Positions 1-64,000 of a DNA stretch of 64,000 nt are shown here, piece after piece (the stretch's first letter is position 1; every line of letters starts with the position of its first letter). The DNA is from Bacteriovoracaceae bacterium (GTDB taxonomy: Bacteria > Bdellovibrionota > Bacteriovoracia > Bacteriovoracales > Bacteriovoracaceae), in NCBI GenBank assembly GCA_947377285.1, contig CANCFT010000004.1:1-64000 (forward strand), given 5' to 3'. A program made the translations under genes and the position numbers. The notes beneath the pieces were generated by a model that saw nothing but the letters and a program-made list of their open reading frames with translations, searched no databases and had not been told where the DNA came from.

Positions 1-147
1 TATGCTCAAAAAATTTATTTAACTGAAGTTCCTTACGTAGGCCCCGCTGATGCCTTTTTTCCAACGCTCACTTCGAGTGAATGGAAAGAAGTTGAATCGC
101 AAAAATTTGAAACCTTTAATTTTAAAATTTTAGAGCGCCAATCCTAA
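1..147 (+). CDS. folA: Dihydrofolate reductase, C-terminal part (cut by window start)
   Basis: Frame 1 is open from the first base to a TAA at 145-147 and encodes the last 48 residues of a protein. The tail reads IYLTEVPYVGPADAFFP, followed by a short strand ending in FNFKILERQS. This is the typical end of dihydrofolate reductase: the 'lyLTxv...DxFFP' strand and the final '(Y/F)xFxxxER' strand. The enzyme reduces dihydrofolate to tetrahydrofolate with NADPH in the cytoplasm. The active-site half lies outside the window, so functionality cannot be judged. The gene converges on the next one, with the two stop codons one base apart. Confidence 0.75.
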   Translation, partial: YAQKIYLTEVPYVGPADAFFPTLTSSEWKEVESQKFETFNFKILERQS

Positions 148-148
148 T

Positions 149-1021
149 TTATTCTCTTTTCATATCCTGTAAATCCCTTTCATAATCCATTTTTGCATTG
201 GTAAAAAAGTCTCCAGCAGACTTTATTCCACAATAAGTCTTGCCATTTTGAGTAAGTCTTTCTTCTTCTCGTTTAAATTCAAGATAGGGAACAAAGTCTC
301 CATAACCCGATACATGAAAACTTTCATCGCCATTTTTATATGAATACAATTCACACATGCGAGGATTATTGCTGTCGATGATATTGAGATCATATCCACT
401 CGACATTTTTTTTACATTGACGATTAACCAAGCGTGGCTAGTTATTCCTTTTATTTGTAGTTTCTCATAAGCGATTTTTTTCTTCACATTAACATATTGA
501 AAAACTTCATCCATTTTAGCTTGCAACTCACTGGCAGGGACTTTGGTTTCACCTTTAAGCCCATCGATCCAACTTCCCAAGACGACTCCATCATAGAGTT
601 GCCAATCATTAAGTTCCGCTTGAATGAGTTTTTGATTTTCACTCGAAAAATCAGATAAATTTGCATACCCCGGAATAGTTACGACAGAATTACCTAATCT
701 TACTTGTTGAATAATTTTTTTTATTTCATTTATTTGTGGTTTAGGAAGATTAGGTTTAAATATTGAAAGATAAAAAATATTGCGTTGAAATCGAGCATGC
801 CACCAACAGACACCGCCATTAAAAAGACCACCATCATTTTTAAAAGACATAAGATTAGTTGTTTCTGAAGATAAGTCCAGCACGTTGATTTTTGTGTCGT
901 TGGTGTTACTAACGTATCTTGCACAAAATTCATTTTTGGTTTGAGGCAAAGGTGTGGCCCAAAGTTTAAAAGTCGTGGTTGTGAGAATTGATATTAAAAT
1001 AAAATATTTATAAATCTTCAT
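149..1021 (-). CDS. Secreted protein of unknown function, possible papain-like fold
   Basis: A 290-residue protein starting at the ATG at 1021; a GTG at 1057 would add 12 residues in front of an otherwise clean signal peptide (MKIYKYFILISILTTTTFKLWA). I do not recognise the family. Three spots look like a cysteine-hydrolase triad: Cys72 in GGVCWWHARF, His196 in TSHAWLIVNV, and Asp216/Asn218 in NIIDSNNP. The order Cys-His-Asp/Asn and the strand pattern around the His fit papain-like or transglutaminase-like enzymes, but this is inference from motif shape only. Codons near the C terminus (KSAGDFF) are built from a copy of the 15-bp inverted repeat found elsewhere in the window. Confidence 0.6.
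   Translation of the reverse strand: MKIYKYFILISILTTTTFKLWATPLPQTKNEFCARYVSNTNDTKINVLDLSSETTNLMSFKNDGGLFNGGVCWWHARFQRNIFYLSIFKPNLPKPQINEIKKIIQQVRLGNSVVTIPGYANLSDFSSENQKLIQAELNDWQLYDGVVLGSWIDGLKGETKVPASELQAKMDEVFQYVNVKKKIAYEKLQIKGITSHAWLIVNVKKMSSGYDLNIIDSNNPRMCELYSYKNGDESFHVSGYGDFVPYLEFKREEERLTQNGKTYCGIKSAGDFFTNAKMDYERDLQDMKRE
206..224. repeat. Dispersed 15-bp inverted repeat, copy 1
   Basis: Core AGTCTCCAGCAGACT at 208-222, flanked here by AA and TT so that the arms are AAAGTCT and AGACTTT around CCAGC. It lies inside the secreted protein gene, read as K-S-A-G-D-F. Four further copies occur at 1099, 26486, 30575 and 55311. Confidence 0.85.
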
Positions 1022-1098
1022 TCTTTTAGGATGAAGAATTGTAATAAGATCGACCACTAATAAAAACTATCAGGATTTATTTAGTCGGGTATTTCGCA

Positions 1099-1113
1099 AG
1101 TCTGCTGGAGACT
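1099..1113. repeat. Dispersed 15-bp inverted repeat, copy 2 (intergenic)
   Basis: AGTCTGCTGGAGACT, the exact reverse complement of copy 1. It is the only copy between genes and abuts a perfect 14-bp tandem duplication. Confidence 0.85.
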
Positions 1114-1135
1114 AAGTGAGTGAGACTAAGTGAGT
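1108..1135. repeat. Perfect 14-bp tandem duplication
   Basis: GAGACTAAGTGAGT occurs twice back to back (1108-1121 and 1122-1135), followed by a partial unit CTAAGT. The first unit begins inside the right arm of the inverted repeat at 1099-1113. This suggests slippage or repair at the palindrome's edge. Confidence 0.8.
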
Positions 1136-1184
1136 CTAAGTTTAGTTACTATTCATTTAATTAAAATTAAATTATTATTTTTAA

Positions 1185-1667
1185 ATGAAAAATACACTTC
1201 TATTTATTATATTTATACTTTTAGGCACTTTTATATATTTTAAAATTACACCTACATTAAATATTACTGTCGCAAAACGAAAAAATAATCAAGATATTAC
1301 TAATTTCAATAAAACTTCTTCTGTTGTGCCTTCAGAAAAAGTAAAGGTTGATTTCCAATCAGAAGTGAAAAGCATAAACCAAGTCAGTGTCAATAAATCT
1401 GAACAAAAGATTATTTTAAATGAAAAAACAGAGATTAAGATTGATCCCAATTTAATAAAAACAGAAATAATTAACCCGAAAGCTCTTCCTTCTTTAGAGG
1501 AATTTAAAAAAAATCATCCTGAAATAAAAATTACAATTGAAAAACTCAATAATGGTCAAATGAATCCGACAAAAATGCCTACTCTTGAGCAATTTAGAAA
1601 AGAGCACCCCGAAGTGAAGATCAAAGTTGAAAAACTTGAAAATGGAAAGATGTTTCCAACAAATTAG
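1185..1667 (+). CDS. Small membrane-anchored protein with two 30-residue tandem repeats
   Basis: A 160-residue protein with one hydrophobic N-terminal segment (about residues 4-19), a lysine- and asparagine-rich linker, and an exact end-to-end duplication of 30 residues: 101-130 (LPSLEEFKKNHPEIKITIEK...) and 131-160 (MPTLEQFRKEHPEVKIKVEK...). Both copies end in a 'NG(Q/K)M.PT' turn. The topology suggests an anchor with the repeats in the periplasm. I know no family with this unit. No good Shine-Dalgarno sequence precedes the ATG, so the start is taken from the transmembrane segment. It converges on the pilin gene. Confidence 0.6.
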   Translation: MKNTLLFIIFILLGTFIYFKITPTLNITVAKRKNNQDITNFNKTSSVVPSEKVKVDFQSEVKSINQVSVNKSEQKIILNEKTEIKIDPNLIKTEIINPKALPSLEEFKKNHPEIKITIEKLNNGQMNPTKMPTLEQFRKEHPEVKIKVEKLENGKMFPTN

Positions 1668-1685
1668 GAACTCATTTTAGCTACT

Positions 1686-2603
1686 CTATGGCGAAAGAGT
1701 CATCTTACCAACATACGTACATGCAAAACCCACAACTGTAGGATATTCGATTTCATAACAAGATGACACATTTGTAATTTGATTTTGACAACCGTAGTAT
1801 CCCCATGAACCTCCGCCTATAAAGACTGGTCCAGGGCATCTATACATATCCACTTGTGTTCCTCCACTTCCACCAATACGAGTCCACCCTGAGCCATTGC
1901 AAAACTCCATTGATTTATCAGTAGAGTTATATCTGATTGAGCCTTCGTTAACACCAGAACATGCCGCTCCAGTATTTGCAATTTTTACTTCGCCTGCAAT
2001 ATCTAATTTGCTCGCGGGTGCAGCTACTCCAATGCCAACATTTCCTGAGGAATAATGGATGTTTGTTGTACCAGTAATTCTGTTCCACATAGTGTCAGTT
2101 GCCGTTGACACCGATCGACAAGTGGTAATATCAGCTGCAGTTGCTGCTCCGTTGGGAGTCACTTCAAGCTTTATTATTTTTGAAATAGTTGGATTAGAAG
2201 AATCTGAATTTTTTAAAATTTCTTTATTTTCAAAATTAATTTTTAAATAAGGAGTATCTGCCCCTGGTCCCAAATTTAAGGCATAAGATAAAATTTTAAC
2301 TTTTCCATTTCCATTCACAGATCCAGTTGGATATTTTGAAACATAGAGATTGGAAGTTTGTAAAAATTGCTGAATATGATCTAGTGGAGATAGTTGAACA
2401 GTTGCTAAACAGGCCTTTGGGTCGGAAAGAATGCCGTTTATTTCGTTAACTAGTTGACCTGTCTCTGTATCAAATTGATATTTTGTTACATTTTTATTAG
2501 ATTGTTTAGTTAGGTTCATCACCACTAAACTGATTCCTCCCAGGATGGCGATAACAATCATTAATTCAAGTAAGGAAAAACCTTTAATTCTATTTATGCA
2601 CAT
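1686..2603 (-). CDS. Type IV prepilin-like protein with tail-fibre-like adhesin tail
   Basis: 305 residues. The N terminus MCINRIKG/FSLLELMIVIAILGG is a class III signal: prepilin peptidase cleavage after Gly8, Phe at +1, Glu at +5, then a hydrophobic helix to about residue 30. The middle is pilin-like. From about residue 185 it carries the module SGNVGIGVAAPASKLDIAGEV, followed by a CSGVNEGSIRYNSTDKSMEFCNGSGW segment known from phage tail fibres and from many surface proteins of predatory deltaproteobacteria. The C-terminal 60 residues contain several cysteines. It is probably a minor pilin or pseudopilin with an exposed binding tip. Start supported by GGAG 9 nt upstream. Confidence 0.75.
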   Translation of the reverse strand: MCINRIKGFSLLELMIVIAILGGISLVVMNLTKQSNKNVTKYQFDTETGQLVNEINGILSDPKACLATVQLSPLDHIQQFLQTSNLYVSKYPTGSVNGNGKVKILSYALNLGPGADTPYLKINFENKEILKNSDSSNPTISKIIKLEVTPNGAATAADITTCRSVSTATDTMWNRITGTTNIHYSSGNVGIGVAAPASKLDIAGEVKIANTGAACSGVNEGSIRYNSTDKSMEFCNGSGWTRIGGSGGTQVDMYRCPGPVFIGGGSWGYYGCQNQITNVSSCYEIEYPTVVGFACTYVGKMTLSP

Positions 2604-2730
2604 GATTACAACTCCGAAATATTCAATAAATTAATTATAATCGAAAAATGTAATTGATTGTAAATTAAAAATAACTAAATCGTGTCTAGTTTATTGCCCA
2701 GGTTTGCGAACTTTTGTATGGCGATTTTGT

Positions 2731-3363
2731 TCAATCTTCTATGATTAATTCGTTGCTTAATTCATTTGTTTTTTCATTGGAGCTCTCAGCAATAGCAGGG
2801 AAATAATTTTCTAAAACGTTTCCTACAGCTTCAATACATTCTTTAAGGCCTTCAATAAATTGTCCTGCTTGTATTTTTAGCGAGAACTGATAAATAATTT
2901 CATCCCAAATTTTTTGTTCAACTTTTGAAGAAATTCCATTATCTGTTACGATTTTTATTTTCTTTTCCATAATAGACACAAGAATGAGGACTCCATTATG
3001 ATTTTTAGTCAGGTGAAGATTGTGATGAAAAAATGCTTCATAAGCTTTTTGAGCCACTTCTTTATCAATTTCATCTTGTGTAATGAGGAGTTTTTTTATT
3101 GGTGCAAAATGACTAATTAGATAACCTAAATACAACCCTGGGATTTGGATCCATAAAAAATAAATAGGATTGATAATATTGAGAGGAGAATAATAAAGGA
3201 TTAAAGAAAAAAGAAATGAGACAATTATGGCCCCTCTAAAGTGAGCGGCCGGATAAACATCACTATGGTGAGTGATCATTGGCACTATTTCGCTTTGTGT
3301 GCGCTTTTCTGATTGCTCGATTAAGCCTTTAATTAACTCTCTATCACTATTGCTGATTAACAT
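2731..3363 (-). CDS. TPM-domain membrane protein
   Basis: 210 residues: a cytoplasm-facing start (SDRELIKGLIEQSEKRTQSEIVPMI), two membrane segments (about residues 43-60 and 66-84), then a TPM (TLP18.3/Psb32/MOLO-1) domain with NGVLILVSIMEKKIKIVTDNGI. This is the membrane-embedded partner type usually found after LemA and a secreted TPM protein. It is the last gene of the lemA-TPM-TPM run, 30 bp after the preceding stop. The molecular role of these proteins is poorly known; envelope-stress or protein-quality roles have been proposed for the family. Confidence 0.75.
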   Translation of the reverse strand: MLISNSDRELIKGLIEQSEKRTQSEIVPMITHHSDVYPAAHFRGAIIVSFLFSLILYYSPLNIINPIYFLWIQIPGLYLGYLISHFAPIKKLLITQDEIDKEVAQKAYEAFFHHNLHLTKNHNGVLILVSIMEKKIKIVTDNGISSKVEQKIWDEIIYQFSLKIQAGQFIEGLKECIEAVGNVLENYFPAIAESSNEKTNELSNELIIED

Positions 3364-3393
3364 TTTTCATCTCACATTTTGTATTAATTATTT

Positions 3394-4128
3394 CTACCAA
3401 TCACCTGATGATCCACCACCAGAAAATCCGCCGCCGCCTCCAGACCAGCCGCCACCTCCGCCTCCGGAGCCGCCACCGCCGCCAAATCCACCGAAGCCTC
3501 CTCCGCCAAAACCACCTCCACCAAAACCACCGCGTCCGCCTCCATTTGGAAAGACGTATTGGAGAAAAAAGATAAGTCCGATTAAGACGAATAAAACCAT
3601 CGAAGAACTAACGTGTCGTTGATGCCGAGGAGCTATATTATTGCCACTGTATTTTAATTCACTCCCAACAACTCGCGCCATGAGAGAAAGCCCTAAGGCC
3701 ACGCCATTGTCATTATCACCTTTTTTAAAGAGTGGTTTAACTTCATCAATAATGCGTCTAGTTTTTAAATCTGTGAGTGTTCCTTCCAAACCTCGACCGA
3801 CTTCAATTCGCATTTTGTGTTCATCTGCCACAATTAAAAAGAGTGCCGCTCGGTCATCTCCTTTTTTTCCAATCTTCCATTCATCGACAACTTTTATCGA
3901 ATATCCTTCGATTGATTCATTTTTAAGTTTGTTAATGATGAGAACTTGGAATTGGATTCCCGTCTGCTGTTGAAAATTATAAAGCGCACTGGCAATGGTT
4001 TGGCTTCCTGGCTCACTTAAAAAGCGGGCCTGGTCAACAACAGGACCCGTGAGAGTTGGCACATCTAAGGCATATGCCTTAAAGATAGTGAAACTAAATA
4101 TTAGAATCAATAAAAGAAATGATTTCAC
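3394..4128 (-). CDS. Secreted TPM-domain protein with Gly-rich tail
   Basis: 244 residues: signal peptide (MKSFLLLILIFSFTIFKAYA), TPM domain at about 24-150 (VVDQARFLSEPGSQTIASAL ... KMRIEVGRGLEGTLTD), one transmembrane helix (about 172-190), and a glycine/serine-rich C terminus of about 50 residues ending in SGDW. This is the classic YgcG-type architecture encoded next to lemA. The Gly-rich tail makes 3400-3560 a local GC peak and produces a long proline-rich antisense reading frame that is not a gene. Confidence 0.85.
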   Translation of the reverse strand: MKSFLLLILIFSFTIFKAYALDVPTLTGPVVDQARFLSEPGSQTIASALYNFQQQTGIQFQVLIINKLKNESIEGYSIKVVDEWKIGKKGDDRAALFLIVADEHKMRIEVGRGLEGTLTDLKTRRIIDEVKPLFKKGDNDNGVALGLSLMARVVGSELKYSGNNIAPRHQRHVSSSMVLFVLIGLIFFLQYVFPNGGGRGGFGGGGFGGGGFGGFGGGGGSGGGGGGWSGGGGGFSGGGSSGDW

Positions 4129-4141
4129 TAAATACTAATCC

Positions 4142-4732
4142 TTAGAATTTTACTGTTGGAGCTTTTTGGGCCTCTTCAATATTTTCAACTTGAAATTGTG
4201 GTTTTTTAGCTAAATGCAGAAACATGCCGTTGTAAAATGAAGTAGGAGGAACGGTGATTAAATTATTAAATTCTTTAATTGCCTCAATATATCTATTGCG
4301 AGCAACAGTAATGCGATTTTCTGTTCCTTCAAGTTGTGATTGTAGATCGCGGAAATTTTCATTGGCCTTTAAGTCTGGGTATTTTTCAACACTGACCATT
4401 AATCTTGAAAGAGCAGAAGAAACTTGACCTTGAGCTTGTTGAAATTTTTTCATATTTTCATCAGTTAATTGGTCCGCGGTAAATGTCACTTTAGTGGCCG
4501 AGGCACGGGCTTCAATAACTTTTGTAAGTGTTTCTTGTTCATGAGTTGCATATCCCTTAACCACCGCAACTAAGTTTGGTATGAGGTCAGACCGTCTTTT
4601 ATATTGGTTTTGCACTTCGGCCCAATCAGCTTCTACTTGATTGGCAGCAGTAGGAATGCTTTGCATTCCACATGAAGTTAATAAAATAGAAATAATAAAA
4701 ATTGAGAGAGATCTGGTAAAATATTGTTTCAT
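4142..4732 (-). CDS. lemA: LemA family lipoprotein
   Basis: 196 residues. Signal peptide with lipobox LLTSC (Cys at about 21), then the LemA helical domain: VEADWAEVQNQYKRRSDLIPNLVAVVKGYATHEQETLTKVIEARA, and ENFRDLQSQLEGTENRITVARNRYIEAIKEFN. Length and motifs fit LemA throughout. First gene of the lemA-TPM-TPM operon; 13 bp separate its stop from the next start. Start supported by GGAG 5 nt upstream of the ATG. Confidence 0.9.
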   Translation of the reverse strand: MKQYFTRSLSIFIISILLTSCGMQSIPTAANQVEADWAEVQNQYKRRSDLIPNLVAVVKGYATHEQETLTKVIEARASATKVTFTADQLTDENMKKFQQAQGQVSSALSRLMVSVEKYPDLKANENFRDLQSQLEGTENRITVARNRYIEAIKEFNNLITVPPTSFYNGMFLHLAKKPQFQVENIEEAQKAPTVKF

Positions 4733-4838
4733 ACTGACTCCATTAGGTATTAAGTAAAAAGTTAATTAAGGGTAGCTTATGGTAAAGAAAGAGAAAAGTG
4801 AATCTCTACTTTTTAATCGGCTACATTAATCTAGTAAT

Positions 4839-4847
4839 TGTTATACT
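4839..4847 (+). promoter_or_regulatory. Extended -10 promoter for the U32 family gene
   Basis: TGTTATACT (TGn plus TATACT) sits 22 bp before the ATG at 4869, with no good -35. The predicted start of transcription at about 4854 leaves a very short leader containing AAAGG. Confidence 0.4.
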
Positions 4848-4868
4848 GAATAGTTTATAAAGGTAATT

Positions 4869-7385
4869 ATGTTTAAAAATCAAAAAAGTGAACTGCTTCT
4901 TCCTGTTGGAAATATGCCAATGTGCCTGGCCGCTATCCATAATGGAGCAGATGCTATTTATGTGGGGATGCCACATTTTAATGCCCGAGGGAGATCGTCA
5001 GACTTCTCAGTTCTAGAACTAAAAGAAATGATAGAAACTTGCCACCTCTACGGAGTCAAAGTTAATTTGGCCTTTAATGTTGTGATCTTTGAAGAAGAAT
5101 TTGAAGAAGTGATAAAACTGTTAAATGAAGTTCTACCACTAGGCCCTGATGCCATCATTATTCAAGACGTCGGTTTAGCAAAACTTGTTAGACTTATGGC
5201 CCCCAATCAAATCATTCACGGCTCTACCCAAATGACTGTCACCAATCATGAGGCCATGAGCTTATTAGACGACTTAGAAATTAAACGATTTGTTTTGGGT
5301 AGAGAAGTCAGTCTTACTGAAATGAAGGCGATTAAAGAGAAGACTGACCGGGAATTAGAAGTCTTTGTTCATGGAGCTCTATGTGTGGCCTATTCCGGTC
5401 AATGTTTTACATCGGAGAGTATCGGAGGTCGCTCGGCAAACCGTGGGCAATGTGCCCAGAGTTGTCGTTTTGAATACGATTTAATTGTTGACGGTAAATG
5501 GCGTGATTTAGGAGATAAGAAATACCTAGTCTCGCCTAAAGACCTCTGCGGTATTACTCAGATTCCTGAGCTTATAGATTTAAAAATCGACAGCTTCAAA
5601 GTAGAAGGAAGACTAAAAACACCGGAGTATGTGGCCGCAGCTGCTAAAAATTATAGCGAAGCGATCAATAAAAAAATGGCCAAAAAAACTTTTAGCGAGA
5701 GTCAGATCGAAGTGGCCAAAAGAGAGATGGGGTTGACCTATTCAAGAGGCTTTTTCTCTGGATGGCTTGAAGGAGTTGATCATCAGCAACTAGTCGATGG
5801 GACTTATGGGGCCCACCGCGGAGTTGAAATTGGAATTATCACAAAACTAAAACCAAAATCGGTCGTGATTAAATCTCAATACCAAAAATTAAAAAAAGGG
5901 GATGGGGTTTTGTTTGCCAGTTCTACGAATGGCAAAAAAAGTGAAATTGGCGGAATGCTTTATGACGTTGTTAATTCAATTAATACAAGCGAAGAAAGCG
6001 AATTGTTTTTCGCACGAGATTTTGAATTAAATAAAGTGAAAGTAGGCTCCAAAGTTTATTTCAATCACGACGCCCTTGTAGAAAAAAAACTAACTCAATC
6101 CTTCAATGATAAACTTTTAAAAAAACGGATTCCTATTTCACTAAATATTAAAGCTTTTATAGGCAGGCCTTTAACAGTACAAATCTCTGATGGGATTCAT
6201 GAGTTAACCGTTAACAGTGAACAGCTTGTTGAATCATCCATTGCCAAACCGGTAAGTCTAGAGGATTTTAAAACAGAATTAGGTGCTTTGTCGGCCACCT
6301 GTTTTATTTTAGGAGAGTTGCAATTTTCTGGTGATAAACAAATATTTATCCACCAAAAAGAATTAAAAATAATTCGTCGGAAATTTACGGAAGAGCTTAT
6401 GAAAGTTCGAGTAGAGAGATTGAATCCATTACTCAATCCTGTGACGAATCTTTTTTCCAAAAAAGAAATTCAAAATAGTCCAATAAATCATTTGAATATT
6501 TTATTGAGAGATTATCAACAAGTATTAGAAATTTTAACATTTAAGGAGTCTCTTAAAGATGTTTTAGGGATCGTTTATTTAGATTTTGAGTTCGGAAAAG
6601 AATATGCTCAGTCGGTGAAACTACTTAAAGAGGCCGCAATTAAAGTAGGAATTGCTACCACTCGAATTTTAAAACCAAATGAATATTATAATTTTAAAGT
6701 TATTGAAAGAGCGCGCCCCGATGTCATTCTTTGTCGAAATCTTGGGGCTTTGGAATATTTTAATAAATTAAGCACTGAAAATCCTTTTGAATTGCGCGGT
6801 GACTTTAGTTTAAACGTGACGAATTCTTTGACTGCTAATTATTTTCTTACGAAAAATTTAAAATCAGTTTGCGCTTCATATGATTTGAATGCGTCCCAAT
6901 TAAGTCAGCTCCTCTCACATATGGAATCTGGAAAAATTGAAGTTACCATCCATCAGTATATGCCTTCGTTTCATATGGAGCATTGTGTGTTCGCAGCTTT
7001 TTTAAGCACTGGCTCAAGTTTCAAAGATTGTGGAAAGCCTTGCGAAAAGCACCGAGTTGAACTCCGTGATCAATTTGGAAATACTCATCAGATAAAGGCC
7101 GACCAAGAATGCCGAAATACTATGTTTAATTCGACCTCTCAGTCGGCCGCCAAACTTATTCCAGAATGGAAACTAAAGGGATTATCCGAATTTAGATTTG
7201 AGGCACTTTATGAAAAAGGCAATGAACTCAAAGATAAAATCGTGATGTATGCTCAATTAATTCGTGAGGATTCAGCCAATAATTATGATGAAGTGCTCAT
7301 GAAAAAATTGGGAGTGCTTGAAAAATATGGTTTAAGTGACAAAGCGTTTGATAACCGAGAATATAAAAATAATAAAAAAAAATAA
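4869..7385 (+). CDS. rlhA: Peptidase U32 family protein, RlhA (23S rRNA C2501 hydroxylation)-like
   Basis: 838 residues. The N-terminal barrel carries the U32 signature VFVHGALCVAYSGQCFTSESIGGRSANRGQCAQSCR (about residues 167-202), whose cysteines are diagnostic. The C-terminal third has a second conserved block, HMEHCVFAAFLSTG..FKDCGKPCEKHRV, then CRNTMFN. E. coli RlhA (YdcP) of this family is needed for 5-hydroxycytidine at C2501 of 23S rRNA. The protein here is longer than E. coli RlhA (653 residues), matching the large two-block subfamily, so the assignment is to the family and not certain for the site. Start fixed by AAAGG 6 nt upstream. Confidence 0.8.
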   Translation: MFKNQKSELLLPVGNMPMCLAAIHNGADAIYVGMPHFNARGRSSDFSVLELKEMIETCHLYGVKVNLAFNVVIFEEEFEEVIKLLNEVLPLGPDAIIIQDVGLAKLVRLMAPNQIIHGSTQMTVTNHEAMSLLDDLEIKRFVLGREVSLTEMKAIKEKTDRELEVFVHGALCVAYSGQCFTSESIGGRSANRGQCAQSCRFEYDLIVDGKWRDLGDKKYLVSPKDLCGITQIPELIDLKIDSFKVEGRLKTPEYVAAAAKNYSEAINKKMAKKTFSESQIEVAKREMGLTYSRGFFSGWLEGVDHQQLVDGTYGAHRGVEIGIITKLKPKSVVIKSQYQKLKKGDGVLFASSTNGKKSEIGGMLYDVVNSINTSEESELFFARDFELNKVKVGSKVYFNHDALVEKKLTQSFNDKLLKKRIPISLNIKAFIGRPLTVQISDGIHELTVNSEQLVESSIAKPVSLEDFKTELGALSATCFILGELQFSGDKQIFIHQKELKIIRRKFTEELMKVRVERLNPLLNPVTNLFSKKEIQNSPINHLNILLRDYQQVLEILTFKESLKDVLGIVYLDFEFGKEYAQSVKLLKEAAIKVGIATTRILKPNEYYNFKVIERARPDVILCRNLGALEYFNKLSTENPFELRGDFSLNVTNSLTANYFLTKNLKSVCASYDLNASQLSQLLSHMESGKIEVTIHQYMPSFHMEHCVFAAFLSTGSSFKDCGKPCEKHRVELRDQFGNTHQIKADQECRNTMFNSTSQSAAKLIPEWKLKGLSEFRFEALYEKGNELKDKIVMYAQLIREDSANNYDEVLMKKLGVLEKYGLSDKAFDNREYKNNKKK

Positions 7386-7429
7386 TTGGATAGTTTTGAC
7401 CACCGGACTTCTGGAACATTAGGCAGTGC

Positions 7430-7459
7430 TATGAGTATGACATGGTAGCCATACTCATA
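7430..7459. terminator. Hairpin between convergent genes
   Basis: TATGAGTATG and CATACTCATA form perfect 10-bp arms around a 10-nt loop, between two convergent stops (7385 and 7469). There is no clear T-run on either side, so the terminator function is inferred from position. Confidence 0.45.
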
Positions 7460-7468
7460 ATGAAATAA

Positions 7469-7948
7469 TTAAAAAGCTGAGATATTACATTGAGAATTAA
7501 TATCAAAAATAATAAATTCTTGTGTTGGAACTACTTCTAAAATTAAAGCATTTGTTTCGCCGCCATATTTGGGATTTAAGCTCGAATACGTTTGATACAT
7601 TATAGTGTTATCAGAAACTCTAAACTGAAAGTCCATTTCTCCATATACACTTTTCGGTTTTGCTTTTTGGGCGACTTGAATTATTTTGTTGAATTCTTGC
7701 GGGTATTGCAATGAATACTGAGCATTATGTTCGTCATAAGGAAAATATTGTTCAGAATAATTCTCATTAATTATTTCTTGGTTGTTTTTGGATACACTTA
7801 CGGTTCTACTTCCAAAAAAACTGGCTTTACCCAAAACAGTTAAAATCATATTGCCATTTTTACAAACAGTCTTTGTATGGTCATAAAAATTTTCAGCGTG
7901 GGCCTCTAATATTGAAAATGTTAAGCAGAGTGCAATCAATACTTTCAT
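7469..7948 (-). CDS. Small secreted protein of unknown function
   Basis: 159 residues from the ATG at 7948, which is preceded by AAGGA 6 nt upstream and begins a good signal peptide (MKVLIALCLTFSILEAHA, cleavage before ENFYD). A longer reading frame starting at 8071 lacks support. The mature protein is about 140 residues with two cysteines (CKNG near the start, QCNISAF at the end) that could form one disulfide. I recognise no domain. It is divergent from the V8-type protease gene, about 140 bp away. Confidence 0.65.
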   Translation of the reverse strand: MKVLIALCLTFSILEAHAENFYDHTKTVCKNGNMILTVLGKASFFGSRTVSVSKNNQEIINENYSEQYFPYDEHNAQYSLQYPQEFNKIIQVAQKAKPKSVYGEMDFQFRVSDNTIMYQTYSSLNPKYGGETNALILEVVPTQEFIIFDINSQCNISAF

Positions 7949-8086
7949 AAATATTCCTTGTTTTAAGTTCTTTATTTCTTGCAACTTATCAAAATGGGGA
8001 TAAGTATCAAGCCAGGAGGTAGAAATTATAGTGTAATGGTCAAAAAGCTTGGCAAGTTTAAGATTTTCCATTAAAAATTTAGGCTT

Positions 8087-8923
8087 ATGAATTTTCTTTT
8101 AACTTTTTTAATACTGATAACATCTAGTGCTCGCGCCAGCTTGCAGCAGTATGGATACCAAGATCGATACCAAGTTCGATACCAAGATATCAGTGAAAAA
8201 AATATCCACGGTCGATTTTCCAGAGTTCAAGAAACTGATTCTGGCCAATTTAAAAATCAAATTACTGGCCTCATCTATGATTCTTTAACTGAAGCAACTT
8301 GCACCGGGACATTAATTGGCCCCAAACAAGTCTTAACGGCAGCTCATTGTGTTTATGATTTTGAAACGAAGTCTTGGAGTGACAACTTAATGTTTTCTCC
8401 AGGGAAAATATCAAGTGCAGATACCGGAATTGGTGATGTCGCATTTAAGAAAGTTTTTATTCAAAAAGAATATTTTGATACTATGGCCGAAGAATATGAT
8501 TTTGCAGTCATCGAATTAAGTATTGCTATTGGGGACACAATCGGTTGGGCCGGGTTTAGGTCCCTCACTCCAGATGAAGACAAAGACGGAGTCACTATTC
8601 CTCTTCGTTTTGAAGGTTATCCCGGTGATAAAGATTATGGAACTCTTTGGAGCGTAAGTTGTCCTGGAGTCGTTAGCGGTTACCTTTTTAGTTACTTATG
8701 TGATTCCTACGGAGGAATGTCAGGAAGTGCTCTCTTCCAAAAAAATGATACCGAAAATTATATCATTGGTGTCCATACGATTGGTGGTGCCGATAAAAAT
8801 GGGGGAGTTTTTATTGACTCTCATAATTATTCATTAATCGATAGTTGGAAAAACTCAAAAAGCTATCCATCCAATACACTGATTCATTTAAAATCTAAAA
8901 AAACTCCAAGTACATTATTTTAA
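8087..8923 (+). CDS. Secreted trypsin-like serine protease (V8 / glutamyl endopeptidase type)
   Basis: 278 residues. Signal peptide MNFLLTFLILITSSARA, then a chymotrypsin-fold domain. Catalytic triad: His in VLTAAHCVY (about 88), Asp in EEYDFAVIEL (about 141), Ser in DSYGGMSGSALF (about 213). The GGMSGS motif and lack of a long Asp-189-like pocket region resemble Staphylococcus V8-type enzymes. A short degenerate repeat (YQDRYQVRYQD) follows the signal peptide and may be part of a propeptide. It probably acts outside the cell or in the periplasm on proteins, possibly prey proteins if the host is a predator (inference). Confidence 0.85.
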   Translation: MNFLLTFLILITSSARASLQQYGYQDRYQVRYQDISEKNIHGRFSRVQETDSGQFKNQITGLIYDSLTEATCTGTLIGPKQVLTAAHCVYDFETKSWSDNLMFSPGKISSADTGIGDVAFKKVFIQKEYFDTMAEEYDFAVIELSIAIGDTIGWAGFRSLTPDEDKDGVTIPLRFEGYPGDKDYGTLWSVSCPGVVSGYLFSYLCDSYGGMSGSALFQKNDTENYIIGVHTIGGADKNGGVFIDSHNYSLIDSWKNSKSYPSNTLIHLKSKKTPSTLF

Positions 8924-8932
8924 AATATTACT

Positions 8933-9496
8933 TTAGAATATTTCAGAACGCTCAATTTCTTTAAATTTTCCAGGTTCCAAATTTCCCAATTCAAGCTTTC
9001 CAATTTTTTTTCGTATTAAACGCAGAGTAGGGTGGCCTACAGCGGCCGTCATTCGCCTTATTTGACGATTTTTTCCTTCAGTCAGCTTAATCTCTAACCA
9101 GCAGGTCGGAATGCTCTGGCGCACTCTTACGGGAGGATTGCGTTCAGTTATTAGTGGTTGAGGTTCAATTATATGAACTTGGCACGGTTTAGTTTTGTAA
9201 TCTTGAATTTGGATTCCTCCTGATGCCAATTTTTTTATGGCCTCATCAGTAGGAATGTTTTCGACCTGCACCCAATATGTCTTTTCTTTATCAAATTTAG
9301 GATTGAGCAATCTTTCTATCAATGCTCCATCATTAGATAATAATAAAAGTCCCTCAGAATCTTTATCAAGTCGACCACAAGCATAAACATCTTTGGGCAA
9401 GTTAAACAAACCCAAATGGTCGTCTGTATTCTCTGAAGTAAACTGGCTTAAAATGCCAAAAGGTTTATTAAAAGCTAGGTATAGGTATTTTTTCAT
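8933..9496 (-). CDS. rluE: 23S rRNA pseudouridine synthase, RluE type
   Basis: 187 residues, no S4 domain. Catalytic Asp in CGRLDKDSEGLLLLSNDG (about 41-58). The C-terminal stretch NPPVRVRQSIPTCWLEIKLTEGKNRQIRRMTAAVGHPTLRLIR closely matches E. coli RluE, which makes pseudouridine 2457 in 23S rRNA. Length fits RluE better than RluB or RsuA. Its start codon is only 14 bp from the divergent MFS gene, so promoter sequences must overlap coding sequence or lie elsewhere. Confidence 0.9.
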   Translation of the reverse strand: MKKYLYLAFNKPFGILSQFTSENTDDHLGLFNLPKDVYACGRLDKDSEGLLLLSNDGALIERLLNPKFDKEKTYWVQVENIPTDEAIKKLASGGIQIQDYKTKPCQVHIIEPQPLITERNPPVRVRQSIPTCWLEIKLTEGKNRQIRRMTAAVGHPTLRLIRKKIGKLELGNLEPGKFKEIERSEIF

Positions 9497-9510
9497 TCTA
9501 ATCTATTCTT

Positions 9511-10770
9511 GTGAATTTCAAACAAACTGTAAAGTTAAGTCATTTTGAAGGTGGGCTTTATGCCTTGATGGTTGCTTCAACTGAGAGCTTTCTTTTTTAT
9601 TATGCCGTTAAACAAAATGTCACTTCTTTTGAACTTGCCATACTAGCATCATTGCCACTGGCCTTAGGGGCCCTTTCTCAAATGTTTATTCCAAAATTAA
9701 TCAAAGATTATCATCTTGGAAGCAGTGTGGTTTGGGCCATGTTAGTTCAAATTTTGGGCGTTCTTGGAATTCTTTATACTGTTGCTGTTAATTATACCTA
9801 TGATAAATTACTTTTTTTTACATGTATTCATTTTATAGGGGGACTTACATCAAGTCCGTTATGGATCGATTGGGCCTCAAAAATTATTCCCAAACGTAAT
9901 TTTCGCAAATACATGGCCAGTCGAAGTAGTTATACATGGTATTTAATTTTGGTTTTTTATCTTGGACTGGCACTTTTAAGCCAATTCACATCTTGGTTTA
10001 AATTAGTTTATATTTTTCTCATAGGGGCCACTGCGCGCATTCTTTCATGCGCACTTCAATACTATATTATTCGAGGAACATTTTCGGTTGAATTAAAGAC
10101 TATTCAATCGCGAAAAATTAATGAATTCCCTCAAGTTATGTCTAGCGAAATAGTTAAAATAATTTGGCTTTTTATTATATGTACTTCGCTTTTTCGATTT
10201 GCCATTTATATAAGCAGTCCATTTTTTACGCCTTATATGATGAATGATTTAAAATTAAGTATGTTCCAATTCGTCCTATTGTCATCGATTCCTTATTTTG
10301 GAAGGGCCCTGTTTTTTAATTATTGGGGAAAGGTGGGTAAAGGCTTTGGGGCATTTTTTGGGATAGGTTTAACTGGGCTTTATATTTCAATCATTCCTAT
10401 TATCTGGGTAATAAGTCGCAATTATAATTTTCTTATTTTTAGTGAAATCTTGGCCGGAATTGCTTGGGGCGGTTTCGAGCTCAACCAAGTGTTAATGATT
10501 CAAAACTTTATGCATCAATCAATGAAAGTTGGTTCAAGAGTTTTATTAGGGATTCATATGGCCTTGGCCAATATATGTGGGGTCTTAGGGGCCATAGTTG
10601 GATCATTACTAATGGATGCTCATTTGAGTTTTTATCAAATTTTTCTCTGCTCATCAATACTCAGATTCCTTGCGATTTTAATTCTCATTAAACTTGCATT
10701 TTTCAATAAAAATAAACAATTGGGTTTAAAACAAATTCAAAGCTATTTGAAAAACCTCTTGCCACTCTGA
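9511..10770 (+). CDS. MFS-type membrane transporter
   Basis: 419 residues with about 12 hydrophobic segments. The fold follows a major facilitator pattern: helix 1 at about 16-34, a polar cytoplasmic loop with KLIKDYHLGSS, and a central charged loop near residues 195-210 dividing two six-helix halves. Substrate not predictable. The frame opens with GTG at 9511 without a recognisable Shine-Dalgarno; the next ATG (9568) would cut into helix 1, so GTG is preferred. Confidence 0.75.
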   Translation: MNFKQTVKLSHFEGGLYALMVASTESFLFYYAVKQNVTSFELAILASLPLALGALSQMFIPKLIKDYHLGSSVVWAMLVQILGVLGILYTVAVNYTYDKLLFFTCIHFIGGLTSSPLWIDWASKIIPKRNFRKYMASRSSYTWYLILVFYLGLALLSQFTSWFKLVYIFLIGATARILSCALQYYIIRGTFSVELKTIQSRKINEFPQVMSSEIVKIIWLFIICTSLFRFAIYISSPFFTPYMMNDLKLSMFQFVLLSSIPYFGRALFFNYWGKVGKGFGAFFGIGLTGLYISIIPIIWVISRNYNFLIFSEILAGIAWGGFELNQVLMIQNFMHQSMKVGSRVLLGIHMALANICGVLGAIVGSLLMDAHLSFYQIFLCSSILRFLAILILIKLAFFNKNKQLGLKQIQSYLKNLLPL

Positions 10771-10814
10771 ATATTACTAGTGAGAATTCTTGATAAAAAC
10801 GTTTTGGAGAAACT

Positions 10815-11084
10815 TTGGTAAAACTATTAACTTTTTTATTAATTACCATTTTGGCGATCAATTTGAGTTTTGCTGAAAGCCAAATTTATAAATCAAAGAA
10901 ATCAAAAAAATCTAAGAAATCTGCAACTCATTCTAGAGTTGTTTCTAAAAAACAAACTCGCAAATCAAAACGTCGTCATCATGGGACAGGCCCTGATTTA
11001 AAATCAATTACTACTGATTCACCTTATTCCTATACGGATGATCCAAATAATGGCGTCAATCCAATTGAAACTAAACAACCATAA
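10815..11084 (+). CDS. Small secreted basic protein with Lys-Ser repeats
   Basis: 89 residues starting at TTG (10815), supported by GGAG 6 nt upstream (10806-10809). Signal peptide MVKLLTFLLITILAINLSFA, then a mature part of about 69 residues opening with KSKKSKKSKKSATHS and a KKQTRKSKRRHH patch, followed by an acidic, Pro/Asn-rich tail. The basic block could bind nucleic acid or anionic polymers; no family is recognised. It sits 12 bp before another small secreted protein, probably co-transcribed. Confidence 0.6.
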   Translation: MVKLLTFLLITILAINLSFAESQIYKSKKSKKSKKSATHSRVVSKKQTRKSKRRHHGTGPDLKSITTDSPYSYTDDPNNGVNPIETKQP

Positions 11085-11108
11085 TATTATTTTTAAATGA
11101 GGAATTTT

Positions 11109-11528
11109 ATGAAACAAATTATTACAATCGCTTTTTTTCTTCTCCCTTTAACAAGTTTTGCCTCAATTATAAATTTTACTTGTAAATCAACTGATGTCCC
11201 TGGAGTTCATCATTTTGAAGGCCGTGGAGTTGTCGTAGTTGATGAATATAATAAAGTTGATGGAGTTATTTCATTGCAAGTTGAAAAAGCTCAGGCACCA
11301 GGTTCTGTACAAATATTTGAAGAACTAAAAGTAGAAGGATCCCTTTCTCACTACGAACCAGGACAAGTGAGAAACTTAGGTTTTGATCAATTAATTCTTA
11401 AATCAAATGATAGTTATATTAAAAGCCTTAACCTTTTATTGGATTTAAATGCGATCAATGCTTCTCAAATTTTTACCGTTGATAACTTTCTATACCGCTC
11501 AGAATGCGTAACAGAATCCGTTCAATAA
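11109..11528 (+). CDS. Small secreted protein of unknown function
   Basis: 139 residues from ATG 11109, chosen over the in-frame ATG at 11097 because GAGG (11099-11102) is correctly spaced and the protein then begins with the signal peptide MKQIITIAFFLLPLTSFA. The mature part has two cysteines (NFTCKS, RSECVTE), probably one disulfide, and reads like a small beta-sandwich. No family recognised. Probably in one transcript with the preceding gene. Confidence 0.65.
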   Translation: MKQIITIAFFLLPLTSFASIINFTCKSTDVPGVHHFEGRGVVVVDEYNKVDGVISLQVEKAQAPGSVQIFEELKVEGSLSHYEPGQVRNLGFDQLILKSNDSYIKSLNLLLDLNAINASQIFTVDNFLYRSECVTESVQ

Positions 11529-11551
11529 TTTAGTTTGGTGAAATAGGCCGG

Positions 11552-12160
11552 TTAGTTATCAAATGCTGATCGGCTCTTGGCCACGCGGTTGTTCATAATT
11601 CTAAATTGTCTTAATAAATCCAAAGAGACCATTTTATTTTCTAAAATTTCTAAAGCGTAGGCGATTGCTTCAAAAGTACAAACACCGTCATCACGGATTC
11701 CTCTTCTTAATTTATATTCACCTTTAATTTCTTCGGAAAGTTTGACACATTTAAGTGTTGCTAATCCTGGTTCACGCCTTCTGACTTTCATTGTCTGGCT
11801 CCAAGTGCCATCGGGAACAATTAAATGATAGGGACCTGGGTGATTGATTAAAAATTCTTCATTCAGCTCGATAGCATCATCATCAGGAAATAAATATAAA
11901 GCTTGGACATTGTCTTCTAATTTTAATTGATCAAGACTAAATGGCGAATCAGGAAGTCCTCTTGGATAGATTGTGGCGTTATTGAGAGTTAAGGTCGCTA
12001 ATTTTGCCGTATTAGAGGTGAGGTGTTCTTCTCGGTGATGCATGATAATTGAAATGCGAGTTAGCGTATCATGCTCCAGAATTTGATCACAAAAACACAG
12101 ACTCTTATTAATACGGCATCGGAGGCAGCGCTTGCCATGAGTCGATCGCCTTTTACTCAT
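11552..12160 (-). CDS. tapT: DTW-domain tRNA-uridine aminocarboxypropyltransferase (TapT-like)
   Basis: 202 residues. N-terminal zinc-type cluster CLRCRINKSLCFC (about 12-24), then the DTW domain with VPDGTWSQTMKVRRREPGL and the downstream RRG..DDGVCTFEAIAYALEIL block. TapT transfers the 3-amino-3-carboxypropyl group of SAM to uridine (acp3U47 in E. coli tRNA). All key motifs are present. It overlaps the preceding acyltransferase gene by 4 bp (ATGA), so the two are translationally coupled. Confidence 0.85.
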   Translation of the reverse strand: MSKRRSTHGKRCLRCRINKSLCFCDQILEHDTLTRISIIMHHREEHLTSNTAKLATLTLNNATIYPRGLPDSPFSLDQLKLEDNVQALYLFPDDDAIELNEEFLINHPGPYHLIVPDGTWSQTMKVRRREPGLATLKCVKLSEEIKGEYKLRRGIRDDGVCTFEAIAYALEILENKMVSLDLLRQFRIMNNRVAKSRSAFDN

Positions 12161-12909
12161 AGAGGATTTCCGTGATGTTTTCCAGGCATTGTTGCGTTCG
12201 AAATTTCATGGTCTAATTTATTAATTGTTTCTTTCATCAAATCAAAGGCCTGCATTCTTATTTCATTGACATCATCATTTGTTTTACCAATGGTAGAAAT
12301 AGGCGGAAGAACTTCTACGATGATTTTACCTGCATGCCAATAATCATATTTTAAATGTTTTGGGTACGAACTTATAGCGATGGGTACTATAGGAACTTGG
12401 GCCTTGATGGCGGTAATAAATGGACCTTTTTTAAAAGGTAATAAACCTCGACCTCTAGAGCGAGTTCCTTCTGGCATAATCCAAACGGAAACTTTTTTTT
12501 CAGTGATAGCTTTTACAGCTTCATCCATGGCCTCGTAGGCTTTCTTTTTATTTTTACGATCAATTAAAATATTTCCTGAAAGCCAAAAATATAAACCAAA
12601 AAAAGGGATGTAGAGGATCGATTTTTTTCCAATTGTGACTGTTTCTTTTGGGAGTGTGAATCCCCCAGGAAAAATATCGAGATTGTCTTGGTGATTACTA
12701 ATAAAGACACAAGGTCTGGCCGGTTCAAGAATTTCTTTGTTTCTCAACTCAATTTCTACACCTAAGATATAGCGGCCCAAGGCAATAAGGTTGGCAGAAA
12801 TTTTTGTATTCCTAGAATCAAATGGTCTAAGAATACCGACAATAATTCCAATGATACAAGAAAATCCAACCCAGAGTGCCGTAAATATAACTCGAAAAAA
12901 AAAGAGCAT
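12157..12909 (-). CDS. plsC: 1-acyl-sn-glycerol-3-phosphate acyltransferase
   Basis: 250 residues. Two N-terminal hydrophobic segments (about 1-28), then the PlsC domain: block I SNHQDNLDIF (NHX4D, about 70), block III MPEGTRSRGRGLLPFKKG (about 145-163), block IV VPIVPIAIS. It makes phosphatidic acid from lysophosphatidate at the inner membrane. Length and motif order are standard. Upstream member of the two-gene unit with the DTW gene. Confidence 0.9.
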   Translation of the reverse strand: MLFFFRVIFTALWVGFSCIIGIIVGILRPFDSRNTKISANLIALGRYILGVEIELRNKEILEPARPCVFISNHQDNLDIFPGGFTLPKETVTIGKKSILYIPFFGLYFWLSGNILIDRKNKKKAYEAMDEAVKAITEKKVSVWIMPEGTRSRGRGLLPFKKGPFITAIKAQVPIVPIAISSYPKHLKYDYWHAGKIIVEVLPPISTIGKTNDDVNEIRMQAFDLMKETINKLDHEISNATMPGKHHGNPL

Positions 12910-12939
12910 TAAGATTCCGTTTCCTTTTAAAAGCCTAAT

Positions 12940-13971
12940 CTAGTGAAGGCGTTTCATATTTTTACTCAAAGTGGCCTTGTCAATATAGCTCTGAGTGATT
13001 TTAGCATCTGCGTGATTGAGATAATCTCTTACGAAAAGTAAGTCCTTCGTTCTAATATATAGATTCGTCGCGCATGATTTCCTAAAACTGTGTGGAGAAA
13101 TTCCCACAGAAACTTCAGCGCGTAAAATGATTTTCATAATTTGATTGTAAAAAGTTTTTAGCGAATAGGCCTTCCCTATTTTATTTTGGAATAGAAAATC
13201 TGATTTAAATTGATGCTGACCGAGAAAAAATTCTAAATTCTTGAAAATAAGATCTTCCTTTTGGATGACTAAAGTATGGATTGAGCCACCTTTTCGAGTG
13301 AAGGTCATTATTTTTGCGACGCGATCAAAATTCGATATTTTTAAATGACACAATTCACTTAAACGCAAACCTCCATAGTACAAAAGATAAAGCATTAATC
13401 GCTCTTTTGTCCGGAAAGTTTTTTCTTCTATCGCCTTAAATTCCTCTCTAGAAAGCATTTTGGTTGGAGTTACATCAATATCTTTTAGAGAAATGGCGTG
13501 AATTTTACTCTTCACTGGGTTTTTTGAAAATTTTTCGGAATGGTCTTCATTGACTTCTTTTAGGTATTGAAAAAAATTTTTTAAACTCGATAAATGCCTG
13601 CGTCTTGAGCCTACACTCATTGGGTCTTGTAAAAAAAGAACCGATTTTTCAAATCGTTGTTTTGGATGAACCTTTTTAAATACTGATTTGAACCAATTGA
13701 AAATATTGCGATCACTATTTGGAGCATTTCGATAAACTGTGCCGCCAGAGGCTAGGAATTCTTTATATCTACCAATCATTTCACCATTAGTTTTTGAAAA
13801 CCGGCTTTTTTCGTGATGCTCAATCCAAGTAAAAAATTTTATTAAATCAGACCTATAGTTTATGAGGGTATGTTCCGATTTATTTAATCGTGACAGGTTG
13901 TGCAGATAAGCATCCATCAGTTCTAGATGCTCAAGATTTAATTCTTGAATCGGATTCATAAGCTCATTCAT
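12940..13971 (-). CDS. Tyrosine recombinase (integrase family), solitary
   Basis: 343 residues with an N-terminal SAM-like core-binding domain (about 15-140) and a catalytic domain. Catalytic Arg in YYGGLRLSELCHLK, HxxR in ISPHSFRKSCATNLYIR, the LNHADAKITQSYI motif with a second His, and nucleophile Tyr in QSYID. The N-terminal half has an unusual insertion (FKSVFKKVHPKQRFEKSVLFLQDP). Not a clear XerC or XerD. No phage or integron genes lie nearby. A perfect 20-bp inverted repeat sits 27 bp upstream of the start. Confidence 0.8.
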   Translation of the reverse strand: MNELMNPIQELNLEHLELMDAYLHNLSRLNKSEHTLINYRSDLIKFFTWIEHHEKSRFSKTNGEMIGRYKEFLASGGTVYRNAPNSDRNIFNWFKSVFKKVHPKQRFEKSVLFLQDPMSVGSRRRHLSSLKNFFQYLKEVNEDHSEKFSKNPVKSKIHAISLKDIDVTPTKMLSREEFKAIEEKTFRTKERLMLYLLYYGGLRLSELCHLKISNFDRVAKIMTFTRKGGSIHTLVIQKEDLIFKNLEFFLGQHQFKSDFLFQNKIGKAYSLKTFYNQIMKIILRAEVSVGISPHSFRKSCATNLYIRTKDLLFVRDYLNHADAKITQSYIDKATLSKNMKRLH

Positions 13972-13997
13972 TCCTTTAAAAAAGCTCTCAATAGTTT

Positions 13998-14017
13998 CCT
14001 ATAATAGATATTATAGG
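13998..14017. promoter_or_regulatory. 20-bp inverted repeat upstream of a tyrosine recombinase
   Basis: CCTATAAT-AGAT-ATTATAGG: perfect 8-bp arms around 4 bp, 27 bp upstream of the recombinase start. The layout fits either an operator over the promoter or a pair of recombinase arm sites with a short core. A second, weaker hairpin (AATGGC...GCCATT) lies at 14063-14081. Confidence 0.4.
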
Positions 14018-14206
14018 TAGAAAATATTAATTAAGTATATAAAATTAAAAAGAAAGTGATTAAATGGCGTTTTTAGCCATTGTTTTCGATTTGGATTGGC
14101 GTTTGCTTGGGGTTAAAAGCAGCTGGATTATTTTTTTATTTTGTTCAGAGATTTATTTTTTTAATATTAGATAAATCTTTTGCAATAAAAAATTTACTAT
14201 GTCCGC

Positions 14207-14854
14207 ATGGATAATTTTGATACACTTTCACGCACATATATGGAATTTATAGAACCACTTCTACAAGTAGCCTCAGACCCACTTAGCTTTTTCGAATTTT
14301 TCGGATATTGGGGGCTATCCCTTATATTGTTTGCAGAAACCGGACTTTTCGGCTTCTTCTTACCTGGGGATTCACTGCTATTAACTCTTGGATTAATGTC
14401 TGCTGAAGGTGATATAGACCTAAAGATATTGATCCCTTCGCTCATTCTGGCCACAGTTTTGGGCGATCATTTTAGTTATATGCTGGGCCGTAAATTCTCA
14501 GTCAAAGTACGAAAAAACCTTAGCCGCTTTTACTTAGAAGAACGCCATATGGAAATGGCCCACAGTTATTATATTAAACATGGCGGCAAGACCATTTTAT
14601 TTTGCAAGTTCGTAGCATTTGTTCGAACCTTTGCACCTTTTATTGCCGGAACCAGCAAAATGTCCATTTATAGATTTACTCTATTTGATATTGCTGGGGC
14701 CACACTTTGGGTAGGTGGGATCGTTTATGGGGCCCATGTGCTTGGTCAATTTGTCCATTTTGATATTAAAGCTTACTTCCATTATTTTGCAATATTCTTG
14801 ATCTTTTTAGTTGTGTCGCCCTTTCTCTTTAAATTTTTTAAAAAAAAGGCATAA
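14207..14854 (+). CDS. DedA family membrane protein
   Basis: 215 residues with five to six hydrophobic segments. DedA hallmarks: FAETGLFGFFLPGDSLLLTLGLM (about 43-65), a GR-containing loop (YMLGRKFSVKVRKN), FCKFVAFVRTFAPFIAGTSKM and FDIAGATLWV. Some DedA family members act as undecaprenyl-phosphate or phospholipid flippases in the inner membrane; the substrate here is unknown. The start lacks a clear Shine-Dalgarno. The aminomutase gene follows 7 bp after the stop. Confidence 0.85.
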   Translation: MDNFDTLSRTYMEFIEPLLQVASDPLSFFEFFGYWGLSLILFAETGLFGFFLPGDSLLLTLGLMSAEGDIDLKILIPSLILATVLGDHFSYMLGRKFSVKVRKNLSRFYLEERHMEMAHSYYIKHGGKTILFCKFVAFVRTFAPFIAGTSKMSIYRFTLFDIAGATLWVGGIVYGAHVLGQFVHFDIKAYFHYFAIFLIFLVVSPFLFKFFKKKA

Positions 14855-14861
14855 TGGCCTT

Positions 14862-16205
14862 ATGACAAATTTAAATAAATTAAAATTAACCATTACTAAC
14901 GACCAACACTTACATTTTCGTGAAGACGATTTTTGGAAAATTATTCCTGCTTGGAAGGATGTTTCTAGAGAAGAGTTTTCAGATCATATGTGGCAGATGA
15001 AACATTCTATAAAAAAAGTAGAACAAGTTAAAACTGTTTTAGGTGAACTTTGCACTGATCAGTTTTATCAAGACATGCTTCAAGGTCAACATATTACACC
15101 GATGAATATTCGGATCACTCCTTATATATTTGCGTTGATGGATTGGTCAGATCCCAATAACTGCGCAATGAGGAAACAATTTCTTCCTATCGGCTCACAA
15201 TTTCTTCCTGATCATCCTTATTACGAAGCAGATTCTCTTCATGAAGATGTAGACTCTCCAGTGCCAACCATTACTCATCGCTATCATGATAAAGTTTTAT
15301 TTTTACCAACAACAATCTGCCCAGTTTATTGTTCTTATTGCACGAGATCGAGGCTTATTGGTGGATCTACAGAAGCTGTTGAAAAAGAAACATATGGAGT
15401 CAATGCAGCCCGTATGGATGTCGCATTTGATTATATCAGGTCTCATCCGGCCATAGAAGATGTTGTTATTTCGGGTGGAGACGCCTTTATGATGACAGCA
15501 AAACAGATCACTTTTATAGGGGAAAATTTACTTAATATTCCCCACATAAGACGAATCCGTTTTGCGACTAAGGGAATAGCTATTTACCCTCAAAAAATCA
15601 CCAGTGATCATGAATGGTTTAACGCTCTTAATGGCGTTCATAAAAAAGGTCGAGAAATGGGAAAATCAGTTGTGATTCACACCCATTTTTCTTCACCTAA
15701 AGAGATAACACTTTTTTCTAAATTGGCGATGGATCGATTATTTGCCGAAGGGATTATAGTTAGAAACCAAGCGGTTCTCCAAGAGGGAGTCAATGATACA
15801 ATCAATGATATGGTTTTATTAATTAAGCAAATTAGTTATATGAATATTCAACCTTATTATGTTTATATGCACGACATGGTTCCGGGTTGTGAGCATTTTA
15901 GAACGACGATTGCTGAAGGTGAAGCACTGGAAAAAGCTGTTCGAGGAACGACGGCCGGTTTCAATACGCCTACCTTTGTTTGTGATGCTCCCGGAGGCGG
16001 AGGCAAGCGGCATGTTGCTTCATATGAATATTATGACCGAGAAAATGGTATCTCAGTTTGGACTGCACCTAATGTAAAACCTGGTGAAGTCTTTTTCTAT
16101 TTTGATCCAATTCGAAAACTCTCCAAAGAAGCTCAGCTTCGTTGGGCCGATAAGACTACCAGAGAAGCGATGATTGCTGATGCTAAAAAGAAAGCAGGAT
16201 TTTAA
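14862..16205 (+). CDS. kamA: Lysine 2,3-aminomutase-like radical SAM/PLP enzyme
   Basis: 447 residues from ATG 14862 (an ATG 51 bp earlier lies inside dedA and is not needed). Radical SAM cluster CPVYCSYC (C153, C157, C160), then the PLP-lysine motif DAPGGGGK in the C-terminal part (roughly residue 375). Both belong to the KamA family, which converts L-alpha-lysine to beta-lysine. EpmB-type paralogues act with EpmA on EF-P; EpmA is not visible here, and the full-length C terminus favours KamA. An N-terminal extension of about 100 residues precedes the barrel. The substrate is inferred from family only. Confidence 0.8.
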   Translation: MTNLNKLKLTITNDQHLHFREDDFWKIIPAWKDVSREEFSDHMWQMKHSIKKVEQVKTVLGELCTDQFYQDMLQGQHITPMNIRITPYIFALMDWSDPNNCAMRKQFLPIGSQFLPDHPYYEADSLHEDVDSPVPTITHRYHDKVLFLPTTICPVYCSYCTRSRLIGGSTEAVEKETYGVNAARMDVAFDYIRSHPAIEDVVISGGDAFMMTAKQITFIGENLLNIPHIRRIRFATKGIAIYPQKITSDHEWFNALNGVHKKGREMGKSVVIHTHFSSPKEITLFSKLAMDRLFAEGIIVRNQAVLQEGVNDTINDMVLLIKQISYMNIQPYYVYMHDMVPGCEHFRTTIAEGEALEKAVRGTTAGFNTPTFVCDAPGGGGKRHVASYEYYDRENGISVWTAPNVKPGEVFFYFDPIRKLSKEAQLRWADKTTREAMIADAKKKAGF

Positions 16206-16211
16206 TTATTT

Positions 16212-17495
16212 TTAAGATCTATTAGATTCAGATTTTCTTCTTTGTGTTGTCGTCTCAATATTTTTTAAGAGACTAGGGTATTTGAGAGTTATTTCACTGA
16301 AACTTTTTTTGGTCAATTTATAAAGATCGCAATAGGTTTGCGACTGTACATTGGCCGTTCGCTTTGTTTCTTTAACTAAGGCCACTTCTCCAAAAATTTG
16401 TCCATCATGAAGACTTGCTATTCGCTCACCATTTTCCAAGTAAACATCAACAACTCCATGAGCGATGACAAACATTTCGTCACCCATTTCTCCAATTTTT
16501 ATAATTAAATCACCAGGGGAAGAAAAAATTTGCTCTAAATGGATGGAGATTTCTTTTAAGCACTCAGGAGAGCATCCAGAAAAAACCGGGATATTTCCAA
16601 TCAGTTTAATCTTCATATAGATTTGCATTTCGGCCTGGAGAGCATGGGGAAGGTCTGCAATAATTTTTTCATCATCATCACTGAGACGTTTTGAATAAAG
16701 ATGCCCGTAATGATTAATGGCGGCCGTTTGCAAATTTTCAGGAACTTTATAATGTTTCATAAACAAAATGAGGTCGTTTATTTTTTCTCTTGTCTGTTCT
16801 TTATGGCGGTCAGCACTGGCGAGCATTCGAGAAATATTACCAATAACGATCCCATACATCCCTACTCCGATAATCATAATAAAGCAGGTAAAAATTCGGC
16901 CAATATTATTATTAGGAGTAATATCGCCGTAGCCTATAGTAGTCAAGGTAGTGAGTGCCCAGTAAAATGATCGAATATAATAACTGGTAACATCACTTTG
17001 AATAGGCATTGGATAGATAAAAATCCAGCCGCAAGCAATCCAATTCACGACAATTAAAAAACCAACCATAATTGATTGCATTTTAAATATTCGAGGGACG
17101 ATGGTGATATTTTCGATGAGATAAAAAATTTTAATTATTCTAATCATTCGCAAAAGTCGAAAGGCCATAAAAAAGTCTTGATGTCCTAAATAGTAGGAGA
17201 GTATATCAAAGGGCACGCAAGAAACTACATCTACGATGAGCATGACAGTTAGAGAATACTTTTTATTTTGTGGGCCTATATCTAGTTTTTTTTGATGTTT
17301 TTGTTTTTCTCTTAGGTGATACATCAGATCAGCAATAAACAAAACGGAAATAAATGCATCTGTGAACAATTGCCAATTTTGAATTTTAGTCTGAAATACA
17401 AAACTAAACGGAGCTTCCATCGCCGTAAAACTGGCCGACCAAAAAATCACGGCGATCCAAAGAAATTCTTTTGTATTTAAGTGGCTTTTATTCAT
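16212..17495 (-). CDS. Voltage-type K+ channel with cyclic-nucleotide-binding domain
   Basis: 427 residues. Six membrane segments with an S4-like FRLLRMIRIIKIFYLIE (about 112-128), the selectivity filter TLTTIGYGDIT (TIGYGD at 186-191), S6, a C-linker, and a C-terminal cyclic-nucleotide-binding domain (about 300-415) with the phosphate-binding cassette FGEVALVKETKRTANV. The combination matches bacterial CNG/HCN-like potassium channels such as MloK1, with gating by cAMP or cGMP inferred. The cassette Glu and Arg are both kept, so ligand binding is plausible. Confidence 0.9.
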   Translation of the reverse strand: MNKSHLNTKEFLWIAVIFWSASFTAMEAPFSFVFQTKIQNWQLFTDAFISVLFIADLMYHLREKQKHQKKLDIGPQNKKYSLTVMLIVDVVSCVPFDILSYYLGHQDFFMAFRLLRMIRIIKIFYLIENITIVPRIFKMQSIMVGFLIVVNWIACGWIFIYPMPIQSDVTSYYIRSFYWALTTLTTIGYGDITPNNNIGRIFTCFIMIIGVGMYGIVIGNISRMLASADRHKEQTREKINDLILFMKHYKVPENLQTAAINHYGHLYSKRLSDDDEKIIADLPHALQAEMQIYMKIKLIGNIPVFSGCSPECLKEISIHLEQIFSSPGDLIIKIGEMGDEMFVIAHGVVDVYLENGERIASLHDGQIFGEVALVKETKRTANVQSQTYCDLYKLTKKSFSEITLKYPSLLKNIETTTQRRKSESNRS

Positions 17496-17587
17496 TTGTA
17501 TGGGCTATCGGATTGATTGAGGCAAAGCTTTATGTGTATACTTTATAAAAAATTTAAGGATTGAAATAAATTAAATGGAATAAAACA

Positions 17588-18469
17588 ATGAACCGTATCG
17601 GACTATTTGTATCGGTTAATATTTTAGTAATGGTAAGTATTTCACTAATAACTTCGTTATTGGGATTTTCTTCGGCTCCGCTCATTCTTGTTTGCTTAGT
17701 TTGGGGAATGGGAGGGTCTTTAGTCTCATTATTGCTTTCTAAAAAAATGGCAAAATGGTTTATGGGAGTTCAGCTAATTAGTTTAGAAGGGCCTCATAAA
17801 AATTTAGTTGAAATGACTCATCGATTATCTAGAAGGGCCGGATTAACCGAAATGCCTGAAGTTGGAATTTATCAAAGTGATATCATCAATGCTTTCGCCA
17901 CCGGTCCTTCAAGAAATAATTCCTTAGTCGCTATTTCAACTGGACTAATCCGATCAATGTCTGAAATTGAAATTGAAGGTGTTTTAGGCCATGAGGTTTC
18001 ACATATTGCTAACGGAGACATGGTTACCTTGGCCTTAATCCAAGGAGTGGTGAATGCTTTTGTTATGTTCTTAGCGAGGGTTCTGGCCTTTGTCATAGGT
18101 CAATCAATGAGAGACAGTGGAAATAATGATGAACGCGAGAATAGACCAAATCAATTTATCCAAACTCTACTGATTATTGTTTTAGAAATTTTTCTTGGAA
18201 TACTTGCTAGTCCAATAATTGCTTGGTTTTCTCGTCATAGAGAATTTCACGCTGACCGTGGAGGAGCTGATTTAGCAGGGAAAGAAAAAATGCTTGCGGC
18301 CTTAAATGCATTAAAGCGAACCTATGAACAAATGGAAATGAATAGAGAAGAAATCAATCCTAGCTTTCGTTCAATGCAAATTTCTTCTAAGGCAGCCTAT
18401 ATAAAATTATTTTCAACACATCCTCCACTTGAAGAAAGAATTAGGGCCTTACAAGGATCTTGGAAGTAA
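17588..18469 (+). CDS. htpX: Membrane zinc metalloprotease HtpX
   Basis: 293 residues. Two N-terminal transmembrane helices (about 4-22 and 30-50), HEXXH in GVLGHEVSHIANGDMV (about 134-146), two further helices, then the third ligand region RHREFHADRGGADLAG. This is the E. coli HtpX arrangement: an inner-membrane M48 protease that removes misfolded membrane proteins together with FtsH. Last 21 bp overlap the convergent FabK-like gene. Confidence 0.92.
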   Translation: MNRIGLFVSVNILVMVSISLITSLLGFSSAPLILVCLVWGMGGSLVSLLLSKKMAKWFMGVQLISLEGPHKNLVEMTHRLSRRAGLTEMPEVGIYQSDIINAFATGPSRNNSLVAISTGLIRSMSEIEIEGVLGHEVSHIANGDMVTLALIQGVVNAFVMFLARVLAFVIGQSMRDSGNNDERENRPNQFIQTLLIIVLEIFLGILASPIIAWFSRHREFHADRGGADLAGKEKMLAALNALKRTYEQMEMNREEINPSFRSMQISSKAAYIKLFSTHPPLEERIRALQGSWK

Positions 18470-19399
18470 ATTATAGGCTTCTTTATAGTCGTGAAGTAGT
18501 TCAACAAAAAGTTCTTCCACACTTGGAATATTTTTAATCATACTTATTGTTTGACCAACTTCCAACTCTCCATTGTCCAAATCTCCTTCAAGCATTCCAA
18601 GACGCGCTCGGTATTTTCCTAAATGTTCATGCAATTGAGTCTTTAACGCTTCTCCATGAAAAGATTCTTCGATTTGAGAAATTTCAGAGGAAAATTTATT
18701 ACGGAATAATCGCACTGGAACTGTGGCCTTCATATAGGTCATTGTTGATGTCGAAGTTGAACGAAGTAAAAGTTGCTTAAAATTTTGATGAGCACTAGAT
18801 TCTCGAGTCATTAAAAAGCGAGTTCCCATTTGAACAGCGTCGGCCCCTAAAGAAAGGGCGGCCGCTATTGATTGGCCAGATGAAATCCCACCGGCCGCTA
18901 TTAAAGGAATTTTTATACATTTTCTAACTTGGGGAATGAGGGACATAGTTGTAATTTCATCTCTGCCATTATGGCCTCCAGCTTCGAAACCTTCTGCTAC
19001 GACTGCGTCTACTCCAGCATTTTCACAGGCAATGGCCTGCTCAGGTGTGCTTACAACGTGTACAACTGTAGCACCATGACCTTTTAAATAATTTGTAAAT
19101 TTTTTGGGACTTCCTGCAGATGTAAAAAAAATTTTAATTCCTAATGAAAGTGCAGTATCGACTTGTTCTTGAGCTTTTTCATAGAGCAATGGAATGTTTA
19201 CCCCGATGGGTTTAGACGTTAGCGTTTGGGCCTTGGTAATATGCCGGCTTAAGAGCTCGGGCGCCATAGAACCTGCTCCAATTATTCCAAGACCTCCTGA
19301 CTTAGAGACCGCTGCCGCTAACTTAGCACCAGAGACCCAAACCATTCCACCTTGAATAATCGGATAATCAATTCCAAAAAGTTTTGTGACTTTATTCAT
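18449..19399 (-). CDS. fabK: FabK-like enoyl-ACP reductase / nitronate monooxygenase family
   Basis: 316 residues, FMN-dependent TIM barrel. IDYPIIQGGMVWVSGAKLAAAVSKSGGLGIIGAG at the N terminus, then AEGFEAGGHNGRDEITTMSLIPQV and AAGGISSGQSIAAALSLGADAVQMGTRFL. These blocks match FabK (enoyl-ACP reductase II) more closely than typical nitronate monooxygenases, especially EAGGH...TTM. It would complete the fatty-acid elongation cycle with NAD(P)H. Translationally coupled (ATGA overlap) behind an HD-domain protein, an unexpected partner. Confidence 0.75.
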   Translation of the reverse strand: MNKVTKLFGIDYPIIQGGMVWVSGAKLAAAVSKSGGLGIIGAGSMAPELLSRHITKAQTLTSKPIGVNIPLLYEKAQEQVDTALSLGIKIFFTSAGSPKKFTNYLKGHGATVVHVVSTPEQAIACENAGVDAVVAEGFEAGGHNGRDEITTMSLIPQVRKCIKIPLIAAGGISSGQSIAAALSLGADAVQMGTRFLMTRESSAHQNFKQLLLRSTSTSTMTYMKATVPVRLFRNKFSSEISQIEESFHGEALKTQLHEHLGKYRARLGMLEGDLDNGELEVGQTISMIKNIPSVEELFVELLHDYKEAYNLLPRSL

Positions 19400-20742
19400 T
19401 TTGTTTTCTTTTTTAAAGTATGTTCTAGTGACTTAATGATAAGGGCCGTCTCAGGGCTTGGATAGCGCTTATAGAGCTCTTCTGTGAGAGATTTAGGCTC
19501 TCCACCTCGTTTTTTAAAATTCACTAGCTCTAGGACAAAGTGATGAGCAATGATAAAAATTTTTGAGAGCAAAGGAAGTTTTTCAATTGAATTCGAAAAC
19601 CCTTTTCCATTAGTGGTACCATGATGGTGTTTAATAATTTCGTCTGTTCCTGTGGGTGCTTCTGGGTATTTCCTGATTAATACTGAAGCTTCCATGGCAT
19701 GATTGAATACCATATCCCATTGCTCTTCATTAAGATTAGCTTTTTCAAGTTCGTCGAATGAATTGATTTTTGAAAGCTCTTCATGTTCGGCCAGCATAAT
19801 ATCATGGAAAAAAGATGCATAAGCAATTTTTTCAAAAGCCTGTGGTTCTGTTATATTTAAATTTTTAATCATCTCACTGGCGACGATTGATGTCATATGA
19901 CAGCGTTGAAATAAAAGACCTGTTTCTGAATTAATAACTTTATGAAGTAAGTTTGACATTTCTGGAGATTTTTCAAAATTTTTAACCATGTTTTGAATAA
20001 TAGACTCAGTCAATTGAATCATTTCACTATTAAATCCAAGTTTGCTTATTTCTCGAATTGCTATTTCAAAAGACTCTCCCATAAGTTGAATGCGCAGAGT
20101 GGGCTCCATTTCGGGAGCATCAATTTTCTCAACCAATTTATTGGAAAGAAAAATGGCAAAGTTTTTATAATTTTCTTTAGCAATATGAAAATGCTCTAAT
20201 CCTTGAACTAAATATCGTTTAATAGATTCTTTGGAAAAGGTATCTCCATTGTGAATTCTTTTGATGAATTGGTATTCAGTTGGGGATTTTTTTATTCTGA
20301 TAAAGACATCACAATTAACATTATCTAGATTAAGAAAATATCTTACAGGGACAGCGATAAAATCAGGAGTCGCTTTTTTAAGTAATACATTTTCATTAAT
20401 TCCTAAAATTTTCGCTGCTCCATGAATAACTTGTTCCCAGTCTTTTGGGTTGGCGATATTGATCGTGAAATCATTTTTAACTAATTGATCTGTTCCTAAG
20501 ACGATGAGTCCTGTTTCTAAATTATTTGATTTAATATAATGGGTAAGTAAATCTGCGGTAGGTTCGTCTTCAATAAAATTAGTAGTAATAATCAAATCAA
20601 CATTTGGTAAGATGGCCAATAAGCTCAGAGTTTCTTGAGCATTTTTTCTTTGAATGAGGTCAACACCAAGAAAAGTCGTTAAATTAACAGAAATTAAGTC
20701 ATTGAGGGTTTTATTATTTTCGATAAGTATAACTTGGGCCAT
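19396..20742 (-). CDS. HD-GYP-like protein with degenerate GYP motif and REC-like N terminus
   Basis: 448 residues. The N-terminal 120 residues look like a receiver domain (VILIENN...VDLIITTNF) without the usual acidic pocket. The C-terminal half is HD-type: HMTSIVASEM, FFHD (the HD pair), a later NHAMEAS, and KHHHGTTNGKGFSNS where HD-GYP enzymes have HHExxDGxGYP. HHE has become HHH, the Asp is Asn, and GYP is GFS, so c-di-GMP hydrolysis may be lost or altered. Start backed by AAGGA 6 nt upstream. Coupled to the FabK-like gene. Confidence 0.75.
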   Translation of the reverse strand: MAQVILIENNKTLNDLISVNLTTFLGVDLIQRKNAQETLSLLAILPNVDLIITTNFIEDEPTADLLTHYIKSNNLETGLIVLGTDQLVKNDFTINIANPKDWEQVIHGAAKILGINENVLLKKATPDFIAVPVRYFLNLDNVNCDVFIRIKKSPTEYQFIKRIHNGDTFSKESIKRYLVQGLEHFHIAKENYKNFAIFLSNKLVEKIDAPEMEPTLRIQLMGESFEIAIREISKLGFNSEMIQLTESIIQNMVKNFEKSPEMSNLLHKVINSETGLLFQRCHMTSIVASEMIKNLNITEPQAFEKIAYASFFHDIMLAEHEELSKINSFDELEKANLNEEQWDMVFNHAMEASVLIRKYPEAPTGTDEIIKHHHGTTNGKGFSNSIEKLPLLSKIFIIAHHFVLELVNFKKRGGEPKSLTEELYKRYPSPETALIIKSLEHTLKKKTK

Positions 20743-20785
20743 TGGGAGTCCTTCATTAAAATGAGAGTCTTCATACTATCTTAAT

Positions 20786-21583
20786 TCATTTATCGCGTAT
20801 TTCAAGTGAGGGAGATCGTGACATCCTAAGTAGGAGTTCAGGAGATGTTTCTCCCGAGAGTCTAGCTTTGGTCATTGATTTTTTAAAGGCAAATCCTTTT
20901 GTATCAAAAATCTGCCAGCCAGCGGCCAAGAGTGATTTTCGAATACTCACTGATGAGCTATAGGTACTAAGTTGAACAGTAGAATTTGATATTTGTTTTA
21001 AAAAGGTAAACCATTCCACACTCCAGAGGGAAGGATTTTTCCGAGGGGAAAAAGCATCTTGAAAAATGACATCAACTGGTTCCATTGCTTTTAATTGAGA
21101 AGCTTTAGGCAAAGTTTTGCGGCCATCACCAATAAAAATTTTGATATTTATTAATTTGTTTAATTCTGTCCATTGCCCTTCATAAGAAAGTTGCGAGCCT
21201 GAATTTGTATCTGAATGACTTTCTATTCGGTTAAGTTTTAAAAAAGGGAGAGTCGATTGAAGGGACCATTTTGCTAATTCTTCATCTAGCTCAATTGAAT
21301 AATAGTAGAGTGATAATTCTCTAGAATCTGAGTTTTTTAATAGGTCAATTAAGGCCTTAAGTCCTACACCTACGCCAAATCCAACATCTAAAACAGAAAT
21401 ATTTTTTTTAGTTAATAGTAATTCAGGAAGTGAGCAGCCTTCTATATAATTATAGACTGTCTCATCGTAGGCCCCTGATAAGTTATGGCAAGCTTCATCG
21501 AAATATTCCGACCAAAGCGTTTCAGTCTGATCTTCCGTCATAAGAATTTTATAATTTCCTAGATTTCCCTTAAACAGTGTCAA
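20786..21583 (-). CDS. mnmD: MnmD-like tRNA 5-aminomethyl-2-thiouridine methyltransferase
   Basis: 265 residues, SAM methyltransferase. N-terminal SEYFDEACHNLSGAYDETVYNYIEG, SAM loop SVLDVGFGVGVGLKAL, and the family-specific VIFQDAFSPRKNPSLWSVEWFTFL. These match the methyltransferase half of MnmC (stand-alone MnmD), the last step of mnm5s2U34 synthesis in tRNA. The oxidoreductase half is absent. Start codon is TTG (21583), justified by GGAG 8 nt upstream and by homology-like N-terminal residues. Divergent from the lipoprotein gene. Confidence 0.8.
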   Translation of the reverse strand: MTLFKGNLGNYKILMTEDQTETLWSEYFDEACHNLSGAYDETVYNYIEGCSLPELLLTKKNISVLDVGFGVGVGLKALIDLLKNSDSRELSLYYYSIELDEELAKWSLQSTLPFLKLNRIESHSDTNSGSQLSYEGQWTELNKLINIKIFIGDGRKTLPKASQLKAMEPVDVIFQDAFSPRKNPSLWSVEWFTFLKQISNSTVQLSTYSSSVSIRKSLLAAGWQIFDTKGFAFKKSMTKARLSGETSPELLLRMSRSPSLEIRDK

Positions 21584-21613
21584 ATTTTTTCTCCTTCGAC
21601 CGATAGAATCTTT

Positions 21614-22324
21614 ATGAAAAAACGCGCAAGCTTCTATTCATTTATCCTTGTTTTATTAACTATCATCTTATCTAGTTGTGGTGGTGGCAATAGCGGTAAT
21701 ACAAATAATACTTTTAGCCGTGAAGCTATTATGGCAAAAGAGCGACCAATGAATAACGATGAAAGAAATATAGCTACCAGAATATGTTATGCCTATCAAA
21801 GTAAGTCAAAAAATTTTCGTTCAAGTGGATTTATTGGAACCAATTTTAAATTTGCCCTAAAATTCACTGATTGCCAAAATAATATCAGTACTAATCAATT
21901 AACGGCAGTTCTCAATTATGACTCTAATAATGAGCTGGCCTATGTTCCGACGAATCCAAATGAAGCATCTGCTTTATTTAATAAAAAAGTCCAGACAGAT
22001 ATTTCAGGCTATCTTTCGCAGGTTTGTAATAAGATTGTTTCAAATCAAGCGATTTCAAATACAATTTATTTTTCTGGCTACGCAGTCCAAGGAACTTTTT
22101 TACATGAAGACTTAGATGCTTATATTTTACAATACTTCCAACTTCAATCTGATAATAGTTATAAAATTAACAGTGCTGAAAAACTTAAGGTACGCACTCA
22201 GGTTGATTACACCAATGGTGAAATTTTAGGGATGGATGAGTTTTATTCAACTCAGAAACTTTGCTCTGTAAAATATGACAAAAATGTTAATTCAGATTTT
22301 TCGCAGAGTTTTACTTCTCGGTAG
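21614..22324 (+). CDS. Lipoprotein of unknown function
   Basis: 236 residues. Lipobox ILSSC (Cys at about 22) followed by a flexible GGGNSGNTNN linker, then a compact domain with several cysteines (ICYAYQ, TDCQNN, VCNKIV, KLCSVK) that could form disulfides. No family recognised. The 3' end overlaps the convergent long secreted protein by 14 bp. Confidence 0.65.
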   Translation: MKKRASFYSFILVLLTIILSSCGGGNSGNTNNTFSREAIMAKERPMNNDERNIATRICYAYQSKSKNFRSSGFIGTNFKFALKFTDCQNNISTNQLTAVLNYDSNNELAYVPTNPNEASALFNKKVQTDISGYLSQVCNKIVSNQAISNTIYFSGYAVQGTFLHEDLDAYILQYFQLQSDNSYKINSAEKLKVRTQVDYTNGEILGMDEFYSTQKLCSVKYDKNVNSDFSQSFTSR

Positions 22325-24155
22325 AGTATTTATAGATACTATTGAGGTTCTCAACACTCAAGTCCGTTCCTTTATCACCTGGGTCTGTTTTTTCTTTTAA
22401 ATTGGCTTTTGTCGCTCTATCTCTTAGGTCTTTATTTACATCTTTATAGGCTTCAGACCCATTATTAATCTCATCGTATAGAGAAGCCACGTTTCTTGAT
22501 TTCGTTTTACCGGAATCAATTTCAAGGTAAGAAGAAACTACATTGTTAAAGTGAACGAGATTCTCTAAATCTGACGTTCGACTTTTAAGATCATCTTTAA
22601 TAATCTTTAATTTATCAGTGTCGCTAGTAGTTGCATTATCGATTTTTCCATTTTCAGAACTTGTTTTTGCTTTTATTTTTTCTGCCATTGAAGCGATTAT
22701 GGCTTCTTTTTCATTTTTGTATCTTTGTTTAATCTCAGCTTTGACTTTAGTCAAATCTTCATTGTTTTTAATCATATCGGCAATGACATTTTCTTTATAA
22801 CCTTCTTCAATTAAATATTTTTTGACATCTTCTTTGGTGCCTTTTTCTTCAAGTGTTTTTATTTTTTCTTCAAGAGCATTTTGTCTTAATCCAAATTCAG
22901 CTAAATCTTTTTCTTTGTCGTCTTTGTTTATATTGAGGTATTTTTTACATGCTTCAGAGTCTGAGATTTTGTCTGATTTATCGATGCATTTCTCCATTTC
23001 GGTAATTTCTTTTTTACTAGCTTCTTTATAAGCATCTTCAATATCTTTTGAGGTTGCAGTAACCACAGAATCATTTGAGTTTTTTGAATTGATTTCTACT
23101 TTGCGGTCGTTTTCCATGATATTAGCACTTAAGTCTTTTGAAGCTAAATTAGCGTAAAAGGTTTCCTGTTGATTAGCGACGATAAGATTTTTTCTGGCGG
23201 ATTTAACGTAATCCATGATCACACAGGCTTTGGTTTGAGATCTCTGTGGATCTTCTGAATCGGCCGCTAAATCTAAATCAGGTGCAGTTGCATAACAAAC
23301 ATTACTGACTGATCCAATACATCCTGTCCATCGATCGGCGTTGTCATTCGTTGAAGTATCTGTTGAAAGGTCTAGATTCGCCGTTTTAAGAGACGCTAAG
23401 TTGTCTTTAATAGTTTGAGACTTATCTTTTTCTTTGCTCAAAAAATACATATTACAAGGGATTGATTCATTTTTTTTATTTTTACAATCTTTTTTGCTAG
23501 ACATTTTTTTGGGCTTTTCAGTCGTCTCCAAACAATACGACGTAAAAGCATTAACAATCGTTTTCCCTAATTCTGTTCGATAGAGCTCTATAAATTTAGC
23601 ATGATCAACAGCTGCAATTTTTTTGGTGTCTTTTTGAGCGGCCGCATCTCCAATAAGGGCCTCTTCTAATTTTTTCTCAAATATTTTTGATAAATTAACG
23701 ACGGCCGGATCACTCATGTAGTCTTCGCCAATTTGTTTTGATTTATTGGTGAGATTGGTTAGGTCACTTGGCGTTGAACTGGCAGGAGCTCTTGAAGCAC
23801 CATCGGGAGTTTTAGCAGTATTTTCATTGGCGTACATTTGTTGAACTTTAGTTTTTAAATCTGGCCTGCCTTCTAATGCTGTCCAAATACAATCTGGGAC
23901 TTTTTCAAGGTCTTTTGATTTACAGCCTTCATAAGCTTTATCCACGCCTGGTATAGATAAGAGTTTACTCAACGTATCTTGACCGTTACTCGCCTGCGAA
24001 TTGGCAGGAGTATTGGGGTCTGTTTTTTTACTCACTTCTTTTATTTCACGAAATGTGACTGTTTTTTGGTCTGCACTGTAAAGCAATGTAGGCAGCACTA
24101 AAAAAGTGAGTAGTAATAAGTGAAATTTAGATTTTGGTATTATTTGATAATTCAT
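22311..24155 (-). CDS. Large secreted helical (coiled-coil) protein of unknown function
   Basis: 614 residues from the second of two adjacent ATGs (24155), which gives the better distance to GAGG. Signal peptide ending LLYSA. The mature protein is highly charged, Lys/Asp/Glu/Ser-rich and mostly helical. A cysteine cluster lies at about 200-320 (YCLETTEKPKKMSSKKDCKNKK, GCIGSVSNVCYATAP) and another near 385-415 (MEKCIDKS, EACKKYL). The C-terminal third reads as coiled coil (LEEKIKTLEEKGTKEDVKKYL). No family recognised; probably periplasmic or surface structural. Confidence 0.65.
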   Translation of the reverse strand: MNYQIIPKSKFHLLLLTFLVLPTLLYSADQKTVTFREIKEVSKKTDPNTPANSQASNGQDTLSKLLSIPGVDKAYEGCKSKDLEKVPDCIWTALEGRPDLKTKVQQMYANENTAKTPDGASRAPASSTPSDLTNLTNKSKQIGEDYMSDPAVVNLSKIFEKKLEEALIGDAAAQKDTKKIAAVDHAKFIELYRTELGKTIVNAFTSYCLETTEKPKKMSSKKDCKNKKNESIPCNMYFLSKEKDKSQTIKDNLASLKTANLDLSTDTSTNDNADRWTGCIGSVSNVCYATAPDLDLAADSEDPQRSQTKACVIMDYVKSARKNLIVANQQETFYANLASKDLSANIMENDRKVEINSKNSNDSVVTATSKDIEDAYKEASKKEITEMEKCIDKSDKISDSEACKKYLNINKDDKEKDLAEFGLRQNALEEKIKTLEEKGTKEDVKKYLIEEGYKENVIADMIKNNEDLTKVKAEIKQRYKNEKEAIIASMAEKIKAKTSSENGKIDNATTSDTDKLKIIKDDLKSRTSDLENLVHFNNVVSSYLEIDSGKTKSRNVASLYDEINNGSEAYKDVNKDLRDRATKANLKEKTDPGDKGTDLSVENLNSIYKYSTEK

Positions 24156-24166
24156 CATTCCTCAGT

Positions 24167-24175
24167 ATTATACCA
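24167..24175 (-). promoter_or_regulatory. Extended -10 promoter close to the start codon
   Basis: On the minus strand TGG-TATAAT ends 11 nt before the ATG at 24155. The predicted transcript start falls at the GAGGA, giving a leader of only a few bases. Confidence 0.4.
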
Positions 24176-24266
24176 ATCTTGTCGGTTATCTCTGAGGAAA
24201 ACTGTAATTAGTTGGCTTGCCGTTTGAGTGACACCTTGGAGATACCTCAAAATATTGGCAGTATAA

Positions 24267-25256
24267 TTATTCTGATTTTTTAGTGGTCAAAAAGCCTAAA
24301 CCAAAAACAGGACTTTCCGAATGTTTAAGTCTTCTTTTATTATACTCTTCAGTTGTTTTCACCGAAGCATGGCCTACATCCCGAGAAATTTTATAGAGGT
24401 CAATTCCGCTCTCAAGTGCTGACCCGATATAACTTGCTCTGGCCGAATGGGGCGAAATACGTTGATCTATGCCAGCTTTTTTACACCAGCTTTTAACGAT
24501 ATAATCGACAGATTTAGGGTTTAATGGCTTCAAGGTGTGAGTTGGATCAAGGGGATTTCTCGACGGTCTGAAAATCCAATCTTCGACGTTTAACAACTCT
24601 CCAGAATTTTCCAAATAAGATAAATAGTCTTTGATAACTTCAACGCATTTAGGATGAACAACTTTTTGGAGTTGTTTTCCACCTTTGGCGCGAACTTCTA
24701 TAAGAAAGTTGCCATCGTGTTGAAAAAAATTTTTAATCCTTAAATTGATCAATTCTGCTTTTCTGATACCTGTTGTAAAAAGAGTAAAAAGGATTGCCCG
24801 GTGAAGAAGGCCAGGGCCTGTAAGAGTGTCGACTAATTCCAGGAGAGTTCTTATCTGATCATCACTTGCATCATTGGTGGGTTTGCGAACTTCTTGGCGA
24901 GGTCTTTTGATTGAAGTAGTGGGGTTAAAAGGTACAATGTTTTTTTCTACTAAAAAATCAAAGAAGCTAGAATTGGCTGCCATTTTTCGATTAATACTTT
25001 TTGGTGCTAAATTCAAATCAGTCAACCAATTCCGAAAGGCCACGAAATGTACTTTTTTCACTTCTTCGTAGCTTTTAATTGATGTAAAATTGTCATTAAG
25101 AAATTCAAAGAATTGGCAAATGTCGATTCGATAAGATTTGCGAGTATGTGGGGATTCAAAATTATAGAAAAACTCATATTGCAATTCAGCGCTAAAAGAA
25201 TTTGCGATTTTTTTATTAGGTAGATTTTGATCAATTTTTTTTAGTGAAAAGTTCAT
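24267..25256 (-). CDS. Tyrosine recombinase (integrase family), second solitary copy
   Basis: 329 residues. Core-binding domain at about 25-110 (SPHTRKSYRIDICQFFEFL), catalytic Arg in FTTGIRKAELINLRIKNF, a conserved KGGKQLQKV beta-hairpin Lys, HxxR in ISPHSARASYIGSAL, GHASVKTTEEYN with His and nucleophile Tyr. The box I/II spacing is normal, but the Xer-typical 'HxLRHSFATHLL' is replaced by HSARASYIGSAL, so this is not a canonical XerC/XerD. No mobile element boundaries are visible. A consensus TATAAT lies 8 nt upstream of the ATG. Confidence 0.8.
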   Translation of the reverse strand: MNFSLKKIDQNLPNKKIANSFSAELQYEFFYNFESPHTRKSYRIDICQFFEFLNDNFTSIKSYEEVKKVHFVAFRNWLTDLNLAPKSINRKMAANSSFFDFLVEKNIVPFNPTTSIKRPRQEVRKPTNDASDDQIRTLLELVDTLTGPGLLHRAILFTLFTTGIRKAELINLRIKNFFQHDGNFLIEVRAKGGKQLQKVVHPKCVEVIKDYLSYLENSGELLNVEDWIFRPSRNPLDPTHTLKPLNPKSVDYIVKSWCKKAGIDQRISPHSARASYIGSALESGIDLYKISRDVGHASVKTTEEYNKRRLKHSESPVFGLGFLTTKKSE

Positions 25257-25264
25257 CTCTTAAA

Positions 25265-25270
25265 ATTATA
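25265..25270 (-). promoter_or_regulatory. -10 box adjacent to recombinase start
   Basis: TATAAT on the minus strand ends 8 nt before the ATG at 25256. This predicts an almost leaderless transcript; the -35 (CTTTTA, 17 bp upstream) is weak. Confidence 0.35.
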
Positions 25271-25337
25271 CCTTGCTCTTCTCTAGATAAAAGAGGGCTT
25301 CAAAAGAGGCAAAAATGGATAGGGGAGTTGAAGTATT

Positions 25338-26135
25338 ATGGATATAAAACCACTTAAAACGTTATTGCTGCTTGATTCAGTTCAAGAGGCTAAAATCTTG
25401 AGAACCTTGTTAAGTGATTTAAGCCTAAAACTCGAAATAATAGTTGCGGAATCATTAGATCAATTTAAATCGATTGTTTTGAGAGACCAAGTAGATTGCT
25501 TTTTTCTAGATTGGAAATTTGATAATTATTCCATCGCAGATTTGGCGATTCAAATTAGAAAAAGTAATAAGTATCGTCACACCCCAATTATTATGGTGGC
25601 AAATATTGAGGACTCAGCAATTCCAAATGAATATTCGGCCATAAAGCTTGATATGCTATTATACCGGCCTTTTAATTATGCTGAATTTGAAAAACCTCTT
25701 TTAGATGTATTAAATAAAAAATACGGCCATATTATTCCAGATCATTTTGAAGTTTTAATCCTTGATGATGATCCAGATGTGTTAGAAATTAATGTTGATT
25801 TTTTAAACAGACTTGAGCATAAAAAGTATCAAACTTGTTCGAGTGTATCTGAGGCTAAAAAATTAGTTAGTGAAAAAGATTTTGACCTTTTTTTACTCGA
25901 TTGGAATTTAGCTGATGGAACATGTATCGATTTAATTGAATTTATTCGTTCAAAAAAAGAAAAAATCCGGCTGAATTCAGCATTAATTATTGCCATCACT
26001 GGCCGCGATGATGTCGACGATATTATGAACTTGTTAAAGTTTAATGTCGTCGACCATATTATTAAGCCATATCAATTTGATGAATTCGAAGATAAACTCA
26101 TATACGCACTAGAAAGACATAAGAAAAAAACGTAA
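25338..26135 (+). CDS. Response regulator with two receiver domains, no output domain
   Basis: 265 residues. REC2 (about 133-262) is complete: acidic pair LILDDDPD, phospho-Asp in LFLLDWNL, Thr in AITGRDD, Lys in IIKPY. REC1 (about 5-125) keeps the phospho-Asp equivalent in CFFLDWKF but lacks the acidic pair (LLLLDSVQ) and has Arg (LYRPF) in place of the Lys, so it is probably not phosphorylated normally. No DNA-binding or enzymatic domain follows, so it should signal by protein contact. No kinase gene is adjacent; the nearest is at 42441. Confidence 0.85.
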   Translation: MDIKPLKTLLLLDSVQEAKILRTLLSDLSLKLEIIVAESLDQFKSIVLRDQVDCFFLDWKFDNYSIADLAIQIRKSNKYRHTPIIMVANIEDSAIPNEYSAIKLDMLLYRPFNYAEFEKPLLDVLNKKYGHIIPDHFEVLILDDDPDVLEINVDFLNRLEHKKYQTCSSVSEAKKLVSEKDFDLFLLDWNLADGTCIDLIEFIRSKKEKIRLNSALIIAITGRDDVDDIMNLLKFNVVDHIIKPYQFDEFEDKLIYALERHKKKT

Positions 26136-26148
26136 AATATGCTTTAGA

Positions 26149-26182
26149 CGTCTACCCGATAATGTCAATTATCGGGTAGACG
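26149..26182. terminator. Perfect 15-bp hairpin between convergent genes
   Basis: CGTCTACCCGATAAT-GTCA-ATTATCGGGTAGACG, perfect arms with a 4-nt loop, filling the 50-bp gap between the stops at 26135 and 26186. The stem is very stable, but the following GTGTTATTTCTT is only moderately T-rich. Probably a bidirectional terminator. Confidence 0.65.
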
Positions 26183-26185
26183 GTG

Positions 26186-27514
26186 TTATTTCTTAATATT
26201 TCTAAAAAATAGCACCTTACCGTCTGAAGTCATAAAAAAAAGTTCAACTTTAGATAGCTCCTTAGATAGCTCTTTAAACTTAACTTTACTCATCCCAATA
26301 ATGAAATTATTTTGATCTAAATCAAAAGGATTTTTACTATATTCCCAATGATCAGACTTATTCATCAATACAAATAGATTCGGCATAACTGGATACGGCC
26401 CATGAATATAATTAATCTGCCCAACTAAGTCTAATTTCCCATCGTGATCTAGGTCTATACTTATCACTTTATGCAAATAACTCTGAGTCTCCAGCAGACT
26501 TTTTGGCCAGTTAAGAATTTCAGAATTTGTGAATTGGATTTTTTGAGAATTGAGGCTTCGTTTTAGAATTTGAGGCAAGCCTTCGTGAAACCCGTAATCA
26601 TGTGTCAAAGTTATAATATCCTCAACTCCTCGATTATCTAAATCTGCTTTTTCAAGATAAACAGTTCCCCATTCCTTATTCTTTAATCTTTTAGGTATAT
26701 CAATTAAAGTATTCCAATCCCAGGCCTTACCATTCCACGACATAATTCGGTCTTTTTCTATAGGATGTAATCGAGAATCACGGTCGCAGGCCCCAAGGAA
26801 TACATCATCATTTCCTGAATGATTAATATTAAGTGCAAGCCCCGTCATTAAGCAGATCTTTTTTTCTTGCCAATCTTTTGGCAAAAGATTTGAAGATTCA
26901 CTATAGCCAGTTGAAGAAGCCTGTAGATAAACAGGTTTAGAAAAAGGGGTATTAAGGGCAACAATCAAGAGATCTTGATAGATTTGGTTTCTTTTAGTTA
27001 TGGGCACCACATTAAAAGCATAATTGCGCTTTAAATTTAAAAACTTGGTCATATCGACCAATTTTTGAGTTTTACTATCTTTTACAATGAGTAAGACATT
27101 GCCTCCCATATTTTTCTTGGGGTCATCAACGCCGTGATCAGCGAAAACAATCCCATCTCCCCAGGGAGTTTTAATTGTCGTTGAATGCCTAATATGTTCG
27201 GTATTTCCGAATTGTTCAGGAACTTTACTAATGGTCCCATCCTTATTTAAGCGATAAATATAAATAGGATGTGAGAAATTTTTTGTAAAATCTTTCGGGT
27301 TTATAAAAAAAGAGACATATATATATTTATCACCTTGGAGTTCAAAAACTTCTGATTGCAATGGAATAAAATTTTTAGGAAATTGAATTTGATCAACTTT
27401 GAATAAGGTAAAATCAGATGATTTATCTTTAAAAAAATGTGAAAGATTTTTTAATTCAAAACTTTGAGTAAAATTTAAATAAATTAATGACAGCAAAGCT
27501 ACTAAAATTGACAT
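26186..27514 (-). CDS. Secreted protein with FG-GAP/VCBS-like repeats
   Basis: 442 residues with a short signal peptide (MSILVALLSLIYLNFTQSF). The body resembles a beta-propeller of the FG-GAP/VCBS class: IDLDHDGKLDLVGQINYIHGP near the C terminus (calcium-loop DxDxDGxxD) and a weaker copy KADLDNRGVEDIITLTHDYG before it. Probably exported and involved in binding; the partner is unknown. A copy of the 15-bp repeat lies inside the gene, here read S-L-L-E-T. Confidence 0.7.
   Translation of the reverse strand: MSILVALLSLIYLNFTQSFELKNLSHFFKDKSSDFTLFKVDQIQFPKNFIPLQSEVFELQGDKYIYVSFFINPKDFTKNFSHPIYIYRLNKDGTISKVPEQFGNTEHIRHSTTIKTPWGDGIVFADHGVDDPKKNMGGNVLLIVKDSKTQKLVDMTKFLNLKRNYAFNVVPITKRNQIYQDLLIVALNTPFSKPVYLQASSTGYSESSNLLPKDWQEKKICLMTGLALNINHSGNDDVFLGACDRDSRLHPIEKDRIMSWNGKAWDWNTLIDIPKRLKNKEWGTVYLEKADLDNRGVEDIITLTHDYGFHEGLPQILKRSLNSQKIQFTNSEILNWPKSLLETQSYLHKVISIDLDHDGKLDLVGQINYIHGPYPVMPNLFVLMNKSDHWEYSKNPFDLDQNNFIIGMSKVKFKELSKELSKVELFFMTSDGKVLFFRNIKK
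26486..26500. repeat. Dispersed 15-bp inverted repeat, copy 3
   Basis: AGTCTCCAGCAGACT, identical to copy 1, inside the FG-GAP-like gene. It is read in a different frame from copy 1 (S-L-L-E-T instead of S-A-G-D). Confidence 0.85.
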
Positions 27515-27669
27515 ATTAGATTTTAAATTTACCTGTCAAATCATGTCAATCTTAATAGTACCCAATTAAAACGTTTTACTTGGTTTGTTTTTTTAAAGTT
27601 ATCTAGCAACCAAGCGATAAGTTCATTATGAAATGTGAAAATTTTCCAATTAATTTAGGACATTAAAAA

Positions 27670-29172
27670 ATGAAAAATTCTATCCCTGTAATGCTACTTT
27701 TTTCGACTTTGTTAAGTACTAGTTGCTCAACTATGGACAAGCCAGTTTTAAATATTGATTTACGCAATAAATTTAGGCTCCCAGCATCTGTAGAAGATCA
27801 ACCAAGTATTTCAAAATTATATGAAGAAGAATTTCAAAAATTACTTCACTCTGCAACTTCAGATCAATTTTATTTGAGACTGCAATTAAGGCTTGATGCC
27901 ATTGAGGAAGTTTATTTTAGGGCCAAAGATTCATTAAATGATTTTGACAATAAACTTAGAGAAAGTGATTCAATAAAAGATAATTCAGAGCAATTTTTTT
28001 CTAAAATTATTAATTCTGGAGTCTACTCTAACCTATTGGCCTTGCGAGAAAATAACTTAAGCCGTCAAAAGCAATTTAATTTTTTTCTAAAACGCTTTCT
28101 TGATGTGGCCAATGATCAGACAAGTACTCAAACAGAGATTGATTATTCAAAAGCAGCTTTTGTTTACATCGGAAACTATTACCGATCTCTTCCAGCGCAG
28201 TATTTAGTGGCCCATTATCAAATCGCCCTGGAAGCTCATGATTTAGTTTTGGAAAATAAGTATTGGGCTATGGGGATCAAGCGAGCTGTTGGAATGAAGA
28301 GATCTCTCGATGACAGCGCAGAAGATTTATTCTCAAAATACCACCAAATTTATGAAAATAAAGAAGTTGTTCAAGAGATAGATGCCATTTCAAAAAGATT
28401 AAAAGAAACAAAAACAAGTATTGGTGATGAAATTAAAAAATCAGGTTATATGATTCAAATTGGTCTCATGAATATAGTGAATGCCAGAGAACCTCAGTCA
28501 TTAAAATATTCTCCAAGTACTGGTACAGGTGGAAATATTACTGGTTATTCATTCCCTAAAGGTGATTGGGCAATCACTTTTGATGATGGGCCACATCCAG
28601 TATACACCCAACAAATTGCAAAAAACTTAGAAGAATACAAATTGCATTCTACTTTTTTTGCATTATCTAAAAATGTTGTTCAGTATCCAAAAATTGTTAA
28701 TGAAATTAAATCAATGGGGATGGAAATTGCCAATCACTCCCACGATCACCCACAACTTCCAAAACTAAGTGACTCACAATTAGATTTTCAAATATCTACT
28801 TCATCAGAAAAAATTACAAGTGTTACTGGTGAAAAACCGAAATATTTTAGATGTCCTTATGGAGCAGGTACAAATGTTCCAAGAATCCGTGCTAAAATTG
28901 CCAAAGAAGATATGATACATGTCTTTTGGAGTGTGGACTCTCTAGACTGGCAAGATCGAAATCCAGCAAGCATTGTTGAAAGAGTAAAAAAACAAATTTC
29001 AATGTCAAAAAATGGCGGTGGTGTTATACTATTTCATGATATTCATCCACAATCAGTCATTGCTTCAAAAGAAATTATGAAATATTTAAAAGATGGTGCT
29101 GGAGATCCTTTAGTCCCTACAAATGTAAAAACAATTGGTCAAATCATTGAAAAACTAAATAATGAAAAATAA
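27670..29172 (+). CDS. Lipoprotein polysaccharide deacetylase (NodB, CE4)
   Basis: 500 residues. Lipobox LLSTSC (Cys about 20), an alpha-helical N-terminal region of about 270 residues, then a complete NodB domain: motif 1 AITFDDGPHP, motif 2 NHSHDHPQL (metal His pair), motif 3 RCPYGAG, motif 4 VDSLDW, motif 5 ILFHDIHP. It is a zinc-dependent de-N-acetylase of GlcNAc or MurNAc polymers. In Bdellovibrio, secreted peptidoglycan deacetylases mark prey wall; a similar role here is inference. The helical N-terminal domain is unusual. Start supported by AGGA 9 nt upstream. Confidence 0.88.
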   Translation: MKNSIPVMLLFSTLLSTSCSTMDKPVLNIDLRNKFRLPASVEDQPSISKLYEEEFQKLLHSATSDQFYLRLQLRLDAIEEVYFRAKDSLNDFDNKLRESDSIKDNSEQFFSKIINSGVYSNLLALRENNLSRQKQFNFFLKRFLDVANDQTSTQTEIDYSKAAFVYIGNYYRSLPAQYLVAHYQIALEAHDLVLENKYWAMGIKRAVGMKRSLDDSAEDLFSKYHQIYENKEVVQEIDAISKRLKETKTSIGDEIKKSGYMIQIGLMNIVNAREPQSLKYSPSTGTGGNITGYSFPKGDWAITFDDGPHPVYTQQIAKNLEEYKLHSTFFALSKNVVQYPKIVNEIKSMGMEIANHSHDHPQLPKLSDSQLDFQISTSSEKITSVTGEKPKYFRCPYGAGTNVPRIRAKIAKEDMIHVFWSVDSLDWQDRNPASIVERVKKQISMSKNGGGVILFHDIHPQSVIASKEIMKYLKDGAGDPLVPTNVKTIGQIIEKLNNEK

Positions 29173-29188
29173 TGAAAAAGAAAGATAA

Positions 29189-29656
29189 ATGAAAATAAAA
29201 ATACTAATAATTTTTTTACTACTAATGATGGCCCAAACATCTTGGGCCTCATCTGGAAACCTACTTGAGCTCGACAGTCTCTCGCAACTATTAATGGAAA
29301 ATATTGATCATAATAAAAACTATTGTAAGTTATCTCCAACTCTCTCAGGCACTTATTTAAATGTTCTGCACGCCATTCTAGATAAGGAGAGTCAAAAGAT
29401 CGACAGGAAAAATCTTAAAGAAATAAAGAAGTGGACCCAACAATGCGTAAACGGTTGCCATTGTGATTTTTATCTAAATTTTTTAGACTTAGAGGCCATG
29501 ACTCCAGAAATTAAATTAGAATATGAATTAATCAAAAAGTCTTCTTTAAAACTATCACCTAAAGCTAAAGCACAATGCTTGAAAAATGCACAAAAGCTAT
29601 GCTCAAAATCAGTGTTTAAAAAAATTCAAGTTGAAACTAAAGACTTTGAGAAATAG
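29189..29656 (+). CDS. Small secreted cysteine-containing protein
   Basis: 155 residues: signal peptide MKIKILIIFLLLMMAQTSWA, then a helical mature part with six cysteines (YCKL, QQCVNGCHCDF, QCLKN, LCSKS) suggesting disulfides. No family recognised. It begins 16 bp after the deacetylase gene and is probably co-transcribed, so it may assist the enzyme. The 3' end overlaps the convergent SGNH-like gene by 20 bp. Confidence 0.65.
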   Translation: MKIKILIIFLLLMMAQTSWASSGNLLELDSLSQLLMENIDHNKNYCKLSPTLSGTYLNVLHAILDKESQKIDRKNLKEIKKWTQQCVNGCHCDFYLNFLDLEAMTPEIKLEYELIKKSSLKLSPKAKAQCLKNAQKLCSKSVFKKIQVETKDFEK

Positions 29657-30860
29657 TGGTAAAAACAGTATCTATCAACAAATCGTATCCGTGACTATTT
29701 AGATGGCAGCAATCATCAGTGTAAATTGTTTCTGGTTTATTTTTAAAAATATAGGTTAGATCCAAAAACTTAGTTACTTTAGAATCTTTAGAATCCTTAG
29801 AATCCATTTGAGCTAATTGACTTTTCAACAATTGAAAAACCTTCGTTGTTTGAATTAATTTATTTTTATTGGGGATTAACTCAAGAAAAGCTAATTCTTC
29901 CTTCGACAGTACTTTTGAATGATTCTCTCGAATCGTTGGTTGTAAAATAAAAATCGCTCTCTTATGCAGTGCTTTTGCTAGTGTTGCTTGTAAATTTGTG
30001 TAATAGGCCCAGTTTCGAGCACCTTCTAACATACGATTCAATTCTTCTTTGTCTTGTTCGTTATTTTTAAATGATTTAGAATCAATTGAATAGCCCTTTT
30101 GACTTCCTTCAGAGTAGAAATAAAAATCTTTCTCAAGTGAAATCGTTAATGCTTTCCAAACAAAATAAAACAATGAACTTTTAGCTAAGTATTTATGCTT
30201 AACTGGTAATTCAAAAAGATCATTTTGTCGTTGGCGGATTTTTTTCATTTGAGCTAACTTTTCAAAATTTTCAATTTGATTTTGAAAAAGAATGCTATAC
30301 CAAAATGGAAACTCTACTGGTTGTCCAAAGCTATTGAAGCTTACTTCATTATAGCCATCAAGATTGACAGTTATATCAATCATGTCTTGATAATGAGAAT
30401 AAATAGCAAACTGTTGAGGTTGTTTGGCGACAGGCAAAGCAAAATTTAGAAAAACGATATTGCGTTTTCCTAAACTAGGAGCTTTTTGTTTTAAAATTTC
30501 AATAAAGTGAGGGTGCTTTTCAATATAAAGGGCCATACTTGAAGCGACAGAACCTCCAAATATTCCGATAACAAAGTCTGCTGGAGACTTTTTATAGGGG
30601 AAATTGATAGGAGTTAGAAAGCCAATATTATTTTTATGATAATAATCTGAACTAGTTGCCACAAAACCAAAAAATGGATGGGCCTCTACCATTTTGGATC
30701 TTGATTTCTTAATAAAATCGGCTTGAGAGTCAGCATAAAATATTTTAAAATTTGATGGTTTGTCTTTTAGAGAGGAAAGCGTGAGAAAAGATGCAATTTC
30801 TAAAAGAAGAAATGATATTCCTAGAATAATTAATATTGAGAAGAGAATTTTTTTTAACAT
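29637..30860 (-). CDS. Membrane-anchored SGNH/GDSL-like hydrolase
   Basis: 407 residues: one N-terminal transmembrane helix (about 7-29), then a periplasmic domain. Block I is FVIGIFGGSVASSM (nucleophile Ser about 104), a possible block III is TVNLDGYNEVSF, and the C-terminal Asp/His pair is IYTDDCCHLNSHGYDLL. The pattern resembles AlgX/DltD-type SGNH proteins that modify envelope polymers; substrate unknown. A 9-bp micro-repeat encodes DSKDSKDSK near residue 354. The residues KSPAD just before block I are encoded by a copy of the 15-bp inverted repeat. Confidence 0.65.
   Translation of the reverse strand: MLKKILFSILIILGISFLLLEIASFLTLSSLKDKPSNFKIFYADSQADFIKKSRSKMVEAHPFFGFVATSSDYYHKNNIGFLTPINFPYKKSPADFVIGIFGGSVASSMALYIEKHPHFIEILKQKAPSLGKRNIVFLNFALPVAKQPQQFAIYSHYQDMIDITVNLDGYNEVSFNSFGQPVEFPFWYSILFQNQIENFEKLAQMKKIRQRQNDLFELPVKHKYLAKSSLFYFVWKALTISLEKDFYFYSEGSQKGYSIDSKSFKNNEQDKEELNRMLEGARNWAYYTNLQATLAKALHKRAIFILQPTIRENHSKVLSKEELAFLELIPNKNKLIQTTKVFQLLKSQLAQMDSKDSKDSKVTKFLDLTYIFKNKPETIYTDDCCHLNSHGYDLLIDTVFTTISQSL
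30575..30589. repeat. Dispersed 15-bp inverted repeat, copy 4
   Basis: AGTCTGCTGGAGACT with arms extendable to 7 bp (AAAGTCT/AGACTTT). It is in the opposite orientation to copies 1 and 3, and in the SGNH-like gene it is read S-P-A-D. Confidence 0.85.
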
Positions 30861-30964
30861 CAATTTAATTACAACATTTCTCTAAACAATTGTAAAACGA
30901 TGAAAGTATGGCATAGTAGTAAAAATTTGATCGAGGAAATATTATCTTTTTAACAATTATTGAA

Positions 30965-31822
30965 GTGATGTTAGCAAATTTATTCTGGGGGGCCGGTTTT
31001 GTCGCCACACTTTGGAGTTTAGAAAGCTTTACGATCAATCAGATTTTATTTTTTCGTTTTTTTACTGTTGGGATCATCGGGTTAGCGCTGACTTTTTACA
31101 GTCGGCCTCAAAAACTCAAAGGTCTGCTTAAACTCACTTTTTTACCTGCCCTATTTTTGATTATGGAAATTCTTTTTCAAATTTTAGGACTAAAGCATAC
31201 AACTGCAACGAAGGCCGGCTTTTTAACGGTCACTTATATTATAATAGTCCCGACGATAGAAAGTTTAATTAATAAAAAACCAATTGGAAGAAGCCATTGG
31301 CTTTGGGTTGCCCTTTCTTTGTTTGGCACTTTCTTAATGCTCAAACTTGTTACCCTCTCATTTAATTGGGGCGATTTCCTGATTCTTATTTCCGCATTAG
31401 GTGCAAGTTTGCATATTATTTTAGTCGACAAAGTTGGTAAAAATGAAGAAAGCCTTTTTCTGGCAAACACCCTTCAATCAGTCTGGGGGGCCATCTTAAT
31501 TTTTCCTTTTTTCCTCTTCACAGGCATTCAATCACATTCATTTTTTCCTCATCTTATAAGTTTAAAAGCGATCTCTGGACTACTCTCTATTACTTTCGGG
31601 TCAACACTTCTTGCCTTTTATTTTCAAATGAGGGCCCAAAGAAAACTCTCACCATCATTGTCGAGCATTCTCTTTTTACTAGAATCCCCTATCGCTGCTA
31701 TTTTTGGGTATTTTTTAATGAAAGAGCATCTTGATCTAACACAATGGTTTGGATGTTTTTTAATTCTCTTGGCCGCAGTTGGTATTACTCTTTCATCATT
31801 TTATTTTAAAAAAAGAGTCTAG
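30965..31822 (+). CDS. EamA/DMT family transporter
   Basis: 285 residues with ten hydrophobic segments and two EamA repeats (LANLFWGAGFVATLW..., and SLFGTFLMLKLV... with FYFQMRAQRKLSPSLSSILFLLESPIAAIFGYFLMKEHL). Inner-membrane exporter of small metabolites; substrate not predictable. The frame opens at GTG 30965 directly followed by ATG, but the only Shine-Dalgarno (GAGG, 30933-30936) is 28 nt away and is correctly spaced for an in-frame ATT at 30941, which would add eight residues. The 3' end overlaps the convergent amidotransferase gene. Confidence 0.8.
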   Translation: MMLANLFWGAGFVATLWSLESFTINQILFFRFFTVGIIGLALTFYSRPQKLKGLLKLTFLPALFLIMEILFQILGLKHTTATKAGFLTVTYIIIVPTIESLINKKPIGRSHWLWVALSLFGTFLMLKLVTLSFNWGDFLILISALGASLHIILVDKVGKNEESLFLANTLQSVWGAILIFPFFLFTGIQSHSFFPHLISLKAISGLLSITFGSTLLAFYFQMRAQRKLSPSLSSILFLLESPIAAIFGYFLMKEHLDLTQWFGCFLILLAAVGITLSSFYFKKRV

Positions 31823-32455
31823 TTGTTTAAAAAACCATTTTTGCATTTCTATTTGATAAAAGAGATCATTTAATATTTCATTTTTTGTTTGAACAAATTG
31901 AGAACCGGGAGGAATCTCAGGATCTAATGCACATTCTTTTGCCCATTCTTTTGTGGTCTCAGGATGAAATTGATAAGCTAAAACATTTTCGCCTAAAGAG
32001 AATCCTTGGAATGCACAAGCTTCATTATGAGCAATAACTACTGATTTAGGAGGTGGAGTAAAACTATATCCATGCCATTGAAAAACTTTTAATTCACTTC
32101 CATCAATTGTTTTTACTTTTTGCCAACCAACTTCCCAATAAGGGTGTTGAGCTACGCTGCCACCTAAAACTTCGGCCAATAATTGAGATCCTAAACAGAG
32201 CCCTAAAACTTTTTTTCCACTTCGAACAAATTCAGAAATATGCTTTTTTTCAATTCTTAACCAAGGGTATAATTCTTCTTGGTCTACATTCATACTTCCA
32301 CCACAAAGAATTATAAAATCATATTGCTCATAATTCTGACTAGGCGAGAGATCAGCACCAAAAATTAAATCGATCTCGATATGCTTACTCTCAAGCCATT
32401 CAATGGTCGAGCCGGGAGTTGTCTCTAGTTCATGTTGAATAATGAGTGCTTTCAT
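31796..32455 (-). CDS. Class I glutamine amidotransferase-like protein
   Basis: 219 residues. Nucleophile elbow GLCLGSQLLAEVLGG (Cys about 86), His and Glu of the triad in AYQFHPETT (about 165). The full triad is present. Similar to stand-alone GMP-synthase-like amidotransferases (YfeJ type) whose acceptor is unknown. It follows the XRE-cupin regulator gene by 11 bp, probably in one transcript. That pairing recalls, without matching, the PuuR/gamma-glutamyl-GABA hydrolase pairing. Confidence 0.8.
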   Translation of the reverse strand: MKALIIQHELETTPGSTIEWLESKHIEIDLIFGADLSPSQNYEQYDFIILCGGSMNVDQEELYPWLRIEKKHISEFVRSGKKVLGLCLGSQLLAEVLGGSVAQHPYWEVGWQKVKTIDGSELKVFQWHGYSFTPPPKSVVIAHNEACAFQGFSLGENVLAYQFHPETTKEWAKECALDPEIPPGSQFVQTKNEILNDLFYQIEMQKWFFKQLDSFFKIK

Positions 32456-32466
32456 ATAACAGTATT

Positions 32467-33042
32467 TTAAAGCCCTATAGGTGAAATGGCCACTACACTT
32501 AAGCCAATGGCCCGGGTCTTGCCAGAATTTTCATAAGAGTGATGAATTTCACCAGGAAATACAAACACATCTCCTTTGAAAACTTTCGTCTCTACTCCAG
32601 CAACATTGATACAAAATTCACCTTGAATACAATGAAGATATTCTTTAGTTCCAGGTGCGTGAGGAACACCTCGCATTCTTGCACCGGGATTGATTTCAAT
32701 TTTATCAATCTCCATTCCTGGAATTGGATCTGGAAGTAATTTAACGATTGTCACTTCTCCTTGAGACCTAGATATACTTTTTATAAGATCAGCGGGAATA
32801 AGCCTGGTGAGGGCCTTTGGTGAAGTCAGCAGCATTTCAATTGAAGTATTAAGTGCACTAGAAATTTTGGCCAAATTAATCAACGAAGGATTTCCTGTGC
32901 CTGATTCAAGATTAGCAATAGTCGATCGTGGAACACTGGCCAGTCTTGCGAGATCGGCCTGAGTTAAAGAACGCCGCTGGCGCAAGTCTTGTATTCTATC
33001 AGCTAAGTTTTTTGACAATGTGTCGAAATCTGAATAGGACAT
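32467..33042 (-). CDS. XRE-family regulator with C-terminal cupin domain
   Basis: 191 residues from ATG 33042, chosen because GAGG lies 6 nt upstream; upstream ATGs at 33051 and beyond lack this. HTH_3 domain at about 10-65 (IQDLRQRRSLTQADLARLASVPRSTIANLESGTGNPSL), cupin_2 at about 110-190 (INPGARMRGVPHAPGTKEYLHCIQGEF...GDVFVFPGEIHHSYENSG). Such proteins sense a small ligand in the cupin pocket and repress neighbours. A 22-bp palindrome in the divergent promoter region (33088-33109) is a candidate operator. Confidence 0.88.
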   Translation of the reverse strand: MSYSDFDTLSKNLADRIQDLRQRRSLTQADLARLASVPRSTIANLESGTGNPSLINLAKISSALNTSIEMLLTSPKALTRLIPADLIKSISRSQGEVTIVKLLPDPIPGMEIDKIEINPGARMRGVPHAPGTKEYLHCIQGEFCINVAGVETKVFKGDVFVFPGEIHHSYENSGKTRAIGLSVVAISPIGL

Positions 33043-33087
33043 GTGTAGCCTCATTGGAAAAAACGATGACAAGTCATTATATTAGCA

Positions 33088-33109
33088 ATTTGTTAAATTA
33101 TTAACAAAT
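33088..33109. promoter_or_regulatory. 22-bp palindrome, candidate operator of the XRE-cupin regulator
   Basis: ATTTGTTAA-ATTA-TTAACAAAT: perfect 9-bp arms, 46 bp upstream of the regulator start and 86 bp upstream of the divergent PuuD-like gene. Position between regulator and divergent operon supports control of one or both. Confidence 0.5.
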
Positions 33110-33194
33110 AGTAAACTAATTAACCCATTGTATTTTTTCTTTGTTATCCTAATTTCATGTTTACTACTTATTAATGATCTTCTTGGAGGTTCAT

Positions 33195-33920
33195 ATGAAT
33201 TTCGCTTTATTTTCTTCTGCCGGGCTTGAAATGATATTTAGATTTTTTCATTACTTCGCCGGTGTTATTTGGATTGGTGTACTTTATTATTTTAACTTTA
33301 TTCAAGGTGAATGGTTCAAAGAACTTGATGCTGATGAAAAAATTAAATCGTCTCGTGGTGTAGCTGTTAGAACTCTAGTTCCACGCGCCCTTGGATGGTT
33401 TAGATACGGCGCTCTAGTAACTTTTATTACTGGTGTGGCCCTCTTAGGTCTTAAAGGACAAGGTTTTGGTGCTGATATGTTTAAAACATCTTGGTGGGCC
33501 TATATCGGAACTGGAGCTTCGTTTGGAACAGTTATGTTCTTAAATGTTTGGCTTGTGATCTGGCCAAACCAAAAAATCGTAATTGCTTCTGCTAAACAAG
33601 TGGCGGCCGGTGGAGCTGCACTTCCTGAAGCTGCTGCTGCTGCTGGAAAAGCTGGACTTGCTTCTAGACACAATACTCTTTTTTCTTTGCCAATGCTTTT
33701 TTTAATGGGAGCTGCTTCTCATTTACCTTCTCAAGTTAACCCAGACTACAGTGGATGGAAATTAGCATTAGCTGTGGCCGCAATTCTTGGTCTATTAGAA
33801 TTAAACGCATTAAAAGGAAAAACAGATAACTTAAAAATTACGTCAATTATGGGTGTTACTCATATGGGTGTCGTTCTTACAGCAATTCTTTACGTCGCAA
33901 TTGAGGTTCTTACAAAATGA
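33195..33920 (+). CDS. PuuD-like (urate hydroxylase N-terminal domain family) membrane protein
   Basis: 241 residues from ATG 33195, fixed by GGAGG (33185-33189) 5 nt upstream; an ATG at 33174 precedes the ribosome site. Six to seven transmembrane helices. Family-typical blocks: RFFHYFAGVIWIGVLYYFNFIQGEW, LVPRALGWFRYGALVTFITGVALL, VMFLNVWLVIWPNQK, ASRHNTLFSLPMLFLMGAASHL. Histidines in helices 1 and 6 are possible metal or haem ligands. In classical PuuD a cytochrome c domain is fused at the C terminus; here it is a separate overlapping gene. Urate as substrate is unproven. The GCT-rich codon use suggests good expression. Confidence 0.75.
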   Translation: MNFALFSSAGLEMIFRFFHYFAGVIWIGVLYYFNFIQGEWFKELDADEKIKSSRGVAVRTLVPRALGWFRYGALVTFITGVALLGLKGQGFGADMFKTSWWAYIGTGASFGTVMFLNVWLVIWPNQKIVIASAKQVAAGGAALPEAAAAAGKAGLASRHNTLFSLPMLFLMGAASHLPSQVNPDYSGWKLALAVAAILGLLELNALKGKTDNLKITSIMGVTHMGVVLTAILYVAIEVLTK

Positions 33921-34285
33921 TTTATTGTTTAAAAAAACGATATTTAAATTTATTACTGAGAGCAATTTTATTGCTCTCAGTTTTTATTCTTTCTGGTTGC
34001 TCAAGACCTAATGGAGTAGCATTATCAGCACTGGCTTCTCAAGGCAAAGCGACTTATATGTCCAATTGTATTGCTTGCCATAACCCTGATCCACGTTTAG
34101 TTGGTAGCATAGGCCCCGATGTTGCGGGTTCTTCTCTTGAACTTTTAACTGCTAGAATTCTCCATAAATCTTATCCATTAGGTTATAAACCAAAAAGAAC
34201 TTCTGGGCTTATGCCAGAGTTGCCTTTTCTGGAGAAAGATATTCCTGCCCTTCACGCTTATTTAAATAGTTTTATTCAGAAATAA
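33917..34285 (+). CDS. Lipoprotein cytochrome c (split partner of the PuuD-like protein)
   Basis: 122 residues: lipobox ILSGC (Cys about 28), one haem site CIACH (about 51-55) and a probable Met ligand in GLMPELPFL (about 96). Start overlaps the preceding stop by 4 bp (ATGA), so the two are translationally coupled. The monohaem domain would accept electrons from the membrane partner at the outer face of the inner membrane. The 3' end overlaps convergent ribB by 24 bp. Confidence 0.85.
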   Translation: MIYCLKKRYLNLLLRAILLLSVFILSGCSRPNGVALSALASQGKATYMSNCIACHNPDPRLVGSIGPDVAGSSLELLTARILHKSYPLGYKPKRTSGLMPELPFLEKDIPALHAYLNSFIQK

Positions 34286-34867
34286 GAGAATTTCTTTAAT
34301 TGATATAATTTTAATTTTATAAAGATCAGCAAAGTCCTGGAGTTCTAGTCCTCTGAGAGCTTCACCATTTTCATTGAGGGTTTCGCATAATACTGCCACT
34401 TGATTTAGACCTGCTAATTTCATTAAATCTATGGCGGCTTCAGTGTGCCCTGGTCTTCTTCTCACACCTTCTTCATGAGCGATTAAAGGAAACACATGTC
34501 CAGGACGGTCGAAATCACTAGAGAGGGCCCATGGATCGCTTAACTTTTTAATTGTCAGCGCTCTGTCTGCAGATGATATCCCTGAGTGAGTTCCAGCTAA
34601 GGCATCAATACTGACGGTAAACGCTGTTTTTAGACTTCCTTCATTTTCTGAGACCATTAATGGCAAATTAAGTTTCTTACTGATAGCTCTGCTTATTGGA
34701 GTCGTTATAAGGCCTCGAGCATGATTGAAAAAAAAATTAATTTTGTCTACGGTGACAAACTCTGCGGCCAGTAAAAGATCAGCTTCATTTTCCCGGTCGT
34801 GATCATCAGTTACTAAAACCAAATGTCCATTTTTTAAATCTTCAATAATTGCATGTATTTTATCCAT
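34262..34867 (-). CDS. ribB: 3,4-dihydroxy-2-butanone-4-phosphate synthase
   Basis: 201 residues from ATG 34867 (an in-frame TTG at 34882 is possible; neither has a clear Shine-Dalgarno). LVTDDHDRENEADLLLAAE (family DDEDRENE), THSGISSADRALTI, DFDRPGHVFPLIAHEEGVRRRPGHTEAAIDLMKLAGL. Converts ribulose 5-phosphate to the four-carbon precursor of riboflavin. The GTP cyclohydrolase II domain of RibBA fusions is absent. No FMN riboswitch is seen upstream. Confidence 0.92.
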   Translation of the reverse strand: MDKIHAIIEDLKNGHLVLVTDDHDRENEADLLLAAEFVTVDKINFFFNHARGLITTPISRAISKKLNLPLMVSENEGSLKTAFTVSIDALAGTHSGISSADRALTIKKLSDPWALSSDFDRPGHVFPLIAHEEGVRRRPGHTEAAIDLMKLAGLNQVAVLCETLNENGEALRGLELQDFADLYKIKIISIKEILLFLNKTI

Positions 34868-34989
34868 GGCCGGATAATACAAAGAATAATTCTAAGTTCA
34901 TAGTCAATTTTTTAAACATTCCACAAATTATGGGCATGAATATTTTACTCAATTATACTTGATAATTCATAAATATGTTATTTTAACTT

Positions 34990-36510
34990 ATGAAAACAAT
35001 TCTTATAACCCTATTAATATCTTTGATTTCACTAGTTCAAAGTTGTAAAGTATCAGACTTTAAACCGGTTGCCCCACAGATAACTAAAGATCAAACTGCT
35101 ATCAAAAAATTTGACCATGGCCCATTTGAACATGCCAGTTGTGTTGAATGTCATGAAAATCTTCGACCTCATACTATCCCAGCTCACGGAGATAGTTTAA
35201 ATTGTATTGAATGCCACCGAGCTGAGATTTCAAAAAATGGATCGAGAAATTGGTTAAACCTTATCAATTTTTCTCATAATTCGACCATCAGATCGTGTAA
35301 CCAATGTCACATGACTGCTGCTAGAGATTCAAGACCTACACCCAAAGAAAATCACCCAAGTGCTAAATATAATAAAATTGATTGCATTGCCTGCCATCAA
35401 TACTCTGCTTCTCAAAAGAGTTGGAAAGATATTATTTTCAATCAAACTACTCATAGTCCAAATCCACAATCATGCAATACTTGTCATGATACTAACCGAC
35501 CTTCATCCCATATTAATTCACCTAAAACAGATGGCATGAAATCGACGGATTGCTTTGCTTGTCACGGATCATACCAAAACTGGACGGAGCAAATTAAGAA
35601 ATTTGATCATCAAAACTCAAATCCATTAACCTGTATCCAATGCCATAAAAACGATGCTCCAAAACCAGTTGCCAATCACCCTTCAAAAAATTTGAATTTT
35701 AATAAACTTGACTGCGTTTTATGTCACAGCTTTGCTACTTCTACAGATACTTCTAAAAAAACTTGGAGCCATTTAATTTTTGACCAAAGAAAACATTCAA
35801 TTGATAGACAGGATTGTACCGAATGCCATAAAAATGCTGTGAACTCCTCACTGCCTCAAAATGGCTCTCATAATTTAGGAAGTAGAAATATCCTAAACTG
35901 CAATCAGTGCCACAGTTTTAATCCTGATAAAAAATGGAGTGATTTTAGTAAATTTAATCATCTTAAAACAGAAGCTTCAGAGACCTGTGAATCTTGTCAT
36001 AATCCACAAGCAAAAGGATTGAAATATAAAACCAACTCTCACTTAAAAACAAAACTTACTTGCATTGAATGCCATACCACTATTAATTGGATACCCAATG
36101 CGTATAAACATTTGCCGGAAGACACTCAGTGCCTATCATGCCACAACGGTGCTGCGGCCAGTGCGAAACCACTCACTCACACTTTACAAGCTAATGCTGA
36201 ATGCAGTATTTGCCATACTCAAGACAAATGGGCCCCTGCTTTATTTGATAGAAAATTTTCTCACAATCCAAATGGAAATCTTCCAGCTAAATTAATTTAC
36301 AATTCGCTTACGACTCATAAAGGTTTAAATAAGTGTGATAGTTGTCATGATAATAAATCGGGCAGTGTTCGCTATTTAAATACTCAATTTGCTCCAACTT
36401 GTTTAGGATGCCATCAAAAAGAATTTAGAGGCGAATACCACCGAGGATCTAACCCTAACGGTTTAAAAAATTGCCTTGAATGCCATTCGTATAAAACGTG
36501 GTCTAAGTAA
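34990..36510 (+). CDS. 17-haem c-type cytochrome
   Basis: 506 residues. I count 17 CXXCH haem sites, from CVECH near residue 51 to CLECH near residue 497, spaced about every 20-45 residues. Additional histidines before many sites (for example FDHGPFEH, NFSHN, KFDHQ) are suited as sixth ligands, giving bis-His haems as in the cytochrome c3/c7 class. The N terminus is a signal peptide ending LISLVQSC, a weak lipobox. No porin or other electron-transport partner is next to it. Such a haem wire could carry electrons across the periplasm or to the outside; the physiological acceptor is unknown. Confidence 0.9.
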   Translation: MKTILITLLISLISLVQSCKVSDFKPVAPQITKDQTAIKKFDHGPFEHASCVECHENLRPHTIPAHGDSLNCIECHRAEISKNGSRNWLNLINFSHNSTIRSCNQCHMTAARDSRPTPKENHPSAKYNKIDCIACHQYSASQKSWKDIIFNQTTHSPNPQSCNTCHDTNRPSSHINSPKTDGMKSTDCFACHGSYQNWTEQIKKFDHQNSNPLTCIQCHKNDAPKPVANHPSKNLNFNKLDCVLCHSFATSTDTSKKTWSHLIFDQRKHSIDRQDCTECHKNAVNSSLPQNGSHNLGSRNILNCNQCHSFNPDKKWSDFSKFNHLKTEASETCESCHNPQAKGLKYKTNSHLKTKLTCIECHTTINWIPNAYKHLPEDTQCLSCHNGAAASAKPLTHTLQANAECSICHTQDKWAPALFDRKFSHNPNGNLPAKLIYNSLTTHKGLNKCDSCHDNKSGSVRYLNTQFAPTCLGCHQKEFRGEYHRGSNPNGLKNCLECHSYKTWSK

Positions 36511-36513
36511 TAA

Positions 36514-37626
36514 TTATTTTTCTAGAATTATATGCAGCATCCTTCGTAAAGGCTCTGCAGCTCCCCATAATAACTGATCTCCGACTGTAAATGCATTTAA
36601 ATAAGTCGGCCCTAAATTCATTTTGCGTATTCTGCCCACCGGAATTTTTAAACTTCCGCTTGCATATTCCGGAGTCAGTTTTTTGAGACTTGATTCTTTA
36701 TTATTGGCAACCAGCTCTACCCAAGGGTTGTGTTCACTAATCATTGATTCAATTTCATTAAGAGGAATATCTTTTTTTAATTTAATTGTTAAGGCTTGAG
36801 AATGACAACGCATTGCCGAGACTCTTACACATGTCCCATCTATGGGGATAAAAGTTTTACTTTGTAGAATTTTATTGGCCTCTGCGGCCGCTTTCCACTC
36901 TTCTTTGCTTTGTCCATTGGGAAGTTCAGAATCAATCCAAGGCAAAAGATTAAAAGCAATTGGATGGCCAAAATGATCTTTGGGAAACTGGGGGTCGCTC
37001 AAGAGATTTTTAACAGTTTTTTCGACTTGTAAAATATCACTCGATTGATCAATCCCAGGCTTAATCACTCTATCTGTGACAAATTTCATCTGGCCCAAGA
37101 GCTCATTCATATGGCGCGCTCCCGCTCCAGAAGCTGCTTGATAAGTCATTGAGGTAATCCATTCGATTGAGTCACTTTTAAACAATCCACCGAGGGCCAA
37201 CATCATTAAAGAGACAGTGCAATTTCCACCGACAAAATCCAATTGATTATTTTTTAACGCCGATTGAATACCATTTTTATTTATTGGGTCAAGGATGATA
37301 GTTGCTTTATCTTCCATTCTAAGGGTTGAAGCAGCGTCAATCCAATATCCAATGAAACCACTGGCACGAAGTTCACTATGAACTTTTTTAGTATAATCTC
37401 CGCCCTGACAAGTGAGGATAATATCCATTTTTTTAACGGTTTCGATATCGTAAGCGTCTTGCAAAATGGGATTTGAATTGGCAATGGTAAATGGGTTCTT
37501 TTCACCTTTTTGAGAGGTTGAAAAAAAATGAGTTTCAAAATGACTAAAGTCTGACTCATGAGTCATTCTTTCCATCAAAACTTGACCAACCATTCCACGC
37601 CATCCAATAATTCCCAATTTCAACAT
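36514..37626 (-). CDS. asd: Aspartate-semialdehyde dehydrogenase
   Basis: 370 residues from ATG 37626, supported by AGGGA 7 nt upstream; a frame opening at 37653 adds nine residues without a site. NADP loop MLKLGIIGWRGMVGQVLMERM, catalytic Cys in DFVGGNCTVSLMMLALGGLF (about 134), MTYQAASGAGARHMNELL. These are the Gram-negative Asd signatures. Reduces aspartyl phosphate to the semialdehyde for lysine/DAP, threonine and methionine. Divergent from lysC with 127 bp between the start codons. Confidence 0.93.
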   Translation of the reverse strand: MLKLGIIGWRGMVGQVLMERMTHESDFSHFETHFFSTSQKGEKNPFTIANSNPILQDAYDIETVKKMDIILTCQGGDYTKKVHSELRASGFIGYWIDAASTLRMEDKATIILDPINKNGIQSALKNNQLDFVGGNCTVSLMMLALGGLFKSDSIEWITSMTYQAASGAGARHMNELLGQMKFVTDRVIKPGIDQSSDILQVEKTVKNLLSDPQFPKDHFGHPIAFNLLPWIDSELPNGQSKEEWKAAAEANKILQSKTFIPIDGTCVRVSAMRCHSQALTIKLKKDIPLNEIESMISEHNPWVELVANNKESSLKKLTPEYASGSLKIPVGRIRKMNLGPTYLNAFTVGDQLLWGAAEPLRRMLHIILEK

Positions 37627-37753
37627 TACTTTTTCCCTGATTTTAGTTTTCACGCTATTTTTTATCTTTTAGAATGCTTTGTAAAACAGATTGTATTAAT
37701 CGGTTATTGTTTCAAAGCTTACATTTCAAAAATACGACAGGAAAAATTTATTT

Positions 37754-39145
37754 ATGAATGAAAAAATCATTGTTTCAAAATTTGGTGGGACATCAATGGG
37801 TGACGCTGATTGTATGAAACGCAGCGCTGCCGTGGCCTTTAAGCAAAATTCAAAATTAGTTGTGGTCTCAGCAACCTCTGGAACGACTAATGATTTAATT
37901 GAGTTGGCGACTACTGCAGAAAAAAGTACATGGGAAAGTGCGCATTTAATCTTTACTAAAATTCAAGTCAAACATTTAAAAATGGCCCGCGACCTAGAAA
38001 TGACTCCTGAACAAATTGGTGATCTCAATGGTCTATTTGAAGAATTAGAATCAATGTCCAGAGGTGTTCATCTTTTAAAAGATTGCTCTCTCAAGGCACT
38101 AGACTCCATTCAAAGTATTGGTGAGAGGCTTTCATCCCTATTATTTACTCAGGCCATGAAACTATACTTAAGATCTGAAAAATCAAAAAAAGAAGCGAAA
38201 TGGATTGATGCTCGCGAGTTATTAATAACGGATAATCAATTCTCAAAAGCGCGACCAATGACTTCTGAAATAAAAAATTTATGCCAAAAATATTTGGATC
38301 CCAAGAAAACTGCAGACAAAATTTTTGTCACTCAAGGCTTTATTGGGCGAACAAAAGAAGGAATGACTACGACGCTTGGTCGTGGCGGCAGTGATTATTC
38401 TGCAGCAATCCTGGCCGAAGGAATGAGTGCCGATATTTTAGAAATTTGGACAGATGTTGCAGGTATTGCCACAACTGATCCACGAATTTGTAAAGATGCT
38501 CGGGCCATTGCAGAAATTTCATTTAAAGAAGCTTCCGAGCTGGCAACTTTTGGTGCAAAAATTCTTCACCCGGCCACTTTACTTCCAGCAGTAAGAGCAG
38601 GCATTCCGGTTTTTGTGGGATCAAGTTTTAACCCAGAACTTGGTGGAACATGGGTCAAAAAAGAAGTTGGGGACTCTCCCCTCGTCCGTGCCATGGCCCT
38701 AAGAAAAAAACAAATACTCGTGACTCTTTCAACTCCAGAAATGCTTTATTCACACGGTTTTCTTTATCAGATATTTAAAGTTTTTAATGATTATAAAGTA
38801 AGTATCGATGCCATCACAACTAGTGAAATCAGTGTTTCATTAACTCTTGATGACTCGACATTACTCAATCGAGAATTGCTGCTAGACTTAGAAAAATTTG
38901 CTGAAGTTCAGGTCGAAGAAAATCTGGCCTTGGTTTCACTTATTGGAAACAATATTAATCATACCGCGGGCCTTGCTAAAAAAATCTTTGATTCAATTAG
39001 TGACATCAACGTGCGCATGATTTGTCTGGGCGCTAGTAAACACAATTTCTGTTTTATGATAGCCGACGCTGTTGGGGCCGAAGTTATCAATCGCCTACAC
39101 CTTACTTTTATAGGCCTTGGAGAAACACCTAGGAAAACACAATGA
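37754..39145 (+). CDS. lysC: Aspartokinase, LysC (class III) type
   Basis: 463 residues. Kinase start KIIVSKFGGTSMGDADCMKRS, FIGRTKEGMTTTLGRGGSDYSAAILAEGMSADILEIWTDVAGIATTDPRI, then two ACT domains (about 310-455; LVTLSTPEMLYSHGFLYQIFKVFNDYKVSIDAITTSEISVSLTL). Length and the ACT pattern match lysine-inhibited E. coli LysC. First gene of the lysC-dapB-dapA-dapD run and commits aspartate to lysine/DAP. No lysine riboswitch is seen in the 127-bp leader. Confidence 0.92.
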   Translation: MNEKIIVSKFGGTSMGDADCMKRSAAVAFKQNSKLVVVSATSGTTNDLIELATTAEKSTWESAHLIFTKIQVKHLKMARDLEMTPEQIGDLNGLFEELESMSRGVHLLKDCSLKALDSIQSIGERLSSLLFTQAMKLYLRSEKSKKEAKWIDARELLITDNQFSKARPMTSEIKNLCQKYLDPKKTADKIFVTQGFIGRTKEGMTTTLGRGGSDYSAAILAEGMSADILEIWTDVAGIATTDPRICKDARAIAEISFKEASELATFGAKILHPATLLPAVRAGIPVFVGSSFNPELGGTWVKKEVGDSPLVRAMALRKKQILVTLSTPEMLYSHGFLYQIFKVFNDYKVSIDAITTSEISVSLTLDDSTLLNRELLLDLEKFAEVQVEENLALVSLIGNNINHTAGLAKKIFDSISDINVRMICLGASKHNFCFMIADAVGAEVINRLHLTFIGLGETPRKTQ

Positions 39146-39831
39146 AAATTGCTCTCTTAGGAAAAGGAAAAACTGGTGGAAAAGTTGTTGAACTGGCAAA
39201 AATCTCAGGGCATGATTTTACCATTTTTGATACTCACCACACTCCTAGTATAGAAAATCTTCCAGGCCACGATGTCATCATCTCTTTTTTACCAGGTGAC
39301 GCCTTTAAGAAATATATTCCGCTTTTAATTACTTCAAGAATTCCTGTGGTCTGCGGAAGTACTGGTTTGACCTGGCCTTCAGACTTAGATCAAGAACTCA
39401 AAGAAAAAAAAATATCTTGGATTTTCGCAACCAACTTTAGTTTAGGGATGAATTTAGTTCACCAAATGATTCTCATTTTGGGACGGGCCCAAACTCTATT
39501 TAGTAAATATCAATTTAGCCTAAGCGAAATTCACCATACTCAGAAACTTGACTCTCCTTCAGGCACTGCTTTATCTTGGGCCAATTGGCTCAATCACGAA
39601 GTCGATATTGTTTCCGAGAGAAAAGGAGATGTGATAGGAATCCACGAACTGAAATTATCAACACCATTTGAAGAAATCACTTTGAAACACGATGCTTTGG
39701 ATCGCAAAATATTTGCAGAAGGGGCTCTCTTTGCCGCACATAAAATGGTAAAGGATAGGTCAATCGAACCTGGTCTCCATTTGTTTCAAGACATCGTTCA
39801 AAAAGAATTATTACATACTCTCAAGCCTTAA
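39142..39831 (+). CDS. dapB: 4-hydroxy-tetrahydrodipicolinate reductase
   Basis: 229 residues, shorter than E. coli DapB (273). Dinucleotide loop MKIALLGKGKTGGKVVELA (a GxGKTG variant of GxxGRMG), VVCGSTGLTWPSDLDQEL, EIHHTQKLDSPSGTALSWANWL (canonical E.HH..K.DAPSGTAL). Shorter loops explain the reduced length; all functional motifs remain. Overlaps lysC by 4 bp. Confidence 0.88.
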   Translation: MKIALLGKGKTGGKVVELAKISGHDFTIFDTHHTPSIENLPGHDVIISFLPGDAFKKYIPLLITSRIPVVCGSTGLTWPSDLDQELKEKKISWIFATNFSLGMNLVHQMILILGRAQTLFSKYQFSLSEIHHTQKLDSPSGTALSWANWLNHEVDIVSERKGDVIGIHELKLSTPFEEITLKHDALDRKIFAEGALFAAHKMVKDRSIEPGLHLFQDIVQKELLHTLKP

Positions 39832-39844
39832 TTAGGAGCAAACC

Positions 39845-40735
39845 ATGAAAGACATTAATAAGTACCCTCTCTGGACGGCCATCGTCACTCCGATGAATCA
39901 AGATGGAACAGTTGATTATGTTTCTTTTGAAAACATTTTGCGTGAACAAGCAGCAGCTCAAAATGGAATCGTTATTTTAGGCTCTACTGGTGAAGCCCTC
40001 AATTTAACCAAAGAAGAATGTAAAAAAGTTTTAGAATTTGGATTATCGCTTCATTTAAATACGGCCATCATGACTGGCATTGGTGGGTTTAATCAAAAAG
40101 AAATTCTTGAATACGTGACATATTTAAATACCTTGCCACTGGATGCTTATTTAGTTGTCACACCTCTTTATGCTAAGCCTGGTGACGTCGGCCAAACCGA
40201 ATGGTTTAAGGCGATTCTCGATCTCTCAAATAAGCCGTGCATGCTCTATAATGTCCCGGGAAGAACAGGTGTAAAAATGAGTTTTAATGCCGTTAAAAAT
40301 CTCTCAAATCACAAAAACTTATGGGCGATAAAAGAAGCATCAGGCTCAGTAGAAGATTTTAAAAAATATGTTGAAGTCGCTCCTAAGTCTCGCGTTTATA
40401 GTGGGGATGATGGAATGATGTTTGATTTCGTTCCATTTGGTTGTGCTGGTTTAGTTTCAGTTGCAAGTAATTGCTGGCCTTTGGAAACACGAGCTTATGT
40501 TGTTAAGTCATTAGAGAAAAAACTCACTCCAACTGAAGCTCTCCTTTGGAAAAAATCAACAGACACTTTATTTATTGCGGCCAATCCTGTGCCAGTTAAA
40601 AATATCATGGCAGTACAAGGAAAAATTAAAACAAATATTTTGCGCTCTCCTCTCGATAGCCGCGATTTAGCAGATAATTCTAAAGTAGTAGAAGCCAATC
40701 AAAAAATCCAAACTTGGTATAAGGAGAATGTATGA
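39845..40735 (+). CDS. dapA: 4-hydroxy-tetrahydrodipicolinate synthase
   Basis: 296 residues. LWTAIVTPMNQDGTVDYVSF, GIVILGSTGEALNLTKEE, VVTPLYAKPGDVGQ, CMLYNVPGRTGVKMS with the catalytic Tyr, and LWAIKEASGS with the Schiff-base Lys. Condenses pyruvate with aspartate semialdehyde. AGGAG lies 6 nt upstream of the ATG. Third gene of the operon, 13 bp after dapB. Confidence 0.93.
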   Translation: MKDINKYPLWTAIVTPMNQDGTVDYVSFENILREQAAAQNGIVILGSTGEALNLTKEECKKVLEFGLSLHLNTAIMTGIGGFNQKEILEYVTYLNTLPLDAYLVVTPLYAKPGDVGQTEWFKAILDLSNKPCMLYNVPGRTGVKMSFNAVKNLSNHKNLWAIKEASGSVEDFKKYVEVAPKSRVYSGDDGMMFDFVPFGCAGLVSVASNCWPLETRAYVVKSLEKKLTPTEALLWKKSTDTLFIAANPVPVKNIMAVQGKIKTNILRSPLDSRDLADNSKVVEANQKIQTWYKENV

Positions 40736-41475
40736 ATTCTTGGGAAAAAACACTCAACGATTTAGAAACTGGAGTCGTGCGCTCAGCTAATTTTATTAAT
40801 GGTGCATGGGTTGCCAATACTGAAGTCAAATCATTAATTCTTGAAGCGTTTAAGGCCGGTGTTTTAAAAGAAGAAAATGGCTTTGTTGATAAACACAATC
40901 TTATGCCACAAACTTTTAATGTTGACCGAGGCATTCGCATTGTTCCTGGAGGAACATCTGTTCGCCGTGGATCTTATATTTCAAAAGGTGTCATCATCAT
41001 GCCTCCAAGTTATGTCAATGTGGGAGCTTATGTTGACGAAGGGACAATGATTGATTCACACGTCCTGATTGGTTCATGTGCCCAAATTGGTAAAAAGGTT
41101 CATCTTTCTACTGCCGTTCAAATCGGCGGAGTTTTAGAGCCCATTGGAGCCTCTCCAGTCATTATTGAAGACGAAGCCTTTATCGGTGCCGGAGCTATTA
41201 TTGTCGAAGGTATTCAAGTTAAGCGACGGGCCGTCATAGCACCCGGAGTGATTCTTTCTAAAGGCATCCCCGTTTATGATTTAGTTAACAAGCGCCTTTT
41301 ATTAAAAGGTGAACCCATCCCAGAAAATGCCGTTGTCGTACCTGGAAACCGCCCTGTGAGTTCAGAAAATTCTTGGGCCCGAGAGCTCGGCTTAACTTTA
41401 CAATGTGCCATCATTGTCAAATACCGAGACGAAAAAAGCGAAGCCTCGTTGATATTAGAGGATTTTCTTCGTTAA
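40732..41475 (+). CDS. dapD: Tetrahydrodipicolinate N-succinyltransferase
   Basis: 247 residues with a left-handed beta-helix of hexapeptide repeats at about 85-200 (SVRRGSYISKGVIIMPPSYVNVGAYVDEGTMIDSHVLIGSCAQIGKKVHLS, GGVLEPIGASPVIIEDEAFIGAGAIIVEG). Matches the DapD family, so DAP is made by the succinylase branch. Overlaps dapA by 4 bp. Last gene of the operon; dapC, dapE and dapF are not in this window. Confidence 0.92.
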   Translation: MNSWEKTLNDLETGVVRSANFINGAWVANTEVKSLILEAFKAGVLKEENGFVDKHNLMPQTFNVDRGIRIVPGGTSVRRGSYISKGVIIMPPSYVNVGAYVDEGTMIDSHVLIGSCAQIGKKVHLSTAVQIGGVLEPIGASPVIIEDEAFIGAGAIIVEGIQVKRRAVIAPGVILSKGIPVYDLVNKRLLLKGEPIPENAVVVPGNRPVSSENSWARELGLTLQCAIIVKYRDEKSEASLILEDFLR

Positions 41476-41506
41476 TTTGTGACATTTGTTTTACATATCC
41501 AATCCT

Positions 41507-41536
41507 TTCTCCTGGTTATCATATTAACCAGGAGAA
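41507..41536 (+). promoter_or_regulatory. Perfect 12-bp hairpin that contains the desaturase Shine-Dalgarno
   Basis: TTCTCCTGGTTA-TCATAT-TAACCAGGAGAA. The right arm includes AGGAG (41530-41534), the ribosome site of the desaturase starting at 41543. In RNA the site would be fully paired. The central TATCAT also resembles a -10 box, so a DNA operator is an alternative reading. The element also sits 31 bp after the dapD stop, but no T-run follows, which argues against a plain terminator. Confidence 0.6.
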
Positions 41537-41542
41537 CAAATT

Positions 41543-42436
41543 ATGAAATTAAATCAAAATGAATCACGTCTTGAAATCGATTGGGTCAATACCCTTTTTC
41601 TGACACTGACTCCCCTTTTTGCAATAATCTTAAGTTGGTTCTTTTTTAAAACACATGGCCCTGTTCTTTCTCAAATTCTATTGGCCATAGTTTTTTATTT
41701 TATCACTGGAATATCTATCACTGCAGGTTACCACCGATTGCTCTCACACCGGGCCTATCAAGCAGGGTCAATTGTAAAATGCCTCTACCTTCTCTTTGGA
41801 GCTGCAGCTTTCCAAAACTCTGCTCTAAAATGGGCAGCTGATCACCGTGTTCATCACCGACATGTTGATGGTGAAAAAGACCCTTACAATATTAATAAGG
41901 GTTTTTTCTATGCTCATATCGGCTGGATTTTTTTTAAAGAACAAAATACTGAAACAAGTCACTATCCAAAAGATTTGCTCAATGACAAATTAGTCATGTG
42001 GCAACACAAACACTACTTGGCCATTGCCGTTACGATCGGAATGATACTTCCAGCTATTATTGGTCATTTTTTGGGATCGGCCATCGGAGGATTTGCTTTA
42101 GCGGGACTAGCGAGAATTGTCTTAGTTCATCATTGTACGTTTTTTATCAATTCTCTCTGTCATATTGTAGGGAACCGACCTTACACAGATTCAAACACAG
42201 CTCGCGACAGTTATATTATGGCGATTTTTAGTTATGGTGAAGGTTACCATAATTATCACCACTATTTCCCAAGTGATTATCGAAATGGAATCCGTTGGTA
42301 CCATTTCGATCCAACAAAATGGCTCATTAAATCTTTGTCTTTTATTGGATTAGTTAAAGATTTAAAAAAGGTTCCTGAAAAACTTATTGTTCAGGCCCGG
42401 GCAGAAATGCAAAATAAAAAATTACAACCGGCCTAG
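41543..42436 (+). CDS. Membrane acyl-CoA desaturase (delta-9 type)
   Basis: 297 residues with four membrane segments and the three histidine boxes of membrane di-iron desaturases: HRLLSH, DHRVHHRHVDGEKDP and GEGYHNYHHYFPSDYRNG, plus the extra His in NSLCHIVG. Introduces a cis double bond into saturated acyl-CoA (or acyl-lipid) to control membrane fluidity; needs an electron donor not encoded nearby. The ribosome site is inside a perfect inverted repeat, predicting regulation at translation or transcription. Confidence 0.92.
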   Translation: MKLNQNESRLEIDWVNTLFLTLTPLFAIILSWFFFKTHGPVLSQILLAIVFYFITGISITAGYHRLLSHRAYQAGSIVKCLYLLFGAAAFQNSALKWAADHRVHHRHVDGEKDPYNINKGFFYAHIGWIFFKEQNTETSHYPKDLLNDKLVMWQHKHYLAIAVTIGMILPAIIGHFLGSAIGGFALAGLARIVLVHHCTFFINSLCHIVGNRPYTDSNTARDSYIMAIFSYGEGYHNYHHYFPSDYRNGIRWYHFDPTKWLIKSLSFIGLVKDLKKVPEKLIVQARAEMQNKKLQPA

Positions 42437-42440
42437 TATC

Positions 42441-44162
42441 CTAGCTTTGTAACAATGGCAATTTGATAACAAAGCAAGTATTTTGGAAATGTTCATCAAA
42501 GTAAAAATCACCTAAGTGACGTTTAATTATTGTAAAGCTTAGACTAAGACCAAGGCCCGGACCTTCTCCAATTTCTTTGGTGGTAAAAAATGGTTGAAAA
42601 ATTTTACTGCGAATTTCTTGAGTGATCCCTTCGCCTGAATCTATAAAGCGGATAACGAGTGAATCATTGATGGTCGAGACTTCAATATTAATCCATTTAT
42701 TGTCCAAATTCTTAATTGCTTCAAATGAATTATTTAATAAAGATAAAAAGACTTGAGACATCTGAGCTCTTACACATTTTATCTGAGTCAAAAAGAGCGG
42801 CCCTTCAAGATTTACATTGAGTTTTACGCCGTTTGATTTCAATTTTTCACTTATAACCACTAGCGCGTCTGAAATTATATCTTTAAGGGGACATAACAGT
42901 AGATCGTCATATAATGGATCCGTAGACACGGCCTTAAGACCAGACATGATTTGCGATATTCGTTGAACGGCCCGGTCAATATTTTGAATATATTTATCAT
43001 TTAAATTCATATTGTTTTTTTTGAGTATGAAGGTAGAAGCATTAATGATAGTAATTGGGTTATTAATTTCATGTGCTATACCACTTGCCATTTCCCCTAA
43101 TGAAATCATTTTATCAGAATGGTATTTTTCAGCACGCAATTTTTCAATTTCATCAAGCATTTGATTTGTTGATTTGGCCAATAATCCTATCTCATCATGT
43201 CCTAAATTTGGCACACGCAATGATAAATTATTAGTTTGTTTTATTGTTAATACAATTTCATTTAGTCTTAAGAGTTTTGAGATAACTAATTTATCAACTA
43301 AAACAAATGCCAAAATTGTTAAAAAAGTTCCTGCAAAAACTAAAGAGACTAATAACGAAGTTAAAAATTTTCTCGACTGCTGATAAATATTCCGCGGAAG
43401 TTTTAATTGATAACTAAGTAAATAGTCATTTTTATAATCGACTAAAGAGGTAAAGACATTTAGAATTTTTTTATCCGTTGAATCTATCCTAAAGGGATAA
43501 TTATTTACATTCGACTCAACAAGCTCGATCCGATGAAATTCTTCAAGTGACAATTTTTGAAAAAAATGATTATTTAACTTTATTCCCGCAATAATATTTC
43601 CTCTAGTAAGAAATTTTTCTTCAGCTCTATAGATCGGAATTGAGATTAATAAGTAAGGAGTGCCATTGAGTTTTATAAAGATGGTATTTTTTTTATTAGT
43701 CAATTGTGGTGAGTGTAGAAATGTTAATTTTTCAATTGTATCAATTTCGAGAGTTGATAAGTTTTCGCGGTGAGACAGCTCATTCTCGGCATTACTAACA
43801 ACCTTTTTTCCCCATAACAATTTTTTATCACTAGACCAAAAACTAAAAAGATCTATGTCAAATTGCCGAAGGTTGATATCAAGATTAATGTTTAAATAAT
43901 TATGTTTTTTTAAAGCAAACCTTTGGAACGGTTCGTCCTTTTGGGTCCAGTCTGTTAATTTATTTGAGAGGTCATCAGATTGAGCGTATATTGAAAGATT
44001 AATTTTTTTTATGACTGATTCTACGTCTGCCGATTCTAATTTTTTAAATTCATTTAAAATTTGTTCCGAGCTATAAAAATAGACTACAGAAATTAATCCA
44101 CTAAAAAGGATTCCGACAATAAGTACAGTTTTTTGCCTTAATGATAAAAAAGAATATCCCAT
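42441..44162 (-). CDS. Sensor histidine kinase with CHASE4-like periplasmic domain
   Basis: 573 residues from ATG 44162, which has AAGG 5 nt upstream (a frame from 44189 lacks a site). Transmembrane helix 1 near the start, periplasmic domain with the CHASE4-like LTDWTQKDEPFQRF..NYLNINLDINLRQFDIDLF, transmembrane helix 2 at about 275-298, HAMP, then HisKA with GEMASGIAHEINNPITI and HATPase with NNSFEAI, DSGEGIT, FFTTKEIGEGPGLGLSL. All catalytic boxes intact. The partner regulator is not adjacent; the double-REC protein at 25338 is one candidate in the window. The ligand is unknown. Confidence 0.88.
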   Translation of the reverse strand: MGYSFLSLRQKTVLIVGILFSGLISVVYFYSSEQILNEFKKLESADVESVIKKINLSIYAQSDDLSNKLTDWTQKDEPFQRFALKKHNYLNINLDINLRQFDIDLFSFWSSDKKLLWGKKVVSNAENELSHRENLSTLEIDTIEKLTFLHSPQLTNKKNTIFIKLNGTPYLLISIPIYRAEEKFLTRGNIIAGIKLNNHFFQKLSLEEFHRIELVESNVNNYPFRIDSTDKKILNVFTSLVDYKNDYLLSYQLKLPRNIYQQSRKFLTSLLVSLVFAGTFLTILAFVLVDKLVISKLLRLNEIVLTIKQTNNLSLRVPNLGHDEIGLLAKSTNQMLDEIEKLRAEKYHSDKMISLGEMASGIAHEINNPITIINASTFILKKNNMNLNDKYIQNIDRAVQRISQIMSGLKAVSTDPLYDDLLLCPLKDIISDALVVISEKLKSNGVKLNVNLEGPLFLTQIKCVRAQMSQVFLSLLNNSFEAIKNLDNKWINIEVSTINDSLVIRFIDSGEGITQEIRSKIFQPFFTTKEIGEGPGLGLSLSFTIIKRHLGDFYFDEHFQNTCFVIKLPLLQS

Positions 44163-44255
44163 ATCTGCCTTAATATTTTTGTAAAACATATGTATAGCAT
44201 AAATAGATTTCTATTTAAATTAAGTTACATTTAAGAATTTATAAACAAAATTCTC

Positions 44256-46079
44256 TTATAAGTGGTAACGGATTGATGTGACAACTTTTCCTGTTTTCAA
44301 TCTCAGTGCCGTTCTTAAAACCAAAGTCATTTGGTTGTGAAGAAACTGGTGGTACCAGTGTCTTGTAATGAATTCTGGTACAACGACAGAAACCATTTCT
44401 TTCCCAGAGTCTATATGAACTTGGTCTATATAATCTAGAAGTGGACCTAGTACCGATCTGTATGGCGATTTAAGAATTTGAAGTGGTAATCCTTGAGACC
44501 ATTTTTCCCAAACCTTTAGCATTTTATCAGTGGCATCTCGGTCTACATCAACATAACAAATTCGGACATCATCAGAAATGGTTAAAGCATATTGAACGGC
44601 CATGACGACACCTGGGTGAATCCCAGAGATCGGAACGATCGCTGTATATTTTTTCTCATTAGCTATGTTCAAATCGTGGTGGTACGTATCTCGGGCCAAT
44701 TGGTGACCAACGGCCAAATAATGGCGCTTAATGAGTTTAAAAAAGAAGACGAGGGATGGAATTAAGACAACAATGATCCAGGCCCCATGAACGAATTTTG
44801 TGATGGTAATAACAATTAATACAACAAAAGTAGTGATTGCCCCAAGTGCATTTATAATCAATCCTTTTTTCCAATGAGACTCTTTGTATTTGTAATGGTG
44901 AATTACCATTCCTAATTGCGAAAGGGTGAATGAAAGGAATACTCCAACTGCATAGAGAGGAATAAGTAAGTGAGTAGATCCTTTAAAGATAATAATTAAA
45001 ATGGCCGCCGAAACTGTTAGTCCCATAATCCCGTTGGAAAAAACCAGCCTATCTCCGATACTTGAAAGTTGTCTTGGCAAGAAGCGATCTTTTGCCAGGA
45101 GCGATGACAGTCGTGGAAAGTCAGCATAGCTGGTATTGGCTGCAAGTAATAATATAAGGGCCACTGCGACTTGCGTTCCGTAATACATTATATTGGTTCC
45201 AAAGACGGAACGGGAAAGTTGAGACATCACCGTTTCACCGTGAACTGGAGCAATGCCGTAGACATGGGCCAAAAGTGTAATTCCTAGAAAAAAACTCCCA
45301 AGAATAGCTCCCATCCAAATCATTGTTATCTTGGCATTTTTTTGTGATGGTTTTTTAAAAATGGGCACACCGTTAGAAATGGCCTCAATTCCCGTTAAGG
45401 CAGAACAACCCGAGGCAAAAGCGCGCAGTAATAAAAAGAGCGGAACTTCTGGATAGGTTTCATGCAATATAGGTGAATGCTGAATCACTTCGCCGGTAAT
45501 GACTCGGTAAAAGCCGACGCAAATAAGCAGCACAATACTAAAAATAAAAAAGTAAGTTGGGTAAGCAAAAATATTAGAGGACTCTCGTATCCCTCTTAAG
45601 TTTAAGGCCATTATTAAGAGAATAAAAAAGACGCCGATAATAATTTTATGTTCAGCAATAAATGAAAAGGCTGAACCAATATTTTCAACACCGGCCGACA
45701 CAGAAACTGAGACTGTTAAAATATAATCAATTAACAGGGCCGCACCTGCGACAAGTCCCGCTGTCTCGCCTAGGTTTTCTTTGGCAACTGTATAGGCTCC
45801 ACCCCCGTGAGGATAGGCCGATATTGTTTGCTGATATGAAAGAGTAATTATTAAAAGTAAAATTGCTACACCAACGGCCATTGGCATTGACCAGGCCATT
45901 GCTAAGGTAGAAAAAGCTAACAAAGCGATTAAAACTTCTTCTGTGGCATAGGCCACTGATGAGAGTGCGTCAGAAGACAACACGGCCAATGCTTTCCATT
46001 TTGGAATTTGTTCTTCTTCAAGTTTATCCATAGTTAATGGATCACCAATAAAAAAGTGCTTTATCTTTGAGAGCAACAT
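44256..46079 (-). CDS. kimA: KimA-type potassium importer (APC superfamily)
   Basis: 607 residues from ATG 46079, the same length as B. subtilis KimA (YdaO); GTG codons at 46091/46088 precede it but serve better as a GGTGA ribosome site. Twelve membrane helices and a C-terminal cytoplasmic domain of about 150 residues. Distinctive blocks: KWKALAVLSSDALSSVAYATEEVL, SYQQTISAYPHGGGAYTVAKENLGETAGLVAGAALLIDYILTV, ASGCSALTGIEAISNGVPIF and AANTSYADFPRLSSLLAKDRF. KimA takes up K+ with protons and is controlled by c-di-AMP in Firmicutes. An intrinsic terminator lies in its leader. Confidence 0.88.
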   Translation of the reverse strand: MLLSKIKHFFIGDPLTMDKLEEEQIPKWKALAVLSSDALSSVAYATEEVLIALLAFSTLAMAWSMPMAVGVAILLLIITLSYQQTISAYPHGGGAYTVAKENLGETAGLVAGAALLIDYILTVSVSVSAGVENIGSAFSFIAEHKIIIGVFFILLIMALNLRGIRESSNIFAYPTYFFIFSIVLLICVGFYRVITGEVIQHSPILHETYPEVPLFLLLRAFASGCSALTGIEAISNGVPIFKKPSQKNAKITMIWMGAILGSFFLGITLLAHVYGIAPVHGETVMSQLSRSVFGTNIMYYGTQVAVALILLLAANTSYADFPRLSSLLAKDRFLPRQLSSIGDRLVFSNGIMGLTVSAAILIIIFKGSTHLLIPLYAVGVFLSFTLSQLGMVIHHYKYKESHWKKGLIINALGAITTFVVLIVITITKFVHGAWIIVVLIPSLVFFFKLIKRHYLAVGHQLARDTYHHDLNIANEKKYTAIVPISGIHPGVVMAVQYALTISDDVRICYVDVDRDATDKMLKVWEKWSQGLPLQILKSPYRSVLGPLLDYIDQVHIDSGKEMVSVVVPEFITRHWYHQFLHNQMTLVLRTALRLKTGKVVTSIRYHL

Positions 46080-46091
46080 ATTTTTCACCAC

Positions 46092-46123
46092 AAAAAAAAT
46101 CCCTCTTTTGCAAAGAAGGATTT
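46092..46123 (-). terminator. Intrinsic terminator in the leader of kimA (candidate attenuator)
   Basis: Read on the minus strand: AAATCCTTCTTT (46123-46112), loop GCA, AAAGAGGGATTT (46108-46097), then T to 46092. The 12-bp stem has one G-U pair and is followed by an eight-T run. It ends 12 nt before the kimA ATG. No minus-strand gene lies upstream, so it must act on a leader or a small RNA. Confidence 0.7.
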
Positions 46124-46153
46124 ATGGATATAGACGTTTGTAATCTTTTTCAT

Positions 46154-46186
46154 TCTATAAATGCGCTTTTGATAAGTCTCTGTCAA
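46154..46186 (-). promoter_or_regulatory. Possible kimA promoter with long spacer
   Basis: Minus strand TTGACA (46186-46181), 21 bp, TATAGA (46159-46154). The -35 is perfect, but the spacer is longer than the usual 17, so activity would be weak or need an activator. It predicts a leader of about 70 nt ending in the terminator. Confidence 0.35.
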
Positions 46187-46272
46187 GATTGGTTTTTGCG
46201 TCTAAACCTGCGTTAAAATCATAAACAAATTACAACTACACACAAGATCTATTGTCTTTGAATGCATCTGGT

Positions 46273-46288
46273 CTACTATATATTGTGG
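46273..46288. promoter_or_regulatory. NrdR-box-like palindrome upstream of nrdBA
   Basis: CTACTATATATTGTGG; the core CTATATATTG fits the NrdR box (CWATATATWG). NrdR boxes normally come in phased pairs; only a poor second match (ACTGATATATATGGC, 46404-46418) is visible and it is not in phase. Confidence 0.3.
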
Positions 46289-46628
46289 TGTGCTTTGAAG
46301 GTTTTAAACTTAATTTATTGTTTTTATCCCTAAAAATGTGATGTAAGTTTAAATTAGATAAGCATTTTTAGATTCATAGGACCAAAACGAAGTACAATAA
46401 CCTACTGATATATATGGCAAAACTATGATCTCCGTAAGACCATTTACATATTCTATGAATCAAATATTGGAACTCACTATGAATTTTTCATTTTTAAAAT
46501 TCGCTGAACTTGTTATCTTTTCTATATAGAGATTATTTTTTTGAAGTATGGCCTTCATAAAAGCAATTGCTATTAAGAAAAAATTGAACACACACACACA
46601 CGACTCAGACAATTCACAGGAGGCATTC

Positions 46629-47621
46629 ATGGCGGCAACGGACACTGCTCAATCTAGTATTTTAGCACCTAATGATTCACGATTCGTACTCTTTCCAATC
46701 AAGTACCACCAAGTTTGGGAAATGTATAAAAAACACATGGCGGTCTTTTGGACTTCAGAGGAAATTGACCTCGTCCCCGATCTTAATGACTGGGAAAATA
46801 AATTAAATAATGACGAAAGACATTTTATCTCTAATGTCTTGGCCTTCTTTGCTGCCAGTGACGGAATTGTGAATGAAAATTTAGCCTTGCGTTTTTATAG
46901 TGACGTTCAAATTCCAGAAGCACGTTGTTTTTATGGTTTCCAAATTGCGATGGAAAATATTCACAGCGAAACCTATTCACTCCTAATCGACACCTACATC
47001 AAAGACCCTAAAGAAAAAGATAAACTCTTTAATGCTACTCAAAATATGGCCTGTATTGCAAAAAAAGCGGCTTGGGCAATGAAGTGGATTAAGTCAGATA
47101 AATCATTTGCACATAGAGCAGTAGCTTTTGCAGCGGTAGAAGGAATTTTCTTTTCTGGATCTTTTTGTGCCATTTATTGGTTAAAGAAAAGAGGCTTAAT
47201 GGCCGGATTATGTACATCAAATGAATTCATTTCAAGAGATGAAGGGCTTCACTGCCAATTTGCTTGCCTTATGCACTCTCTGCTTAATGCTGATGAGCAA
47301 ATTTCAAGTGCAACCATCACAGAAATTATCACTGAAGCTGTGGCCATCGAAAAAGAATTTATTTTAGAGTCTCTTCCCGTTTCATTGATTGGAATGAATT
47401 CTGAATCAATGTCTCAATATATTGAATTTGTCGCAGACCATTGGTTACAACAATTGGGAGCAGCTCCTTTTTACAATACTAAAAATCCATTCGAATGGAT
47501 GGAGCTCATTTCGCTTGAAGGGAAAACAAACTTTTTTGAAAAAAGAGTTTCTGAATACCAACGCCCAGGAGTTCTCGGCGAAAAACAATCACACACATTC
47601 ACACTAGACGCGGAGTTTTAA
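46629..47621 (+). CDS. nrdB: Class Ia ribonucleotide reductase small subunit, eukaryote-like
   Basis: 330 residues from ATG 46629, fixed by GGAGG 5 nt upstream. Di-iron ligands and radical Tyr in [43 protein letters not shown] (ligand E and H, radical Y), [43 protein letters not shown]. These strings are nearly those of animal RRM2 and differ from E. coli NrdB. The C terminus FTLDAEF is the expected R1-docking peptide. Generates the tyrosyl radical for NrdA. Confidence 0.93.
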
Positions 47622-47622
47622 T

Positions 47623-49989
47623 ATGTATGTCATCACAAGAAGTGGCGAAAAAGAACCGATCAAATTTGATAAAATTACGGAAAGAATAGAGCAACTTTGC
47701 TTTGAACTTGACCGCTCTTTTATCGATCCTATGAAAATTGCTAAAAAAGTTATTGAAGGAATCTACGACGGAATAACGACTAAAGAACTAGACCAATTAG
47801 CTGCTGAAACGGCCGCTTATTTGTCCACTCAGCACCCTCAATACGCAACGCTAGCAGGCAGAATTGCCGTTAGTAATTTGCATAAGGAAACGAGAGGATG
47901 TTTTTCTGAAAACATTAAGGCCATGTATCACTACCACAATCCATTAACAGGTGAGTACTCTCCCCTTGTTTCTACAGAATTGTATGAAGTTGTGATGGCC
48001 CATGCTCATCAATTAGATGAAGTCGTCTCAGACCGCCGCGATTTTAATTATGATTATTTTGGATTTAAAACTCTGGAAAAATCTTATCTATTAAAGATGA
48101 ATAATAAAATTGTCGAGCGTCCAGGACAAATGCTCATGAGAGTTTCTTTAGGGATTCACTCTAATGACATTAACGCTGCCATTAAAACTTATCATTTAAT
48201 GTCTGAAAAATATTTCACACATGCTTCACCAACATTGTTTAATTCGGGAACCAATAAAGCTCAACTTTCATCTTGTTTTCTTTTAACAATGAAGGGCGAC
48301 TCTATCGAAGGTATTTACGAAACACTTAAGCAAACAGCTTTAATTTCACAATCTGCCGGGGGCATAGGTCTTGCGATTCATAATATTCGCGCTAAAGGAA
48401 CTCAGATCAAAGGAACAAACGGGACTTCTAACGGAATAGTTCCGATGTTAAAAGTTTTCAACGATACTGCTCGCTATGTTGATCAAGGCGGAGGAAAACG
48501 TAAAGGTGCGTTCGCCGTTTACCTTGAACCATGGCACGCTGATATTTTTGACTTCCTTGAAATGAAAAAAAATACAGGTAAGGAAGAGCAACGCGCACGC
48601 GATCTTTTTTATGCCCTTTGGATTCCAGATCTTTTCATGAAACGAGTTGAAGAAGATGGAATGTGGTCACTTTTTTGCCCACATGAAGCGCCGGGATTAT
48701 CAGATTGTTACGGTGAAAAGTTTGAGTCACTTTATAAGTCTTATGAAGAAAAAGGATTGGCTAAAAAAGTTGTGCGCGCTCAAGATGTTTGGTTTGCAGT
48801 CCTTGAATCGCAAATTGAAACAGGCTCGCCTTATATGCTTTATAAAGATGCAGCAAACGAGAAATCAAACCAAAAAAATCTTGGGACAATTAAATCGTCA
48901 AATCTTTGTACTGAAATTCTTGAATATACAGCTCCTGATGAAGTGGCCGTTTGTAATTTAGCTTCAGTGGCATTAAATAGATTCGTCGATTTTGATAGCG
49001 GTAAACCAGTTTATAATCATAAAAAACTTTATGATGTTGCTTATCAAATGACGGTTAACTTAAACCGTATCATCGATATTAATTATTATCCTGTTGAAGA
49101 AGCTAGAAATTCAAATATGCGCCACCGTCCAATCGGTCTTGGTGTTCAAGGGCTAGCAGATACGTTTTTTGAAATGAGACTTCCGTTTGAATCAAAAGAA
49201 GCACTTAAATTAAATAATGATATCTTTGAAACGATTTATTTTGCCGCAGTAACAGCTTCAAAAGATCAGGCCCAAAAAGATGGAGCCTATTCAACTTTTG
49301 TAGGCTCACCAATGTCAGAAGGGATTTTCCAATTTGACATGTGGGGAGTTCAACCTACTAGTGGAAACTGGGATTGGGCAGCACTTAAAGCTGAGGTTAA
49401 ACTTCATGGAGTGAGAAACTCACTCTTAGTCGCTCCAATGCCAACGGCTTCAACATCGCAAATTTTAGGCAACAACGAATGTTTCGAGCCGATCACTTCG
49501 AATATTTATGTCCGTCGTGTTCTCTCAGGTGAATTCGCTATCGTTAACCGCTACCTAGTCGGGGATCTTATTAAGATCGGATTGTGGAATGATAAAATGA
49601 GAAATGAAATCATTGCTAATAATGGTTCGGTTCAAAACGTGGCAAGCATTCCAGATGAAGTAAAAGCACTTTATAAAACTGTTTGGGAAATTAAGCAAAA
49701 AGCAGTTGTTGATATGTCTCAAGGACGTGGCCCTTATATTGACCAAGGCCAGTCACTAAACGTTTTCATGGAAGACCCAAATTTTGGAAAACTTTCTTCG
49801 ATGCATTTTTATGCTTGGAAAGCGGGATTAAAAACAGGAATGTATTATTTAAGAACGAGAGCAGCGGTTAATGCTGTTCAGTTTACAGTGAAGAATACTG
49901 AGCCTGTGAGAAAGACAGTTGAGGAAGAGAAGGCGGCAATGGTTTGCTCGCTGGAGAGTCCGGAAGATTGTGTGATGTGTGGGTCGTGA
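47623..49989 (+). CDS. nrdA: Class Ia ribonucleotide reductase large subunit, eukaryote-like
   Basis: 788 residues. N-terminal ATP cone ([25 protein letters not shown] to about 90). Catalytic barrel with [22 protein letters not shown] (first redox Cys), NLCTEILEY (radical Cys), AVCNLAS (second redox Cys), [15 protein letters not shown]. The C-terminal shuttle is CVMCGS, preceded by [11 protein letters not shown]. Length and blocks match animal RRM1 (792 residues) far better than E. coli NrdA. One base separates it from nrdB, and GGAG lies 8 nt before its ATG. Confidence 0.94.
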
Positions 49990-50008
49990 TTTTTTAAAAA
50001 AATGATGT

Positions 50009-50043
50009 AAAAAAAAAGCCAGCAATTTTGCTGGCTTTTTTTT
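50009..50043. terminator. Strong bidirectional terminator after nrdA
   Basis: A-run, GCCAGCAA-TT-TTGCTGGC, T-run (stem 50018-50035). With A and T tracts on both sides it can serve nrdA on the plus strand and the GLUG lipoprotein gene on the minus strand, whose stop is at 50045. Confidence 0.9.
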
Positions 50044-50044
50044 A

Positions 50045-53000
50045 TTAAAATCCTTTCCCTAATTTATCAAAATTACCAGATGTGGCCATTAAAGAAAGTT
50101 CACCATCTTTAAAGAGCCATTTATTACCCAACGGATTTAGAAAATCTATCCCGACACTCCAGTTGAAATTCCCTGAAAATATTGCCCCTGTTCCAATTGT
50201 AATTGTAGGAGAAGTATAAGAAATGGCAGCCGAAGTAGAGCAATTAGTTATCGCTGGAGCAGTTACAACACAGGCATTCTCAGTTCCTCCAGTGAAGACT
50301 GCGCCACTTAAATTAAAAGCATAATTACCGTTTATATAAGATAACGAATTAGGATTGAAAAATAATCGAGTTAGGCTTCCAAGGTTAACTGAAACAACAT
50401 TATTTAACGATGAATGATCTATTTCTAAACGTCCCTTTATATGAGAATCGCTCAGTACTCCTGTAGAAGAATTATAGGCCACAAATGGTGAAATATTTCC
50501 CGCTGTATTTGCAGACCAATCTTTTGTATTCACAGAACCTTCAAAAGAAATTTGTGAGACAGTTCCGGAGTTGAAGGCGGTCACACCTGCATAATATTCA
50601 TTAGAAGTCATCGCGTAGGCATCTTCCCAAGTTGAACCGTTGCAATAGCGACTTGTCCCTAAATCAGTTCGACGAATATAATTTCCAAGATTGCCCCCAG
50701 TACAAGTTCCATCAGTGCTAGTCATATTGCCTAAATTTGACATACCAAGAGTACGATTCACTGACCCGAAGGCCCTTACGGCATCAATTGTACCAAAATT
50801 TCGACTGGTAATTGATCCCGCGTAGATTGCAGCACTACCAACATTAGGTCTTTCTAAAGTTATTAAATTATCAATTTCAGAATTCGTTATCGTTCCATTA
50901 TTCATTCCAACAAGACCACCAATATTAAAAGCGGTTGCCGAATTTGTGACAAGGTCTAGTTTAGTATAATTAAGTTCGCATCGACTCATATTGATATTAT
51001 CAATAGAACCCGAATTAATACCGGCAAGAATACCAACTGACATCGCAGGAATTACTGCAGCGTAACCACTGCTGGCGATTTTCCCTAAAGCGAGATTTAA
51101 ATTTTTAATACTAGAGCCCGCTTGCAGATCTTGAAATAAACCAATATTACCAGTCACGGTTCCATCAATTGCAAAATCAATTAAAGAATGACCATCTCCA
51201 TCTAAATTGTAAACTCCGCCTGCTTTTGATGGAATTGTTGCACCAGCAAATAATAAATTTTTCTTTAAAATATAAAAAGTATTTGGTTGCATTCCAATAA
51301 ATTGAGAAGCTGAACAAATAGTTTTTGGGTCAGCAGCAGCTCCAGAGCCAGCTTGATTAGCATAGAGTCCACTGCATTCTCTTTTTAAATAGGGAACTTC
51401 TAATTCCTTAGTTAGCTCCCAAGTCAGACGTGGAATATCTTTTCCACTCCCTTGATCGTTAACGTCCCAACTCCAGCCCGTATAATTTGCTAAAGTGGTT
51501 GGGCCTGTAAAATAAGTAGCAGGATCAGTAATATTAAGCGGATTTGAAACTAAAGAATAAACATTACATAAATTAGTTGCGAAATTTGCACCAATGGCAA
51601 AATTTCGTCCTGGTGTGGTTGTCGAAGTTGGACATGCTGGTTGTGTTGTCACAAAGGACCCAATAATTAACCCTTCAGAAGTATCGTTGTTACTTCTATT
51701 ATTTTTTTTGAAAACAATAGCAATATTTCTCTCTAACGTCCCAGCATAGGCCCGACCAATTAGCCCACCCATATTTACAAAACCATAAGTCGATCCATCG
51801 GTGAATTCACTAGAAATTAAAAGCCCAGTTACCATTGAATTAGAAATTGTTATATTAGTGGCATCACCAACAACTCCTCCGATGACTCTATTGCCCTCCA
51901 CCGTTTTTAACTTAACGACAGCTTGGTCAATAACTTGATTTGTACCTGTGAAATAAGCTTGTCCAAAAAGGCCTCCTACCTTTGATTCACAAAGAGCTAC
52001 ATTACAATGAGCTTTTACATCTGCATTAACCGAGGATTGAAAAACTAATGACGATCCGCCTGACCCTGAAGCATAACCCGCGATTCCACCAACAGTTGAC
52101 ACACCATTGATACCGCCAGAAAAATGGACATCAGTGAAATGAGATTCATAACTATTTCCGACTAATCCCCCAATATTTGAATTCCCTGAGACATGACCAA
52201 AAACCTTTATATTTTTGAAATTAGAAAAGGAACTCATTCCTGCAAGCATTCCAATTGAATCATAAATTTGAGGATTATTATTATCACATTCTATAGCAGC
52301 TCTATTAATCGTTAAATTTGAAATCGTACTATTCATAATCTTTCTAAAAATTCCAATGGAATTGTCATTGCCCGCAGGTGAAACATCCTTGCAATTAATC
52401 ATAAAATTTTCAATACGATGGTTATTCCCATTAAAATTCCCCGAAAACTGTGTCGTTCCGTCTCCTATAGGTTTAACCGGGCTAAATGCCAAATTGAGAT
52501 TATTCAAAAGCTCAAAAGAGCTATTAGATATAGATGTAAAAGGCACTTTTCCTAAGAGCAAGAATTGATCCTTAGTACAAATTGTATACGGCAAATTCAA
52601 TGTGCCTTTACCTGAAGCAAATGAATTTGGATCAAGACGACGAGGATCCTGGCAGACTGGAGCTGCATCTGTTTCAAGGTAATAGCGATCAGTTGCTTGA
52701 ATAGATAATGGATTGTTGGTAAATTTTTTAAATTTAGTTGAGGCCTCTAAGGCAATTGTTGTAAAGCCCTTTGATTCGTCACAAGGAGTGTCTGAATAAA
52801 AAACTTGTGCCGTCATTGGGAAACCATTGAGGCCTGGTTGAGGCATATTGATTGTATTAAGTGCAGAATAATCAGGTGAGGAGTATCCACCACTCATATT
52901 AGTATCAACAGCAAAACATTTTGAAACAATAGCAGGGGCCGGTGCAAGATCAACGGCCGCTCCAAATCGTTTGTATTCTGGGACAACTAAACGAAAATAA

Positions 53001-53563
53001 GTCGCATAACCTTTATTATTTGTTGCATCTACTCCTGGAGTTGAGTCACACGCAGACGTTTGAGAAAATGACGTTATATTGGCAATTGATTTACAAGAAT
53101 AGAGCGAAAGGTTGGCCAGTTTATTTTCCGTACCACCATTCGTAGCGGCCACAGAAGAGCTAAAATCAGCATCACAATTAGCATTTGATATCGTCAAACT
53201 TACTGTGGCGGCCGTTCCATTTAAAACATTGTTTAAAGATTTGGCACAAGAAACTTTTCCTCTTAAGCCAAGATCAACAGATTCAGCCGTTGTATTTTCC
53301 CAGCCAACAGCATAAAAATTCCATGTTCCATTTGGGAACTCAAGATCAGCTGTATCGCTATCTATTTTTTTAGCAAATGACATACTTCCATCAACTGTCC
53401 GGCCATAAAACATTAATCCGTTATTGGCCTTGGTTGCTAAAACACCACCTGCGGCAAAAGCGTTGGCACCAAAAATTTTAATTTTAGAAGTAGTCATTCC
53501 CGCTTTATGGGAACAAGACAGTAGAAAGCATAAAGACGCTGAAAAAATTAAAATGTTCTTCAT
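50045..53563 (-). CDS. Large surface lipoprotein with GLUG-type repeats
   Basis: 1172 residues. Lipobox FLLSC (Cys about 17). After an N-terminal domain of about 300 residues come two blocks, each opened by 'C-(Q/A)DP(R/K)...IC(T/S)xxQF' (LPYTICTKDQFLLLGK at about 330, DPKTICSASQFIGMQP at about 755). Each is followed by beta-helix repeats of the GLUG kind (NSNIGGLVGNSYES, VSTVGGIAGYASGSG, AFNIGGLVGMNNGTI). Such repeats form elongated adhesins. Cys pairs may stabilise the modules. It shares the terminator at 50009-50043 with nrdA. Confidence 0.8.
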   Translation of the reverse strand: MKNILIFSASLCFLLSCSHKAGMTTSKIKIFGANAFAAGGVLATKANNGLMFYGRTVDGSMSFAKKIDSDTADLEFPNGTWNFYAVGWENTTAESVDLGLRGKVSCAKSLNNVLNGTAATVSLTISNANCDADFSSSVAATNGGTENKLANLSLYSCKSIANITSFSQTSACDSTPGVDATNNKGYATYFRLVVPEYKRFGAAVDLAPAPAIVSKCFAVDTNMSGGYSSPDYSALNTINMPQPGLNGFPMTAQVFYSDTPCDESKGFTTIALEASTKFKKFTNNPLSIQATDRYYLETDAAPVCQDPRRLDPNSFASGKGTLNLPYTICTKDQFLLLGKVPFTSISNSSFELLNNLNLAFSPVKPIGDGTTQFSGNFNGNNHRIENFMINCKDVSPAGNDNSIGIFRKIMNSTISNLTINRAAIECDNNNPQIYDSIGMLAGMSSFSNFKNIKVFGHVSGNSNIGGLVGNSYESHFTDVHFSGGINGVSTVGGIAGYASGSGGSSLVFQSSVNADVKAHCNVALCESKVGGLFGQAYFTGTNQVIDQAVVKLKTVEGNRVIGGVVGDATNITISNSMVTGLLISSEFTDGSTYGFVNMGGLIGRAYAGTLERNIAIVFKKNNRSNNDTSEGLIIGSFVTTQPACPTSTTTPGRNFAIGANFATNLCNVYSLVSNPLNITDPATYFTGPTTLANYTGWSWDVNDQGSGKDIPRLTWELTKELEVPYLKRECSGLYANQAGSGAAADPKTICSASQFIGMQPNTFYILKKNLLFAGATIPSKAGGVYNLDGDGHSLIDFAIDGTVTGNIGLFQDLQAGSSIKNLNLALGKIASSGYAAVIPAMSVGILAGINSGSIDNINMSRCELNYTKLDLVTNSATAFNIGGLVGMNNGTITNSEIDNLITLERPNVGSAAIYAGSITSRNFGTIDAVRAFGSVNRTLGMSNLGNMTSTDGTCTGGNLGNYIRRTDLGTSRYCNGSTWEDAYAMTSNEYYAGVTAFNSGTVSQISFEGSVNTKDWSANTAGNISPFVAYNSSTGVLSDSHIKGRLEIDHSSLNNVVSVNLGSLTRLFFNPNSLSYINGNYAFNLSGAVFTGGTENACVVTAPAITNCSTSAAISYTSPTITIGTGAIFSGNFNWSVGIDFLNPLGNKWLFKDGELSLMATSGNFDKLGKGF

Positions 53564-53723
53564 AAATATTCAACCTATAAATTAAGATGCCTAGCTCTTA
53601 GAACTAATCGGTTAGAAAGATAAAAACATTATATGATGAAATTACTTTATAGATTGAAGGAAGGCTTATTAACATTATGAAAACATTAAATTATTTGATA
53701 AAATTAACGTCTTTTCAAGGGAG

Positions 53724-53755
53724 AAAAAAATTGGCAATTATTTTCAAATTGCCAA
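53724..53755 (-). terminator. Intrinsic terminator of the nitroreductase gene
   Basis: Minus strand: TTGGCAATT-TGAAAAT-AATTGCCAA followed by seven T. Perfect 9-bp arms 15 bp after the nitroreductase stop. The rest of the 206-bp gap (53564-53769) shows no gene I would support. Confidence 0.8.
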
Positions 53756-53769
53756 CTTTTAAAGTCATA

Positions 53770-54420
53770 TTACTTATGAACAATTAGATCTTTTGCTTCA
53801 AAACGAACCTTTGGAGCTTCTGAGTACTTATCGTCAGCAGCTCTATAGCCCGCAGGACAAGCACAAACTGTTTTCCAACCAGAACCGACTAAATCAAGAA
53901 TTTCGTCGTATTTTGCCGGGTTAATCCCCTCTAACGGGCATGTATCAACACCAATTAAAGCGGCCGAAGTCATAAAGTTTCCAAGGGCAATATAAGCTTG
54001 GCGAGCGGCCCATTCAGATATCACTTTGCTTCTGTCACCTTTAACTAAGTCCCCGATCATCATTTGTTTATAGCCTTCCATCGAAGCCGCGTCAGCTCCA
54101 CGAACTTTTGCGGTCTGTTCGATAAATTTTGTGATGTGAGCTTCATCCATTTTTTCTTTGATAACAAACACAACATGGTGAGAACAGTCGGCCACTTGAG
54201 TTTGGTTCCAAGAATTTTCTTTGAGTTTTTCTTTGATAGCTTGGTTTTCAACAACTACAAATTTCCATGGTTGAAGACCGTATGAAGAGGGAGACAAGAT
54301 AAGAGCGTGCTCTAAAGCGGCCCATGTTTTTTTATCGATTTTCTTTGAAACATCAAACTTCTTTGTTGCGTATCGCCATTCTAGTGATTGAATTAATTTT
54401 TCTGGTGTACAGTTTTCCAT
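53770..54420 (-). CDS. NAD(P)H-dependent nitroreductase family protein
   Basis: 216 residues from ATG 54420, chosen because AGGAG lies 6 nt upstream; a frame from 54480 has none. FMN-binding start SLEWRYATKKFDVSKKI, ILSPSSYGLQPWKFVVVEN, then SEWAARQAYIALGNFMTSAALIGVDTCPLEG, the NfsB/YfkO pattern. Reduces nitro compounds or quinones; the natural substrate is not known. It lies about 100 bp downstream of the lipid cluster on the same strand but has its own ribosome site and terminator, so membership is uncertain. Confidence 0.88.
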   Translation of the reverse strand: MENCTPEKLIQSLEWRYATKKFDVSKKIDKKTWAALEHALILSPSSYGLQPWKFVVVENQAIKEKLKENSWNQTQVADCSHHVVFVIKEKMDEAHITKFIEQTAKVRGADAASMEGYKQMMIGDLVKGDRSKVISEWAARQAYIALGNFMTSAALIGVDTCPLEGINPAKYDEILDLVGSGWKTVCACPAGYRAADDKYSEAPKVRFEAKDLIVHK

Positions 54421-54519
54421 ATGACATCTCCTAATTGTTTTTCTAAAAGCTATTTTTTTAAGTAGTGTCAAAGATAACATGCAACTTTTAATTGTAAAAT
54501 CTCTAAATATGAATATATT

Positions 54520-55608
54520 TTATGAATTGAATTGATAAACGCGAATGTCATACATTTGAACTTTCTCAGCATTGATGATCTCTTGATGTTTAGTTGTCAC
54601 GTCAATAAACCCGCTTAAATCACAATGAGCAATTCTTAAGTAATAACGAATAACTACAATGGCCCCTGGCAATAAAGATGGTTTTATTTTTTGCATATAA
54701 TTGACTTCTAAATCACCCAAAAAATATGAAGGAACATCACTTAAAGAAAGAAAATCGTATTTTTTATTCCCCAAACTTAAATGAGTGACAAGATCGTGAG
54801 ACAAATAAAAAATCTTTGAAGTGGAATCCTTGATTCTTGTATAAGACTCAATTTGAGCTTCAACTGGAATACCCTCTATCGAATGAATTTGTCCGTAAAA
54901 GCAAAGATGAAGAAAAAAACTATTTCTAGCTAAGCAATTTGTAAACAAGCGCTCAAATGCTGCTACATAAAAATCAAAATGCGATCCATGTACATTCTTT
55001 TTTATAAAGTGACCTTTATATAAAAGAGCATTAAAAAGTGCTTTATTTCCTAGCATAAAAACAACGAGTCGCCAGCGTTTTTTAGGAAATTTATTTGCAT
55101 AATATAATAGCTGGTCTTGAAGCTTATCAAACTTAAAGAGTCCATCATATTCAGATCCAAGAAGTTTTCTATTTATTTTTGCCAAAATAGAAAAAGTTCT
55201 CTCCCACTTTCCAAGATAGAGAATCGAAGAAAATTCAATCTCTTCAAAAATCATATGAAACAACTTATAAACTTCTGCCTCTAAAGAAAGTCTCTTAAAA
55301 ATTTCTTTTCGGTCTCCAGCAGACTTTTTTTCATTGAAAGGAAAGTACCCCCAAAAAACTAAAAAATCATGATAGCTCAATTGCTTATAAGTGGCCTCGC
55401 GAAGTTTAGCTAATAAAATTTGTTCTGGAGACAAATCAATTAAAGTTAATTCATTGACCGAGTTCCCAACCAAAGGCAAAGCTCTCCCGCCACTACCACA
55501 AACACTAAAAACTTTTGTAGGTTTATAAAAATCAACTAAGGCGATCTCAACAGTCGTGTCTTCATTACCTAATGTATAATTTAAACCTTGAAAATATTTT
55601 TTTGTCAT
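54520..55608 (-). CDS. BtaA-like SAM:diacylglycerol 3-amino-3-carboxypropyl transferase family (DUF3419)
   Basis: 362 residues. SAM-binding region KVFSVCGSGGRALPLVGN (about 32-49) and ELTLIDLSPEQILLAKLREATYKQL (about 53-77), the arrangement of BtaA, where a 'D.(S/N)PaQ..l..lK' strand follows. C-terminal FLSLSDVPSYFLGDLEVNYMQKIKPSLLPGAIVVIRYYLR also fits. In Rhodobacter BtaA moves the aminocarboxypropyl group of SAM to diacylglycerol, the first step to betaine lipid; the methylase BtaB is not seen here. One nucleotide separates it from the reductase gene. The residues KSAGD (about 95-99) are encoded by a repeat copy. Confidence 0.75.
   Translation of the reverse strand: MTKKYFQGLNYTLGNEDTTVEIALVDFYKPTKVFSVCGSGGRALPLVGNSVNELTLIDLSPEQILLAKLREATYKQLSYHDFLVFWGYFPFNEKKSAGDRKEIFKRLSLEAEVYKLFHMIFEEIEFSSILYLGKWERTFSILAKINRKLLGSEYDGLFKFDKLQDQLLYYANKFPKKRWRLVVFMLGNKALFNALLYKGHFIKKNVHGSHFDFYVAAFERLFTNCLARNSFFLHLCFYGQIHSIEGIPVEAQIESYTRIKDSTSKIFYLSHDLVTHLSLGNKKYDFLSLSDVPSYFLGDLEVNYMQKIKPSLLPGAIVVIRYYLRIAHCDLSGFIDVTTKHQEIINAEKVQMYDIRVYQFNS
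55311..55325. repeat. Dispersed 15-bp inverted repeat, copy 5 (one mismatch)
   Basis: GGTCTCCAGCAGACT; first base G instead of A. Inside the BtaA-like gene, read S-A-G-D as in copy 1 although the proteins are unrelated. Confidence 0.75.
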
Positions 55609-55609
55609 C

Positions 55610-57673
55610 TTACTTTTTTTCCGATTTTTTATTTTTACTTAACTGATTCTGAGCATGCTCTCGACATAAGTTAAATTCTTCATCAGTAATAAAGCCATTA
55701 TGTCCCATTATATTTGATAATCGAACACCATGCTCCTTTGCTAATTTATCTATTTCAATAACTTTTTCATAATTAATATTTCGAGAGAGAGTAAATGATT
55801 CAAACTTACCTTCCATTGCTAATAATGCCGTTTCAGCAAGGCAAGCATAAACAATATTCCCCTCCAATCCTAAATCAATCTTTATATTTAAATCTTTACC
55901 AGGGAGCTGAACTTCACCGCTGGCAATGACTAAAACATCAGGTCTTTTTATAGCTTCTTTTTCACTTATATCAAAAGGACGAGACACATCACAAATGACA
56001 CAACCGGATTTAACTTTCATGATATCTAAAATAGTTTTCCCTTGGCCAGATGTCGTTGTGATGATTAAATCAGATTCGCCGCTATGAGAATCAGCATCTG
56101 TAGAGATAATTATATTTGCACTCGGATTAATACTGAGAATTTCTTCTCTGAGTTCTATTAATTTATAGGCCCTCGGAGCAACAAGAATGACTCTATCCCA
56201 CGAGAGTGATAGAATTTTTGCTGAAACGGCCCCAATACTTCCAGTAGCACCCACGACCATTACCGTTCCTGTGAAATGGTTCTCTCTTTTTTTAACAAAA
56301 CCAAGTTTCTCTACGGCCAATTTTGCTGCCCATAATGTAGAAGCAGATGACAATGAGTTCCCCGTGGTTACAGGTATTGGGCTCAAGCGATCTATTGTTA
56401 CACCTGCATCACCAACAATTTTAGTATAAGCACCAAGTCCCATAATTTTAGATCCAGCAACTTGAGCTTTGTCACAAAGTTTGAGAATTTTTTTATAAAT
56501 AACATCGGCTTCTTTTTCCATCAACTTCTTAGGAGTTTCAGTGACGGCATAAATTAATCCTTCTACTCTTTTTCCATTTTTCTCACTAACAATCCCCTCT
56601 ATTTTTCCATAGAAAAACCCTGGTGAAAAAGACATTACTTCCTCAATGGCCGTTTCAAAAAATGATGTGTACTTTCTATTGATCGCCCTAAAAAGTGGAT
56701 GCATTAAAAGATTGCGTGAAGTTAGTGGATGTATAACAAACGAAAAAGTTGTAATTGAATCAACATCTTCATTAAAAACTTTAATTTCTGGAGCAAGCTT
56801 TAAGTCTTCAACAAGTTTAACGACATCGTCATCATTGATAACACTGCCGACACCTTTTTTTAAAAGAGTAATTCCTTCTAAAATAGAATAATTAATTTTA
56901 GTATGTTCTGAAAGTTGGGGCAGACAGATCAAGGCTTCTTTAAGACCTGCCTCTTTAAGTTTAAAGGCCATTCCTTCAGAGACAATATCAGTTATAAGAG
57001 TTTTGCCTTTTAAGTGTGCCAAATTTAAAAAAGTAATATTTGCTTCGTTCCCAACTAAAAGATCACAAGAAAGAAATTCATCTAAGGCCCGGTTTTTGAC
57101 TAATGATTCATCTGAAAAATTGGGGACATGACTTTTTTTAACTTTCATCCTAGCTAAAACAGGTGTGAGTAATTTTAAAAATTGATTAAGCCCTTTACTA
57201 GTATAAATATTAAATGGCAGCTTCATTAAGAAATAAGGGTCGGCCATTACTAAGTCATTTTCTAGATCTTCTAAAACCTCGACAAAACTTTTTTGCAATG
57301 CTGCTGAATAAAATCCAATACGGCGATTAAAAAGATACGGTTTATTTTTTAAGTAAAACATTCGAAGAGCATAAGGAATGTAGACATCCTTAATAATTTG
57401 ACCATCAACTGTCGGTGTAAACTTAGCAGCTACTTTTATACGGTAGGTATCTGGATGAAGAAAAAATCCTTTTTTAAATTTAATCTTGGCAGGAAGTCCA
57501 GAAATACAAACCACATCACACAATCCATCGTACTTTTTAATGATGCTTTCTGTGAGTTCGATATCAAAATTAGTAGAATATTGAGTGATGCGATAAGTTT
57601 CACCAAAGAATTCTACTTCTTCATCAAAATTGTATTGATCTTGGGCAAACGCCAAAGAAAGAATGTGTTTCAT
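55610..57673 (-). CDS. Long protein with C-terminal acyl-ACP reductase (AAR)-like domain
   Basis: 687 residues. From about 310 to 655 it follows the cyanobacterial acyl-ACP reductase: FVIHPLTSRNLLMHPLFR, MGLGAYTKIVGDAG (about 411-424), TTGNSLSSAS, nucleotide loop VVGATGSIGAVSAKIL (G475-G481), and CLAETALLAMEGKFESFTLSRN with Cys611 at the position of the AAR thioester cysteine (Cys294 in Synechococcus). AAR makes fatty aldehydes from acyl-ACP with NADPH. The first 300 residues have no counterpart in AAR and I do not recognise them. No aldehyde-deformylating oxygenase is present, so an aldehyde or alcohol rather than an alkane is the likely product. Confidence 0.75.
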   Translation of the reverse strand: MKHILSLAFAQDQYNFDEEVEFFGETYRITQYSTNFDIELTESIIKKYDGLCDVVCISGLPAKIKFKKGFFLHPDTYRIKVAAKFTPTVDGQIIKDVYIPYALRMFYLKNKPYLFNRRIGFYSAALQKSFVEVLEDLENDLVMADPYFLMKLPFNIYTSKGLNQFLKLLTPVLARMKVKKSHVPNFSDESLVKNRALDEFLSCDLLVGNEANITFLNLAHLKGKTLITDIVSEGMAFKLKEAGLKEALICLPQLSEHTKINYSILEGITLLKKGVGSVINDDDVVKLVEDLKLAPEIKVFNEDVDSITTFSFVIHPLTSRNLLMHPLFRAINRKYTSFFETAIEEVMSFSPGFFYGKIEGIVSEKNGKRVEGLIYAVTETPKKLMEKEADVIYKKILKLCDKAQVAGSKIMGLGAYTKIVGDAGVTIDRLSPIPVTTGNSLSSASTLWAAKLAVEKLGFVKKRENHFTGTVMVVGATGSIGAVSAKILSLSWDRVILVAPRAYKLIELREEILSINPSANIIISTDADSHSGESDLIITTTSGQGKTILDIMKVKSGCVICDVSRPFDISEKEAIKRPDVLVIASGEVQLPGKDLNIKIDLGLEGNIVYACLAETALLAMEGKFESFTLSRNINYEKVIEIDKLAKEHGVRLSNIMGHNGFITDEEFNLCREHAQNQLSKNKKSEKK

Positions 57674-57702
57674 AAACTTTTTCTTGTTAATGTTCTTTAA
57701 CT

Positions 57703-58710
57703 TTAAAGTTGAGTTCCGCGGAATAAAGAGCTTTTATAATGTTTATAAACGCTCTCAGACAACTCTGGTAACTCTTCTATCGTACGAGACTTATCGTAAG
57801 AGAGTTTGGAAAACATGAAAGGTATTAGAGCGCTGGGAATTCCCAATCGTTTTAATAGGGAATTGTGAAAGGGATTTCTAAAAATTGGAATATAATCGAC
57901 TTCTAGACCTAAAGAAGTATTTAAATCAGTTAAAAATTCACTGATAGTTGGAATTTCATAACTAATTAAATGATAAGTCTTTAAGAATTTCTCACCTTGG
58001 TCTCGAAGAATTAAAATCGTAATAAACCTAGCACAATGATCAACTGGTATTAAGGGCAATTTTGAACGAGGATTAAAACTTAATGGAATATAAGAAGTCA
58101 GTTTTAAAATTGAAGAATATTTTTTCATGAGATCTATGAAATAGTAAGGCCCATCTCGCTTTTCAATTTGACCATTTACCGAATCACCAATGATAACTCC
58201 TGGTCGAATAATTCTAGTTGGTATTTGATCCCTTGTTTCACGGACAATTTTTTCTGCTTTGTATTTTGTTTCAGAATAATAATCGTTGAATTTAATTCTT
58301 TCAGGCAAAAAATCTTCTTCCAGAAAAAACGATTGGTCATCTCCTACCGCAATGGTAGAAATATAAAAAAATGATTTCATTTTTTTCATTTTTTTAACTA
58401 AATTAAGAGTATTTTGAGTTCCTACGACATTTTGCAAAAAACTCTCAGCATGACCGGCCTCTAGATCATAAAGAGCAGCGGCATGTATACAAAAATCACA
58501 TTCAGAAAGTACAACTTGTTTTAACTCAGGATTTTCAATAATTTCTAAATGAGTAATATCACCTTTGACTATCAAAACATTCGAATAATTTTTAAAAATT
58601 GAATTGTTTGGTGAGCGAGATAATATATAGATTGTGTCAAAATGAGGTGCAAGTTCTTTGACTAGGTATTGTCCTAAAAATCCTGTTGCACCTGTTAAAA
58701 ATATTTTCAT
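57703..58710 (-). CDS. NAD-dependent epimerase/dehydratase-type (extended SDR) reductase
   Basis: 335 residues. Nucleotide loop FLTGATGFLGQYLVKEL (7-13), DITH acidic strand end, active-site Ser in YISTIAVG (about 118) and YSETK (Tyr145-Lys149). Extended SDR close in style to the reductase domains acting on thioesters and to CerR-type ceramide-pathway reductases. Substrate unknown. Lies between the lipid kinase (27 bp) and the AAR-like gene (29 bp); its ribosome site is weak. Confidence 0.8.
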   Translation of the reverse strand: MKIFLTGATGFLGQYLVKELAPHFDTIYILSRSPNNSIFKNYSNVLIVKGDITHLEIIENPELKQVVLSECDFCIHAAALYDLEAGHAESFLQNVVGTQNTLNLVKKMKKMKSFFYISTIAVGDDQSFFLEEDFLPERIKFNDYYSETKYKAEKIVRETRDQIPTRIIRPGVIIGDSVNGQIEKRDGPYYFIDLMKKYSSILKLTSYIPLSFNPRSKLPLIPVDHCARFITILILRDQGEKFLKTYHLISYEIPTISEFLTDLNTSLGLEVDYIPIFRNPFHNSLLKRLGIPSALIPFMFSKLSYDKSRTIEELPELSESVYKHYKSSLFRGTQL

Positions 58711-58737
58711 ATATAGGATCTTTTTTTATAACATTTT

Positions 58738-59697
58738 TTACATTAGAGATACTTGAGTGCATAAATTTACTAAATCAATTTGATCATTGGGGGAAAAAAC
58801 TGAGAGAAATTTAGGATGACATTTAATATCCCAACTTGAGTCCATGTTAAGAATTTCTCCATCACCAAAAAAAGGTAAAACCTCTGGATCTATTAAACTT
58901 ATACTAGCCTCAGTTGTTTCAAAACTAATTAAATTTTTATCATTAATCGGGTAATTACCATTTAAAATTTTTAAAATACATTGGATTAATTCAATTCGAT
59001 TTTGATGCTTAAATATGGTTATATTAACTTTTCCATCATGATGATTTGTATTTGGTGCTACAACAAAATCACCTGCAAGTGCTGGTTGATTATTGACTAA
59101 AATTAAGGATGATAATAATGTTTCATTAAACTCAAGCGACTTAATTTTAAATTTATAGCTTTTAATCCCTCGAGTAAGTAATTTGTTTGCGAGAAATAAT
59201 GAGTAGATATTTTTCCCTGATAGCTTCATGAATTTTTTAAAATTAGGATAAACTGTTCTCAATTCGTTTATGTCCCTTGCAACATCGGCCGCGAAGCCTA
59301 AACCACCATTTGTGGCCATAAATTTTCCATTAATACTTATTAAATCAATTTTTTTCTTTTTATTTTGGCGAATTGTTTGAGTGATATGTTTGATATTAGA
59401 ATTTGCACCAATGACTCTTGCAAAATCATTAGCTGTACCACCAGGGATTACTAATAAACTTACTTCAGTTCCGGCCAGTCTTTGAATAATTGTATTTACA
59501 GTTCCATCTCCACCAACTGACATAATGGCATCTACATTATTTGCAACATCGAGATCGAGTTGTTCATAAAGTTCATCTAATGATTTTGGCGATTGGTATT
59601 CAATTTGACTTCTAAATAAAGCAGCATTAATTTTCCCTCGCCAATCTTGGCTACCATTTGAGGCCCGCTGATTTAGATAGACAGAAATGTTTTGCAT
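58738..59697 (-). CDS. Lipid kinase of the diacylglycerol/sphingoid-base kinase family
   Basis: 319 residues. Catalytic GGDGTVN (62-68) and PGGTANDFAR (85-94), NGGLGFAADVARDI, AGDFVVAPNTNHHDGKVNITIF and a C-terminal FFGDGEIL. These are the DgkB/YegS/LCB-kinase hallmarks, so it should phosphorylate a lipid hydroxyl using ATP at the membrane. AAAGGA lies 6 nt upstream. It starts a possible sub-operon after a 114-bp gap that holds a 15-bp palindrome. Confidence 0.88.
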   Translation of the reverse strand: MQNISVYLNQRASNGSQDWRGKINAALFRSQIEYQSPKSLDELYEQLDLDVANNVDAIMSVGGDGTVNTIIQRLAGTEVSLLVIPGGTANDFARVIGANSNIKHITQTIRQNKKKKIDLISINGKFMATNGGLGFAADVARDINELRTVYPNFKKFMKLSGKNIYSLFLANKLLTRGIKSYKFKIKSLEFNETLLSSLILVNNQPALAGDFVVAPNTNHHDGKVNITIFKHQNRIELIQCILKILNGNYPINDKNLISFETTEASISLIDPEVLPFFGDGEILNMDSSWDIKCHPKFLSVFSPNDQIDLVNLCTQVSLM

Positions 59698-59785
59698 ACG
59701 ATCCTTTCAAAAATTCTAAAGATATTCAATTTTCTTAATTCTAACTCTTGAAGGGATTATTAGGGGAATTCGTAAAAATTTTACA

Positions 59786-59800
59786 TACATGAACCATGTA
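59786..59800. promoter_or_regulatory. 15-bp palindrome in the gap before the lipid kinase gene
   Basis: TACATG-AAC-CATGTA in the only sizeable gap of the cluster (59698-59811). Candidate operator or part of an internal promoter region. Confidence 0.35.
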
Positions 59801-59811
59801 CGAAAGTTAAC

Positions 59812-61134
59812 TTATCGTTTTATTAAGGAAACATAGAGCGGATTCTTAAGCATCAAGGTCGTTTGTGGATTGCTCTCAATATTTCCGGATAAATTGACTA
59901 ACTTAAAATTTAAAACAAGAGACCTAACAGAAAGAATTAATTGTATCATCGCTAAATTTTCACCAATACAAACCCGGGGGCCTGCACCAAAGGCCAGGTA
60001 TTTTGTACCTAATTCTTCAACCGAGATTCGCTCAAATCGTGAAGGATCAAAAACTTCAGGATTTTCATAATAACGTTCTGAGTGATGAATTAAATAAGGA
60101 GAAGTAAATAAGCAATCATCTGTCTGTATTTTCATACCTTCATATTCATCATCTTGAACAGCATACCTAGTTAAAGCCCATCCAATTGGCCTAAGTCTTA
60201 ATGTTTCGTACAAGACATTTTTAGTAATAGAAGCGCGCTCTAAATCTTGAATGGAATCAATTGATAAATTAATTAGTTCATCATAAATTTTATCTTGGTA
60301 TATCGGATTTTCACAAAGAAAATAAGTGAGCCAAGACATCGTGAGCGATGTGGTTTCATAGCCTGCGAAAATTAGCATCTTGACTTGATTTATCAAGTCC
60401 TCTTCACTCATTTTATTTGATTCAGAATGATAAACTTTAAGTAAACGGTCTAGGACTGAATTTTCTCTCGCCGGCGTGTGATTAAAGGCCGCCGTTTTAA
60501 CTAAATGATTTATTCTCAAGAGGGCCGATTCAAATTCCGAATCAGCTTTTTTATATAATAATTTATTAAGAAATCCAGACTTAATAAAACGATAATTTAA
60601 TTCATTAAAATATTTATTTAAATACAATAAGTCCTTATTAAATATCTCAAACTGAGATGAAAAATCATTACCAATTAAAATATTTGTATTGAGCTTAAAA
60701 ACTAATTTTGAAAAAAAATAAACAACATCCATTTTTTTTAAATCTTCAATATTAAACTCAGAAGAATAAAAGCAAGAAATAATTTTTTTCATTTCATCAA
60801 AATTAGATTCAAATACTTTTTTTGAAAAAATTGGCATTAGTGGTCTGCGAAAATTAACCCACTCGTCCCCTGAAGAAGTAAAAATATTACGCCCAAAGGC
60901 AATAGTTAAGTTTGTTCTTTTTTCATAATTCTTATAATTATCTACTAAAAAATACTTCACAGCTTCAGCAGTTTTAGCTATTACTAAATTTCTTTTCCCA
61001 AGTCTTACTCGAACCAAAGATGCTGTTTTTTCGGAGTTTGCAACTTTGGTAAAAAACTTTATTTTACCAAGTAATAAAATTTCAAGGTTTGAGCTGCCAA
61101 AAGTACTTTTATAGAGAGGTATTTTATTATTCAT
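59812..61134 (-). CDS. Cytochrome P450
   Basis: 440 residues, full-length soluble bacterial type. I-helix AGYETT (257-262), K-helix ETLR (310-313), PERF-like FDPSRFE (about 362), haem loop FGAGPRVCIG with Cys389. The N terminus lacks a membrane anchor. No ferredoxin or reductase gene is adjacent. Its start overlaps the GNAT stop in TAATG, so the two are translationally coupled. Probable hydroxylation of a fatty chain is inferred from context only. Confidence 0.92.
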   Translation of the reverse strand: MNNKIPLYKSTFGSSNLEILLLGKIKFFTKVANSEKTASLVRVRLGKRNLVIAKTAEAVKYFLVDNYKNYEKRTNLTIAFGRNIFTSSGDEWVNFRRPLMPIFSKKVFESNFDEMKKIISCFYSSEFNIEDLKKMDVVYFFSKLVFKLNTNILIGNDFSSQFEIFNKDLLYLNKYFNELNYRFIKSGFLNKLLYKKADSEFESALLRINHLVKTAAFNHTPARENSVLDRLLKVYHSESNKMSEEDLINQVKMLIFAGYETTSLTMSWLTYFLCENPIYQDKIYDELINLSIDSIQDLERASITKNVLYETLRLRPIGWALTRYAVQDDEYEGMKIQTDDCLFTSPYLIHHSERYYENPEVFDPSRFERISVEELGTKYLAFGAGPRVCIGENLAMIQLILSVRSLVLNFKLVNLSGNIESNPQTTLMLKNPLYVSLIKR

Positions 61135-62102
61135 TATTCTACCGTTAAATTAAATAATTCATAATGATGGCTTAGACTTAAATCAGCAGCTACTTTGGCA
61201 AACAAATATTCGCTTTTTGCCCCTTCTCTAATAAGTGCAGCAGCTCCTCTTTTTATTTTTTTTTGTTCGGCCCTCTGTAAAAACTCAAAAACTAATGCAG
61301 AAGACAGACCACTTGATTGATAATCTGGATGAATCAATATACTTTTAAATACAGCTAGTGGCCCTGATAAATCTTCATCTATTAAACAAAAAGCATATCC
61401 CACGATAAGATTATCCTCTGTAGCGATAAAAGAGGATAACGAATTATCTAACAAAGATAGCTTTGAAAAGAGAAATTGATTATATTCTTGTAAAGAAATG
61501 TCTTTGTAAAAATGTGACTCTTTAAATGTTTCACAATTGAGTTCATAACATCTTTTTAAAACAGTTTCAGGATTTTTCTTAAACTCAGCATCAAAATCGA
61601 ATATTTTGTACCCATCTAATAGAGCTTTCTCATACGAAGGCACGAAATATTTTTTTAAAAGCCCTATATCATCAAAAAAATGAGTTAGGTATTTTTTATC
61701 CGAATTAAAGTGAGCTTTATTAAAGGCCAACTTTAAATGCGCATTACCCGTTGGTTCCCACCAATAAAGATGATCAAACCCATTCGTTTTTAATCGATTG
61801 CCAAACCAAATTGAAAAATCAATTGGGCCTATAACTTGATTCTTAGAAAGTTTCTTGGCGGATGTTTTTAATAAAACCTTAAAATGATCTAGTGGATAAA
61901 AATCTTCACTAGTGATTGAAAAACATCCAAAAAATAGCTTATCTGGAAATAGTGGGTCTGTATAAGTCAAAAAATGCCCACAAATCTCTTGATTATTTTT
62001 TTTAAAAACAAAAAAAGACGTATCAGATTTCTTAAATCCTTCAATAAAATCTCTACCGTATTTTTGATAAAAAAGATCTAAGTCAACACATGGACCTATC
62101 AT
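61134..62102 (-). CDS. GNAT-family acyltransferase
   Basis: 322 residues. C-terminal GNAT core at about 215-320: SFIATEDNLIVGYAFCLI, then the acyl-CoA loop FKSILIHPDYQSSGLSSALVFEFLQRAEQ. The N-terminal 200 residues are an extra domain (FFVFKKNNQEICGHFLTYTD, GPIDFSIWFGNRLKTNGFDHLYWWEPTGNAHL) as in two-lobed N-acyltransferases. Substrate unknown; an amine of a lipid intermediate would fit the neighbours. Overlaps the upstream dikinase gene by ATGA and the P450 gene by TAATG. Confidence 0.75.
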   Translation of the reverse strand: MIGPCVDLDLFYQKYGRDFIEGFKKSDTSFFVFKKNNQEICGHFLTYTDPLFPDKLFFGCFSITSEDFYPLDHFKVLLKTSAKKLSKNQVIGPIDFSIWFGNRLKTNGFDHLYWWEPTGNAHLKLAFNKAHFNSDKKYLTHFFDDIGLLKKYFVPSYEKALLDGYKIFDFDAEFKKNPETVLKRCYELNCETFKESHFYKDISLQEYNQFLFSKLSLLDNSLSSFIATEDNLIVGYAFCLIDEDLSGPLAVFKSILIHPDYQSSGLSSALVFEFLQRAEQKKIKRGAAALIREGAKSEYLFAKVAADLSLSHHYELFNLTVE

Positions 62103-64000
62103 AGATTCTCACCCAATGCTGGTTTTAAAATAAGTAATCCTTTAGTAGCATTTAACTCGACTGTCATTCCTGATTTAATTTTTGAAACAGGGGAACCATT
62201 TAATCCTACAATCGTCGGAAGTCCCATTTCTCTAGCAACAACTGCTGAATGCGATAACAATGAACCACGCTCAATTGCAAGCCCCTTGCAGTTTGGATAT
62301 AAAGGAACCCATCCTGGATCTGTTCGGTAGGCCAAAAGAATTTCTCCATCAATCATCTTGGCATCCTGAATATTCTTAGCGACCAAAACAACTCCATTAA
62401 CTATTCCTGGAGAACAAGAAATCCCTTGAAAAACATTAGGGTCTAATTGAACAAATTTATCTTTTAATAAGTCCAGAGAACTTAAAAGTTGAGGATATCT
62501 AAATGTAGCGGTTGCGGCCCCGACTGTAATAAATCTTTCAGGTGGGTCAGATTTTTTTAAATTTTCTTCATACTCAGTCTTTCTAATTAAGGCCAGCGCG
62601 CGAAGATTATTTGTAACTGAAACACCATGAATATAATCAAAAATTTCTTCAACTGTTAAAAAGAAAATATCGCGAGGATGATCAATAATGTCTAATTGAA
62701 AAAATTTGTCACCAATTACACGAAAAATTCTGCGACTTGTTCCATAAGAACGGGTCCTAGCAAAGCGCAAATTCTCTCTATTTCGAACAGCTTTTCTTGC
62801 ATGTTTTAATACCCATTTAAAAAGGCTTTTTTTAAGTCCAAATAAATGAGAATCAACTATTGTCTCAGCATTTTTACGTATCAAGACTTCATTGGCTTCC
62901 ATCTCAGGAACTGAATATTTTTTATTTTTCAAATAACCAAGAAAACTAGAAACGGCCATTGTAGGATCTTCATGTAAATCCTTTTCTTCTAATTTCTGTT
63001 CATTTGAACAACGAAATCCAAAATCATTTATATAACGCTGAAATCGTGAATAGAGTTCTGGGAATTGTTTATTTTCCCAAATTATTTCCATAACAGCTTC
63101 GACGGATAAAGTCGTAAAATACTTAGCATCATTGGCATAAATACGGTCAAACCATTCGGCCATAATCATAAGATCTTTAGTTGGGCGAGTGGAAATAATG
63201 TCTCCTTCACCACATAGAAGATCATTTTGTATTTCGCTTTGTCCTTCTGTATTCAAAATCCATTTGGAGGTAAGTTTTCTCAACGTTCCAAAAAAGATCA
63301 TTACTAAAAAATCATTTATAATTGGTGCTTTCCATTCTAAGAGAATCTTTTTTTCAATATTTTTGTAAAGAAAATAAATGGACTGCAAAGACATCTCTTC
63401 TAATTTCATTTGATCTAATTCATCATAAGTTGATTGATGAAGATCCATGAATTTTTTAACTGTTTTATCAACAATAATAAATTGATATAATAATTTTGAA
63501 TTCATTTTAAGTTTAGTAGCAAAGGAATAGCGAGGGGCGGTGGATTCGATATCAAAATGCTTTTTCTTGTTTACGTCTATATTGTCTTTTACTCCAAGCA
63601 TCGTTTCCATAAAGCCTTTAGAAGTAGAGCTTCCAGGCATTAAAAACAATACACGGTACCAATTGAGAAGATTATAATAAACTCTACCGTTAATCTGACC
63701 CAACATATGGGCAAATGCATGTTGGTGATTATCTAGGACGTCTTGTGGCACTCCAGCGAGGTCACAACAAATGCGGTAAACGGTATCATAGCCTTTTTTG
63801 GCATAACTAAATGTTAGTGGTGTTGTGACTCCACTAAAGCTTTCAACAATATTGGAATTATCCCAAAGAATGGGAATATCGCCCATTAACAATTCGTTAA
63901 AAATATTTTCATTAGGTAAAACAGTTATAGGTCGCATTTGTAAAATATAAAGCTTACCTTTTTCAAGGGCCCACTCAATATCAATAGGCATCTTAAAATG
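62099..64000 (-). CDS. PEP-synthase-like dikinase, rifampicin-phosphotransferase type (5' end outside window)
   Basis: The frame is open to the window edge (HFK precedes MPIDIEWALEKGKLYILQMRPIT), so the ATG at 63991 is internal. The visible part begins with the end of the PPDK ATP-grasp domain (DIEWA...LYILQMRPIT), continues with about 490 residues of a helical middle domain, and ends with the swivelling phosphohistidine domain: GISCSPGIVNGVV ... GLAIERGSLLSHSAVVAREMGLPTIVG, phospho-His about 580 residues after the internal ATG. The PEP-binding barrel of true PEP synthase is absent. This order is that of rifampicin phosphotransferase, so the middle domain probably binds the molecule to be phosphorylated. 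First visible gene of the cluster. Confidence 0.85.
   Translation of the reverse strand, partial: HFKMPIDIEWALEKGKLYILQMRPITVLPNENIFNELLMGDIPILWDNSNIVESFSGVTTPLTFSYAKKGYDTVYRICCDLAGVPQDVLDNHQHAFAHMLGQINGRVYYNLLNWYRVLFLMPGSSTSKGFMETMLGVKDNIDVNKKKHFDIESTAPRYSFATKLKMNSKLLYQFIIVDKTVKKFMDLHQSTYDELDQMKLEEMSLQSIYFLYKNIEKKILLEWKAPIINDFLVMIFFGTLRKLTSKWILNTEGQSEIQNDLLCGEGDIISTRPTKDLMIMAEWFDRIYANDAKYFTTLSVEAVMEIIWENKQFPELYSRFQRYINDFGFRCSNEQKLEEKDLHEDPTMAVSSFLGYLKNKKYSVPEMEANEVLIRKNAETIVDSHLFGLKKSLFKWVLKHARKAVRNRENLRFARTRSYGTSRRIFRVIGDKFFQLDIIDHPRDIFFLTVEEIFDYIHGVSVTNNLRALALIRKTEYEENLKKSDPPERFITVGAATATFRYPQLLSSLDLLKDKFVQLDPNVFQGISCSPGIVNGVVLVAKNIQDAKMIDGEILLAYRTDPGWVPLYPNCKGLAIERGSLLSHSAVVAREMGLPTIVGLNGSPVSKIKSGMTVELNATKGLLILKPALGENL

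What the first reader, a model, noticed from the sequence alone, without database searches (positions are those of the whole stretch)
54520..64000. Seven-gene lipid-modification cluster combining acyl-ACP reductase, P450, lipid kinase, GNAT, SDR, RPH-like dikinase and BtaA-like transferase
Seen: seven minus-strand genes, mostly overlapping by 1-4 bp or separated by 1-29 bp, with one 114-bp gap. Known: AAR reduces acyl-ACP to aldehyde; BtaA moves aminocarboxypropyl to diacylglycerol; DgkB/LCB kinases phosphorylate lipids; bacterial ceramide pathways use a GNAT-type acyltransferase, an epimerase-type reductase and an LCB-type kinase. Sphingophosphonolipids have been described chemically in Bacteriovorax (formerly Bdellovibrio) stolpii. 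Inference: this operon makes an unusual membrane lipid or lipid metabolite. The combination matches no single pathway I know, and no serine palmitoyltransferase or BtaB is visible.
Basis: partly seen in the sequence, partly recalled or inferred. Interest (0 to 1): 0.85.

Follow-up and report, generated by a model that had tools for sequence, protein, structure and literature searches.

The report
Two-module lipid-making operon of Bacteriovoracaceae
A nine-gene bacterial operon, kept in pieces that are swapped between relatives, looks like the recipe for an unknown amino-acid-bearing lipid, and its make-up fits no pathway that I know of.

Summary
The seven minus-strand genes are as described, but the window cuts the operon: RPHL runs to 64843, then come a UbiA-type enzyme (64853-65722) and an OleC-like AMP-ligase (65726-67174): nine genes. 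The 114-bp gap divides two modules. Module 1 (BtaA-like, AAR-like reductase, SDR, lipid kinase) follows the genus; module 2 (P450, GNAT, RPHL, UbiA, AMP-ligase) is exchanged. Four marker proteins co-occur over 368 phylum genomes. In 80 loci with UbiA and RPHL, formyltransferase and GNAT never meet (32 and 37 loci, 11 neither), nor do BtaA and CarS-like (52 and 8, 20 neither). Other clusters put an HMG-CoA-reductase-like enzyme and a kinase where reductase, SDR and kinase stand here. Best reading: acyl thioester to alcohol to phosphate, built into a lipid by RPHL and UbiA, with a 3-amino-3-carboxypropyl head from BtaA and a capped amine. Reactions, order and product are inferred. The sphingolipid parallel is not supported: the likely serine palmitoyltransferase lies elsewhere. 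Real and conserved; no description found; chemistry open.

The parts
54520..55608 (-). BtaA-like (DUF3419) protein, expected to move 3-amino-3-carboxypropyl from SAM; module 1
   Evidence: Pfam PF11899 101.4 bits, cut-off 28.2; present in 49 of 61 AARL loci
55610..57673 (-). AARL: two-domain protein. C-terminal half = acyl-thioester reductase of the AAR/PigE type with the Cys kept (C611, ACLAET); N-terminal half of unknown function; module 1
   Evidence: NCBIfam PigE 151.6 and AAR 55.7 bits, both under cut-off; solved relatives 4ppm (listed as 'Aminotransferase'; PigE by recall) and AAR 6jzq; AlphaFold/Foldseek best 6jzu AAR, TMt 0.72; invariant C611 in 11 of 11
57703..58710 (-). SDR of the thioester-reductase / fatty-acyl-reductase type (YxxxK seen in the sequence); module 1
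   Evidence: NAD_binding_4 127.8 bits; nearest solved structure MxaA 4u7w (that this is its reductase domain is recalled)
58738..59697 (-). lipid kinase of the DAGK/YegS type (GGDGT seen in the sequence); module 1
   Evidence: DAGK_cat 67.8 bits, YegS_C 35.7 bits; diacylglycerol-kinase structures
59698..59811 (.). 114-bp gap, the border between modules 1 and 2; holds one weak terminator-like hairpin on the - strand (window 59784-59802)
   Evidence: L002 7803-7785; 10 such sites in the region against 6.6 +/- 2.7 in shuffles, so no evidence by itself
59812..61134 (-). cytochrome P450 (FGAGPRVCIG heme motif); module 2
   Evidence: PF00067 204.9 bits
61134..62102 (-). GNAT N-acyltransferase; module 2; a formyltransferase is found instead in other loci
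   Evidence: PF00583 37.2 bits
62099..64000 (-). RPHL: RPH/PEP-synthase-like phosphotransferase, 914 aa in full (62099-64843), His of the swivelling domain kept; module 2. Beyond the window: UbiA-type enzyme 64853-65722 and OleC-like AMP-ligase 65726-67174, both - strand
   Evidence: PPDK_N 235.4 and PEP-utilizers 63.2 bits for the full protein, UbiA 47.6, AMP-binding 83.4; H865 invariant in 10 of 10; solved relatives 5hv2/5fbs, listed as phosphoenolpyruvate synthase (rifampin phosphotransferases by recall)

Best explanation
A membrane-lipid (or lipid-like metabolite) biosynthesis operon in two modules. Tail: AARL reduces an acyl thioester to an aldehyde, the SDR takes it to an alcohol, and the DAGK-type kinase phosphorylates it. 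Backbone: RPHL (ATP-driven phosphotransferase) and the membrane enzyme UbiA use the phosphorylated tail to build the lipid. Head: BtaA adds 3-amino-3-carboxypropyl from SAM, the GNAT (elsewhere a formyltransferase) caps the amine, and the AMP-ligase activates a carboxylic acid; the P450 oxidises. In part of the relatives a LolA-like carrier with a MacB/FtsX-type ABC transporter sits in the same block and would move the product to the outer membrane. Shown here: the gene families, kept motifs, co-occurrence, module exchange and replacement patterns. Inferred: every reaction, their order, the acceptor of UbiA, and the product.
For: Co-occurrence in 368 phylum genomes: AARL with RPHL 101 of 110, with BtaA 102 of 110, with UbiA 105 of 110; RPHL with UbiA 129 of 132. 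Functional replacement: clusters without AARL carry an HMG-CoA-reductase-like protein (thioester to alcohol) fused to an APH-type kinase (L142: PF00368 346.5, PF01636 38.8 bits; L146: 323.1, and 22.4, just under the cut-off of 23.2), or, on a Roseinatronobacter plasmid, an HMG-CoA-reductase-like gene plus a membrane protein that resembles phytol/dolichol kinases by eye, in one operon with UbiA, RPHL, DUF3419, GNAT-like and AMP-binding genes. AARL and HMGR types share none of the 80 loci with UbiA and RPHL (48 and 3 alone). AARL C-domain keeps the AAR fold and Cys. FMT and GNAT exclude each other (32 and 37 loci, 0 both, 11 neither, of 80).
Against: No product, substrate or activity is known. 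The tail set is not universal in the stretches read: L140 has SDR and DAGK but no AARL; L137 and L138 have a DAGK-profile hit but no AARL or SDR; L139 and L141 have none of the three; the aminotransferase-AAR loci L149, L151-L153, L156 have no DAGK. 31 of 132 genomes with RPHL have no AARL. UbiA enzymes normally need an allylic diphosphate (recalled); nothing here shows one, and my first idea that PigE acts on a 2-enoyl thioester is contradicted by PMC8341465 (passages). The UbiA second Asp motif is replaced by ExxRK, so even its donor is uncertain. No export gene was hit in the 20 kb read around the window's operon (L002). The phytol-kinase call has no Pfam or NCBIfam hit.
Confidence: 0.5

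Rival explanations
1. Natural product rather than membrane lipid: RPHL is a PigC/TamQ-type ATP-driven condensing enzyme that joins an amine to an aldehyde or acid, the reductase supplies the aldehyde, and the rest are tailoring enzymes, as in tambjamine biosynthesis.
For: AARL's C-domain scores best on PigE; RPHL matches PigC at 303 bits; sister loci pair RPHL with an aminotransferase-AAR fusion (PF00202 203 bits in L151) and with two FtsX permeases plus an ABC ATPase (L149, L151-L153, L156), close to the parts listed for the tam cluster (TamA, TamH, TamQ, TamL/M/N; PMC6667630 passages). Exchange of cassettes is what one expects of metabolites under diversifying selection (inference).
Against: RPHL scores far better on PEP-synthase model PRK06241.2-2 (750.8 bits) than on PigC; no PKS or NRPS family among the nine genes; UbiA, BtaA and DAGK are not in the tam parts list seen.
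Confidence: 0.2
2. An aminolipid close to the betaine-lipid precursor DGHS: BtaA acts on diacylglycerol and GNAT/FMT caps the amine in place of BtaB methylation; the other genes modify acyl chains.
For: Clear DUF3419 match (101.4 bits; 224.9 in L104); lipid kinase in the same block; FMT and GNAT alternatives both fit an amine.
Against: Does not explain why UbiA and RPHL are the most constant partners (129 of 132) or why CarS-like and BtaA exclude each other.
Confidence: 0.15
3. An ether lipid of archaeal logic: UbiA works as a digeranylgeranylglyceryl-phosphate-synthase-like ether former and CarS-like enzymes make the CDP lipid in sister clusters.
For: Nearest solved relative of the UbiA profile is DGGGP synthase 6m31 (E 4.5e-9, first-motif region only); CarS-like genes by my profile in 8 of the 80 core loci, four CarS-like proteins (three of them in such loci) confirmed by PF01864 at 27.7-51.8 bits, cut-off 22.
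Against: No PcrB/GGGP synthase in the genome (0 matches; controls ring in 7 of 14); no CarS hit in the window operon; UbiA second motif differs.
Confidence: 0.1
4. Sphingolipid or ceramide pathway.
For: GNAT, SDR and LCB-kinase-like members.
Against: The SPT-like gene sits on contig C10 with its own GNAT-like neighbour; the cluster GNAT is unrelated to that neighbour. Neighbourhoods of relatives were not searched for SPT.
Confidence: 0.03

Closest known systems
Betaine-lipid (DGTS) synthesis, BtaA/BtaB
   Same: DUF3419 SAM-dependent aminocarboxypropyl transferase
   Different: no methyltransferase among the nine genes; amine-acylating or formylating partner instead; linked to UbiA and RPHL
Prodigiosin / tambjamine parts (PigE/TamH, PigC/TamQ, TamL-N)
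   Same: AAR-type thioester reductase plus RPH-like enzyme, and in sister loci aminotransferase fusion and FtsX/ABC exporter
   Different: window AARL has no aminotransferase; no pyrrole genes among the nine; UbiA, BtaA, kinase added
Cyanobacterial acyl-ACP reductase (AAR)
   Same: fold and Cys of the C-domain
   Different: score 55.7 against cut-off 449.7; extra N-terminal domain; no aldehyde-deformylating oxygenase family among the nine genes
Archaeal DGGGP synthase / CarS lipid assembly
   Same: nearest UbiA structure; CarS-like in sister clusters
   Different: no GGGP synthase found; ExxRK in place of the second Asp motif
Rifampin phosphotransferase / PEP synthase
   Same: ATP-binding and swivelling-His domains
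   Different: the scores of RPHL on these models are under the curated cut-offs

Membership tests
Betaine-lipid pathway | BtaA-type (DUF3419) transferase | tested here: met
   101.4 bits over cut-off 28.2
Betaine-lipid pathway | BtaB N-methyltransferase in the operon | tested here: not met
   none of the nine proteins matches a methyltransferase family in Pfam; rest of genome not searched
Betaine-lipid pathway | diacylglycerol as acceptor | not testable with these tools
   needs enzyme assay
AAR (TIGR04058) | curated score | tested here: not met
   55.7 bits, cut-off 449.7
AAR (TIGR04058) | AAR fold and Cys in the A-C-x-A-E motif | tested here: met
   6jzu TMt 0.72; C611 invariant in 11 of 11 and aligned with the AAR motif; that the Cys is catalytic is recalled, in line with the title of 6jzz (C294S)
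PigE/TamH | thioester reductase joined to a class III aminotransferase | tested here: not met
   window AARL has no Pfam hit at all; 151.6 bits, cut-off 850
Rifampin phosphotransferase (NF041857) | curated score | tested here: not met
   252.5 bits, cut-off 999
PEP synthase model PRK06241.2-2 (NF004881) | curated score | tested here: not met
   750.8 bits, cut-off 883
UbiA prenyltransferases | Pfam score and first Asp motif | tested here: met
   47.6 bits, cut-off 34.2; D-E-x-K-D-x3-D invariant in 9 of 9
UbiA prenyltransferases | second Asp-rich motif | tested here: not met
   ExxRK invariant in 9 of 9 about where it is expected; the place of the canonical motif is recalled, and one search did not align that region
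Olefin beta-lactone synthetase OleC | curated score | tested here: not met
   window AMP-ligase 54.5 bits, cut-off 850
Bacterial ceramide pathway | serine palmitoyltransferase in the cluster | tested here: not met
   the only TIGR01825 match in the genome is on C10; SPT is its best model but under cut-off
Archaeal-type ether lipid | GGGP synthase (PcrB) in the genome | tested here: not met
   0 matches; assembly 92.75% complete

The most novel reading that the evidence does not exclude
A fatty-acid-made stand-in for isoprenoids: an acyl thioester is reduced to a long-chain alcohol, phosphorylated twice (DAGK-type kinase, then RPHL), and the resulting alkyl or alkenyl diphosphate is the donor of a UbiA-family transferase, giving a new lipid class with a homoserine-type, amine-capped head. 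The same logic would be met by unrelated enzymes in other clusters and another phylum (HMG-CoA-reductase-like plus kinase), and relatives would swap the head cassette as bacteria swap surface antigens.
Probability: 0.2. Interest if true: 0.9.

Novelty: new variant of a known kind. Interest (0 to 1): 0.72.

Why it matters
Nearly a third of the examined phylum genomes (110 of 368) carry AARL, including a genus with single-contig genomes, one of which has the size I recall for Bdellovibrio bacteriovorus HD100, a laboratory strain. If the reading is right, a conserved lipid or metabolite of a phylum known for predatory bacteria (recalled) has been missed, with a cassette that changes between close relatives. 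The cluster joins BtaA-, UbiA- and RPH-like enzymes, whose role together is unknown, and offers a tractable operon for testing them.

Tried and rejected
Sphingolipid cluster: set aside. OleABCD olefin/beta-lactone route: the AMP-ligase is OleC-like but far under cut-off; the hydrolase fused to it in relatives has a Ser nucleophile motif GYSxG in the 3 of 3 aligned (the Asp nucleophile of OleB is recalled); OleA was not searched for; an active OleA from Halobacteriovorax marinus is reported in PMC7064751 (passages; one search found only a reference). Chance neighbourhood of two unrelated operons: rejected, though the modules are unlinked in G042-G044. AARL as an internal duplication: profile comparison of its halves gives no relation (probability 0.7 of 100). 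Allylic substrate argued from PigE: dropped. Promoter scan not above shuffles (43 against 58.7), terminators weak. Literature: of the nine searches made, searches were aimed at this gene set or its product; their listings held no title that describes it. Only open-access papers are held, and I read no listed paper through.

Limits of the counts: neighbourhoods were chosen by AARL or RPHL hits; contig ends cut many (counted as absences). Genomes and loci are related, so the Fisher p-values (1e-49 to 1e-73) overstate independence. The RPHL threshold (E 1e-150) takes in weaker subfamilies. ORFs were called mechanically; families are my own profiles at 35 bits or more, built partly from the same loci; some hits were not checked further (the aminotransferase hit in L068, the CarS hit in L150). 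The genome lists were retyped by hand; their totals matched (110, 132, 119, 149). In one search the window's own RPHL has a long end branch (1.2) and 14 of 45 inner branches of that tree are open.
Full report
Observation. The window is bases 1-64000 of contig C4 (154,074 bases) of an assembly of 3,447,772 bases, 92.75% complete. Named relatives of its AARL are Bacteriovorax sp. and Bacteriovoracaceae MAGs, 68-85% identical (9 of 10 loci; the tenth is an Oligoflexia MAG at 36%). Past the window RPHL ends at 64843 (914 aa); a 289-aa UbiA protein (64853-65722) and a 482-aa AMP-ligase (65726-67174) follow with gaps of 9 and 3 bp; then come two subtilase-like genes by eye. Downstream lies a nitroreductase. 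So there are nine co-directional genes.

Enzymes. The 687-aa AARL has no Pfam hit. Its residues 310-683 match the N-terminal part of PigE (151.6 bits), its thioester-reductase part according to PMC8341465 (passages), and 362-651 match AAR (55.7 bits), both far under cut-off. Solved relatives are 4ppm (listed as Aminotransferase; PigE by recall) and AAR 6jzq. The AlphaFold model (mean pLDDT 72.6, pTM 0.48, ten sequences) finds AAR 6jzu first (TMt 0.72). C611 in ACLAET is invariant in the 11 aligned. The N-terminal half is unexplained; it also occurs alone, as in L072 and L073. The SDR is nearest to MxaA and other reductase domains of synthases, the kinase to diacylglycerol-kinase structures, RPHL to 5hv2/5fbs, listed as phosphoenolpyruvate synthase (rifampin phosphotransferases by recall), UbiA to archaeal-type DGGGP synthase, with an invariant ExxRK where I expect the second Asp motif. 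The AMP-ligase is OleC-like but under cut-off.

Two modules. I read 60 neighbourhoods of AARL hits from the order besides the window's (2 are stand-alone N-domains). Of these 61 loci AARL is in 61 by choice, SDR in 58, DAGK in 56, BtaA in 49, RPHL in 38 (contig ends cut several). Module 1 mostly sits in one block, though BtaA lies apart or divergent in some (L053, L054, L057, L064). Module 2 varies in strand, order and make-up. In the nearest relative, L074, identities to the window are AARL 85, DAGK 75, SDR 67, BtaA 62 but RPHL 46, AMP-ligase 44, UbiA 43, GNAT 27, and module 2 is divergent. In L078-L082, same genus, it is a formyltransferase, a hydrolase-AMP-ligase fusion, UbiA and RPHL. Trees of 48 loci: the eight same-genus AARLs are one clade (support 100); their RPHLs are not (three changes), and a tree that holds them together is rejected (p-AU 0.0002, 46 rows, two long rows left out; quick trees, one simple model, group taken from the tool's genus code; the window's RPHL is itself on a long branch). 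L075-L077 have a GNAT, UbiA and plain AMP-ligase beside an RPHL that groups with L078-L081 (set of six, support 100), so the cassette seems to be exchanged in parts as well. In G042-G044 module 2 is elsewhere in the genome.

Spread. Profile searches of 368 phylum genomes: AARL in 110 (E 1e-40), RPHL 132 (E 1e-150), BtaA 119 (E 1e-40), UbiA 149 (E 1e-20). AARL with RPHL 101 of 110, with BtaA 102, with UbiA 105; RPHL with UbiA 129 of 132. Of the AARL genomes that miss RPHL, BtaA or UbiA, 8 of 9, 6 of 8 and 4 of 5 are assemblies under 90% complete (completeness). On the other side 31 genomes have RPHL, 17 BtaA and 44 UbiA without AARL. Genus g52 holds single-contig genomes; one has 3,782,950 bases, the length I recall for Bdellovibrio bacteriovorus HD100 (the identity is recall). 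There FMT, hydrolase, AMP-ligase, UbiA and RPHL run on one strand, and BtaA, LolA-like, AARL, SDR, DAGK, FtsX permease and ABC ATPase follow on the other.

Replacement rules. In 122 loci annotated with my own profiles, 80 have both UbiA and RPHL. Among the 80: formyltransferase and GNAT together 0 (32 and 37 alone, 11 neither); formyltransferase with hydrolase 32 of 32; BtaA and CarS-like together 0 (52 and 8, 20 neither); AMP-ligase and CarS-like together 0 (65 and 8, 7 neither); AARL with HMGR-type 0 (48 and 3, 29 neither). AARL with an aminotransferase-profile hit is 2: L068, where I did not check which gene gave the hit, and L154, where the AARL mark is the AAR half of the fusion. LolA, ABC or FtsX hits occur in only part of the loci. 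The formyltransferase keeps the N-x-H and D residues that I recall as catalytic in 8 of 8 aligned. CarS-like hits are PF01864 at 27.7 to 51.8 bits in the four proteins tested, and the aminotransferase-AAR fusions score 160 to 203 bits for PF00202 in three tested, one of which (L158) has no UbiA or RPHL in the stretch read.

Other solutions for the tail. L142 and L146 carry an HMG-CoA-reductase domain fused to an APH-type kinase (in L146 the kinase score is just under cut-off); L163 has a third, by profile (670 bits). On plasmid NZ_CP121116.1 of Roseinatronobacter sp. S2, an alphaproteobacterium, UbiA, PEP/pyruvate-binding, DUF3419, a 439-aa membrane protein, a 281-aa protein and an AMP-binding gene form one operon-like row. 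The gene before UbiA runs over the record start; read across it, it is HMG-CoA-reductase-like (473-aa open stretch, 255 bits to the L142/L146 profile; residues E, K, D, H kept by recalled motifs). The 439-aa protein resembles phytol/dolichol kinases by eye only; Pfam and NCBIfam give nothing. The 281-aa protein matches my GNAT profile at 93 bits and no Pfam family. A reduction of a thioester to an alcohol, then phosphorylation, is what AARL+SDR+DAGK and HMGR+kinase have in common. That is the main argument for the tail route; it is comparative, not biochemical.

Against it. L140 keeps SDR and DAGK without AARL; L137 and L138 keep only a DAGK-like hit; L139 and L141 have none of the three in the stretch read. 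Aminotransferase-AAR clusters have no such kinase and look more like the tambjamine parts list (PMC6667630 passages), so RPHL may be a condensing enzyme. UbiA's donor and acceptor are unknown. I found no paper on this gene set in the searches named in Tried and rejected; of the papers cited I saw passages only (PMC7064751, PMC6667630, PMC8341465), the rest as search listings.

Verdict. A real, conserved, modular biosynthetic system that I cannot place in a known pathway; lipid nature likely, chemistry open. Novelty is set at new variant because the enzyme families are known and no product is; the interest lies in the combination, the replacement rules and the cassette exchange.

Noticed in passing
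G000 contig C10:9968-11098 (L147:1471-2733): Gene whose best NCBIfam model is serine palmitoyltransferase (SerpalmtaseCFB 487.7 bits, cut-off 640), next to a 375-aa protein that looks GNAT-like by eye and has no NCBIfam hit: possible sphingolipid locus, unlinked to the window.
   Followed up: partly
L072, L073; also hits in G026, G036, G037, G056: The N-terminal domain of AARL (about 310-335 aa) occurs without the reductase half, in genomes that also hold full AARL except G026, where only an N-domain hit was found; function unknown.
   Followed up: no
L142:3509-5854, L146:3367-5784, L163:6897-9248: HMG-CoA-reductase domain fused to an APH-type kinase (L163 by profile only), near AurF-like and RPHL genes.
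   Followed up: partly
L149, L151, L152, L153, L156: Clusters with aminotransferase-AAR fusion, CarS-like, UbiA, RPHL, GNAT, two FtsX permeases, ABC ATPase, LolA-like: tambjamine-like parts with lipid enzymes; a second RPHL-like gene at the far end in L149, L152 and L156.
   Followed up: partly
L144, L161: UbiA and RPHL-like genes beside a ketosynthase / AfsA-hotdog protein (PF00109, PF02801, PF03756 in L144; L161 by eye).
   Followed up: no
L124 / L126, NZ_CP121116.1 around the record start: PLSDB's gene table omits the gene that spans the plasmid record's start; it is HMG-CoA-reductase-like and lies just before UbiA.
   Followed up: yes
window 50045-53563: 1172-aa secreted lipoprotein-like ORF with GLUG-like repeats by eye; homologues lie beside the cluster in other members of the genus (cluster 11).
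   Followed up: no
L003:2126-3022 and L002:19369-19974: Trypsin-like secreted proteases in several copies upstream of the operon (by eye).
   Followed up: no
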